A DNA stretch of 44,005 nucleotides from Calditrichia bacterium (GTDB taxonomy: Bacteria; Calditrichota; Calditrichia; Calditrichales; J004). Shown one piece after another: positions 1-44,005 of the stretch. The position numbers and the translations under genes were made by a program. Every line of letters begins with the position of its first letter. The first letter of the stretch is position 1. Below the pieces are notes generated by a model. That model ran no database searches, was not told where the DNA came from, and saw only the letters and a program-made list of their open reading frames with translations. Location: NCBI GenBank assembly GCA_027006055.1, contig JALTKX010000208.1, positions 1 through 44,005 on the forward strand, in the 5' to 3' direction.

Positions 1-286
1 GTGATTCCGGGTTTTCTTTTTTGAACAGGTCAAACTGATCCTTGGCAACGAGGATCCATTTAAGATAACGAATGAATTCCTCCAGGTGGTTTTTGATGAT
101 ACGGTAGAGATTAACCAGGTCGCTGTTAATATCGTTGATGATTTCCACTTTGGAAGGCTCCTTACGGAAGAGGAGCCAGGCGGCACCGGCGAATACCTCG
201 CAATAACAGGTGTGCTCCGGCATTAGCGGAATAATTGATTTGGTTAACCCGGACTTACCGCCCAGGTAGGCAATAAAGCTGTTCAT
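1..286 (-). CDS. D12-class (Dam-like) adenine-N6 DNA methyltransferase, N-terminal part, truncated by window edge
   Basis: Manual reverse-strand translation MNSFIAYLGGKSGLTKSIIPLMPEHTCYCEVFAGAAWLLFRKEPSKVEIINDINSDLVNLYRIIKNHLEEF...; GGK and EVFAGA motifs with 'EIINDIN..LVNLYR' are typical of Dam/D12 methylases. Not in the ORF track because it runs off the edge. Confidence 0.88.
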   Translation of the reverse strand, partial: MNSFIAYLGGKSGLTKSIIPLMPEHTCYCEVFAGAAWLLFRKEPSKVEIINDINSDLVNLYRIIKNHLEEFIRYLKWILVAKDQFDLFKKENPES

Positions 287-375
287 ATCTTCCTCCATGA
301 AATTATAATAGTCATCCTTGACTATAGATAAACTATGAAGGCGGTATAAAAATGAAGTACCAAAAAATATCCCTA

Positions 376-792
376 TTAAGGGATAATATCAAAGGAAGGA
401 AATATGCCTAAAAGGTGATCAGAAATTAATTGTTTTACAGATAAAAGGAAGTCATTATCAACCGAACCTATAGGCCATCGAAAATATTCTATTCTTATAG
501 GCTGAAACAAGTGGAGACAAATATGAGATTTTTTATTATAATATTTTTTTTCATCTTCGTTAATCTGACATTTTCCTAATAAAGAGACATGCCACTTAGC
601 TTCATTTACAGATGTTGAACAAGGTACGATATATCGATATGTTCTCTTAGGTATTTTACTATTATATACAACTAAACACATTCGATTTCTTTTGTCTTTT
701 CTATCTGGGTCATCCATTAGAATAGACTTATCATCTAATATCCAAAGTTCACCTGGTAGAGGATTCTTTAATTGTTTTATTTCTTCAATCAT
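376..792 (-). CDS. PemK/MazF-like putative toxin partnered with a Panacea-domain antitoxin
   Basis: 138 aa, 'PGELWILDD...RNRMCLVVYNS...YIVPCST' resembles PemK-like beta-barrel; start abuts the stop of the upstream Panacea gene (TAAATG). Confidence 0.55.
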   Translation of the reverse strand: MIEEIKQLKNPLPGELWILDDKSILMDDPDRKDKRNRMCLVVYNSKIPKRTYRYIVPCSTSVNEAKWHVSLLGKCQINEDEKKYYNKKSHICLHLFQPIRIEYFRWPIGSVDNDFLLSVKQLISDHLLGIFPSFDIIP

Positions 793-1461
793 TTAATACG
801 AAGGGAATTCAGGTCTCATTTTTTCTAAAAATTGAAATTCTTTTTCAGTTATCTCCATTTGTTCGATATCATCATCAGGGAATTTTAGTTTATGTTCATA
901 ATACATTTTTATAGCTGGATTTACACTGGACCTCATCTTTGTCATTGGAATGCAATCTTTTAAAACCATGCCACCAATTTCTTTTTTATAGCCCTGCTCT
1001 ACTTTAGTAAGATAATTCTTAACCGGCAGAGTTTCATAAACAACAGTTTCAATTTCTTTACATGAAAGTGATGCATATTTATCGATAATTTGGGAAAGTA
1101 ATTGAAAGGCTGGATGTGCATCCGAAAGAGAAAACATATTGGTTCTCCTTGCCGGAGAAATTATTATTTTTTCATAATTAAAATCATCCATACCTCGATC
1201 TTTTTTTAGTGCCGCAAGATCAAAAGAACAGATGGAAAATTTTTGCAGCTCAATAAGTTTACTTTTATAATTTGATATAACAGGGCCATGTGGCAGTTTT
1301 ATAAAAAATTCTTTAGTATATCGCTTACCAAAATTTTTTATATGAAAAAACTCAAAAAGATAGGCTAATTTATTTAAATGAAACACTCCAACATTTTTAT
1401 CTCCAGACAATAAGATTATTGAAGCAATTATTTGATTAAGATTAGTTGTTTTTATGTTCAT
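793..1461 (-). CDS. Panacea-domain (SocA/DUF4065-like) antitoxin
   Basis: 222 aa, N-terminal 'LNQIIASIILLSGDKNVGVFHLNKLAYLFEFFHIKNFGKRYTKEFFIKLPHGPV' matches the recalled DUF4065 pattern (KL.YL....h...G......F....HGPV). Confidence 0.7.
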   Translation of the reverse strand: MNIKTTNLNQIIASIILLSGDKNVGVFHLNKLAYLFEFFHIKNFGKRYTKEFFIKLPHGPVISNYKSKLIELQKFSICSFDLAALKKDRGMDDFNYEKIIISPARRTNMFSLSDAHPAFQLLSQIIDKYASLSCKEIETVVYETLPVKNYLTKVEQGYKKEIGGMVLKDCIPMTKMRSSVNPAIKMYYEHKLKFPDDDIEQMEITEKEFQFLEKMRPEFPSY

Positions 1462-1640
1462 AATATTATATACGGAGATTATAAAGAAGTGTTAAGCTTC
1501 TTACACAATTTAGATATAAATATATGTTTCAAATCTCTTAAAAAAAACAAAAAATATCACAATTCATTATAAAAGACAGGTTATAATACGCGCTTAACAA
1601 CTGACTTTTTAATTATTTTTCCAGATTATTGGCAATAAAA

Positions 1641-1736
1641 TAAAAAAGGGTGTGGTAAAAATAAGATAAACACAATCAGGTCAGCTCTATTAAGATTATG
1701 CTTATACCTCATTGGAGGAGGATTTTACCAACACCC
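1641..1736 (-). terminator. Rho-independent-like terminator of the leftward repressor operon, with an unusually long loop
   Basis: GGGTGTGGTAAAA (1648-1660) pairs with TTTTACCAACACCC (1723-1736); on the minus strand the stem is followed by TTTTTT. Confidence 0.55.
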
Positions 1737-1741
1737 TAAAT

Positions 1742-2005
1742 CTATTTGTCCAAGTTATCAGCAATGGAAGCAACAGTAAGGAAGAAGCTAAAAACAGTAA
1801 AGCTGCCCAGGAAAACAATAAAGCCTGTATACACATTATTATAACTGGTAACCTTATCGGTGTAGGTAATGCCGGTTGAGGTGACCTTTTGTTGATATAT
1901 CGTTGTGCCCTTTGAAAAAAAAAAGACAGACACAATCACTCCCAATATTAATATAAAGGAAGAACATACTTTTAGCATGTTTGAGGCAAATTGAGCAGTG
2001 GTCAT
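1742..2005 (-). CDS. Small protein with two predicted transmembrane helices
   Basis: 87 aa; two hydrophobic segments (SSFILILGVIVSVFFF; TGFIVFLGSFTVFSFFLTVA). Confidence 0.6.
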   Translation of the reverse strand: MTTAQFASNMLKVCSSFILILGVIVSVFFFSKGTTIYQQKVTSTGITYTDKVTSYNNVYTGFIVFLGSFTVFSFFLTVASIADNLDK

Positions 2006-2021
2006 AATAGCTCCTAAAATT

Positions 2022-2456
2022 TTAATTAATACCTTTTAGTTTACTTAACCACTTTTTATATAAAGGATGAGCACTACCGACCGGACGAATATTTTCCTGA
2101 TTAGATACAGGACTAATATATTTAATGGTTGGAACAAGATTTATTTTTGTATGATTTTCATCTATCTGAAAAATGTTAAAGGAAAGACGACCCTGAACCG
2201 TAATATCATTTATAAAAAAATTATCCACTTTTTCTTCCTGGCGAAGAGTACGAAAGTCTGTTGTAATTATTCCAGATTGGTGATCGACGACAGCTATCGA
2301 ATAATTGTCATTAGATAATAAATTTAAAATTTTAGAAAAAACGATCTTCTTCTCAACTGGAATTACTAACTCAAGCGGCTTTGTGGGCGGAACTTTATAT
2401 GTGGAAGCACAGGAAAACAGAAGCATTGATACTAAATAAAATTTAAAATTTCTCAT
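2022..2456 (-). CDS. Predicted lipoprotein
   Basis: 144 aa; N-terminus MRNFKFYLVSMLLFSCAST with lipobox LLFSC; same strand as and immediately downstream of the repressor. Confidence 0.65.
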   Translation of the reverse strand: MRNFKFYLVSMLLFSCASTYKVPPTKPLELVIPVEKKIVFSKILNLLSNDNYSIAVVDHQSGIITTDFRTLRQEEKVDNFFINDITVQGRLSFNIFQIDENHTKINLVPTIKYISPVSNQENIRPVGSAHPLYKKWLSKLKGIN

Positions 2457-2471
2457 TAAGTAAACTCCTCA

Positions 2472-3032
2472 TTATTTCATTTGCTCCAACAGAGACTTAA
2501 CTATATCCTGCTTGGTGTCCGGTAGCTCTTCCAGGCTTTTTAGTATTTCAAATATTTTTGGGTCCAGAATGTGAGCCAGCATCTGTTCCCTGGTGTGTCC
2601 TGTAAGTACCCACATAATATCTTCTTTAAACCCATGTTCACGAGCCAGTTGAACCAAATTATTTAAAATATCAAAACACTCTTCCCAATAGTCTAATTCC
2701 GGACGCGGTTTATCTGTAGGAAGATACATGTAAAGAATACGCATGCGTTTAGAAAAAGAGCCGGAAGAAGTGCTGTATTTACCTCCACCATCACTTACTC
2801 TCCACACAGGATTCTCTTGTAGCTCAGGATTATAGTCTGTTCCGAGTATTAACCAGTTTAAATTCAATCCGAGTGCCTGTGCGATATTGCGTACTTTATC
2901 TACACTTGGTTCAACTCGTGACTTTATTATATCTACTAAAGAAGACTGAGGAATACCAGTAATCTCGGAAAGTTTTTTTTGTGTTATTCCACGTTGTTTA
3001 ATGGCCAGTTTAATACGTTCGCCTAATGTCAT
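2472..3032 (-). CDS. XRE-family (HTH) phage repressor
   Basis: Start assigned at MTLGERIKLAIKQRGITQKKLSEITGIPQSSLVDIIKSRVEPSVDKVRNIAQALGLNLNWLI; the longer ORF-track start would read through the promoter region. Confidence 0.85.
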   Translation of the reverse strand: MTLGERIKLAIKQRGITQKKLSEITGIPQSSLVDIIKSRVEPSVDKVRNIAQALGLNLNWLILGTDYNPELQENPVWRVSDGGGKYSTSSGSFSKRMRILYMYLPTDKPRPELDYWEECFDILNNLVQLAREHGFKEDIMWVLTGHTREQMLAHILDPKIFEILKSLEELPDTKQDIVKSLLEQMK

Positions 3033-3035
3033 AAT

Positions 3036-3083
3036 ACGAATATCCGAATTATTGTTGACTAATTCGATTTCTCGAATTATATT
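3036..3083. promoter_or_regulatory. Divergent immunity switch: rightward promoter TTGACT-N17-TATATT, leftward -10 TATAAT, palindromic operator TAATTCGA-TTTC-TCGAATTA
   Basis: Perfect 8-bp inverted repeat at 3060-3079; -35 at 3055-3060 and -10 at 3078-3083 on +; TATAAT on - at 3077-3082; extra CGAAT half-sites at 3036-3051. Confidence 0.75.
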
Positions 3084-3123
3084 TGTATAACAAAATAGTT
3101 TAACAACTACAAGGTAGAACACT

Positions 3124-3336
3124 ATGAATAAAACATCCCGGCGCAAACGCGCCCCCTTTGACCCGGCCTACAGCCGCTATCTGCTGCGTAAGGCCGGAAA
3201 AAAACAGGTTGACCTGGCCCGGGAGCTAAATATTTCCCGTGTGGCCGTAACGATCTACCTGGATGACCGCGGCTATTCCCAGCGCTTCTGGGATCATTTT
3301 TATAAAACGATATCAGGAGTGCAGGATGTTGCCTAA
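3124..3336 (+). CDS. Small HTH DNA-binding protein (Ner/Cro-like position)
   Basis: 70 aa, 'KKQVDLARELNISRVAVTIYLDDR'; first gene of the rightward operon. Confidence 0.65.
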   Translation: MNKTSRRKRAPFDPAYSRYLLRKAGKKQVDLARELNISRVAVTIYLDDRGYSQRFWDHFYKTISGVQDVA

Positions 3337-3346
3337 GTCCCGCATT

Positions 3347-3378
3347 GAGTGTAACAAAAGGGAAGTTATGTTACGCTC
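3347..3378. promoter_or_regulatory. Imperfect inverted repeat, candidate operator
   Basis: GAGTGTAACA-N12-TGTTACGCTC, one mismatch, in the gap upstream of the CII-like gene. Confidence 0.4.
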
Positions 3379-3410
3379 ACAGCTTTATCAAGTAAAAGAA
3401 TCTTGTATCA

Positions 3411-3439
3411 GGGTAAAAATAAACCTCTGTTTTTTACCC
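3411..3439. promoter_or_regulatory. Perfect 9-bp inverted repeat, candidate regulatory hairpin
   Basis: GGGTAAAAA-N11-TTTTTACCC. Confidence 0.4.
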
Positions 3440-3478
3440 CGTCTCACCCATTATACACTCACCGTAAAGGAGCATCTT

Positions 3479-3946
3479 ATGAATTTTTGGGCGGAACTGG
3501 GTCTGGCCCTGCGCCAGGCAATCCGCCAGGGACGGCTATCGATTGACGAACTTGCCAGGGAGATGGGCGTCTCGACCAACCTGTTGTATCAGAATGCCAA
3601 TTATTATGTGACGGGCCAGGGTAAGCCGCCCACGCTGGAGACGGCGTTGATGGTGATTGACCGGCAGCGGAGCTGGAAGATTTTGAAGCTGATCGCGCGA
3701 CGTTTCGGCTATGCCCTGGTAAAGGTGCGCGGGCGGAAAGCGGCCGAGGACGGCCCGGAAGCCCTGGTGAAACTACACAAGCGGTACCTGACGGTGACCG
3801 AGCGCTACAGCCGCTTTGTCCGCGCGGGAGAAAGCGAGCGCAAGGGGCTGATGGAGGCTCTGCATGAAAGCATGGAATATGAAATGTCGGTTACCCGCCG
3901 GCTGGCGGGCGATCCGGGACAATTGGAATTGTTTAACGACAAGTGA
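3479..3946 (+). CDS. CII-like/HTH phage regulatory protein
   Basis: Start MNFWAELGLALRQAIRQGRLSIDELAREMGVSTNLLYQNANYYVTGQG; SD-like AAAGGAG upstream; overlaps the next ORF. Confidence 0.55.
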   Translation: MNFWAELGLALRQAIRQGRLSIDELAREMGVSTNLLYQNANYYVTGQGKPPTLETALMVIDRQRSWKILKLIARRFGYALVKVRGRKAAEDGPEALVKLHKRYLTVTERYSRFVRAGESERKGLMEALHESMEYEMSVTRRLAGDPGQLELFNDK

Positions 3947-3957
3947 AAGGAGTACAC

Positions 3958-4272
3958 GTGAGCGAGGAGAAGAGCAGTTACCTGATCGATACGATTATTG
4001 ACGGAGCGACGGTATTGAAGATGATGATGGAGGAGCTGAGCCCCCACCGGTATTACACACTGGCGGAGCTGAACAAGCGCCTGACGCAATTCAGCGAGAA
4101 CAAGATATACCGGATTATTAAGACCCTGGAGCATATAGGATGGGTGGAGAAACACCCGCAGCAATCGGCCTATAAAATCGGGCACGATCTGTTGTATCTG
4201 AGCCACCGGTACATGCGCACCCTGGAACAGGAGCACATGCGTATCCGGCAGGAGATAAACAGTTTCCGGTAA
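3958..4272 (+). CDS. IclR-like winged-helix regulator (short)
   Basis: GTG start after AAAGGAG; 'YYTLAELNKRLTQFSENKIYRIIKTLEHIGWVEKHPQQSAYKIGHDLLYLS' resembles an IclR HTH. Confidence 0.55.
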   Translation: MSEEKSSYLIDTIIDGATVLKMMMEELSPHRYYTLAELNKRLTQFSENKIYRIIKTLEHIGWVEKHPQQSAYKIGHDLLYLSHRYMRTLEQEHMRIRQEINSFR

Positions 4273-4280
4273 CGGGAATC

Positions 4281-4308
4281 TACTCCGTTTTTCGGAGTAA
4301 ACCGGAGT
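4281..4308. repeat. Three-half-site element ACTCC-N7-GGAGT-N5-GGAGT (copy 1)
   Basis: TACTCCGTTTTTCGGAGTAAACCGGAGT read directly. Confidence 0.7.
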
Positions 4309-4326
4309 AAATAAAAGGAGCATGCC

Positions 4327-4569
4327 ATGAACTTATCGGATGTAAAGTTTGAGGTCAACGAGCACCTGGTAAAAGCCCTGGAACTCGATCAAATGATGAG
4401 AGAATATTTTTATGAAGGGCGCAAGATCATCTTCCGACGCGGTAACATGAAAGAGAACCATAACGCGGTTGTATTGGGCAGCGGATTTTGTAACGGTAGA
4501 GCCTGGATATATGTCCGCAACGCGTTTACCGGAGCGAAGCGGGAAATCACTTTAAGAGACGTTCAGTAA
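4327..4569 (+). CDS. Hypothetical early phage protein
   Basis: 80 aa ORF, SD AAAAGGAG upstream, flanked by the two ACTCC/GGAGT elements. Confidence 0.6.
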   Translation: MNLSDVKFEVNEHLVKALELDQMMREYFYEGRKIIFRRGNMKENHNAVVLGSGFCNGRAWIYVRNAFTGAKREITLRDVQ

Positions 4570-4578
4570 GTATAATCT

Positions 4579-4605
4579 ACTCCACCCAACTCCGCCCGGC
4601 GGAGT
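4579..4605. repeat. Three-half-site element, inverted copy (copy 2)
   Basis: ACTCCACCCAACTCCGCCCGGCGGAGT; its reverse complement has the same ACTCC-N7-GGAGT-N5-GGAGT spacing as copy 1. Confidence 0.7.
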
Positions 4606-4633
4606 AAAACGCGGAAAGAATGGAGATATACAG

Positions 4634-4930
4634 ATGGAAATTCCATTTTACAGGCTGAAAGATAAGGACGCCCTGGGAAAAATAGTCCGGCTGTTTAAGT
4701 CAAAGGATATCCGGGAACAGGGGGCCTTGCTGGCAGAAATTATAAGGTTATTTGAGAAAAATCTTATCTGCTGGGATAAGGGCGAAAAAACGTTTGAAGA
4801 GGTGGTGCAGGTAAAAAACCTGCTTGAGGAAATAAATATAGAGAACATCTATTTGGGTGAATATATAGACCAGAAAACAGAGGCCTGGCAAAGATGCGCC
4901 GGAATTATTGATAACTTTAAGGGGAATTAG
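4634..4930 (+). CDS. Hypothetical early phage protein
   Basis: 98 aa ORF in the early operon. Confidence 0.6.
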   Translation: MEIPFYRLKDKDALGKIVRLFKSKDIREQGALLAEIIRLFEKNLICWDKGEKTFEEVVQVKNLLEEINIENIYLGEYIDQKTEAWQRCAGIIDNFKGN

Positions 4931-4932
4931 GT

Positions 4933-5799
4933 ATGAGCAAAGAAGTGACCAAAGAGATAGAAAAAGCGCAGCAAGAGCTGGATTTGTATTTAAAAAACGC
5001 CGGTCTTTTAGACGGCCCTTATAATGCGGTTGATTTTTGCCGGAAGGCCGGACATATAATCAATGAGATGAAAAAATTGTATTATGTAGCGGCCAAAACG
5101 CTGTGGATAGTGCGTAAAAAGGAAAGCTATAAGGATTTTATCGCGTATGCCAAAAAATATGCCAGCCTTGGGGAAAGTCAGGCCAACTTTTACGCGCAAA
5201 CCTTTGAGGAAAGCCTAAAGATGTCCTTAAGTGTTGATCAGGCCAATGAACTGGGATTGAAAAAAATACATGCCCTGTACCAGATCGCGCCGCCGGAAGC
5301 GGTGGAGGAATATAAGGATAAGGGCACCATTCTGGACGTCTCACCGGCGCAGATATCCCTTAAGGAACTTGAGAAGATGCTGGAGGCCTACGAAAGCAAT
5401 ACGTCTCTGCAACTGGAAGAGGAGACGCACCGCAAAAATCAACTATTGGAAGAGATCAAGGAACTGCGCAAGGAGAATGCCGATTTGCGCCGCTACCGCA
5501 ACGCGCAGCAGACCGGCGTTTTTGATTTTAAGGCGGAGCATGTATTGAACCGGGTGGTGGTGGCCATTATGGAGGCCAACCGTTTTTTGGAGGTGAACCG
5601 GCTGGAGAACGCCGTGGATCAGAAGCTGGCACAGGGCAAGCTGGATATGATCGACATGCACCTGCATACGCTGCGCGGGCAGATAGTGAACCTGGTATTC
5701 CGGGAAGCTTACGACCCGGAAAACGCGGAGATACAACGCATTATGAACGACGACCGCTTCGACTTTAGCGCGGCGGACGACATTATTACGGAAGACTGA
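4933..5799 (+). CDS. Hypothetical early phage protein, helical/coiled-coil rich
   Basis: 288 aa; coiled-coil-like segment 'LQLEEETHRKNQLLEEIKELRKENADLRR'; immediately upstream of the transposase. Confidence 0.65.
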   Translation: MSKEVTKEIEKAQQELDLYLKNAGLLDGPYNAVDFCRKAGHIINEMKKLYYVAAKTLWIVRKKESYKDFIAYAKKYASLGESQANFYAQTFEESLKMSLSVDQANELGLKKIHALYQIAPPEAVEEYKDKGTILDVSPAQISLKELEKMLEAYESNTSLQLEEETHRKNQLLEEIKELRKENADLRRYRNAQQTGVFDFKAEHVLNRVVVAIMEANRFLEVNRLENAVDQKLAQGKLDMIDMHLHTLRGQIVNLVFREAYDPENAEIQRIMNDDRFDFSAADDIITED

Positions 5800-5809
5800 G
5801 GAAACGGCC

Positions 5810-7405
5810 ATGGCCATATCGGATGAGCAAAAAAGGGAAATTGAACAGGTGATGCACGGACTGACCGGCAAGGCGGCCAAAACGGTGGCGCAACGCCTGG
5901 CGCAGGAAATGGGACTGGACGTCTCGCGGATATACTGGTACTCCCGGCATGTGCGCCCGAAACGCAAGCCGCGGGCGGACAGGGGCGTGCCCCGTTCGGT
6001 AACGGAGGCCGAACTGGAAAAGCTGATGGTGTACACGGTGCAGCATGATTTTTCCGCACCACACCTGGCGGAGGTGGCCGACGCCAACGGCGTGCACATC
6101 CATCCGGCCACCTATAACCGCATCCTGCGCCAGCGGCGTCTTTCCCGGCGGGAGAATAAACAAGACCTGCGCCCCTACCGGCGCTGGGAAGCGGAGCATC
6201 CGAACGACCTGCACCAGATCGACAGCACGGTGGCCCAGCAATTCTATCTGGACGATAACGGCAGCGTGGGGTATGAATCCCCGCATGAACGCTACAAAAA
6301 CAAGCCCGGCAACAAAAAACCGCGCCTGGTGCTGATCCAGGTGGTGGACGACCACAGCCGGGTAAAATGCGCGCTGTTCACCCTGGGCAATCATTACATG
6401 GCCTGGATGCAGACGCTGCATCACGCCTGGAAGAAAAAGGACAACGCGGCCTTTCCCTTTTACGGCCTGCCTCGGGTGCTGTACTCGGATAACGACTCGG
6501 TGATTAAGAGCCGCCGGTTCACCCGGGCCATGGAGAAGCTGGGCGTTACGGTTAAGACGCATAAGGTGCGCGAAAGCCGGGCCAAGGGCAAGGTGGAAAG
6601 CGGTTTTAAGATGCTGCAGGAGTTTGAGAAGGTGACAAAAATAAAAAAATGGGAGAGCCTGGAAGAGGCCAACGCCGCCCTGGAAGATTTCCTGATCTGG
6701 TATAACAGCCGCAAGCACGGAACAACCGGGGAGCGCCCCTTTCAACGCTGGCTGCGCATTGATCCGGCCCGGCTGATCAATACACCGTCGGACGAGCTGT
6801 TCAACCTGCTGCACCTGGATTTTACGACGCGGAAGATTTATCCCGACCTGCATGTGGATATGTTCGGCAAGGAGTTCCAGTTGCCGCGCCGGGAGCCATT
6901 CATTAACTGGATCGGCAAGAAGGTGGAAGTATGCTGGTATCCGCGCGAGACGGAGCGGATTTTTGTGATTATCGAAGACAAGGATTACGAGATCGAATAC
7001 CGCAAGGTGGATATCCACAGCGCCGGAACTTATAAGCATGTGATGAAGCCGGACAATATCAAGCTTAAGGAAAAGATCGAGGCCATGGAGACTCCGGACT
7101 GGAGACTGACCGGTTTTTACGCGGAGAAGTATGGTCAGATGTGGATGCCCAAGGAGGGCCGGGAATTCGACGAGAGCCGCATCATCGAGGCCATGCCGAG
7201 CAAGGGCACGGTGCGCACGGCGGAATGGTTTGTGGCGCGGCTGCAGGAGCGCATGATTTTTGAAGTACCGGTAAGGGCCGAGGAAAAGACTTACGTACAG
7301 CGGTTGTTTGACGGGCGCGTGGAAATGCCGGAGCGGGAGCTGTTGGATGAGATCGACAAGCTGGCGGCGCATCCGGAATTGTTGCGGAAGAAGGATGTGG
7401 GGTGA
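5810..7405 (+). CDS. MuA-like DDE (rve) transposase
   Basis: 531 aa; 'DLHQIDSTVAQQFYL', 'RVLYSDNDSVIKS', 'KGKVESGFKMLQEF' give D-D-E spacing of an rve core; followed by a MuB-like ATPase. Confidence 0.9.
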   Translation: MAISDEQKREIEQVMHGLTGKAAKTVAQRLAQEMGLDVSRIYWYSRHVRPKRKPRADRGVPRSVTEAELEKLMVYTVQHDFSAPHLAEVADANGVHIHPATYNRILRQRRLSRRENKQDLRPYRRWEAEHPNDLHQIDSTVAQQFYLDDNGSVGYESPHERYKNKPGNKKPRLVLIQVVDDHSRVKCALFTLGNHYMAWMQTLHHAWKKKDNAAFPFYGLPRVLYSDNDSVIKSRRFTRAMEKLGVTVKTHKVRESRAKGKVESGFKMLQEFEKVTKIKKWESLEEANAALEDFLIWYNSRKHGTTGERPFQRWLRIDPARLINTPSDELFNLLHLDFTTRKIYPDLHVDMFGKEFQLPRREPFINWIGKKVEVCWYPRETERIFVIIEDKDYEIEYRKVDIHSAGTYKHVMKPDNIKLKEKIEAMETPDWRLTGFYAEKYGQMWMPKEGREFDESRIIEAMPSKGTVRTAEWFVARLQERMIFEVPVRAEEKTYVQRLFDGRVEMPERELLDEIDKLAAHPELLRKKDVG

Positions 7406-7410
7406 TCATA

Positions 7411-7441
7411 ATAAAAAATACAAAATAAAAAATACAAAATA
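7411..7441 (+). repeat. Perfect 14-bp tandem repeat (ATAAAAAATACAAA x2) between transposase and ATPase genes
   Basis: Read directly. Confidence 0.75.
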
Positions 7442-7492
7442 TAGCCCGTTATGAGCGGGTAAGATAGTAACAATTAACAGAAAGGAGAATAA

Positions 7493-8632
7493 ATGGAAAG
7501 TGCCGCGCACATCCTGAAGGAGCTGAAGATTAGCCAGGGATGGCTTGCGGAAGGTCTGGGCGTCAGCCGGACGGCGGTGACGCTGCTATTGAATAAGGGT
7601 CAGTGGCCCAAACGGGCACACCGATCCGGGTTGCTGGAACGCCTGCGCGAACGCCTGGAAGAAGGTGGCGCGGGCGCGGGAGATATTGAGCGCATCGAGG
7701 CGCTGTTAACGTCATCGACCGCGGAAGCGGCGATGCATCATTCATTCACACTACTCAAGAAAGGAGTATGTATGTTACCACAAATCGTTCTGGATCGCGC
7801 GGGATTGGAGCGCGACCCCTTTACCAATGAACTGCGCGGCGTGCAGGATGTTTTCGGCAGCCGTCCGCATGATTTTGTGCTGAACAAAATGCTGGACGCG
7901 GCGGCGCATCAGAAGTTCCTTGGGATTTATGGTCCGGTAGGATCGGGAAAGACGGTGATGAAAAACGTTTTTCTGGAGACGCTGCGCAAGGAGAAGAACT
8001 ACATGGTGTCGGAGCCGATCATGATTGAGCGGGCGAAGTGCCGCCCGGGATCGCTTTGCGACGCGATGGTGGAGGACTTTATGTATGGTTTCGGCGGCAT
8101 TTCGTCCCTGGGAAAAATGCGCAGCCCCCGCAGTCTGGAAGGTAAGAATCGTTTGGTACGCGCTATCTTAACCAACCACAGCGAGCAGGGACGGCGCGCG
8201 GTGCTCATTATCGACGAGGCGCATGAGCTTCCCCTCGATACGCTTAAGGCACTCAAGCGCTTTCACGAGCACCAAAACGGCTTCCGCAAGATGCTGTCCA
8301 TCATCATCATCGGTCAGGAAGAGCTTTTTCACGGTCTGAACAAGGATTACCGGGTGCGCGAGGTAACGGCGCGGATAGACCTGGTGGAGCTGCAACCGAT
8401 GCGCAATGTAGTGAAAAACTATTTGTCCTTCAAGATCGATAAGGCGGGCGGCGACGTCAACGCCCTGTTTGACGGCGAGGCGCTGGATATGATTGAACGC
8501 AAGCTGGAACATCCCTCACCCCTGTTGATCAACGTGCTGGCCAGCCACAGCCTGATGACGGCTTACGCCCAGGACAGGCTACCGGCAACGGGAGCGATGG
8601 TGGAAGAGGCATACCGGAAGATGGCCTCATGA
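7493..8632 (+). CDS. MuB-like AAA ATPase / target-DNA activator with N-terminal HTH
   Basis: 379 aa; N-terminal HTH 'KISQGWLAEGLGVSRTAVTLLLNKG', Walker A GPVGSGKT, Walker B VLIIDEAHEL. Confidence 0.9.
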   Translation: MESAAHILKELKISQGWLAEGLGVSRTAVTLLLNKGQWPKRAHRSGLLERLRERLEEGGAGAGDIERIEALLTSSTAEAAMHHSFTLLKKGVCMLPQIVLDRAGLERDPFTNELRGVQDVFGSRPHDFVLNKMLDAAAHQKFLGIYGPVGSGKTVMKNVFLETLRKEKNYMVSEPIMIERAKCRPGSLCDAMVEDFMYGFGGISSLGKMRSPRSLEGKNRLVRAILTNHSEQGRRAVLIIDEAHELPLDTLKALKRFHEHQNGFRKMLSIIIIGQEELFHGLNKDYRVREVTARIDLVELQPMRNVVKNYLSFKIDKAGGDVNALFDGEALDMIERKLEHPSPLLINVLASHSLMTAYAQDRLPATGAMVEEAYRKMAS

Positions 8633-8692
8633 AGATCAAAATCAAGGCCAAGGTTGAGCTGAAGATAAAGTACAAAATGAAGGGAGTACTAT

Positions 8693-9262
8693 ATGGAGAA
8701 CTTAAACACACGCCAGGTTGCGGAAAACTTAGACGTGCCGCATAAGCTGATTGTGGCCCTGCGCCGCAGGGATTACAGGCGTTGCAGCCGCATTTTGAAC
8801 GAGATAGACGAGGATGCGCGGCTTTACCGCCAGCACTGGAAAAAGGTGGAGCGTGTAAAGGAGACCTTTAGCGAGTTGTATGGACGCAGTCCCTATTACA
8901 CACAAACCCCCAGGGATATGGAGCAGGAGTATGACGCGACCATCGCCCGCTATGTGGAGCATTTGGGCGTGGAGGTGCTGGAAAAGGAGATGCGGCGTCA
9001 TACGCGCCGCAGCTTCACCATCCGCTCCATCGTCTTCTTTTTTATGAGCAAAACCCAGGACGCGCCCTGGCAACGTCTGCTGCAGGATAAGAATGCCGGT
9101 CAGCGGGAGCCGGAGTGGGTGAAAAACGACCGTAAACGCTACATGCAAATACAAAACGATCTATTCTCGCACGGCTATCCGGTGCACATCCGCAAGGATA
9201 TGATGCGCGAAATGAACGCGATAAAATACCGGCTGAATGATCACGGCTGGGAAATAAAATAG
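8693..9262 (+). CDS. Hypothetical early phage protein
   Basis: 189 aa ORF with SD, in operon. Confidence 0.6.
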   Translation: MENLNTRQVAENLDVPHKLIVALRRRDYRRCSRILNEIDEDARLYRQHWKKVERVKETFSELYGRSPYYTQTPRDMEQEYDATIARYVEHLGVEVLEKEMRRHTRRSFTIRSIVFFFMSKTQDAPWQRLLQDKNAGQREPEWVKNDRKRYMQIQNDLFSHGYPVHIRKDMMREMNAIKYRLNDHGWEIK

Positions 9263-9273
9263 AAAGGAAAAGT

Positions 9274-9498
9274 ATGGAAGCCTTTAAAATCGAGATAGCG
9301 CGCAACGAGGCGGGCGACACCGTGATGCGCTGTGATAACGGAGAGATGACCCGCGAGCAGATCGTAATGATTCTGCAGGGTATGATCGCCCAATTGACGG
9401 AACAGATCATTATAGACAAGGTGACGGCGCGGATGCGCATCATCCAGCCGGGCAGCCTGGAAGCGCTGAAAATAAACCAGGGAAGGAAATTACAATGA
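9274..9498 (+). CDS. Hypothetical early phage protein
   Basis: 74 aa ORF, SD GAAAGGAAA. Confidence 0.5.
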   Translation: MEAFKIEIARNEAGDTVMRCDNGEMTREQIVMILQGMIAQLTEQIIIDKVTARMRIIQPGSLEALKINQGRKLQ

Positions 9499-9507
9499 GG
9501 TGCAGTT

Positions 9508-9906
9508 ATGAAAAAGAAGAGTAAAGAGGAAAAGAAGCCGCAAGCGACGGGCGCGGGCAGCGAACCGACGCTGAGCATCTCCATGACGTTGCGTCACCGG
9601 AAGATACTGCATTATATCCGTTTTCGACCGCGCAAAAAGGCGGTAAAGAACAGCACGCTGGTAAAGCTGACGGGCTATCATGAGCGGGAGGTGCGTGAAC
9701 TGGTGCGTGAGCTGGTTATGATATATCAACAGCCGATCGGCTCATCGACCAGCGAGGGGTATTGGTGGATCAGCAATCCGACCGACGCCGCCGAGATATA
9801 TGACCGCCTGCGCGGCCGGGCCATGAAGATATTGCAACGGGCGGCGGCGATCCGGGGCATCGGCATGGATCAAGTGGTGCAGCAGTTGGAACTTGATTTA
9901 AAATAA
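9508..9906 (+). CDS. Winged-helix-like early phage protein
   Basis: 132 aa; 'RHRKILHYIRF...NSTLVKLTGYHEREVRELVRELVMIYQQPIGSSTSEGYWWISNP' looks like a winged helix. Confidence 0.5.
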   Translation: MKKKSKEEKKPQATGAGSEPTLSISMTLRHRKILHYIRFRPRKKAVKNSTLVKLTGYHEREVRELVRELVMIYQQPIGSSTSEGYWWISNPTDAAEIYDRLRGRAMKILQRAAAIRGIGMDQVVQQLELDLK

Positions 9907-9930
9907 GGAAGAAAAGGAAAGGAGAATATT

Positions 9931-10326
9931 ATGGGAGTATTAGCACGTTTTTTGGGAATCGGCGGGAAGCGTCCCCAGGAGAACCTAAACGGCCCGGCGC
10001 CGGAGGTGGAAAAGGTTAAATCGGCCCCCATATTCAATCCACACTTTATATGGGGATTGAACGAGTCGGATATAATGAAGCGTTATTTTAACGGCATGGC
10101 GGCGCATTTTTGGCGCAACCATGAGGCCAATCCCCTGCGCGACCGCACGCCGGAATATCTGAGGGCGAAGATGGAGAACCAGTTGCGTTATTTTGAAAAG
10201 GCGGTTGATCTGGGCAATTACCAACTGGCGGAGAACGCCCTGCATGAGGTGACGTCAATATTTATGATTTACAGTCATTTATACAAGGTGCGGGAGGAGG
10301 AAAAGAAAAACCGGAGGGCCTTATGA
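9931..10326 (+). CDS. Hypothetical early phage protein
   Basis: 131 aa ORF, SD AAAGGAG, overlaps next start. Confidence 0.55.
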   Translation: MGVLARFLGIGGKRPQENLNGPAPEVEKVKSAPIFNPHFIWGLNESDIMKRYFNGMAAHFWRNHEANPLRDRTPEYLRAKMENQLRYFEKAVDLGNYQLAENALHEVTSIFMIYSHLYKVREEEKKNRRAL

Positions 10327-10616
10327 AGGAGTATAAACGCCAGGTATTAGTCAACGGAAAAACGGTAGAGCTGGAAGGCAATATGCCCATTCCGAAACCT
10401 AAAAAAAGGGGTGTGGATTATGTGGCCCTGGCGCGGAGAATGCGGGTGAATGAAAGTTTTCTGATAAAGGGGTCCACTGCCCGCGTAAGAGTAGGTCGCG
10501 CCTTTAAGGAAGCGGGAGTGCCCTTTGTTATCCGCGTATTGGAAAGCGGCCGGCGCTGGCGGATATGGAAAACGGGCGAGGCGGAAGATAACGGGGTTTA
10601 TAACCTGGGAGAATAA
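10323..10616 (+). CDS. Hypothetical early phage protein
   Basis: 97 aa ORF, ATGA-type overlap with previous gene. Confidence 0.55.
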   Translation: MKEYKRQVLVNGKTVELEGNMPIPKPKKRGVDYVALARRMRVNESFLIKGSTARVRVGRAFKEAGVPFVIRVLESGRRWRIWKTGEAEDNGVYNLGE

Positions 10617-10618
10617 TC

Positions 10619-11059
10619 ATGCGCAATGATCAACGGCGGAAGCTGTTCGCCATCGGCAAAAAGCTGGATATGGGCATTGACGATCTGCGTTGGGCGGCGA
10701 CGCCCTATAATAAGGAGCGGAAGTCGAGCCTGCGGGCGCTGAGCGAGAGCGAGGCGGACAGGCTGATCGGCGACCTGCAAAGGCTTGCCCGTCAAAAGAG
10801 GGAGAAGCGCATAAGGCATGCCGATCTGCGTCCGGACGGCAACGCCTGGGATTACAGCCTGAGCGGCGCCTGGAGCCAGCGGGATATGATGTTTGATTTA
10901 ATGTTGCGGGCGGAGTGGGATGTCTGGCAGTTCCGGGCCTGGCTAAAGCGATATCACAAGGTGGATCATGAGCGTTTTTTAAACGCGGGACAACGGGTAA
11001 GGGTGATTGAGGGACTGAAGCAGATAGCGGCACGCAAAAAGGCAAAGGCGGAGCGATAA
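10619..11059 (+). CDS. gemA: GemA-like (Mu gp16, DUF1018) regulatory protein
   Basis: 146 aa; 'DQRRKLFAIGKKLDMGIDDLRWAATPYNKERKSSLRALSESEADRLIGDLQRL' fits the GemA pattern. Confidence 0.75.
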   Translation: MRNDQRRKLFAIGKKLDMGIDDLRWAATPYNKERKSSLRALSESEADRLIGDLQRLARQKREKRIRHADLRPDGNAWDYSLSGAWSQRDMMFDLMLRAEWDVWQFRAWLKRYHKVDHERFLNAGQRVRVIEGLKQIAARKKAKAER

Positions 11060-11060
11060 G

Positions 11061-11294
11061 GTGCAACTTGATCTTTTTGAACTGCGGGATGACGACGATC
11101 TGCGCCGGGAGGTGCAAAAGATAAACGCCGACCGGCGTTATCATCCCAAGGAGGTATGCGATATTCTGGGTTGCTCATTGAGCATGATCTACCGCTTGTA
11201 CGGCTCCGGGGAATTGCGGGGCTTGCGGGTAGGTTTGGGCATCCGCATATTCGGCTGGAGCGTGCGTAAGTATATCGTTGACAACAGTAATTAA
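11061..11294 (+). CDS. Excisionase/HTH_17-like small DNA-binding protein
   Basis: 77 aa; 'RRYHPKEVCDILGCSLSMIYRLYGSGELRGLRVGLGIRIFGWSVRKYI'; GTG start. Confidence 0.65.
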   Translation: MQLDLFELRDDDDLRREVQKINADRRYHPKEVCDILGCSLSMIYRLYGSGELRGLRVGLGIRIFGWSVRKYIVDNSN

Positions 11295-11301
11295 CCGGAG
11301 A

Positions 11302-11332
11302 AACCTTCCAGGTCTCAAAGACCTGGAAGGTT
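11302..11332. repeat. Palindromic repeat AACCTTCCAGGTCT-CAA-AGACCTGGAAGGTT
   Basis: Perfect 14-bp arms; related copies at 11973 and 40457. Confidence 0.85.
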
Positions 11333-11355
11333 GGGATTTGGAAAGGAGCATAACA

Positions 11356-11772
11356 ATGGCGGAGAATTTTATAGACAAATTTAAGCAGGGTACCTATCCC
11401 CAGCGGATCACGCGGGCGGTAAAGTGGATAGACGATGAAATCCGGCGCACCCTGCAACATCTGGCAAAGGACGCGCGGTTTTTAGAGAATCCGGATTTTT
11501 TTAAGAGTAAAAAAATCTATCCCCTGGAGATTATTAAGGCTTTGTTGCTGGAATTACAGGAGGAGCTGCAGAAGAAGCAAAGGCGGGCGCCGGATGTGTT
11601 TGCCCTGGATGCGCAGATCGCCTGCGTGAAGCGCGAACTGGCCCTGCGGCGGGCCGTGTATAAAAAGAAGGTAAGCGCCGGGGAAATGAAGCCGGAGGCG
11701 GCACGCCGGGAGTATGACGCGATGAAGGGGGTATTGGAGACATTGCAGATGCTGATGGGAGAGGAAAAATGA
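11356..11772 (+). CDS. Hypothetical phage protein
   Basis: Start assigned at MAENFIDKFKQ (SD GAAAGGAG); the ORF-track start would translate the palindromic repeat. Confidence 0.6.
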   Translation: MAENFIDKFKQGTYPQRITRAVKWIDDEIRRTLQHLAKDARFLENPDFFKSKKIYPLEIIKALLLELQEELQKKQRRAPDVFALDAQIACVKRELALRRAVYKKKVSAGEMKPEAARREYDAMKGVLETLQMLMGEEK

Positions 11773-11957
11773 CAAGCATAAAAGTTGAAATGAAAAACGG
11801 CGAGGTTAAAGAGTTTCCCCATACAGGGCGCGCCGGTGGCAGCTATACCAAGGAAATACGGTATGAGGGCGGTTTTGCCATTATACGGGATGAGTGGGGA
11901 AATGAAACAGCCATACCGCGCGAGGATATTAAGCAGGTGATTAAAACCTGCCACTAA
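11769..11957 (+). CDS. Hypothetical phage protein
   Basis: 62 aa, ATGA overlap with preceding CDS. Confidence 0.5.
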   Translation: MTSIKVEMKNGEVKEFPHTGRAGGSYTKEIRYEGGFAIIRDEWGNETAIPREDIKQVIKTCH

Positions 11958-11972
11958 AATCACAATCACCTT

Positions 11973-11991
11973 CCAGGTCTCGTAGACCTGG
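11973..11991. repeat. Degenerate copy of the CCAGGTCT/AGACCTGG palindromic repeat
   Basis: CCAGGTCT-CGT-AGACCTGG. Confidence 0.75.
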
Positions 11992-12023
11992 TATGATACA
12001 CCAAAACTGGAGGATATAACACA

Positions 12024-12224
12024 ATGAAAGGCAGCCATTACTATAAAGAAATTTTAGACTATATCAATAGCCGTGGTAAAGATATTACACGGGAAGAATC
12101 ATTTGCTGTTTACGGTTATGCCCATGGCATATATATGACGGACAAAATAACGGCCGAGGAGTTTTATAAAATATTGGAAAAACTCCCCGTGGACAATAAA
12201 GAGCTGGAAGCGGTGACGCTGTAA
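12024..12224 (+). CDS. Hypothetical phage protein
   Basis: 66 aa ORF, SD TGGAGG. Confidence 0.45.
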   Translation: MKGSHYYKEILDYINSRGKDITREESFAVYGYAHGIYMTDKITAEEFYKILEKLPVDNKELEAVTL

Positions 12225-12281
12225 CACGCCCGGCCCTGATGCATTCCAAGGTCTAAACGTGGGAAAGAGGGGTAAAAAAAC

Positions 12282-12455
12282 ATGCCTGACCAGCAGTCCC
12301 TGCATGCGGGGGAAGGACAGCACCTTACAGCGCGGTTGTGGTGGCCGCGTGCGGGCGGGGAATTCCCGTTCAGCGGTAAGGAGAGGCCGATCGAGAGCCT
12401 CTTTAAACCCGTGCATGCCTCTTTCTCTTTTTTAATTTTAAGGAGAGTAAAATGA
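12282..12455 (+). CDS. Possible 57-aa ORF (alternatively a structured non-coding leader)
   Basis: MPDQQSLHAGEGQHLTARLWWPRAGGEFPFSGKERPIESLFKPVHASFSFLILRRVK; stop overlaps ATG of the next CDS (ATGA). Below the ORF-track length cutoff. Confidence 0.25.
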   Translation: MPDQQSLHAGEGQHLTARLWWPRAGGEFPFSGKERPIESLFKPVHASFSFLILRRVK

Positions 12456-12715
12456 AAGTTACAAGAAATGTTTTGGCAGACCTGGCAGATATTGAGTTGA
12501 AAATCGGTTATAACTGCCGGGCAACGCTTATAACCGAAGAGCAGCCGGTAAGAATTCGCGCCCAGGTGAATATGTATTCTAAAAAGATGGGCGGCAGTAT
12601 TAAGATAGCGCTGGAAGAAGTGGTTGGGGAGCGTGTAAGCCGGGAGGCATTGGATATATTTGCGGAACGGGCCCGGAAAACGTTTTGCAAGGTGATCGGG
12701 CCGGATAGCTATTAA
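12452..12715 (+). CDS. Hypothetical phage protein
   Basis: 87 aa ORF, SD AAGGAGAG. Confidence 0.5.
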   Translation: MKVTRNVLADLADIELKIGYNCRATLITEEQPVRIRAQVNMYSKKMGGSIKIALEEVVGERVSREALDIFAERARKTFCKVIGPDSY

Positions 12716-12745
12716 AATTATGACACTATAAAATAAAAAATGGTT

Positions 12746-13180
12746 TTATTTCTTTACAGGTTGGAGGTGCTTATCGAGGGTGTGCTTTAATATGACCTTT
12801 TTATAACCTTCCGTGGAGGGCACTTTTAATAAACAGTTTATAATAGCTCGAACCATTTGAAAATTTAAAAGCCCCCGGTAAACTTTCCGCTCAGACAAAC
12901 CCTTTTGAAGAATCTGGAATTTATCTTCTTCATATATTTTATCCAGCATGAACCATGAATTCCTATCAAGTAATCCATCTACTTTACCAATAAAAAAACT
13001 TTCACTGGATACGTCGCAGCCATGAGACATCGTTCTTCTACGCTTTTCCACCGTAGTGCTTAAGATATATAAATATTTGTCTGATATTTCACAGGGATTC
13101 AGGATAAGAGCGTATTTATTTCTAACAGAACCATCACTGAACTCGAACTGATCAAAATATAATAACGCGCCAGGACTCAT
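12746..13180 (-). CDS. PemK/MazF-like putative toxin partnered with a Panacea-domain antitoxin (phage cargo)
   Basis: 144 aa; 'SPGALLYFDQFEFSDGSVRNKYALILNPC' PemK-like; 4-nt overlap with the upstream Panacea gene. Confidence 0.6.
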   Translation of the reverse strand: MSPGALLYFDQFEFSDGSVRNKYALILNPCEISDKYLYILSTTVEKRRRTMSHGCDVSSESFFIGKVDGLLDRNSWFMLDKIYEEDKFQILQKGLSERKVYRGLLNFQMVRAIINCLLKVPSTEGYKKVILKHTLDKHLQPVKK

Positions 13181-13752
13181 AAAGATGCCATAATCTCCCG
13201 GGCATCCCTGTCATTGGCAATACGTCTGCGGTATTCTTCCTCGGATATAGTTGAATTATCCAGGGCCGTTTCATACGGTATGAGTTTATTAGGACTGGAT
13301 GGTTCATATATTCTATCCCAAGGATCACCCTTGGCGTGGGTTATTGTAACCATCGTCTCGGAGTCGGCATTGCGGTATATATTTGACAACTCTTCCATAA
13401 TCTTTAATTCACGGTCGGAGAATTGAAGAGGGTCAAATTTTATTTTTCTGAGAGGACTTATGGTCGTCACAGTTTTTTCTTTGTCAATAGCAACTTTATC
13501 TACAGAAAAGAATTCCTGCAACTTCTGTTTAGGGTCTTTTTCTTTAAGCTGATCATATACCTCTACCGGTACCGGCCCAAGCCGCCAGGCAAAATAATCC
13601 AATCCGGTAACGGAGCGGCCGGTTTGCTGAAAGTGGGTAAAGTCGAGCATGTAAAGCATCTTCATGAGTTTGGTGATATTGCAATATTTGGTATGCTTTA
13701 GAAAATAAATTATGGCATGGATAAGCTTGCCCTGCTTATTGTAAGGAATCAT
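13177..13752 (-). CDS. Panacea-domain (SocA/DUF4065-like) antitoxin
   Basis: 191 aa; 'KLIHAIIYFLKHTKYCNITKLMKMLYMLDFTHFQQTGRSVTGLDYFAWRLGPVPVEVY' is a strong DUF4065 pattern. Confidence 0.85.
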   Translation of the reverse strand: MIPYNKQGKLIHAIIYFLKHTKYCNITKLMKMLYMLDFTHFQQTGRSVTGLDYFAWRLGPVPVEVYDQLKEKDPKQKLQEFFSVDKVAIDKEKTVTTISPLRKIKFDPLQFSDRELKIMEELSNIYRNADSETMVTITHAKGDPWDRIYEPSSPNKLIPYETALDNSTISEEEYRRRIANDRDAREIMASL

Positions 13753-13939
13753 AATGGTTCCTTGCCCTCTCTTTAGTCCGGGTCTAAAAAAATCGACCCG
13801 TCTCCTCCAATGTTTAGCCTTTTACAGAATATCGCCAAGACTAAACCGCTTGATTGTATATAAGGTTGGTATAATCAATAAAAGAATATAGTGTAATAAA
13901 TTGTTTAAAACAACCAACCAGGTCACAACCAGGTTCCGG

Positions 13940-14536
13940 TTAATGGGGGATTTTATAAAAGTCGAAGCTTTCAAATACATATTTTTTTGTCGCGTCCAGG
14001 ACTTTTTCGGTAAGCTTTTGGGTTTTGTGAAGGTTCTCAGATCCGTATTTTCTTACATCATTTTCACTAAATCGGTTTCTTTCCATAAATTGAATGTCGT
14101 TAATAAGCTTTGCCGCGAGTACCTGGTAATTGTTGAAAATGTCATCTTCCAGCAGAATTCTGTTTTTACGAACAAAGTGGGACATACTGTTAACCCAATT
14201 CTGGAAATCGTCAAAATTCATATAACATTCAGGGAAGCTTATCATATTGTTGTCTTTTCCCGCAGTAAAAACCACGGCATGTCCTTTCCACAGCATTTCA
14301 GAAAAAGCCAGGTGAACACTTAACTTGCGGTTAAAGAAATCAATTTTTATTTGATTAATAGCCTGTTGTGAAGCCATTCTTTTGTTATTGAGCCAGTTTC
14401 CAATGATTGTAATTACAATTCCCAGCAAAGTTGAAAGAGAGACAACTACCGCATTGGGTATGCCCGGGGTCTGATTGCTTAAAAGAACATGGATTGTATC
14501 TCCGGACGATGAAATAACAAAAAGAGAGTCCGTCAT
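13940..14536 (-). CDS. Membrane-anchored protein with cytoplasmic domain, candidate exclusion/defence factor
   Basis: 198 aa; one TM near the N-terminus (VVVSLSTLLGIVITIIGNWL) then a soluble helical domain; reverse to phage genes, AT-rich. Confidence 0.5.
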   Translation of the reverse strand: MTDSLFVISSSGDTIHVLLSNQTPGIPNAVVVSLSTLLGIVITIIGNWLNNKRMASQQAINQIKIDFFNRKLSVHLAFSEMLWKGHAVVFTAGKDNNMISFPECYMNFDDFQNWVNSMSHFVRKNRILLEDDIFNNYQVLAAKLINDIQFMERNRFSENDVRKYGSENLHKTQKLTEKVLDATKKYVFESFDFYKIPH

Positions 14537-14681
14537 AATTCCTCCTGCTTAACTGTTAAATTATAATAGCGAATCCCCACATCGCACACAATAATTTTCT
14601 TTCCACAGTTTCCACAGCTCGGCACACGGGCTAAATCCTCTTGCTATATTCCTTACCGCATACATACTCCTATATGGTGCC

Positions 14682-14710
14682 GGTCGGCGGCCCCGCCCGC
14701 CGGCCTTTTT
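14682..14710 (+). terminator. Rho-independent terminator before the late module
   Basis: GGTCGGCGG-CCCCGC-CCGCCGGCC followed by TTTTT. Confidence 0.75.
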
Positions 14711-14734
14711 ACTAATCAATTTAAGGAGAGGCGC

Positions 14735-15043
14735 ATGACGTCACAATGGATCATAGTGCAACTGGCCCTGGCCTTGGTGTTACTGGTGTTGTCCTTTAAT
14801 TCGGCCATGAAGCCGGTATGGGTTGCCGCTTACCGCAAGGCCGTGGAGAACATTACCTCTAAGCGTTTTACGGTGCTGATGATCGCCACCTGGTTTGTTT
14901 ATAAGGGAATAGCGATTGACGGCAACTGGATGATTCTGGCGGCGGCCTATATAGGCATGGACACGGCGCATAAGGCGGGCGTACTGGCGGCATTGGCGGA
15001 CAAACTCAGAAACAACAACGGAAAAAAGGGAGAACAGGAATGA
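14735..15043 (+). CDS. Putative holin / small membrane protein
   Basis: 102 aa with 2-3 hydrophobic segments; first gene of the late block. Confidence 0.45.
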   Translation: MTSQWIIVQLALALVLLVLSFNSAMKPVWVAAYRKAVENITSKRFTVLMIATWFVYKGIAIDGNWMILAAAYIGMDTAHKAGVLAALADKLRNNNGKKGEQE

Positions 15044-15366
15044 GCGCGATAAGGGACGAGGTACTGCGTAAACTGGATTATGTGGAAAAGATTACACACG
15101 AGGCCAAGCAGTTGATTTCCGAGATGGAGGTTAATCCGAAGAACTATGACGTGCTGGAGATGCTGCAGGTACAGAGCGAGCTCATCAACACTATGCTGCA
15201 ACAGATAAAATCCGGCAAAAGCACGCAAGACCCGGAAATGGAAAGCAAGTTTAAGCGCATTGGCAAAAAATACCTTGACCTGAAGCGCGCGGAGCTGGCC
15301 ATCGATCTTGACGAGGTTGATCTGGACGTCTTAGACGATCTGCGCCCCAAGCGATCCCGGCGATGA
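15040..15366 (+). CDS. Hypothetical phage protein (Mu gp25/26-like position)
   Basis: 108 aa, ATGA overlaps both sides. Confidence 0.5.
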   Translation: MSAIRDEVLRKLDYVEKITHEAKQLISEMEVNPKNYDVLEMLQVQSELINTMLQQIKSGKSTQDPEMESKFKRIGKKYLDLKRAELAIDLDEVDLDVLDDLRPKRSRR

Positions 15367-15635
15367 GCGCCCCCACTCCCTCCCAGTTAAAGCGGGAAAT
15401 GACTTTGCTGGAGAAGGAGATCGACCGGCGTCTTAATGAACTGATGCGCATAATGATTGAGCATTTGCAGTACCACACGGAAAACGAAGCGCGCTGGGGT
15501 CTGGTGAAAATTATGCGCGATCATCCCTTTCGCACCATCGTCGCCGGAATGTTCCTGGGCATGATGCTGGCCACGACGCTGGCCCAGGTGACGGGCATGG
15601 ATCTGGTAAACTGGATACTGAGGTTCTTCAAATAA
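15363..15635 (+). CDS. Single-TM phage protein
   Basis: 90 aa; C-terminal TM 'IVAGMFLGMMLATTLAQVTGMDLVNWIL'. Confidence 0.5.
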   Translation: MSAPTPSQLKREMTLLEKEIDRRLNELMRIMIEHLQYHTENEARWGLVKIMRDHPFRTIVAGMFLGMMLATTLAQVTGMDLVNWILRFFK

Positions 15636-16150
15636 TGGCATATTCGAATCACATCAAGGAAGAGGCTTTCGGGCTGTATTGCACGGGCATCAGCTTTGAC
15701 GAGATGGCCCTGGAGATGAAAAAGCGCTATCCGGAAGAATGCGCGCGGATAAACCGGCATACGCTGTCGGGCTGGGAAAAGAAATACAACTGGGCTCCGC
15801 GCAAGGAAAGCATTTTGCGGCGCACCAAGGAGAAATTGGACGCGCGCCGGATATCCAAGCGAGCGGAGCTGATCGCCGAAATGGACGAGCTGCGCGAGCG
15901 CATTATGCAGCAGACGCTGAACCTGCGGGCCAAGAGCCTGGAAGGCGCCACCAACAGCGCCATTGCCATCACCCGTCTGATCACCGACCTGAAGGGCGAC
16001 CGCTCCGGCAGGGGCGGCGATGTGGAAAAGACGGTGGCCATGATCTTTGAGGTGCTGGCGGAAGATGAAAAGATCGGCGCGCTGCTGCAGGAACGCCAGG
16101 ATTTTATTTTACGGAAGATAGAAGAACGCATGGAAGCGGAAGACGACTGA
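15635..16150 (+). CDS. Terminase small subunit-like protein
   Basis: 171 aa; N-terminal HTH 'KEEAFGLYCTGISFDEMALEMKKRYPEECARINRHTLSGWEKKYNW'; directly upstream of TerL. Confidence 0.65.
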   Translation: MAYSNHIKEEAFGLYCTGISFDEMALEMKKRYPEECARINRHTLSGWEKKYNWAPRKESILRRTKEKLDARRISKRAELIAEMDELRERIMQQTLNLRAKSLEGATNSAIAITRLITDLKGDRSGRGGDVEKTVAMIFEVLAEDEKIGALLQERQDFILRKIEERMEAEDD

Positions 16151-16228
16151 GGCCGGAGCCCACGGGGACAGGGGTCGTCAAAAGGAATTGATATCCGGCC
16201 GGTCGTCTTTTTTTAATGAAAGGGTGTT

Positions 16229-17923
16229 TTGAACAAGAAGGTACTGGAAGCATCGAGCAAGGCGCTGAAAAAAGCGACGGTCAGTATCCGGAGGCATACG
16301 GATCACTGGGAGTTCCCGGAATGGCTGGTGCGGCACATGCACGTGAAGAAGGGCCGCTACCATGGCCCATACCGCTTTGACGGTTATGAGCCCTACCGCG
16401 ACATCGTGGAGCAGATGCACCTGTATCCGGAGAACTGGTATCTGAAGGGGACGCAGATCGGGTTCAGCACGCTTATGATCGGCTGGAACCTGTACCTGCC
16501 CTACTGGAAGGGACTGGACAGCGGCTATGCCCTGCCGGACAAGGTGATGATCAAGCCCTTTATGAAAACGCGTTTTTCCGAAGAGCAGATACAGCAAAAC
16601 CGGGAGCTGGAAGAAATATATGACATTCATGAGTCGGATATGTATTACAGCACGGGCCGGAACTACCTTTACTTTCTGGGGGCGAACGTTTTGAGCGAGG
16701 GCATGAGCCGCCCCATGGAGCAGATCAGCCTGGACGAGGTAACCATCATTTCCCAGGAGAGCATCGAGATGATGGAGGATCGCCTGGGCGCGGCCACCTT
16801 CGGGCAGATCAATGGTTTTGCGATGGAGATATATCCGGCGGGTCCGGCGGATGAAGGTTTTCAACGCGGACGGCAAAATGTGATGCTGTTTAAGTGTCCT
16901 CATTGCGGCAAGGACGATCAGAACCTGGAAGATATGTTCTATGAGAGCAGCATGAACCGCGAAAAGCTGCCGCGCTGCGTGAAAAAGATTGACGGCCGCT
17001 GGCAGGTGGTGTGCGTGAGGTGCGGCTGGCCCTACTCCCGGGCCGAGGCGGGCCGTTGGGTGGCGCGCTTTCCCGACCGGCAAATAAACAGTTGGCGGGT
17101 GCCGCAACTGATCTTTGAAGGATTGAGTCTGGATCGCTTTATGCGGCGCTGGCTGAAGAGCGCCGGGAAAAAGTCCAAGCGGGCGCACATGCATTGTACC
17201 GGCCTGGCCATTCCGGACGCCGGTGATTTGCAGGGGGTGCAAAAGGAAGACTTTCAGCGGATGAAACATGCGTCACTGGAAATGAAGCGCACATCACGCT
17301 GGACGGTGGGCGGCTGCGACGTGGGCAATACCTGTTGGGTGGTTTTCGGCGAAATGCACACGGAACTGCATTACGTATGGTGGCAGCCGGTAAGCGGCGA
17401 CCGGCTGGTGGAGGAAATTTCGCGGCTGATCCTGTCCATGAATTGCCGCAAGTTTGTGATTGACTATAAGCCGTTCACGCCCCAGGTGCGCAAGCTGCAG
17501 GAAAAGTTTCCCGGAATCGTTGTGGCGCATGAATACCGTGAATCGGGGATGGAGGAACGGGAGAAGGAGCATGAAGGGCGCATGTATGATTTTGTCCAGG
17601 AAGACCGCGAGGAAGCGCTGGACCGTTATGACGACCTGCTGCGCAGCGATCCGCCCATGGCGCTGATGCCGCCGAAGGTATATGAGCCGGAGCACGGCGA
17701 GGTGGCCCTGGAGGATTCCCTGTTTGCCCGGCATCATTATAAGGGCAGCCAGAAAGACGAGGTGGAAGACAAGCGGCTGGGTAAAAAGATTTTTAAACAC
17801 AAAAAAAATGTGCCCAATCACTACTATCACGCGGGCAATTATATGTATACGGCGTTGCGCCTGCTGTACATCGAGCGGGGACGGTTTGTGGGGGCGCCGG
17901 TGGTTTTCGGAGATATGCGATGA
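16229..17923 (+). CDS. Terminase large subunit
   Basis: 564 aa; 'LKGTQIGFSTLMIGW', 'ISLDEVTIIS', zinc-ribbon 'CPHCGK...CVRCGW', nuclease-like C-terminus; TTG start. Confidence 0.85.
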   Translation: MNKKVLEASSKALKKATVSIRRHTDHWEFPEWLVRHMHVKKGRYHGPYRFDGYEPYRDIVEQMHLYPENWYLKGTQIGFSTLMIGWNLYLPYWKGLDSGYALPDKVMIKPFMKTRFSEEQIQQNRELEEIYDIHESDMYYSTGRNYLYFLGANVLSEGMSRPMEQISLDEVTIISQESIEMMEDRLGAATFGQINGFAMEIYPAGPADEGFQRGRQNVMLFKCPHCGKDDQNLEDMFYESSMNREKLPRCVKKIDGRWQVVCVRCGWPYSRAEAGRWVARFPDRQINSWRVPQLIFEGLSLDRFMRRWLKSAGKKSKRAHMHCTGLAIPDAGDLQGVQKEDFQRMKHASLEMKRTSRWTVGGCDVGNTCWVVFGEMHTELHYVWWQPVSGDRLVEEISRLILSMNCRKFVIDYKPFTPQVRKLQEKFPGIVVAHEYRESGMEEREKEHEGRMYDFVQEDREEALDRYDDLLRSDPPMALMPPKVYEPEHGEVALEDSLFARHHYKGSQKDEVEDKRLGKKIFKHKKNVPNHYYHAGNYMYTALRLLYIERGRFVGAPVVFGDMR

Positions 17924-18342
17924 TGCGCGGATTGTTAGCCTTGTTTTGGCTGAGCGGCTTGTTTATTTCCCGCAAGATTTATCTTGTCCAGGTATATTGG
18001 TCGGACGGCCCGGAGGCGAGCGGAAGTTATGTGTATTCGATTTGCGATACCCTAAAGAATGCGCGGAAAGCCAGCCGGAAGGTTATTAAGGAGATTATAG
18101 AGACAAAGACGTCGGCTTTTCCACTGGATAAGTACAAAAGCGCGGAAGAGATGCCTGATGACGCCAGCGACAGGGAATGGGATATCGTTATGGAATGGCA
18201 AGCCCGGAAAGATGAGGCCAGGCGTGTTGACAGCGTTGAAATAACGGAATGGTATTTAAACCGCCCGGAAAAGAACAGAACGGTTGCCTGTTTTATGCAG
18301 GAATATTACTGGATAGAGCAAACAGGAAAGGGAGATGTATAA
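17920..18342 (+). CDS. Hypothetical phage protein with hydrophobic N-terminus
   Basis: 140 aa, ATGA overlap. Confidence 0.5.
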   Translation: MMRGLLALFWLSGLFISRKIYLVQVYWSDGPEASGSYVYSICDTLKNARKASRKVIKEIIETKTSAFPLDKYKSAEEMPDDASDREWDIVMEWQARKDEARRVDSVEITEWYLNRPEKNRTVACFMQEYYWIEQTGKGDV

Positions 18343-18529
18343 AGTCATGTTAATTTACTGGACCATATTGGCCTGTGTTGTGGGGATTATTTACCTGGAA
18401 CGGATTGGCAGAAGTCATTTAAACAGCCAGTACCAAAGTTTGATTGAGGCCCAGAAAAGACGCATAAAAGAACAGGAAGCTCACATACGGAAGCTGGAAG
18501 CGTTGTTGTATTCCGGCGATGATGAGTAA
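18335..18529 (+). CDS. Small single-TM coiled-coil protein (possibly Rz-like)
   Basis: 64 aa; N-terminal TM then coiled coil. Confidence 0.4.
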   Translation: MYKVMLIYWTILACVVGIIYLERIGRSHLNSQYQSLIEAQKRRIKEQEAHIRKLEALLYSGDDE

Positions 18530-18544
18530 AAAAAAGAGGCATAA

Positions 18545-20827
18545 ATGTTTGGGGCAATAAAACGATATTTTAGCGAGCATAAAGTGGATACGCCGGACGG
18601 AGGTTTCGGCGTGCCCTCATCCGGGCGCTCGTCGGTTGAAAATGTAAACAATCTGTCCGGGGTGCTGGACTACTTTAACGGCTATTACAATGTGATCGAC
18701 CGCAACCTGGTAAGCGGCGATCTGCTGGATACGCTGGTGCGCATCGCCGTGGCCAACGCGGACGCCTCGCAGGCGGTGCGGCAATGGATCAACCTGGGCA
18801 ACCGCGGGCACGACATCATTATCGACGATCCCAAAACGGCGCTGGTGGATGAAGCCCTGGCGGCGCTGAATGACAACGCCTACCGCCTGTATACCAAGTC
18901 GGCCGGTGTGGACGGTCTGTTCAATCACTATTTCTGGCAACTGGGCGTGTTCGGCGCGCTGGCCTCGGAAGATGTTATAGCGGGTGATTACAGCCGGGTG
19001 GAGAAGGTTGCCCCCATATCCCCCCGGTTTATCCGCTTTAAACTGGAAGATGACGATTACGTGCCCTATCAACGGCTGACAAACGGGGAGATGATCGAGC
19101 TTAATCCCTATACCTTTGCCTATTACTGTTACCTGAGTTTTGAGAATTCGCCCTACGGCATTCCGCCGGTGCTGGCGGCGCTGGATCCGCTGCACACGCA
19201 AAAGTTTATGCATGAGAACGTGAAATATATCTCCGAGAAGATGGGCCTGACCGGTTTTACCGGGGTGGAGGTTACGCCTCCGCCCCGCAATCCGGGCGAG
19301 ATCGACTCCGAATACCAGAAGCGGGTGACGAAACACCTGAACAATGTGATGGAAGGCTTTAAGGCTAACTACCGCAAGGGGCTGGCCGTGCACGCCAACG
19401 ATATAAAGGTAACGCACACCAATACCACGGGCGACGCGCGCGGGGCGTATGAAATACACAAGCTGAACGAGGAGCAGGTTTTCTCCGGCATCAACAACGA
19501 CCCGGCCATGCACGGACGCAGCTACAGCACGACGGAGACTTACGCGGACGTGGTATATAATCTGCTGATCAATCAGACCAACAGCTTCCGGCAACTGGTT
19601 AAGCGCCGCCATGAGCGTACCCTGCGCCTTGACCTGGCCCTGCGGGGTATTTTCCCGGAAGAGGTGTCGCTGCAAATGGCCGGCGATGATCAGCGGGACA
19701 GTAAAAAGGAAGCGGAGACCGAGCAAATCCGCTGGCAGGTGGTCAAGGAAAAGGTGGAACGAGGCTTGCTGGAGCCGGATCGCGCGGCCCAGGAACTGGG
19801 CTATGACGACTGGTATGATCCGTCCCTTATCGGCGGCCGGGTTCTTCCCGGAACCATGCGCCGGAAAAAAGCGACCCACCGCTTTCGCTTTGACCGCAAA
19901 AGCCAGCAATATGTTTTTGTGCGTCCGCGCCTGGCGACCCTGGCCAAAAAAGATAAAGGCCAGGAACTGCTGCAGGATTATGAACAGGCTCTACGCTCTC
20001 TGCTGGAATCGGGACGGGATCAGGCCCTGGGCGACGTCCGGGACTATCTGAAACGCCGGGGGTTTGACGGTGACAATGTTGACGGACTGGCCCGGGAGAC
20101 CTTTGCCATTGTGCAGGCGGCGTATAGCACGCAACTGACGGGCGAGGCGGCGGAGAAGATTATCCGCGAGGCGGTGAACGCCAGTTACACCTTTTTCCGG
20201 CTGAGCGATGTCAGCCTGTGGCCGGAGGGCAAGGCTCCGGTGAGCATGGCCCTGGATAGTATAGATAATCGCACGATCTCGTTTTTAGAATCGCTGGACA
20301 ATTTTTATCTGGGTAAATTTATCGAAAACAGCGACGTGGAAGGCCCGGCGCTGAACTTTTTGCGCTCGCATTACCTGGAGAACGGCGAGGCGATATTCGG
20401 ACGCACCAGCGGCGAACAACTGGAACGTTTCCGCGCCCTGTTTAAGGACCGTCTGGAGGAGCTGGCGGATCATGCCGTGCAGCGCATCATCGACACCTCG
20501 GTGCAGCGGATGCGGGTATGGGGCCATATAGGCCAGATGGCCGAAGCAGGCATTGAGTATGCCCGCCCGGTTAATCCCAGTCCGCAGGCGGCCATCTGTA
20601 AATATGTGACGAGCCATGACGTCCGTATTCCCATCGGTACGGCACGCCAGGCGGTTGCCAGGCTGTCATCGCTGACGCCGGAAGCCTTTCGCGGCTTTCT
20701 GGAAAGCAACGGGCAAATAAAGCCGGACACGATAAAAGACTTTGGCATCGACGCGGCCACGGCGGAAGGGATCGGCTTCCCTCCGTATCATCCAAGGTGC
20801 CACACCACGCTGGAAGCGATAGTGTGA
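18545..20827 (+). CDS. Portal protein (DUF935/Mu gp29-like) fused to MuF-like head morphogenesis domain
   Basis: 760 aa; C-terminus '...SSLTPEAFRGFLESNGQIKPDTIKDFGIDAATAEGIGFPPYHPRCHTTLEAIV' is the MuF signature; N-terminal half is portal-like. Confidence 0.8.
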   Translation: MFGAIKRYFSEHKVDTPDGGFGVPSSGRSSVENVNNLSGVLDYFNGYYNVIDRNLVSGDLLDTLVRIAVANADASQAVRQWINLGNRGHDIIIDDPKTALVDEALAALNDNAYRLYTKSAGVDGLFNHYFWQLGVFGALASEDVIAGDYSRVEKVAPISPRFIRFKLEDDDYVPYQRLTNGEMIELNPYTFAYYCYLSFENSPYGIPPVLAALDPLHTQKFMHENVKYISEKMGLTGFTGVEVTPPPRNPGEIDSEYQKRVTKHLNNVMEGFKANYRKGLAVHANDIKVTHTNTTGDARGAYEIHKLNEEQVFSGINNDPAMHGRSYSTTETYADVVYNLLINQTNSFRQLVKRRHERTLRLDLALRGIFPEEVSLQMAGDDQRDSKKEAETEQIRWQVVKEKVERGLLEPDRAAQELGYDDWYDPSLIGGRVLPGTMRRKKATHRFRFDRKSQQYVFVRPRLATLAKKDKGQELLQDYEQALRSLLESGRDQALGDVRDYLKRRGFDGDNVDGLARETFAIVQAAYSTQLTGEAAEKIIREAVNASYTFFRLSDVSLWPEGKAPVSMALDSIDNRTISFLESLDNFYLGKFIENSDVEGPALNFLRSHYLENGEAIFGRTSGEQLERFRALFKDRLEELADHAVQRIIDTSVQRMRVWGHIGQMAEAGIEYARPVNPSPQAAICKYVTSHDVRIPIGTARQAVARLSSLTPEAFRGFLESNGQIKPDTIKDFGIDAATAEGIGFPPYHPRCHTTLEAIV

Positions 20828-20941
20828 GGCGGCTTGTGCGGGCTTTTGGGCACTGAGGCGGCTTACGGGACGCCAGGAGAGGGTAAAACGCGAAAGCAGG
20901 CGGTTATAACCGTTTTTAACCAATAAATCAGGAGCAGTATT

Positions 20942-22243
20942 ATGGAAGAAGGCTTCGGAGTACAGATATTAAGCAAAAACACGGCCCGGGTGCGCATGGC
21001 CCTGCCCGGGGTGATGCTGAGCGCGCCGGTTGTGGTTGACGGCAGTCAAGCCCTGGCCGCGCCCGCGGTTCCCAAAGAAGCGGAGGCGGAACTCAAGGAC
21101 AGTATCAAGGAATCCCTTAAGCCGCAAAAGAGCGACTATCTGGATACGGTCTTCCGGGCCATCTCGCAAACCTATATCGAAGGTTACGCGATTGATCTGC
21201 GGGAGCCGGGCGTGCTGGAAGAGGCCACGCCGATGCTGGCCGGTCTTAAGCTGTTCCGCAATCATATCCTGCTTACGGAAAACATTATCGGCTATGTGCC
21301 CAAAAGCTGGTGGGATACCAAAAACTTCGGCGTACCCGGCATTAACGTCAATCCACAAATTGATACGGTGCTGGGCTATAACGAGGCGCGGCAGTTGCTC
21401 AGCGATCCGCCGTTATTGGATTCCGTTTCCATCGGATTCGGCTTCAAATTCCGCCGCAGTCACGAAGATATGCCCTGGAGGACCTTTTACAGTATGCTGG
21501 GGCGCGAGGTGGACGGTGAGATTGTGCGCTTTATCGTGACCAAGATTACGGACATCTGGGAACTGAGCCTGGTGTGGAGCGGCGCGGACGAGCTGGCCAA
21601 GGGCGGCGTGATTGAGATAAACGATCAATTAAAAGAGGAACTTGGTTTTCCGGCGGCGCCGGAAAATGAAAACAATGAAGAGCAGGAATCGCTCAATTTG
21701 GTTCCGGGCAATGTATCATCTAACGAAGGAGGACAGGATATGTCTGAATTAATCATCAAGAATCCGATGCTGCTGGCTGTAAAGTTCGGCAGAGAGGAAA
21801 TCACCAATGAACAGGAACTGGGTGCCCTGGTGGATCAGTTGCTGACCGAGCGGGAAAGTTTGCGCAAGGATGCGGCCATGGGCAAAAAGTATATCGAAGG
21901 ACGGCGCAAGGAGGCCTTGCGGCTGGCCCGTTTGGCGCACAGCAACGGCGACGATAATTTTGAACTGGCCCCCGCCCTGCAGTCGCTGATCAATAAGGCG
22001 GACGCCGATGAGCTGGCCGAGCTGATCAACAGCTACCAGAGCCAGTTGGAGCGGAAAACCGGTGCGGTGCGCTCCAGCCAGGAAGAGACGGACGAAGAGC
22101 GGCTGAATGTAAAGGTTGACGCCAAAAAAGAGGGCGTGGAAGAAGATATCGCCGCCTTTAATGCCCGCGTTGCCAAGCTGATGAAGGATCAGAACGTCAG
22201 TCGCGAAGAGGCGGTAAAAATGCTCACCCGGCAAGCCGGTTAA
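20942..22243 (+). CDS. Prohead protease with C-terminal scaffold region
   Basis: 433 aa; 'LKLFRNHILL' (His) and 'LLDSVSIGFGF' (Ser) with 'DIWELSLVWSGAD' as in phage prohead proteases. Confidence 0.7.
   Translation: MEEGFGVQILSKNTARVRMALPGVMLSAPVVVDGSQALAAPAVPKEAEAELKDSIKESLKPQKSDYLDTVFRAISQTYIEGYAIDLREPGVLEEATPMLAGLKLFRNHILLTENIIGYVPKSWWDTKNFGVPGINVNPQIDTVLGYNEARQLLSDPPLLDSVSIGFGFKFRRSHEDMPWRTFYSMLGREVDGEIVRFIVTKITDIWELSLVWSGADELAKGGVIEINDQLKEELGFPAAPENENNEEQESLNLVPGNVSSNEGGQDMSELIIKNPMLLAVKFGREEITNEQELGALVDQLLTERESLRKDAAMGKKYIEGRRKEALRLARLAHSNGDDNFELAPALQSLINKADADELAELINSYQSQLERKTGAVRSSQEETDEERLNVKVDAKKEGVEEDIAAFNARVAKLMKDQNVSREEAVKMLTRQAG
21740..22243 (+). CDS. Nested in-frame scaffold protein (Mu Z / lambda Nu3-like arrangement)
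   Basis: In-frame ATG preceded by AAGGAGG-N7; product MSELIIKNPMLLAVKFGREEITNEQ..., acidic and helical. Confidence 0.65.
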   Translation: MSELIIKNPMLLAVKFGREEITNEQELGALVDQLLTERESLRKDAAMGKKYIEGRRKEALRLARLAHSNGDDNFELAPALQSLINKADADELAELINSYQSQLERKTGAVRSSQEETDEERLNVKVDAKKEGVEEDIAAFNARVAKLMKDQNVSREEAVKMLTRQAG

Positions 22244-22276
22244 TCCACGCCATAAATCAAAAAACAAGGAGGGCTT

Positions 22277-22639
22277 ATGAGCCAGGAACATGTGCTGTAC
22301 GCACGAACCATGGAAGCCGGAGCCGACCTCTCCGGCAATCAGTATTATTTTGTCAAGAACAGCTCGGGCAAGGCGGTGCTGTGCTCGGTGGCCGGCGAGA
22401 TGAGCGAGGGCGTTCTGAAAAACACCCCCGTCTCCGGCGAGGCGGCCAGCATTGCCCAGGAGGGCACCACCAAGGTGCTGGCGGGCGGCACGGTTAGCGC
22501 CGGTGACTGGATCACCACGGACGGCAACGGCAAGGCCGTAAAAACGACCACCGCCGGTCACGTTGTGCGCGGACGCGCCCTGGAGGCGGCCGTTGCCGGT
22601 GACATCTTCGAGATCGAATGCTGCCTGTTCGTTCTCTAA
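22277..22639 (+). CDS. DUF2190-like capsid decoration protein
   Basis: 120 aa, 'LSGNQYYFVKNSSGKAVLCSVAGEMSEGVLKNTPVSGEAASIAQEGTTKVLAGGTVSAGDWITTDGNGKAV'. Confidence 0.7.
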   Translation: MSQEHVLYARTMEAGADLSGNQYYFVKNSSGKAVLCSVAGEMSEGVLKNTPVSGEAASIAQEGTTKVLAGGTVSAGDWITTDGNGKAVKTTTAGHVVRGRALEAAVAGDIFEIECCLFVL

Positions 22640-22677
22640 TCCATTAATAAGGAAGTCAGTTTTAACAGGAGGTTGAC

Positions 22678-23601
22678 ATGGAACAATTAGTAAGAGTGCA
22701 CATTCCGGCCACGGTGATGAGCGTGGGTTTTACGAACGATCAGTTTGTGGCCAGCGAAATCGCCCCGCCGGTACGCGTGCCCAAAACCGAATTCAGCTAT
22801 TATGAATTCAGCAAAACCCGTTTCCGCATCCCGCAACTGCTGCGCGCGCCCAAAACGGAATTCAAGCGCGGTGATATCGGCGTGGAAGTCAAAACCGGTG
22901 AGACCAAGGAATACGGCTGGGAAGAGCCGATCGACGACAGCGAGCGCACCGATTTTGAAAACGACATCGATCTGGAGATGGAAAAAGCCGAGGACGCCAC
23001 GGACATCGTTCTGCTGGGTTATGAAAAACGCGTGGCCACATTGTTGCGCAGCACCAGCAACCTGACACAGAACATCACCCTTTCCGGCACGTCGCAATTC
23101 AACGACTATACCAACTCGGATCCGGTGGGCGTTTTCCAGACGGGACGCAAAACCATCCACAAGGCCACGGGAAAGATGCCCAATCTTGCCCTGATTTCCT
23201 TCCCCGTGTTTGAAACCCTGCGCGAGCACCCCAAGGTGCGCGATCACTTTAAATACACCTCGTCCGCCTCGATTACGGCCGAAATGCTGGCCCGCTTTTT
23301 TGAGCTGGGCCGGGTGGTGGTGGCCGGCGCCCTGGAGGACACGGCCAAGGAAGGCCAGACGGAAAGCCTGGACTATGTGTGGGGCAAGGACATCATCATG
23401 GCTTACGTGGCTCCGCGTCCTGGCAAGTACCGTCCCAGCCTGGCTTACACCTTCTGGACGCCGGTTAAGGGTCAGCGCCGGGTGGTGGAAATGTACCGCG
23501 AGGAAAAGATCACCTCGGATATCCTGCGCGTGCATGAAAAGGACGGCGAAAAGCTGATCCATGCCAAGTGCGGTTATCTGATCAAGAACGCTATCGCGTA
23601 A
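22678..23601 (+). CDS. Major capsid protein
   Basis: 307 aa, position after protease/decoration; '...APRPGKYRPSLAYTFWTPVKGQRRVVEMYREEKITSDILRVHEKD'. Confidence 0.8.
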   Translation: MEQLVRVHIPATVMSVGFTNDQFVASEIAPPVRVPKTEFSYYEFSKTRFRIPQLLRAPKTEFKRGDIGVEVKTGETKEYGWEEPIDDSERTDFENDIDLEMEKAEDATDIVLLGYEKRVATLLRSTSNLTQNITLSGTSQFNDYTNSDPVGVFQTGRKTIHKATGKMPNLALISFPVFETLREHPKVRDHFKYTSSASITAEMLARFFELGRVVVAGALEDTAKEGQTESLDYVWGKDIIMAYVAPRPGKYRPSLAYTFWTPVKGQRRVVEMYREEKITSDILRVHEKDGEKLIHAKCGYLIKNAIA

Positions 23602-23676
23602 GCGAATCCCGGGCCTGTTGCTTTGCTCCTTTCAGGCAGGGCCGGGATATTTTTTAACCCAAACCAAGGAGGAGAA

Positions 23677-24054
23677 ATGAGACGACTCATATTTATAATG
23701 CTTATCCTGCTTTTCAGCGGCATGAGCATGGCGGCCAACACGGCCCCGTTAACGGACGCGCCCCTTACGGGCATGGTCTATGAAGCGCAAACGGCACTGC
23801 CGGATATGCGCCTTGCGGATAATACGCTCGCGGTCACGTTTACAGCGGAGTACCGAATCGATGAACAAATCTTGAACAATTTAACAGAAGCCACCCCCAA
23901 CCAGGTTAACGGAAAGGCAAGCGTAAACAGAGTACAAAATTACGTTTTCACCGTTCCGCGCGCCGCCGGAGAATTGCAGAGCGCCGACCGCGCCTATATA
24001 AGAAAGATACCGAAGCCGCCGCTGGCCGCAATGCAATTTTACCGGCACTATTAA
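23677..24054 (+). CDS. Predicted exported protein (Sec signal peptide) encoded directly after the capsid gene
   Basis: Start at MRRLIFIMLILLFSGMSMA|ANTAP with SD AAGGAGGAG; upstream ORF-track start not supported. Confidence 0.6.
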   Translation: MRRLIFIMLILLFSGMSMAANTAPLTDAPLTGMVYEAQTALPDMRLADNTLAVTFTAEYRIDEQILNNLTEATPNQVNGKASVNRVQNYVFTVPRAAGELQSADRAYIRKIPKPPLAAMQFYRHY

Positions 24055-24108
24055 CCGCAATATCAAACCGCCCCTCCGCGCGAGGGGCTTTAATAAGGAG
24101 TAAACAGC

Positions 24109-24294
24109 ATGGCTGAAACAGTAAATGGAAAAAAGGCCCGGGTGACCATCCTGCATAACGGGGAATTGTATAAGCCCGGCAGTATAGTCAAGGATTTAAA
24201 GGAAGCCGAGGCCCGGGTGCTGATGAAATCGGGGGCGCTGGTTTCGGCGGCCGGCCGAAAGGCAAATACCCCGAAAAAAGACGGGGATAAGTAA
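24109..24294 (+). CDS. Small head-tail region protein (Mu gp35-like)
   Basis: 61 aa, 'VTILHNGELYKPGSIVKDLKEAEARVLMKSGALV'. Confidence 0.5.
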   Translation: MAETVNGKKARVTILHNGELYKPGSIVKDLKEAEARVLMKSGALVSAAGRKANTPKKDGDK

Positions 24295-24297
24295 CCC

Positions 24298-24729
24298 ATG
24301 AGCCTTACCGACGCCACGTATATAAAAGGGCTGGCGCCCTGGATGAACAGCGTTCCGGATGGCGATTTTGCCGAGCATATCGTCGACGCCGAGTTGCGCC
24401 TGCGCGACTGGGTGGGCGACAGTGAATATGACGGCGCGGCCAGCGACGGCACGACGACCAATCGCGGTAAAAAACTGAAGCTGGCGGAAAGCTACCTGAC
24501 CATCGCCAGCATGCTGCCAGGGCTGAATATGGTTTACGGCGACGCCGGTCTGGCCCTGCAAACAACGCAGATGGAAGGCAACGTCAGTTATATGACGCCG
24601 CGCCAGGTACAGGAGACGGTACGGCAATATGTGCGGAAGGCGGAGGACAAAGCCAGCGCCTACATCTCCGCCGGAGGCACGGTGCTACGGGCGGAAGCGG
24701 ACGAAAACGATCCGGAAAGGTATTTGTAA
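24298..24729 (+). CDS. Head-tail connector-like protein (gp36-like)
   Basis: 143 aa, position and 'ELRLRDWVGDSEYD'. Confidence 0.5.
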   Translation: MSLTDATYIKGLAPWMNSVPDGDFAEHIVDAELRLRDWVGDSEYDGAASDGTTTNRGKKLKLAESYLTIASMLPGLNMVYGDAGLALQTTQMEGNVSYMTPRQVQETVRQYVRKAEDKASAYISAGGTVLRAEADENDPERYL

Positions 24730-25151
24730 TGAAAGCGGATTTTGAATTCAGCCTGGAGGATTTCCGCAAAATCCCCCGTCGTCTGGCGGAAAGAGCGGAA
24801 CGCGGCATTAAGCGCCTGGCGCAACGCATACTGAATGAATCGCATAAGCGGGTGCCCAAGGTTACGGAAAACCTGTACAACAGCGGCACGGTTAACGTGC
24901 AGGGCGGCGGATTGGATACGGAAGCAACGGTGCGCTACACGGCCCGTTACGCTGCTTTTGTGGAGAGGGGCACGGGTCTGTTCGGCCCTTACAAAAAACG
25001 GATTTATCCGACGGAAAAACAGGCTCTTTTCTGGCCCGGGGCGGCGCACCCGGTAAAAAGTATCGCCGGGCAAAAACCGCAGCCCTATCTGAAACCGGCC
25101 TTTGACGAAAGCGTGCCCCTGCTGGCGGATTATGTATTCGGAGAACGGTGA
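24729..25151 (+). CDS. HK97 gp10-like tail/neck completion protein
   Basis: 140 aa; 'YTARYAAFVERGTG...KPQPYLKPAFDES' motif. Confidence 0.75.
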   Translation: MKADFEFSLEDFRKIPRRLAERAERGIKRLAQRILNESHKRVPKVTENLYNSGTVNVQGGGLDTEATVRYTARYAAFVERGTGLFGPYKKRIYPTEKQALFWPGAAHPVKSIAGQKPQPYLKPAFDESVPLLADYVFGER

Positions 25152-25633
25152 TGCGTGCTTTTATTGATGTGATCTATGATCTGTTGAACGGGGAAAAAAA
25201 GGCGGGCGGTAAACTGGAGCAGGTCAAAAGCCTGGTCAAGGATCCCACCTGGCAACCCGCGGCGGATGACTATCCCATTGTGGTGATTAAGCTGCCCAAG
25301 GATCGTCTGCTGGTCAGCCGCACGGAAGGCTATAAGATGTGGGAAGTGATGGCCGGCATCTACGTAGCGGAAAAGTACAGCGCGCGCAACCGGGATTATG
25401 AAACGGCGGAGGCTTTGGTGGAAACGATCGCCCAGGGCGTTATCGATACGCTGCTGGCCGACCCGGCCCTGGTAACGGCTGCCTATCCCCAGGGCTTTAG
25501 CAGCCGGGACGAGGCCACGGGCTTTAGCGATATCGAAACGGGGCCGGATGTGATTAACGGCGTAAGCGTTGCCGTAAGCCGCCTGCCCTTTAAAACGGAA
25601 ACCCTGCAACGCTTCGGCGCGGCGGGCAGCTAA
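25151..25633 (+). CDS. Tail terminator-like protein
   Basis: 160 aa by position and 'YPIVVIKLPKDRLL...TEGYKMWEVMAGIYV'. Confidence 0.5.
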   Translation: MRAFIDVIYDLLNGEKKAGGKLEQVKSLVKDPTWQPAADDYPIVVIKLPKDRLLVSRTEGYKMWEVMAGIYVAEKYSARNRDYETAEALVETIAQGVIDTLLADPALVTAAYPQGFSSRDEATGFSDIETGPDVINGVSVAVSRLPFKTETLQRFGAAGS

Positions 25634-25642
25634 GGAGGAACA

Positions 25643-25846
25643 ATGGAAAAGGAAAAACAGGTGTATTGTAAACTGGCGGAAAATCTGAATTACGGCACGG
25701 CCATCCGCAAGGGAGCATCGGGAAAACATTATATCCTGACCACCCATGGCTGGCGGGAAATGCCGGAGAGCGACGCGCGCAGTTTGCAGGATAAAAACAG
25801 CGATCAGTATGAACCCCATCTGATCATCAGTAGGACGAAAAAATAA
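25643..25846 (+). CDS. Hypothetical phage protein
   Basis: 67 aa ORF, SD AAGGAGG. Confidence 0.45.
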   Translation: MEKEKQVYCKLAENLNYGTAIRKGASGKHYILTTHGWREMPESDARSLQDKNSDQYEPHLIISRTKK

Positions 25847-25861
25847 GGCAAGGAGGCGGTA

Positions 25862-26404
25862 ATGGCATTATCGGAAGTATTGCGCATCGGCGCGGGACAA
25901 ATAGAAGTAGACACTTATGGCGGCTCTTTCGGCACGCCGTTCGACATGGGTAAAACCAGCGAAGACGGCATTGCCATTGAGTATAGCGTTGACCTGAAAA
26001 AGGTGCCCAGCGCGCAGGATATCACCATCGAGGAAATCTTTATGATTGCCGAGGAGATGACCTGGAAATTTGCGCTAAAGGCCCACAAAATGGAAAACCT
26101 GGCTTACAGTTTCGGGCATCCGACCAGCGATGTGGTCGATAACAGCACGGCCAGCCCTAAAAACAAGGAACTGGTGTTCGGCGGGCGGCGGACGTTTACG
26201 CCCATGGCCATCCGCTTTAAAACGCTGCAACCGGATTCCACCACCCTGTATGATATCCTGTATCTGTACCGGGCGGTGTTTATCGCAGCTTACAACCAGA
26301 CCTTTACCATTAAGAACGAGCGCTATATCCCCATCGAGCTGCACGCCCTGGGCGACAGCGCCAACAGCGGTAAACTGGGCAAGTTCCAGAGCGAATACGT
26401 GTAA
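25862..26404 (+). CDS. Major tail tube protein (putative)
   Basis: 180 aa, immediately before the frameshifted chaperone pair. Confidence 0.6.
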   Translation: MALSEVLRIGAGQIEVDTYGGSFGTPFDMGKTSEDGIAIEYSVDLKKVPSAQDITIEEIFMIAEEMTWKFALKAHKMENLAYSFGHPTSDVVDNSTASPKNKELVFGGRRTFTPMAIRFKTLQPDSTTLYDILYLYRAVFIAAYNQTFTIKNERYIPIELHALGDSANSGKLGKFQSEYV

Positions 26405-26427
26405 GCCAAACCTGAAAGGAGAATGAC

Positions 26428-26856
26428 ATGGAAGAAGGCAAGGAATTCCGCATCGGCGGGAAGAAATATCGCACCCAGGAACTGACCATTGAGCAGGATG
26501 AACTGCTGATGGATGTGCTGAAGGATGTGCTGAAGGATATTAACCTGGACAAAATGATAGATACGGATGTGACGGTAATCTTCCGGGCCATCGCCCAAAA
26601 GCGGCTATTGCGCCGGGCGCTGAGCATTATTCTGATACCGGTTAATTCCGAATTCAGCGCCAAGAAGCTGAAAGAGGTGGAGCATGATATGGCCAAATGT
26701 TCCAACAGCATCGCGCTGGAGGCGCTTAAGGATTTTTTGCAACTAAACGCCGGGTGGGTCGATTTGTTGATAGACACTTTCCCGCAACTTCCGGAGGTGG
26801 GCAAAGAGATGGCCAAACTGGCGCCGGAGACGAGCGATACAGCCGAACCCAACTGA
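26428..26856 (+). CDS. Tail assembly chaperone, short form
   Basis: 142 aa, between tail tube and tape measure. Confidence 0.65.
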   Translation: MEEGKEFRIGGKKYRTQELTIEQDELLMDVLKDVLKDINLDKMIDTDVTVIFRAIAQKRLLRRALSIILIPVNSEFSAKKLKEVEHDMAKCSNSIALEALKDFLQLNAGWVDLLIDTFPQLPEVGKEMAKLAPETSDTAEPN

Positions 26857-27164
26857 TCTATCTGCTATGCAACGGTGATATCGGCCGCCGCCATGAGGCG
26901 CGAAAAATGCCCCTGATGGAAGCGGTAATGTGGCTGGCCTGTCGCTTTGAGGAAGAAGAACGTCACGACCGGTTCCAGGCGGCGGTGCACGGCGCGGAGA
27001 TGAAGAAAAGTAAAGGCGGCCATCCGCCAAAAAAGGCCGGGCTCAGGGATATGATGGGCATGCTGCAGAACGCCAGCCGGGGTCAAACGGGCATTGGCGT
27101 GGAGCGGGTGAAAGTGAGTCCGGAGGAACTGGCCCGGAGACGACAAATGAACAATGACAAATGA
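26733..27164 (+). CDS. -1 frame extension of the tail assembly chaperone (frameshift product)
   Basis: In-phase slippery T_TTT_TTG at 26733-26739; the -1 frame is open from there to 27164. Confidence 0.6.
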   Translation, partial: FFATKRRVGRFVDRHFPATSGGGQRDGQTGAGDERYSRTQLIYLLCNGDIGRRHEARKMPLMEAVMWLACRFEEEERHDRFQAAVHGAEMKKSKGGHPPKKAGLRDMMGMLQNASRGQTGIGVERVKVSPEELARRRQMNNDK

Positions 27165-27171
27165 ACAATGA

Positions 27172-27186
27172 CCCGCCTGAGGCGGG
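27172..27186. repeat. Hairpin CCCGCC-TGA-GGCGGG with adjacent repeated ACAAATGA/AACAATGA motifs
   Basis: Read directly. Confidence 0.6.
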
Positions 27187-27212
27187 GGCAGGCAAATGAC
27201 AAAGGAGGTCTG

Positions 27213-27413
27213 ATGGATCTGGATAATATTTTTAAGTATCACCCGCCCAAGGGCGACCAGCCCGAACGGTATGAGAAGATACGCGCGGCGGCAAAAGAGT
27301 TTGCCGAAGTGATTAACGCCTGTTGTCCGGACAGCGCGGACAAAACGGCAGCCATTCGCAAATTGCGTGAAGCGGTTATGACGGCCAATGCCAGCATAGC
27401 CCTTAACGAGTAA
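27213..27413 (+). CDS. acb2-like: Acb2/Tad1-hairpin-family protein (putative cyclic-nucleotide sponge, anti-CBASS/Thoeris)
   Basis: 66 aa MDLDNIFKYHPPKGDQPERYEKIRAAAKEFAEVINACCPDSADKTAAIRKLREAVMTANASIALNE; fits the recalled Acb2 pattern 'HPP..Q..RYE.IR...K..A..I...CP.S.....A...L..AVM.ANA.IA'. SD AAAGGAGG. Confidence 0.75.
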   Translation: MDLDNIFKYHPPKGDQPERYEKIRAAAKEFAEVINACCPDSADKTAAIRKLREAVMTANASIALNE

Positions 27414-27515
27414 CAGGACCGGAAATCCTGAAAAGCGATGAAGCACGGGGAGCGTAACGAGCCGTGTGGAGCAAGATGACAACGGGGAACAGCGTGGGTA
27501 CGACACGGCTGTTCC
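27414..27515 (+). ncRNA. Cluster of three consecutive stem-loops (structured intergenic RNA or attenuator)
   Basis: CAGGA-ccggaaa-TCCTG; CACGG-N13-CCGTG; GGAACAGC...GCTGTTCC followed by ATTTTAT. Confidence 0.35.
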
Positions 27516-27543
27516 ATTTTATCAGACTTAAAAAGGAGGCCTT

Positions 27544-27870
27544 ATGTTTTTGGGCATACGATATAATGTTTGGCATGGCATATTGGTTCAGCCGGTTGTG
27601 GCTGTTGTTTTTGTTCTTGTTTGGTATCCCCTGAGCGGCTATGTGCCCGCGCCCTGGTTGTTTTTACTGGCCTGGGTTTTAGGCATGTTTGTGGCGCATC
27701 ATCTGCAATCGTGGAACGAGGCGCGCCAGGCGATTGATCCGAAAGTGGAAGCCAGATACGGCAGTTATCCGGGTTTTCAGGATAACAGCCGGGATGACTG
27801 GCGCTGGTTTTGGCGCGGCATCCTGGTAAGCTGGGTTCTTCCCATCCTCATCATTATACAGTGGGGATAG
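27544..27870 (+). CDS. Multi-pass membrane protein (possible holin)
   Basis: 108 aa, about three TM segments. Confidence 0.5.
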   Translation: MFLGIRYNVWHGILVQPVVAVVFVLVWYPLSGYVPAPWLFLLAWVLGMFVAHHLQSWNEARQAIDPKVEARYGSYPGFQDNSRDDWRWFWRGILVSWVLPILIIIQWG

Positions 27871-27873
27871 AAC

Positions 27874-30474
27874 ATGACCGTAGGTGAGTTGGTAGCCCGG
27901 TTGCGGATAAAGGGCGGCGAAGAGTTTGTCCGTAAATTCAAAAGTATAAGCGACCGGTCAAAAAAAGCGGTTGACAACCTGAAAAAAAGCTGGTTGGGGC
28001 TTTCGGTAAAAATCACCGGCGCATCTTATGCCGTTGACCGGTTTGTTTCTTCTTACGCCAATTTCGATAACAGCATCCGGGAAATAGGCACATTGCTGGA
28101 CAATGTAACCGAGCGTTCCATTGTGCGCATGGGACGCCAGGTGAAAAAAATGGCTATCGAGTACGGCCAGTCGCTGGTGTCCATGGCCAAGGCCCGTTAT
28201 GATATTATCAGCGCCGGGTTCAAGAGGATGGCCGGATCGATGAAGGTGCTGGCGGCCTCGGCCAAGCTGGCCATCGGCGGCGTCTCCACCGTGGCGCAAA
28301 CCGCCCTTTCGCTCACCAAAACACTTAACTCCTTCCGCCTGGGCGCGGATAAAGCCGGTATGGCGGCGGACATTATGTTCACCACCGTGCGGTTGGGACA
28401 AACCACCATTGATCAACTTGTAGGGGTGCTGGGCAACGTGACCGCCATCGCCCATAAGGCCCGCCTGGGCCTGCTCGGCCTGGGCGCGTCCATGGCCGTA
28501 TTGACCGCGGGCGGACTGTCCACGGAAACCTCGGCCATATCCCTGCGCGGGGCATTGCTGGCGATCAGCGCCCCCTCCGAGAGCGCGGCCAAGGCCATGC
28601 GCGAGGCCGGAATTGAAGTGCGCTATCTGAACGACGGCACCCTGGACATTGTGGAAACCATGCGCCAGTTCCAGGGCATTGATCTGAAAACCCTGAGCAA
28701 GTTTATCCCCGACGTGCGGGCGGCCAATGCCGTGGCTATTATGTCCGACAATGTGGATAAGCTGGCGGAAGCGATCCGGGAGATGCGCAACTCATCCGGG
28801 GCGGCCGACCGGGCATTCCAGAAGATGGCCAAGGGCGCCAAGTTCCGCATCGATCAGATCAAGACCAAGTTTAGTGCCGCTTTTACGGAGATTGGTAAAG
28901 GGCTGCTACCTTTATATGAAGTTGCCTTAGCCTTTTTAGAGGTGTTTGCAGATCTGCCCGAAACATTAAAGGTGGTCGTAGTTAATGTTGCCGCGTTGAC
29001 CGTAGCTTTTACCGCCCTAAGAACCATACTTATAGCCGTGGGCATAGCCACCGGGCCGATCGGCTGGATCGTTGCCGGAGCAACAATTCTTGCCGGAGTT
29101 CTGGGGGTAATGAGTTCGGAAACAGATAAAGCCGCGGAGTCCATGGATAAACTGTCCGACGCCAATGAACGCATGGCGCGCTCCCTGAAAAAGATAGGCG
29201 AGGAAACAAAAAAAGAAGCCGTAGGGATGACCATTGAAGAGCTGCAGGCCAAGCAAAAGGCCATTATTGACATAATAGATAAACAAGCGCGCATTCAGGA
29301 AAATACAAGAGCGCGGATGAAAAATGCCGCTACGGATAACAGTAAAAAGTTTTATGAAAAAGCCATCCAGGCCGGGGAAAATTATATAGCATTAAAGCGC
29401 CGGGAATTAAGCGAAATCACGCAAATACTTAATGACCGTAAACAGCGGCTAAAAAAAGAACAGGAAGAAGAGACCGGACAGGAGCAGGAATTTCTTAACC
29501 GGCAAAAGGAATTGCAGTTCCAGTTCGGGGAAATTTCCCTGCGGGAATACACGGATTATCTGCGCTCCCGGCTGTCCGCGCTGGACAAACACAGCACGGA
29601 ATATCTGGATATCTATTATGAGATTAAGCGGCTGGAGAAAGAGGCGGATGACGCGGCCCTGCGGGATAAGGAAGAGTCGGAAAGCCGCCGTCTGCAATTG
29701 GAGCGCGCCTGGATGGCCCAGCGCTTTTCCCTGGGGAAGATCGGCAGCGATCAGTATCTGAACTTTTTAAGGGAGCGGCTGTCGCAGACGGAAAGATTCT
29801 CCGCCGAGTACCTGGCATTGTGGGGAGAAATACAGCGCATTGAGCAAAGCCGGACAAAACAGCATTTGGATAACCTGCGCAATATGTACCGGCAAACAGC
29901 CGGTGAAATCCGGGGCGCGGTAGGCAATATACTGGGAGCCATGCTTAATGATATCCGGGATAAAACGCAGGGCATGCGTAACTTCTGGAAAACATTGTTG
30001 GTGGAGATACTGGATTATATCGAGCGAAAATTCGTGCTGGCCAAGCTCAACAGCCTGATTGAGGCGGCGCTGACGGGCGGTGCATCCCTGGCCAAGGATA
30101 TTCCCCTATTGGCCACGGCGGCCGGGGCGCTGGAAGCGGCCAAGGCGTTTATTTCCAGCTATGCCGAGGGGGGCGTGGTAACCCGTCCTACCCTGGCGTT
30201 GTTGGGCGACCGGGTGATAGCCGGCCGGGTAGAGCCAGAGATCGTGGCCCCACAACAGAAGTTTGAACAGTTTGCCAGCCGGTTGCTGGGCACGGGCGCG
30301 ACCGAGGGGTCAACCCGACGGACGGAAGTGATTGTGAACCAGAATTTCAACACGCCGCTACAGGATAAGCGCATGGCGCAGAAAATGACGGATGAGGTTT
30401 TGCGGCCGCAGATGACGCGGGCGCTGAAACGGGGCGGCCGGTTCATTAACAGGGATCCTTTTACGGAGCGATAA
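27874..30474 (+). CDS. Tail tape measure protein
   Basis: 866 aa; N-terminal 'VGELVARLRIKGGEEFVRKF', long helices, hydrophobic segments, C-terminal 'SYAEGGVVTRPTLALLGDRV'. Confidence 0.85.
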   Translation: MTVGELVARLRIKGGEEFVRKFKSISDRSKKAVDNLKKSWLGLSVKITGASYAVDRFVSSYANFDNSIREIGTLLDNVTERSIVRMGRQVKKMAIEYGQSLVSMAKARYDIISAGFKRMAGSMKVLAASAKLAIGGVSTVAQTALSLTKTLNSFRLGADKAGMAADIMFTTVRLGQTTIDQLVGVLGNVTAIAHKARLGLLGLGASMAVLTAGGLSTETSAISLRGALLAISAPSESAAKAMREAGIEVRYLNDGTLDIVETMRQFQGIDLKTLSKFIPDVRAANAVAIMSDNVDKLAEAIREMRNSSGAADRAFQKMAKGAKFRIDQIKTKFSAAFTEIGKGLLPLYEVALAFLEVFADLPETLKVVVVNVAALTVAFTALRTILIAVGIATGPIGWIVAGATILAGVLGVMSSETDKAAESMDKLSDANERMARSLKKIGEETKKEAVGMTIEELQAKQKAIIDIIDKQARIQENTRARMKNAATDNSKKFYEKAIQAGENYIALKRRELSEITQILNDRKQRLKKEQEEETGQEQEFLNRQKELQFQFGEISLREYTDYLRSRLSALDKHSTEYLDIYYEIKRLEKEADDAALRDKEESESRRLQLERAWMAQRFSLGKIGSDQYLNFLRERLSQTERFSAEYLALWGEIQRIEQSRTKQHLDNLRNMYRQTAGEIRGAVGNILGAMLNDIRDKTQGMRNFWKTLLVEILDYIERKFVLAKLNSLIEAALTGGASLAKDIPLLATAAGALEAAKAFISSYAEGGVVTRPTLALLGDRVIAGRVEPEIVAPQQKFEQFASRLLGTGATEGSTRRTEVIVNQNFNTPLQDKRMAQKMTDEVLRPQMTRALKRGGRFINRDPFTER

Positions 30475-30475
30475 A

Positions 30476-30712
30476 ATGCGACGCATTAAACAGTATATTA
30501 ACTGGTTTTTTTTGAGGACAATTTTAATTTTAACGTTGGTGTTCTATCCGGTTTTATTTCTGGCAATGTGCTTTTTACAGCCCTTAAAAAATTACTTTAT
30601 TGAAGTTTGGGACAATATAACAAGTAATGTACCGGCTGCATTTATGAAGGATTATGTCAGATTATGGAAAAAAGCTCCAACAATAAAAAAGATACGACAG
30701 GAGGCGGAATGA
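30476..30712 (+). CDS. Small membrane protein
   Basis: 78 aa, TM 'FFLRTILILTLVFYPVLFLAMCFL'. Confidence 0.45.
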   Translation: MRRIKQYINWFFLRTILILTLVFYPVLFLAMCFLQPLKNYFIEVWDNITSNVPAAFMKDYVRLWKKAPTIKKIRQEAE

Positions 30713-31161
30713 AGCGTATTATAGTCATTTTAATGGTATTGGCAGGATTTGCCTGGGCCCAGCAGCATGATAATCATCTGGGATCGTCATCCGCGCCGAC
30801 GGATTCCCTGCGGGACGGAACGACGACCATTACCGGCAGCGTGGTATGGTACCGCAATGCGGCACAAACGGACGGTTCGCTGACCCTGTCGGTGCATCTG
30901 ACACAGGTGGCGGGCAGCTTTACCACGGTAACGCCCTACGTGCGTATTTTTACCAAACCCAACGACACCTCATCCTACTCGCAATGGTACGCGCTTACCG
31001 ATATCACGGCCATCCCCTCGGACGCCAATGAAGCCGTGGTGTACTGTGTAAGCTGCGAAAGCTGGTGGACTTATAACTATGGTTACCAGGTTAAGTATGT
31101 GACCGGCGCCGGAACGGGAAACTGGCGCGTTGATGTGGAAAGTTGGGGTATGGCCAAGTAG
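30709..31161 (+). CDS. Predicted exported protein (Sec signal peptide) in tail operon
   Basis: Start MKRIIVILMVLAGFAWA|QQHDNHL with SD GGAGG. Confidence 0.65.
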   Translation: MKRIIVILMVLAGFAWAQQHDNHLGSSSAPTDSLRDGTTTITGSVVWYRNAAQTDGSLTLSVHLTQVAGSFTTVTPYVRIFTKPNDTSSYSQWYALTDITAIPSDANEAVVYCVSCESWWTYNYGYQVKYVTGAGTGNWRVDVESWGMAK

Positions 31162-31188
31162 CCAAAAAAACAAGGATAAGGAGCGATT

Positions 31189-31662
31189 ATGGGGGAATTT
31201 GACGAGGCGATCCGAAAAGTGATGCTTCATGAAGGCGGTTATGTAAATGATCCGGACGATCCGGGCGGGGAAACCAAGTTCGGCATCTCTAAACGGCAGT
31301 ATCCGGATTTGGATATCAGGGGGCTTACGCCGCAGGCGGCCAGGGAGATTTACTATCACGATTATTGGTATCCGCTAAAGGGCTTTGCCTTTGGCCAGGA
31401 CTTTGCCATGATCCTATTGGACACGGCCGTGAATATCGGCGTAAAACGCACCATAAAAATGGCGCAAAAAATAGCAGGCGTTGAAGAGGATGGCATCCTG
31501 GGCCCGATAACTTTGAACGCCCTGCGCGATCTTCCGGAAGAGCGGCTTATACTGCGCTTTGTACTGGCGCGCATCCGCTTTTATATCAGTCTGGTTAAGC
31601 GCAAGCCCAAAATGAGAAAGTTTTTTTTCGGTTGGATATCGAGGACCATTGACTATTTATGA
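31189..31662 (+). CDS. GH108-family endolysin (N-acetylmuramidase)
   Basis: 157 aa; 'VMLHEGGYVNDPDDPGGETKFGISKRQYPDLDIRGLTPQAAREIYYHDYW'. Confidence 0.88.
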   Translation: MGEFDEAIRKVMLHEGGYVNDPDDPGGETKFGISKRQYPDLDIRGLTPQAAREIYYHDYWYPLKGFAFGQDFAMILLDTAVNIGVKRTIKMAQKIAGVEEDGILGPITLNALRDLPEERLILRFVLARIRFYISLVKRKPKMRKFFFGWISRTIDYL

Positions 31663-34600
31663 AAAGTTTTAGCGATCCGAATACAACCATCCAGCAGGAG
31701 CGCATTAAAAACGCGCAGTTTATCATCAAAGTTGAGCTGTTTCGTCAGCATGGCGGGGCTGTTACGTCCGTGGATACCACCGCCAAAACCGTTACTGTTT
31801 CCGGAGACGCCTCTTCTCTTTTTCCCGCTCCGTCCACGATGCTTGTTCCCCTGTTCGATTTTGACACATTATACGCTGTAAGCGCGGTTACATATGACAG
31901 CGGCGCCGATACCACGACGCTTACCCTTGGCAGTGCTCCGGACGCGGCCATGGTCGGATTGCATATTGCCCGGCGTTACATCGTCAGCTATGGCGACACG
32001 GAACGACTGATAGAGCTGTCTCCCATCCGCTTTACCACGGAGGGCGAAACACTTAACGAATTTCTGGCGGATGACGTGACACTGTTGTTTGATAACGGTG
32101 ACGGCTTTTTCAGCAACCGCAACGGCAGCGGCATCTTTGACAACACCGATATTTTCTGGCTGCGCATTTTGAAAGGCTATAAGTATGCCAGCGATCGCGT
32201 TGTGTTCTATGGCGGCCTGGTGGATGGCGACAGCCTGATAGCCGATGGCGCGGCCAAGACCTTTGAGCTGACGGCCTACGGCCACCTTAAGGAGCTGGAA
32301 CGCTATCCCGGATATCTGCTAAGCGAACAGAACGGATCCTTTGTACGGATTAACGGCCTGACCATCGAGCGCCTTGAAGCGGGCGGTTCCGTGCGCGAGG
32401 GCGTTAAACCGGTGAACTATACGGCCTTTGCCGCCTCGCGTCTTTCCGGGGTGACGATCCAACAGGTGAGCAATGACCTTAGCGCCGGTCTTAAGGTACT
32501 GGAGTTTCGCTATCCGAATTATTTCCGCTTTGACCGGGGGGCGTGGGTGACGATATCCTCCACATCGGATGTTGACGCGGACGGCAATCAGAAACTGTAC
32601 GCCAGGGGGGGCAGCGGCAACAGCAAGTATATTCTGTGTAATTTCGGCAGCAGTTCGGGGCTTAATGAATTTCCTACCCGGGACACGTTAATTTTCCTGC
32701 ATATTGACGGACTATTATCCAAACAGCTAAAGGCCCGCGGCGAGATGCTTTTGCGCTTTGACGACGGCGACGAGCTGGCCATCTCGCCCTGGTTCCAGCG
32801 GGCCCTGGTATATGACGCCGGTGCGGGCACCTATACGGATGCGGCGGACAAACTGGCCTCTCCGGGAGAGGATGCCCTGACCATACTGGCGGCCACGGCC
32901 GACCGGTTGATCATTGTCAGTCCTAACCGTTTTTGGGGCATGGAGCTTTTTTTTGAAACGCCTTATGCCAGTGATCCGGGAATAGAAATCCGCTACAGCG
33001 TAGGTGGAGAAACCTTTTCGGCGGCGATGACGTCCGGGAACAACGGCCTGAGCGACGGCACGTCCGGGTTTACGCAGGACGGCCTGATCACCTGGAACAC
33101 GGCGGACGGCTGGCGGGATAATGTACTGATTGTGTCGACCTCGGAGGAGTATCACGGTTTTATGATTGAGATCCGGCGCACGGGTGGCAGCGGCGGTTGC
33201 GTGCTGGACGAGTTAAGGCATACCCTGCGTGCGCGGGGCAAGGACGGCGATTTCCTGCGTCTGCGCCTGAATCCGGAGAATCTGCAGCGGGAAACGACGG
33301 ACGACGCGGTGATCGTGCGCAAGGACGATTCCGGGAATTATATTGCCGCCACCTGGTATCAGAATGTTGCATTAACCTATATAATGAACCTGATGCTGAG
33401 CGCGGCACAGTACAGCGCGGCCAAGCAGGATATCGATGCCATGAAACTAACCGGCAATACGGCAAAAATCAGCGTTTACGGACGGGCGCCCCGGTATAAT
33501 TACGGTAAGAAACCCACGGCATTGGCTTGGGATAGTCCGTATCTATATATCGGCGTGCAGAATGAGCTTTGGCGGGTTAAGGAAGACGGCGCTTTTGAAC
33601 ACCTGGCCACTTTCCGGCCCACGGGCGTCGCGACCATCGATTATCAGGAGATTATACGCATTACCGTAAGCGGAAGCACCGTGTCGTGCTGGATGCGCGG
33701 GCGTTATGGGGATTATAATTACAATAAAACAGAGACAACTTTTGCCCTGTATATTTATGATACATCGACGGGAGCAATAACGGAGCAAAAGGATACGGTC
33801 ACCAGTTGTGAGGTGTATTTCCGTGCAGGGCGGGCGTATGAGAACACAGTAACGTCCACCGGGTCCACAACTTACAATCACCGCCATATCGGTCAGTTAG
33901 GAGGTCTTAAACCGGGCTTTGAGGATTGCGGAGAGAATGTGATTATCCCCTTTGAACAGCTTATCACCACGCGCACGCGCTATGTGACGGATAATAATTT
34001 GTACAATATGCCATCTTTGACCGGTTCCAAAATAGAAAGCGTTGCCTTTACTTTTCCCTTTTCCGGGGGCACACCCGATAAGGATTATTTTAACAGCAAA
34101 ATTGCTTTTTATGGTTTAGAAGGGCCGGAAGTAACCGACGTGGCTGATCCGGAAAATGACATTCCTAAAATAGGTATGCGCTTTTCCTTTAACCAACAGG
34201 GGGTACTGCTGCATGATACGGCCACAGGCAGTCTTTATTACTTTACAAACAGCGATGACGGTATATCTTACTGGAGCCTTAAGCAGATGGGAGGGTCCGG
34301 TAACCTGGTGAATTGCCGGGTGTTCCGCAGTAATCATCTGCCCGCCTGTGGAGACCTGGGAAACGGCTACCTGTTTTTGGGCGCAACCCATTGGGATGAC
34401 CGGGCGGATAATCTTTCCAACAGCTATCTGAGTCGTTATAAACAGGATGGCAAGGCCGCGGATTGGACAAAGGCTTTTTATTATGATGGCGCTAATTATT
34501 CGGATATTACCTCTGTATTGAATAATGGCACTGCTGTTTTACAAATTGAAGGCTCGCGCGCCTTTTATATAGCGTCCGAGCATAAGTTTGCCTCGCTGTA

Positions 34601-35909
34601 TATTACTCTGACAAGCATAACATTATCGGCAACGGCCGTCCTGGAGTATTGGGATGGCTCGGCCTGGCAAAGCCTGACCATACAGGATGCCACAAGCAAC
34701 CTGACCGCTAACGGACATATAACATTCATGCCTCCCGACGGTTGGGCGCCATCGGTATTCGACACGATGATGGGGGTGAGCAAGGACAGCACGGCGCGTT
34801 TTTGGATACGGCTGCGGCTTTCCAGTTACACTTCCGGCAGTTCCAATGTTAACCTGCTGTATAACGCCTGGTCTTTTATTTGGGACGCGGCACGGGACAA
34901 CAGCGGCACCTACGATAGCTGCAGTCCGATTTGGATGTGCTATAATAGCAACGAGGATGCCCTGCACGGCTGCCTGTTTGACCGGGACGAAAACAGCCCT
35001 ACCGGTTTTGAGTATCTTTATTTTGTTTACGACCTCTCCGGAGGACAGCTTTATGTAAGCCAGACGGGCGCGAATTTTACGTATAATCCGGCCCTGCAAA
35101 TTAAGGATATGGTTTATAACAGCTACGATCAAAAGGTTTATGCCGTGGCGGAGGATATACGTTACCGGGAGGAACCGGCCTTTCTGTTATCCGCCGTATT
35201 TAGCGGGGGAACCATTACGCTGACGCGGGAGAGTGAAATCGTGGCCGGGGAGTGGGGATCGTCCATTCCCCTGGCTTTGCGTGCCTCGGACGGGACGCTT
35301 TACGGCATTACTCGCGGAGACAAATATTATCTATGGCAATATGGCACAGCGTTTTATCCCCGGATTTTACTGGCGGATTTCAGTGATATGACATTCCGGG
35401 AGATCGGCGCGGAGGCGGCGCGGGTGCTATCCCAGGTGTTTACGGTGCGCAGCAACCGCAAAGCGCTGTTGTATGAACGCACCAATTATGACGGGGAGAA
35501 AAGCTTGTATGCTTACGCTCATATCGCCGACCTGAAACCGGTGCAACGCTATGCACATGTTTATGACGGCATTGAGGTGGATTGGGAAGATCCTTTTAGC
35601 GGTGACAGCGGCACGGAGAGTTACGGCACGTTTGGCTGGATGCGCAAGACGTTGAAAATATCCGGGAAGTTTATCCAAAGCAGATACCTGGCTGCGGCCG
35701 TGTCGGAGAAGTTCGGTAGTTATTTTTTGACGAAGCGGGAAATGGTTGAACTGGAAAGTACGGCGCTGATCCAGGCGGAAGAGCGGGACCGGATAAAACT
35801 GATTGTCAGCAGCGGGCAGTATGATATTGACCGCAGTACGCGTTGGATTTTGACGGATATCGAATTTGATCCGGAGACGCTGGTAATGAAATTGAAGGGA
35901 GTCAATTAG
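31659..35909 (+). CDS. Large tail/baseplate protein
   Basis: 1416 aa beta-rich protein downstream of tape measure; stop overlaps next start. Confidence 0.65.
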   Translation: MKSFSDPNTTIQQERIKNAQFIIKVELFRQHGGAVTSVDTTAKTVTVSGDASSLFPAPSTMLVPLFDFDTLYAVSAVTYDSGADTTTLTLGSAPDAAMVGLHIARRYIVSYGDTERLIELSPIRFTTEGETLNEFLADDVTLLFDNGDGFFSNRNGSGIFDNTDIFWLRILKGYKYASDRVVFYGGLVDGDSLIADGAAKTFELTAYGHLKELERYPGYLLSEQNGSFVRINGLTIERLEAGGSVREGVKPVNYTAFAASRLSGVTIQQVSNDLSAGLKVLEFRYPNYFRFDRGAWVTISSTSDVDADGNQKLYARGGSGNSKYILCNFGSSSGLNEFPTRDTLIFLHIDGLLSKQLKARGEMLLRFDDGDELAISPWFQRALVYDAGAGTYTDAADKLASPGEDALTILAATADRLIIVSPNRFWGMELFFETPYASDPGIEIRYSVGGETFSAAMTSGNNGLSDGTSGFTQDGLITWNTADGWRDNVLIVSTSEEYHGFMIEIRRTGGSGGCVLDELRHTLRARGKDGDFLRLRLNPENLQRETTDDAVIVRKDDSGNYIAATWYQNVALTYIMNLMLSAAQYSAAKQDIDAMKLTGNTAKISVYGRAPRYNYGKKPTALAWDSPYLYIGVQNELWRVKEDGAFEHLATFRPTGVATIDYQEIIRITVSGSTVSCWMRGRYGDYNYNKTETTFALYIYDTSTGAITEQKDTVTSCEVYFRAGRAYENTVTSTGSTTYNHRHIGQLGGLKPGFEDCGENVIIPFEQLITTRTRYVTDNNLYNMPSLTGSKIESVAFTFPFSGGTPDKDYFNSKIAFYGLEGPEVTDVADPENDIPKIGMRFSFNQQGVLLHDTATGSLYYFTNSDDGISYWSLKQMGGSGNLVNCRVFRSNHLPACGDLGNGYLFLGATHWDDRADNLSNSYLSRYKQDGKAADWTKAFYYDGANYSDITSVLNNGTAVLQIEGSRAFYIASEHKFASLYITLTSITLSATAVLEYWDGSAWQSLTIQDATSNLTANGHITFMPPDGWAPSVFDTMMGVSKDSTARFWIRLRLSSYTSGSSNVNLLYNAWSFIWDAARDNSGTYDSCSPIWMCYNSNEDALHGCLFDRDENSPTGFEYLYFVYDLSGGQLYVSQTGANFTYNPALQIKDMVYNSYDQKVYAVAEDIRYREEPAFLLSAVFSGGTITLTRESEIVAGEWGSSIPLALRASDGTLYGITRGDKYYLWQYGTAFYPRILLADFSDMTFREIGAEAARVLSQVFTVRSNRKALLYERTNYDGEKSLYAYAHIADLKPVQRYAHVYDGIEVDWEDPFSGDSGTESYGTFGWMRKTLKISGKFIQSRYLAAAVSEKFGSYFLTKREMVELESTALIQAEERDRIKLIVSSGQYDIDRSTRWILTDIEFDPETLVMKLKGVN

Positions 35910-36871
35910 TGGCACATTGGAACAGTGATCAGGTTGTAGGCGGAATAGAAGAACCGCGCTTTTTAATTGTGGGACCGGAATTAAGCCCGAACATATCTTT
36001 TGAGGATGACTTAACCGGCGTCTCCGGCAGTTCCGGGACACCGGCGCCGTATAGCCAGTTATTTGATACATCAACGCCCTTCATGGATTATGTGCTTAAG
36101 ATAGAGGACGGTGACAGTGCATCACAACAATATGCCGAAATAACCATTGAAACAGGGGAATCCATTGCCGAGAAGCGCTTTATTGTATTTGCCTATATCC
36201 GCAATGACGCGGACAGCGGGGATCAGGCCGTGTGGTGTACATTCCAGGGGATTACCGGTACGCATGAAAAACAATATATGGTGGACAGTACCTGGCGGCG
36301 TACCATCGTGCATGAGATTGTTGTTCCGGCCGGCGAGACGGGCACGCAATTGGTTTACCGCATCTATCCCTTTGGCAAATCGGAGGGGGATGCCGGTACA
36401 GGCGCGGTTCGCATAGACAATTTTCGATGCCGGAAGGTTTTGGCGGAGTATACTCTGCCTATACCTGATAGAAAAAAACAGACGGAATTTTTTCGTCTGT
36501 TAAAACAGGCAGAGCATGAATTGATTGATGGAACCCTGAAAACATATAAAAAGGGTTTTCGTTATTATTACGAATCCGGGTATGATAAATTGTCTGCGGC
36601 AAACGAATATGTACGGGCTGTTTTGGCCCGCACGGACGATGAAATACTCTTTTTCCCGCATAAAGACGCCTCCAGTTGTTACCTGGTAAAATGGGCGGAC
36701 GATCTGGAAAGACGTTGGGCTTTCGGTACGGCCGCTTTGGGACATGAAGCAGATGTGCAGCTTATCGGTCAGGAGGTTGTGCATGATATTACCGGTGAGA
36801 TTATCGATGAACTTAATACTTACAATTATGAAGAAGATGTGTATACCGGTGGCGGTGGAGCCACAATATAA
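35909..36871 (+). CDS. Tail protein with carbohydrate-binding-like N-terminal region
   Basis: 320 aa in tail module; GTG start. Confidence 0.5.
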   Translation: MAHWNSDQVVGGIEEPRFLIVGPELSPNISFEDDLTGVSGSSGTPAPYSQLFDTSTPFMDYVLKIEDGDSASQQYAEITIETGESIAEKRFIVFAYIRNDADSGDQAVWCTFQGITGTHEKQYMVDSTWRRTIVHEIVVPAGETGTQLVYRIYPFGKSEGDAGTGAVRIDNFRCRKVLAEYTLPIPDRKKQTEFFRLLKQAEHELIDGTLKTYKKGFRYYYESGYDKLSAANEYVRAVLARTDDEILFFPHKDASSCYLVKWADDLERRWAFGTAALGHEADVQLIGQEVVHDITGEIIDELNTYNYEEDVYTGGGGATI

Positions 36872-36884
36872 ACAAGGAGGTTAT

Positions 36885-39599
36885 ATGACTCGGATTATAA
36901 TGTTATTATTTATATGTTTGTCCCTGGCGTGGGCCCAGACAAGCACAACATTTACCCTGCCCCTGCGCTCCAAAACCACGGGGCAACTGGTGCCGGGCAA
37001 GGATGTAGACCTCTACCAAAGCGGGGTAAAAAAGTATGACCTGACGGAGACGAGTCCGGGTGTTTATAGTAATAGCGCGGTGGCAACGGGGAAATATGAC
37101 GTGTATGTCAACGGCAGCCCGCTTTCCGGCTGGCAAGGGGTGTGGCACGGTTCGGATAAGTTGACGAGTATGGAGGGGCATGCAAACAGCAGCGGACAAA
37201 TAGGTACGAGCGGAATACAAGATGGCGTGATTACCCTGGATAAACTCAGCTCAACCGTCCGGGCACAGTTAAACGGCAGTGGTCCGGTAAGGCCTCCGGA
37301 TGATAAAACGGTTGAATATAAAATATCTGGTACTGACACCACTGTTGGGATAAAAAACGAGTGGGACGGGAAAGTACGCATAGTTGATTATGTTAAAGGC
37401 GATGGCGTAACCGATGACACACAAGGTTTAAGAAATGCCTTAAAGAAAATGAGTATAAACGCGGAATTGGTAGGGGATAAAATAACCTGCCTTGTTTCGG
37501 ACACTTTATTCATAAAATATTCCGGGCTTTATCGTTTTAATGGCTTAAAAATTGTAGTGGACACATCAAAGTTTTTCCCGGATAATAATGATTTAAGCAA
37601 TGTAATTACGATTGATGCCAACACAGACAATGTTACGTTGTCAGGGCTTGAAATAGATGGGAAATATGGCACTAAACGTGGTATCTATGTAAAGGGCAAT
37701 AATGACAATATATTCATAGAGCATTGTACTTTGAGTGGAACAGGACAGGCAATCCGTTTTAATGGAGGAAGTAATCTTAATGTTTTATATAATACGATCA
37801 GTGATAACACAACCTTTAGCCTTGGCGCTTATTTTTTAACGGACGAAAGCGGCATTGACGGCGTAAACGTAATTGGGAATGTGATCGAATCCGCGCAGCC
37901 GATCTATTGTGGATCATTGGGGAATACCAACAACGCACGTAATGGGATTATCGAGGGCAATAAAATCAAATTTCCTGCTCCGTTAGTAGGGCTGGTCAAC
38001 ACAGAAGGAATAACCTGGACAGCTAACGGTCGCGTTACAATACGCTCTAACTGGGTTGGAGACTCTCTTATATCTACGTCCGGTTTTAACCTTGGTATAA
38101 GCGTCCAGGGTGATACCATGGGCCGGGGAGAGATAACAGTTGATGATAACAAGGTTTATTGGTCTCGAACGACACACCTGGAATTATATGACGCAACAAA
38201 AAGCAAAGTAACTAAAAATATTTTTTCTTCTGATAGCGCTAATATGGTTGTGCGCAATCCTGTTGATATGCTGGTATCAGGTAATACTTTTAGAGCCTCT
38301 CAGGTTAAACGAGTAGATTCTACGCCTACCGTGCGTCACGTTAATATAATTGGCTCTAAAAATCCTACGGGATTTAAGGTGAATCGTCCGATCGGGAAAA
38401 TAAGAATTGTAAACAATTCTTTTTATGGGGGAGAGACTGCCGTACATGTTACTCCTGACACCTTATTATCTTCTATTATTATCTCCAACAATGATGCGGA
38501 ATATATTGAGAGTTTTTTTCTGACTGCCGGTACGGGCAGGCAGTTTGACAACATAAACATTTCCGGGAATATAATAAAAAACCTTAAAAACACCATTTTC
38601 AAGACAGCCAATGGCGTTAAGTGGTTTACATTTGTCACAAATCAAGTTGAGTTTGATACGAGCGGGGTAGTTTCAACACCTTCTACCGCTGCCTTTGATT
38701 TTGCCGGTTTTAATCGTGCAATAATTGGTAATAATATTATCGATGGCGGTGGCAAGGACAGACTTTTTAAATCTACCGGTAGCATTAATTATGGTACTAT
38801 TACTTCTAATGTTTTTGAAAATTTTGGTTCTCGCGGATTAAGTGATGTTACAGGTGCTGTTGATACTTCCAACAATATCTGGACTTATGATCTTCCCGTA
38901 CAAACCAATATTGTTGGCTGGTGGGTATCGAACGATCTGAATAAGATCAATGGTGATTCTGTGATAACGTGGCCATCCCGTTTAGTCGTTAATCCGGCAT
39001 ACACTTATGTTGATAGCACGAATACGCGGCCTATCTATAAAACCAATGTTTTGAATGGTTTTCCTGCCGTTCATTTTGACGGTATTAATGATATTTTAAC
39101 GACAAAAACATCTATGTTTCATCAAACGACCCCAAAAACGGTGTTTGTTGTTATGAAAAACCAAGGAACAACAACGCAAGGTATAGTAGGAAATATGCGT
39201 CGTGGCGAGTCGGGTAATATACCATGGGGCCAAGGGCTTGAATTGCGTGCAACTGATACGCTTACAGTTGTTTCAACGGCGAACGGAGGATCTCCCGGAT
39301 TTTCGATTAAAACAGAGGTGACTGCTGACCCAATGCTAATTTCTGCCGTATTAAAAAATGCCGGAACTATATTAAGAGCTAATGGAGCACAGGTCGGGTC
39401 AAACACTACTGACAACTTGCAAGCATCATATAGTTATACAACAATAGGTGGTTCCGATCACAATGCTAAAGTTACTCCAGACCCAGGTAAATATTTTTCC
39501 GGGGATATACTTGAGATTGTTGTGTACAATGTTGAGCTAACAACACAGCAGATTTCTGACACGGAAAAGTACTTTAACGACAAGTATAAAATCTATTAG
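36885..39599 (+). CDS. Tail spike: pectate-lyase-like beta-helix with C-terminal LamG/ConA-like domain and N-terminal signal peptide
   Basis: Start MTRIIMLLFICLSLAWA|QTSTTF with SD AAGGAGG; 'DGVITLDKLSSTVRAQLNG' fibre repeat; 'DYVKGDGVTDDTQGLRNAL' tailspike motif; parallel beta-helix repeats. The ORF-track start 47 residues upstream is spurious. Confidence 0.8.
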   Translation: MTRIIMLLFICLSLAWAQTSTTFTLPLRSKTTGQLVPGKDVDLYQSGVKKYDLTETSPGVYSNSAVATGKYDVYVNGSPLSGWQGVWHGSDKLTSMEGHANSSGQIGTSGIQDGVITLDKLSSTVRAQLNGSGPVRPPDDKTVEYKISGTDTTVGIKNEWDGKVRIVDYVKGDGVTDDTQGLRNALKKMSINAELVGDKITCLVSDTLFIKYSGLYRFNGLKIVVDTSKFFPDNNDLSNVITIDANTDNVTLSGLEIDGKYGTKRGIYVKGNNDNIFIEHCTLSGTGQAIRFNGGSNLNVLYNTISDNTTFSLGAYFLTDESGIDGVNVIGNVIESAQPIYCGSLGNTNNARNGIIEGNKIKFPAPLVGLVNTEGITWTANGRVTIRSNWVGDSLISTSGFNLGISVQGDTMGRGEITVDDNKVYWSRTTHLELYDATKSKVTKNIFSSDSANMVVRNPVDMLVSGNTFRASQVKRVDSTPTVRHVNIIGSKNPTGFKVNRPIGKIRIVNNSFYGGETAVHVTPDTLLSSIIISNNDAEYIESFFLTAGTGRQFDNINISGNIIKNLKNTIFKTANGVKWFTFVTNQVEFDTSGVVSTPSTAAFDFAGFNRAIIGNNIIDGGGKDRLFKSTGSINYGTITSNVFENFGSRGLSDVTGAVDTSNNIWTYDLPVQTNIVGWWVSNDLNKINGDSVITWPSRLVVNPAYTYVDSTNTRPIYKTNVLNGFPAVHFDGINDILTTKTSMFHQTTPKTVFVVMKNQGTTTQGIVGNMRRGESGNIPWGQGLELRATDTLTVVSTANGGSPGFSIKTEVTADPMLISAVLKNAGTILRANGAQVGSNTTDNLQASYSYTTIGGSDHNAKVTPDPGKYFSGDILEIVVYNVELTTQQISDTEKYFNDKYKIY

Positions 39600-39607
39600 G
39601 AGGGCTT

Positions 39608-40363
39608 ATGCGCATTCTGATATTTATTTTGATGATCGTTTTTTTAACTTCCGCGCAATCGATTTCGTCTCATACGGTATTACTGTTACGTGCGGATCGT
39701 GGGATTGTAAAAGATGCTTCAAATAATGTTCAAGAGTGGCATGATCAATCCAAAAACGGAAACTATGTCCGACAGACAACGAGTGGTTATCGCCCAACTT
39801 TTCAAAATAATTCTTTACTGTTTGATGGTAGTGATGATTATTTAATGCATTGGGATAATGTTAATAATCTATTTGGCAACTTCGGAACATCTGATTTTAC
39901 AATCAGTGTTCGTTTTAGGCATACAGCAGCTAATACTTATGATCAACTTGTGAGTAAGGGTGCGCAGTTGGCCGGGTATTATGTTTTTGGTTTTTGGTCT
40001 AATGGCTCAAATATTTCTTTTGGTACCAATAGCACATATTTAACGACTTCAACTCTTATAAATACAACGGATTATTACACTGTAACGGTTGTTCGCTCCG
40101 GTGATGCAGGTCTTCTTTATATAGATGGTGACCTGGTATTTACAGACGCATCATATTTTACCGGGCAGAATATTAATAATACAAACCGTCGCTTTGTTGT
40201 TGGCGCCCGTGACGATGGCGCATCCCATCATTTTACCGGATTTATTACGGATGTAAGGGTTGACACGATTGCGGTAAATGGTGGAGTTATAAAGTCATAT
40301 GTAGGCTGGCTTAAACAAGGTCGACCAAAAAGATTAAAGTTTGCTGGGTACTCAAAGTTTTAA
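39608..40363 (+). CDS. LamG/concanavalin-like exported protein
   Basis: MRILIFILMIVFLTSA|QSISS; 'LLFDGSDDYLMHW', 'LLYIDGDLVFTD', 'GFITDVRV' typical LamG. Confidence 0.75.
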   Translation: MRILIFILMIVFLTSAQSISSHTVLLLRADRGIVKDASNNVQEWHDQSKNGNYVRQTTSGYRPTFQNNSLLFDGSDDYLMHWDNVNNLFGNFGTSDFTISVRFRHTAANTYDQLVSKGAQLAGYYVFGFWSNGSNISFGTNSTYLTTSTLINTTDYYTVTVVRSGDAGLLYIDGDLVFTDASYFTGQNINNTNRRFVVGARDDGASHHFTGFITDVRVDTIAVNGGVIKSYVGWLKQGRPKRLKFAGYSKF

Positions 40364-40456
40364 TTACTATAATATTATTATAGTGTGTATATTATTTTGA
40401 TTGGCTTTTATTATTGTGATTTTTTAACCAAATTATCGCGCGCGCTTTTAGTTTGA

Positions 40457-40483
40457 CCATCCAGGTCTCGGAGACCTGGATGG
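40457..40483. repeat. Palindromic repeat CCATCCAGGTCTC-G-GAGACCTGGATGG
   Basis: Perfect 13-bp arms; same family as 11302 and 11973. Confidence 0.85.
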
Positions 40484-40490
40484 TTGTTGG

Positions 40491-40526
40491 GACGCATTGA
40501 CTTAAAAAGTCGCACGGCCGTGCGTC
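40491..40526. repeat. Nested inverted repeats including the perfect 14-bp palindrome CGCACGGCCGTGCG
   Basis: GACGCA...TGCGTC enclosing GACTT-aaa-AAGTC and CGCACGGCCGTGCG. Confidence 0.6.
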
Positions 40527-40702
40527 TTTATGAACCTTTCAGCATTTGCACCGCCTGACGCCGCTCGGTTCCGGTATGGCTGGTATCAACTTTTCGAACG
40601 GGAGACTGGCAGATAGCCTAGCTCTCACATTCAGCCATAAAATGAGCAACAGCTTTCCGCCGTATCCCCCGCTTTGCGGTAAAGGCGGAAAAACCGCCGC
40701 CG

Positions 40703-43700
40703 CTATTTTACCAAAAGTATCTTCTCCGAAGAAACATTCTCCCCGGCGCGAATGCGATATATAAACAGACCCGAACTTACCTGCCGGCCCTGATCATTGC
40801 GGCCCCGCCATTGCCGCGCATGCCAACCCGCGCCCAGCTCACCGTCAAACAGGGTTTTTATCTTACGCCCGGCCACGGTATATATCTCTATGGTGACCGG
40901 CATGGCTTCCGGCAGGCCAAAGCGGATGGTCACTAAGGGATTGAAGGGATTGGGATAGGCTTTCTCCAGCACAAAGGTCGCCGGAATTTCCCCGCCCGGA
41001 CGAAAGTCTCCGCTTTGAACCTCTATGCTTTTCGAATAGTTCAGGCGACCGGCGTAGTCCACGTCCGCAAGACGGTAGCGGTAGCTTGTATTGGGCGCGA
41101 TATCACCGTCGCGAAAACGATAGCGTGTGGCCACGGATACCGAACCCCGGCCCCTTAACTCCCGCTGATCCTTATGATGGGCAATTTGCCGCCACTCCTG
41201 ATCCGGGTCATCCTTGCGATAAAGAATAAAACCCTGATTTTCCGTTTCGCTCTCCGTCTTCCACTCCAGCACAATCGCCTGCCGTTCAAAGGCGGCCGTA
41301 AACGCCGCCAGCGCCACGGGCAGGGAGTTATCCGCCGCCCCGCCGATGCCAAACTGGGAAAAACCGTCGCTTATGTTGGTCCACTCCACCACCGTACCGC
41401 TGCCCGCGTAGTTGTTGCTGCCCACGGCCGACCAGGGGCTGCTGCTATCGGCTCTTTTTAACAGCACCAGCGTGGAATAGTCGGAAATGCCCCCCATGCC
41501 CGCCAGATCCAGGGAAAGGCTGTAGATGCCATCCGCCGTCCCGGACAGAGCGTTCACCGTCCAGTATCTTTCCGGGGAAACATTTACCACCCCCGAGGGC
41601 AGGCTGCCCACCGTCCCCGGATCGCCGGCCGTTTTGATCGTTTCCAGGGTAAGCTGGCCGCTGTTGGCCGTGGTAAAGTTTATGGAGGCGTCCGTGTTGG
41701 CAAAAGTGTAGGATTCCGTGGAACCGGCTATATAGGTATGGAAGGCCTCGCCGCGAATCACCACATCATCGATGGCGATATCGCCCAGCCAGTCGCTGCC
41801 GGTAATGCCCCGGAAACGTATCTGCTGGGTCGTACCCGTGCTGTAGGCAGAAAGATCGATGGTGGCCACCTTCCAGTCGTTGCCATCCACGCTTTGCTGC
41901 CCGGAAAGCAGCAGCACATCCTTGTTCCAGACGCCGTTATCATACACATCCACATGCAGATCGCCCATATTGGCGCCGTACATATTGTACCAAAACTCCA
42001 TGTGCGCGTTATTCAGCGCGCTAAAATCAAACAAGGGCGAAAGCAGGGTAAAAAGCTTGCCGGGATAGTTGGGGCTGCTGGCCTCGGTATACAGATAATT
42101 TCCCGAACCGGAGGTATGATCGGCATTAGGCCCGGTATTGCTGGAAGGCGTCGTGCCGGAATTTACACTCCAGTCGGCGTCGTCATCGGTGGCGTTGCTC
42201 CAGTCGTTGCCGCTGCCGATGGTTGTAAAGCCGTCAAAATTTTCGCTGAAGGGAAAAGAAGTAACCTTGGTGGCCGTTTCGGTGGTGAACGACCAGATGG
42301 TGTTGCACCCGCCGGCAGTACCCTGATTGTTACGCGGCACCACCTGAATATAGTAGGTGGTATTGGATTGCAGGGAGGGGCCATAGCTGTTCGTCGGCAC
42401 ATTGGTGCCGTTTTCGATATTGGTCGGCGTGGTTACGCCGCCGCCATCGGTGCCAAAATATAGATCATAGCTGGTGGCGTCATAAACCCTTTCCCATTCG
42501 ATGGTGGTGGTCAGCGGCACATCGACGGCGCCGTCGGCGGGAGTGATCAGGTCCGCGGAACAACTGGCCGGCACGGCGCTGTATTCATCAATACCGCTGA
42601 TAATGACGGAAAAAGCCTGCGATCCGCCGCTCAGCGTGCCGGCATGGTTCACCGTCAGCGTATAGCTGCCCGCCGCCGGATCGGCAATATAAACCTGCTC
42701 CACGTTGTCCACGCTGTTTTTACCGCTATTGGTGGCCGCGGCGTTGGGATTGGCCACATCCAGCTTCCAGGGATAGTAACTTGTGCCGTTGCGGCTCAGG
42801 GTTACATCCAAATCATTAACCAGCATTGCATCCGTGGGGTCCAGGGCGTCGGCCACGGGAGTTCCCGGCAGGTCCGTCCACACCACGGTTACCTTAAGCG
42901 GACTGTTGCCCGAGGCGGTCAGCGTTCGGCTGTAACTTCCGCCATTGCTAAGGGTCAGTTCATCGATAACATTTTGCTTGCCGTCATCGCTGATCAGTTG
43001 CGCCGCCTCGCCGGTATTGAGCAGCCCCCAGCCATACTTATAGTCGGGGCCGGGATAGGCGCCCGCCTCATCCGCGGTATGAATGACCAGCGCCTTTAAG
43101 GTTGCCGAGCGCATGGAAGCGCCCGAATGCGTATCGCGGTAATGCTGTTGCAACAGGGCCATGGAGCCGGCGGCATTGGGCGAGGCCATGGAGGTGCCAC
43201 TTTTGGTGGTATAGGAGGTGTTGCCCGCGTTATCCGTGGAGTAGAGGGCGTCGCCATTGGCCGAAAGGTCGGGCTTGATGCGTCCGTCATCGCTGGGGCC
43301 CCAGGAGCTGAAGCTGGTAACGGCAACGCTGGAGGCATCCACATAGTTGAGCACATCGCCGACGGCGGCAATGGTAAGGGTATTCTTGGCCAGGCCCGCC
43401 CCGCGGATGGTATCAAAACCACCGTTATCATAGTTGTCGTCGTAATGGGTATCCGTGTAGGAGCCGCTGCCGTTATGACTGTGAGCCGTACCGGCGGCGG
43501 GCGCGGTATCGTTGCGGTCGTTACCGGCGGATTTTACGATGAGATAGTAAGGAGCATCCCAGGCGATCTGGTCCCAATCCTGGGATTGCGTGTCATAGAA
43601 CCCGAAATAGAAGGACTCATTCTGATCAACATTCACATCGCCGTACCAGTGCCAGCTTCCGCCGCTGTCCTGATACCAGCCGGTAATATATCCGTAACTA

Positions 43701-44005
43701 TGGTTGGATATCTCCATGCCCGCCGCGGCCTCCGTGGCCATCTCGGCGTTGTCGCTGTTCCAGTCAAAAGCCCTTAGTGTCGCCTCCCAGGCCATGCCCT
43801 TGGCGGCGGCGTCCACACCGGCGGCTATCATCGTACCGGCCACATGGGTAGAGTGGCTGCTGGTGGAAGAGGGCGTATCACCCTGGGTAACCCGGCCGCC
43901 AAACTCCTGGTGGCTGGTCAGCACCGCGCCTCCGTCCCATTCGCCAAGGGCGTTGTAGCCGTTACCCGTAAGGGAAAAACCCAGACCGCCGCCCGGCCAC
44001 ACCTT
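40703..44005 (-). CDS. Secreted S8 (subtilisin-like) peptidase with Fn3/MAM-like regions and C-terminal sorting domain; N-terminus beyond window
   Basis: 'HSTHVAGTM' (His), 'GTSMASPNAAGSMAL' (Ser); C-terminus 'AYPNPFNPLVTIRFGLPEAMPVTIEIYTVAGRKIKTL...SSGLFIYRIRAGENVSSEKILLVK'. Confidence 0.92.
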   Translation of the reverse strand, partial: KVWPGGGLGFSLTGNGYNALGEWDGGAVLTSHQEFGGRVTQGDTPSSTSSHSTHVAGTMIAAGVDAAAKGMAWEATLRAFDWNSDNAEMATEAAAGMEISNHSYGYITGWYQDSGGSWHWYGDVNVDQNESFYFGFYDTQSQDWDQIAWDAPYYLIVKSAGNDRNDTAPAAGTAHSHNGSGSYTDTHYDDNYDNGGFDTIRGAGLAKNTLTIAAVGDVLNYVDASSVAVTSFSSWGPSDDGRIKPDLSANGDALYSTDNAGNTSYTTKSGTSMASPNAAGSMALLQQHYRDTHSGASMRSATLKALVIHTADEAGAYPGPDYKYGWGLLNTGEAAQLISDDGKQNVIDELTLSNGGSYSRTLTASGNSPLKVTVVWTDLPGTPVADALDPTDAMLVNDLDVTLSRNGTSYYPWKLDVANPNAAATNSGKNSVDNVEQVYIADPAAGSYTLTVNHAGTLSGGSQAFSVIISGIDEYSAVPASCSADLITPADGAVDVPLTTTIEWERVYDATSYDLYFGTDGGGVTTPTNIENGTNVPTNSYGPSLQSNTTYYIQVVPRNNQGTAGGCNTIWSFTTETATKVTSFPFSENFDGFTTIGSGNDWSNATDDDADWSVNSGTTPSSNTGPNADHTSGSGNYLYTEASSPNYPGKLFTLLSPLFDFSALNNAHMEFWYNMYGANMGDLHVDVYDNGVWNKDVLLLSGQQSVDGNDWKVATIDLSAYSTGTTQQIRFRGITGSDWLGDIAIDDVVIRGEAFHTYIAGSTESYTFANTDASINFTTANSGQLTLETIKTAGDPGTVGSLPSGVVNVSPERYWTVNALSGTADGIYSLSLDLAGMGGISDYSTLVLLKRADSSSPWSAVGSNNYAGSGTVVEWTNISDGFSQFGIGGAADNSLPVALAAFTAAFERQAIVLEWKTESETENQGFILYRKDDPDQEWRQIAHHKDQRELRGRGSVSVATRYRFRDGDIAPNTSYRYRLADVDYAGRLNYSKSIEVQSGDFRPGGEIPATFVLEKAYPNPFNPLVTIRFGLPEAMPVTIEIYTVAGRKIKTLFDGELGAGWHARQWRGRNDQGRQVSSGLFIYRIRAGENVSSEKILLVK

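Follow-up and report, generated by a model that had tools for sequence, protein, structure and literature searches.

The window, a contig of 44,005 nucleotides analysed over its full length, carries a transposable tailed phage, as the preliminary description had proposed: a transposase is encoded at 5810 and a DNA transposition protein at 7493. Other phage genes encode terminase (16229), portal (18545), protease (20942), major head protein (22678) and a neck/HK97-gp10-like protein (24729). The gene studied here is an ORF at 27213–27413 on the + strand that encodes a protein of 66 aa (MDLDNIFKYHPPKGDQPERYEKIRAAAKEFAEVINACCPDSADKTAAIRKLREAVMTANASIALNE). It sits in the late structural operon, with HK97-gp10-like and tail-type genes upstream and the tape measure gene downstream (27874..30474, +; phrog_991, 4.5e-43; PF10145), and its assignment to the tail operon was thereby borne out. 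Just before it lie two overlapping ORFs (26428–26856 and 26754–27164; together 26428..27164, +) for which Pfam and PHROG gave no significant family match; judged solely by position, the pair may stand where a frameshifted tail assembly chaperone pair is usually encoded. Between the 66-aa gene and the tape measure gene lies a gene for a hydrophobic protein of 108 aa with two likely membrane spans (27544..27870, +), which matched neither Pfam nor PHROG.

The ATG at 27213 is preceded by a Shine–Dalgarno site, AAAGGAGGT (27201..27209, +), which was graded strong. An alternative in-frame start at 27168 would lengthen the ORF; we preferred 27213 because of the placement of the Shine–Dalgarno site. 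Comparison with the closest relative (L001; 78% amino acid identity) gave pN 0.135 and pS 0.882, which indicates strong purifying selection on the 66-aa protein; comparison with a further relative (L006) gave pN 0.176 and pS 0.78. Together with relatives in many unrelated phages, these observations show that the gene is real, as the preliminary description had it. The GC content is continuous across the gene, with no break, and a scan for sigma-70 promoters found none near it. A perfect hairpin, CCCGCC-TGA-GGCGGG, is present just 5′ of the gene at 27172–27186. Downstream, a stem-loop (GGAACAGC...GCTGTTCC, then ATTTTAT; 27486..27520, +) could possibly serve as a terminator before the next gene: folding of the RNA from 27413 to 27543 gave z = −2.1, and a consensus scan did not call the stem-loop as a terminator.

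To place the protein in a family, we searched it with PF24729, the Acb2/Tad1 hairpin domain. It scored 67.4 bits (E 1.3e-18; profile positions 1–57 of 58) at a curated cut-off of 27 bits; with the same model, T4 Acb2 (Vs.4) scored 71.4 bits and PaMx33-type Acb2 66.1 bits. The protein also matched phrog_1454 (2.4e-21), a PHROG family with no assigned function. As a check independent of Pfam, T4 Acb2 served as the sole starting query of an iterative profile search against every ORF in the phage loci retrieved, together with one shuffled copy of each. Round 1 brought in PaMx33-type Acb2 (2.4e-15) and round 2 hairpins of the L019 type (3e-5); the window protein followed in round 3 (9.5e-7) and had improved to 6e-16 by round 5. 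The best shuffled decoy had an E of 0.7 or worse. The reverse search, started from the window protein, stalled at E ∼0.02 for T4 and did not reach PaMx33-type Acb2, and a direct hhalign comparison of the window protein's clade with the PaMx33-type group was weak (2.4%). The relation to Acb2 is therefore real but distant, and the homology claim rests on Pfam and on the intermediate-sequence search. PDB sequences, searched with the single sequence and with a profile, gave no significant match, the sole match being 9ptq, 'Acb2 homolog 43', at E 0.96, and no PADLOC model matched the protein. Taken together, the protein almost certainly belongs to the Acb2/Tad1 hairpin family, in line with the preliminary description, and is a distant new member of the Acb2 family already known from phages.

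Relatives of the protein were found in 116 viral contigs and 131 phage records. Among them, the predicted hairpin proteins of Mycobacterium phage Phabba, Brevibacillus phage SecTim467 and Lactococcus phage 1706 are 45–61% identical to it; those of Phabba and 1706 share its predicted fold (BFVD TM 0.92–0.94), and the Phabba protein is longer (142 aa versus 66 aa). Relatives of ∼68 aa in Paenibacillus and Brevibacillus phages are annotated 'putative phosphomannomutase' (e.g. KT151957.1, 83112–83318; L104:2992–3198), apparently a copied misannotation of hairpin-domain proteins. Among the bacterial genomes that were searched, members of the window protein's clade were few. PF24729 was absent from all of the 97 other genomes tested. 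In the GTDB collection, close relatives occurred in just two loci, both from Acidobacteriota (Acidicapsa dinghuensis, L474:5001–5183; an Acidobacteria MAG, L475:228–422), and viral contigs hold more than 100.

The protomer of Acb2 consists of one short and two long helices (PMC12043709, PMC10419184). The AlphaFold2 model of the 66-aa protein (pLDDT 94.9) predicts this same layout, with a short helix at residues 3–7 and long helices at 16–37 and 42–65. In a Foldseek search of the PDB with the model, the best match was T4 Vs.4 with cGAMP (TM 0.70, probability 0.84), which at E 1.4 is not significant alone. Viral predicted structures of PF24729 matched the model at TM 0.9, a result that is not independent of Pfam. 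Chains of Tad1 also appeared, low down in the Foldseek list, and Pfam assigns Tad1's hairpin to PF24729 as well; both points bear on whether the protein could instead sequester gcADPR and so act against Thoeris, as had been proposed earlier. The likeness to Tad1 (Clostridium botulinum prophage; PDB 7UAV/7UAW) is confined to the two-helix hairpin, however: the N-terminal β-sheet domain that Tad1 uses for gcADPR is absent from the all-helical model. The genomic distribution likewise speaks on both sides: of 40 genomes of the class, 9 have ThsB_TIR, but the family to which the window's genome belongs yielded neither ThsB_TIR nor TIR_2. The anti-Thoeris proposal is therefore unsupported, and a Tad1-like role appears highly improbable.

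Compared with T4 Acb2 (Vs.4; PDB 7UQ2), the window protein has the same Pfam domain, helix layout and pocket tyrosine (Y8 in T4, Y9 here) and a similar C-terminal TKLxEA-like helix, in addition to the top fold match, but its hairpin is ∼20 residues shorter, the identity is ∼23%, and T68, W76 and F82 correspond to R49, T57 and A63. With PaMx33-type Acb2 (PDB 8H2J; relatives in Ph_15, Ps60 and GAP32) it shares the Pfam domain, the tyrosine (Y11 = Y9) and the alanine in place of F82 (A88 = A63) at 12–22% identity, whereas K26 and R67, both invariant within the PaMx33 group, correspond to R24 and A42. The short length of the protein is no obstacle to an Acb2 reading, because forms of 74 aa exist among the close relatives of PaMx33 Acb2.

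How far the binding residues are preserved can be judged from these alignments. We take K26 and R67 of PaMx33 Acb2 to contact the ligand, as the lysine of the dinucleotide pocket and the arginine of the trinucleotide site, respectively; the arginine is not a feature of the whole family. T4 Acb2 likewise lacks an Arg at the position of A42. R24 (codon 27282..27284, +), aligned with T4 K23 and PaMx33 K26, is a conservative change that keeps a basic residue. Y9 (codon 27237..27239, +), which by alignment would lie in the cyclic dinucleotide pocket, is >90% conserved within the window protein's clade. In T4 Acb2, Y8A abolishes function, and both Y8A and F82C destroy it in a Panoptes assay (PMC12657218, PMC12657230); T68M was reported to lower binding (PMC12657230). 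The T68 position is R49 in the window protein's clade, and T68 itself is not known to be essential family-wide; R49 therefore weakens the claim of an identical ligand profile and leaves family membership untouched. The expectation that the nucleotide-binding residues are preserved thus held for Y9 and failed at R49 and A42, with a conservative change at R24. The predicted binding residues are only partly preserved, with the tyrosine kept, one residue conservatively changed and one turned into Arg.

R49 is one of four residues that set the clade apart. Codons 42–57 in the last helix (27336..27383, +) carry A42, R49, R52 and T57, which replace R, T, E or Q, and W, A or S. Of 375 unique hairpins, 246 have the combination R-T-E/Q-W/A/S at these positions and 69 have A/P-R-R-T, with few mixtures; since the sampling was partly driven by searches with the window protein, these proportions are not natural frequencies. 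The window protein is a member of the A-R-R-T clade, and the SecTim467 and 1706 proteins lack the full set. On a tree built without the four columns, which was poorly resolved, the two residue states need 5 changes, compared with 51–62 for shuffled labels. With ideal helix geometry, the four positions fall within ∼140° of one helix face. Since the pocket residues of the last helix are not those of T4 and PaMx33 Acb2, the switch suggests a changed ligand preference relative to these proteins.

Two further steps can be taken from here. The first is that the clade is a sponge subfamily in which one helix face was exchanged as a unit, with a new specificity for a signal for which no sponge is known so far; we regard this as speculative. 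The second is that the hairpin fold is kept but has been rebuilt for a different signal (for example another cyclic tri- or tetranucleotide, or a nucleotide outside CBASS), so that the protein would be a sponge ineffective against classical 3′,3′-cGAMP CBASS. The coordinated change at four sites with few mixtures, its low cost on the tree and the coincidence of position 49 with T4 T68, where T68M lowers binding (PMC12657230), all point this way. The retained pocket tyrosine and the basic residue at position 24 point the other way; moreover, clade-wide changes may also be packing changes, and the window protein itself was the query through which the clade was sampled. On balance, such a rebuilt hairpin seems unlikely.

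The operon position raised a different explanation, namely that the protein helps to build the tail, structurally or during assembly, and has nothing but the hairpin fold in common with the sponges. That it is encoded after the presumed chaperone pair and before the tape measure gene fits such a role. However, across 80 loci that carry close relatives, one capsid gene was the only other window gene to recur; there is thus no conserved neighborhood that could be used as evidence, and the gene moves alone among unrelated phages. Elsewhere, relatives adjoin GroES-like, recombination, RNA ligase, RNase H or uncharacterised phage genes, and the family that the protein matches consists of sponges. 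A tail function is accordingly very unlikely. Moreover, the late-operon position has a precedent: in Ps60, a B3-like transposable Pseudomonas phage (Beetrevirus), an acb2 relative of the PaMx33 type likewise belongs to the late operon, with the capsid gene on one side and the tail genes on the other.

Phages are known to use proteins of the Acb2 family to sequester the cyclic nucleotides with which bacterial immunity raises its alarm. By analogy with these proteins, we propose the following mechanism. The 66-aa helical hairpin would be expressed from the late operon of the transposable phage and would assemble into a small oligomer, probably a hexamer. Cyclic oligonucleotides would be bound at pockets between the protomers, so that CBASS, or other CD-NTase or Cas10 signalling, would lose its second messenger before the effector is switched on. 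That the protein is some kind of cyclic-nucleotide sponge is very probable. That it is a minimal Acb2-type cyclic-oligonucleotide sponge working as proposed is quite likely, and that it would block CBASS-type signals is likely; the hexamer, the ligand binding and the anti-CBASS effect are all put forward by analogy. Its preferred ligands are probably not quite those of T4 or PaMx33 Acb2. Acb4 of SPO1 would be comparable in its function as a cyclic-nucleotide sponge but has an unrelated fold, a tetramer with β-strands.

The preliminary description had suggested that the host lineage uses cyclic-nucleotide defence. We judged host defence from family searches, the genome of the window being 86% complete. 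In that genome, neither a SMODS CD-NTase nor a strong Cas10 was found, and Panoptes (mCpol) was not found in its family. Within the genus, the suggestion found support. In one genome (G001), a CD-NTase (PADLOC Cyclase, 3.9e-163) adjoins a patatin-type phospholipase (L085:652–2897, −); this pair has the layout of type I CBASS and is CBASS-like. A second genome of the genus (G002) has a strong Cas10. Cyclic-nucleotide defence is thus seen in the genus and was not detected as a SMODS CD-NTase in the window's own, 86% complete genome. The CBASS-like pair itself adjoins a type I restriction specificity gene.

By these results, a predicted Acb2-type sponge is present in a transposable phage from a little-studied bacterial class, in which a genome of the same genus carries the CD-NTase/phospholipase pair. 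They also point to a large clade of predicted sponges in uncultured phages, with a pocket that differs from those of the characterised sponges compared here. The most interesting aspect of the 66-aa protein is this testable pocket difference. At the left end of the window (376–1461, −), a PemK/MazF-like protein adjoins a SocA/Panacea antitoxin-type protein, and the two may form a toxin–antitoxin pair.
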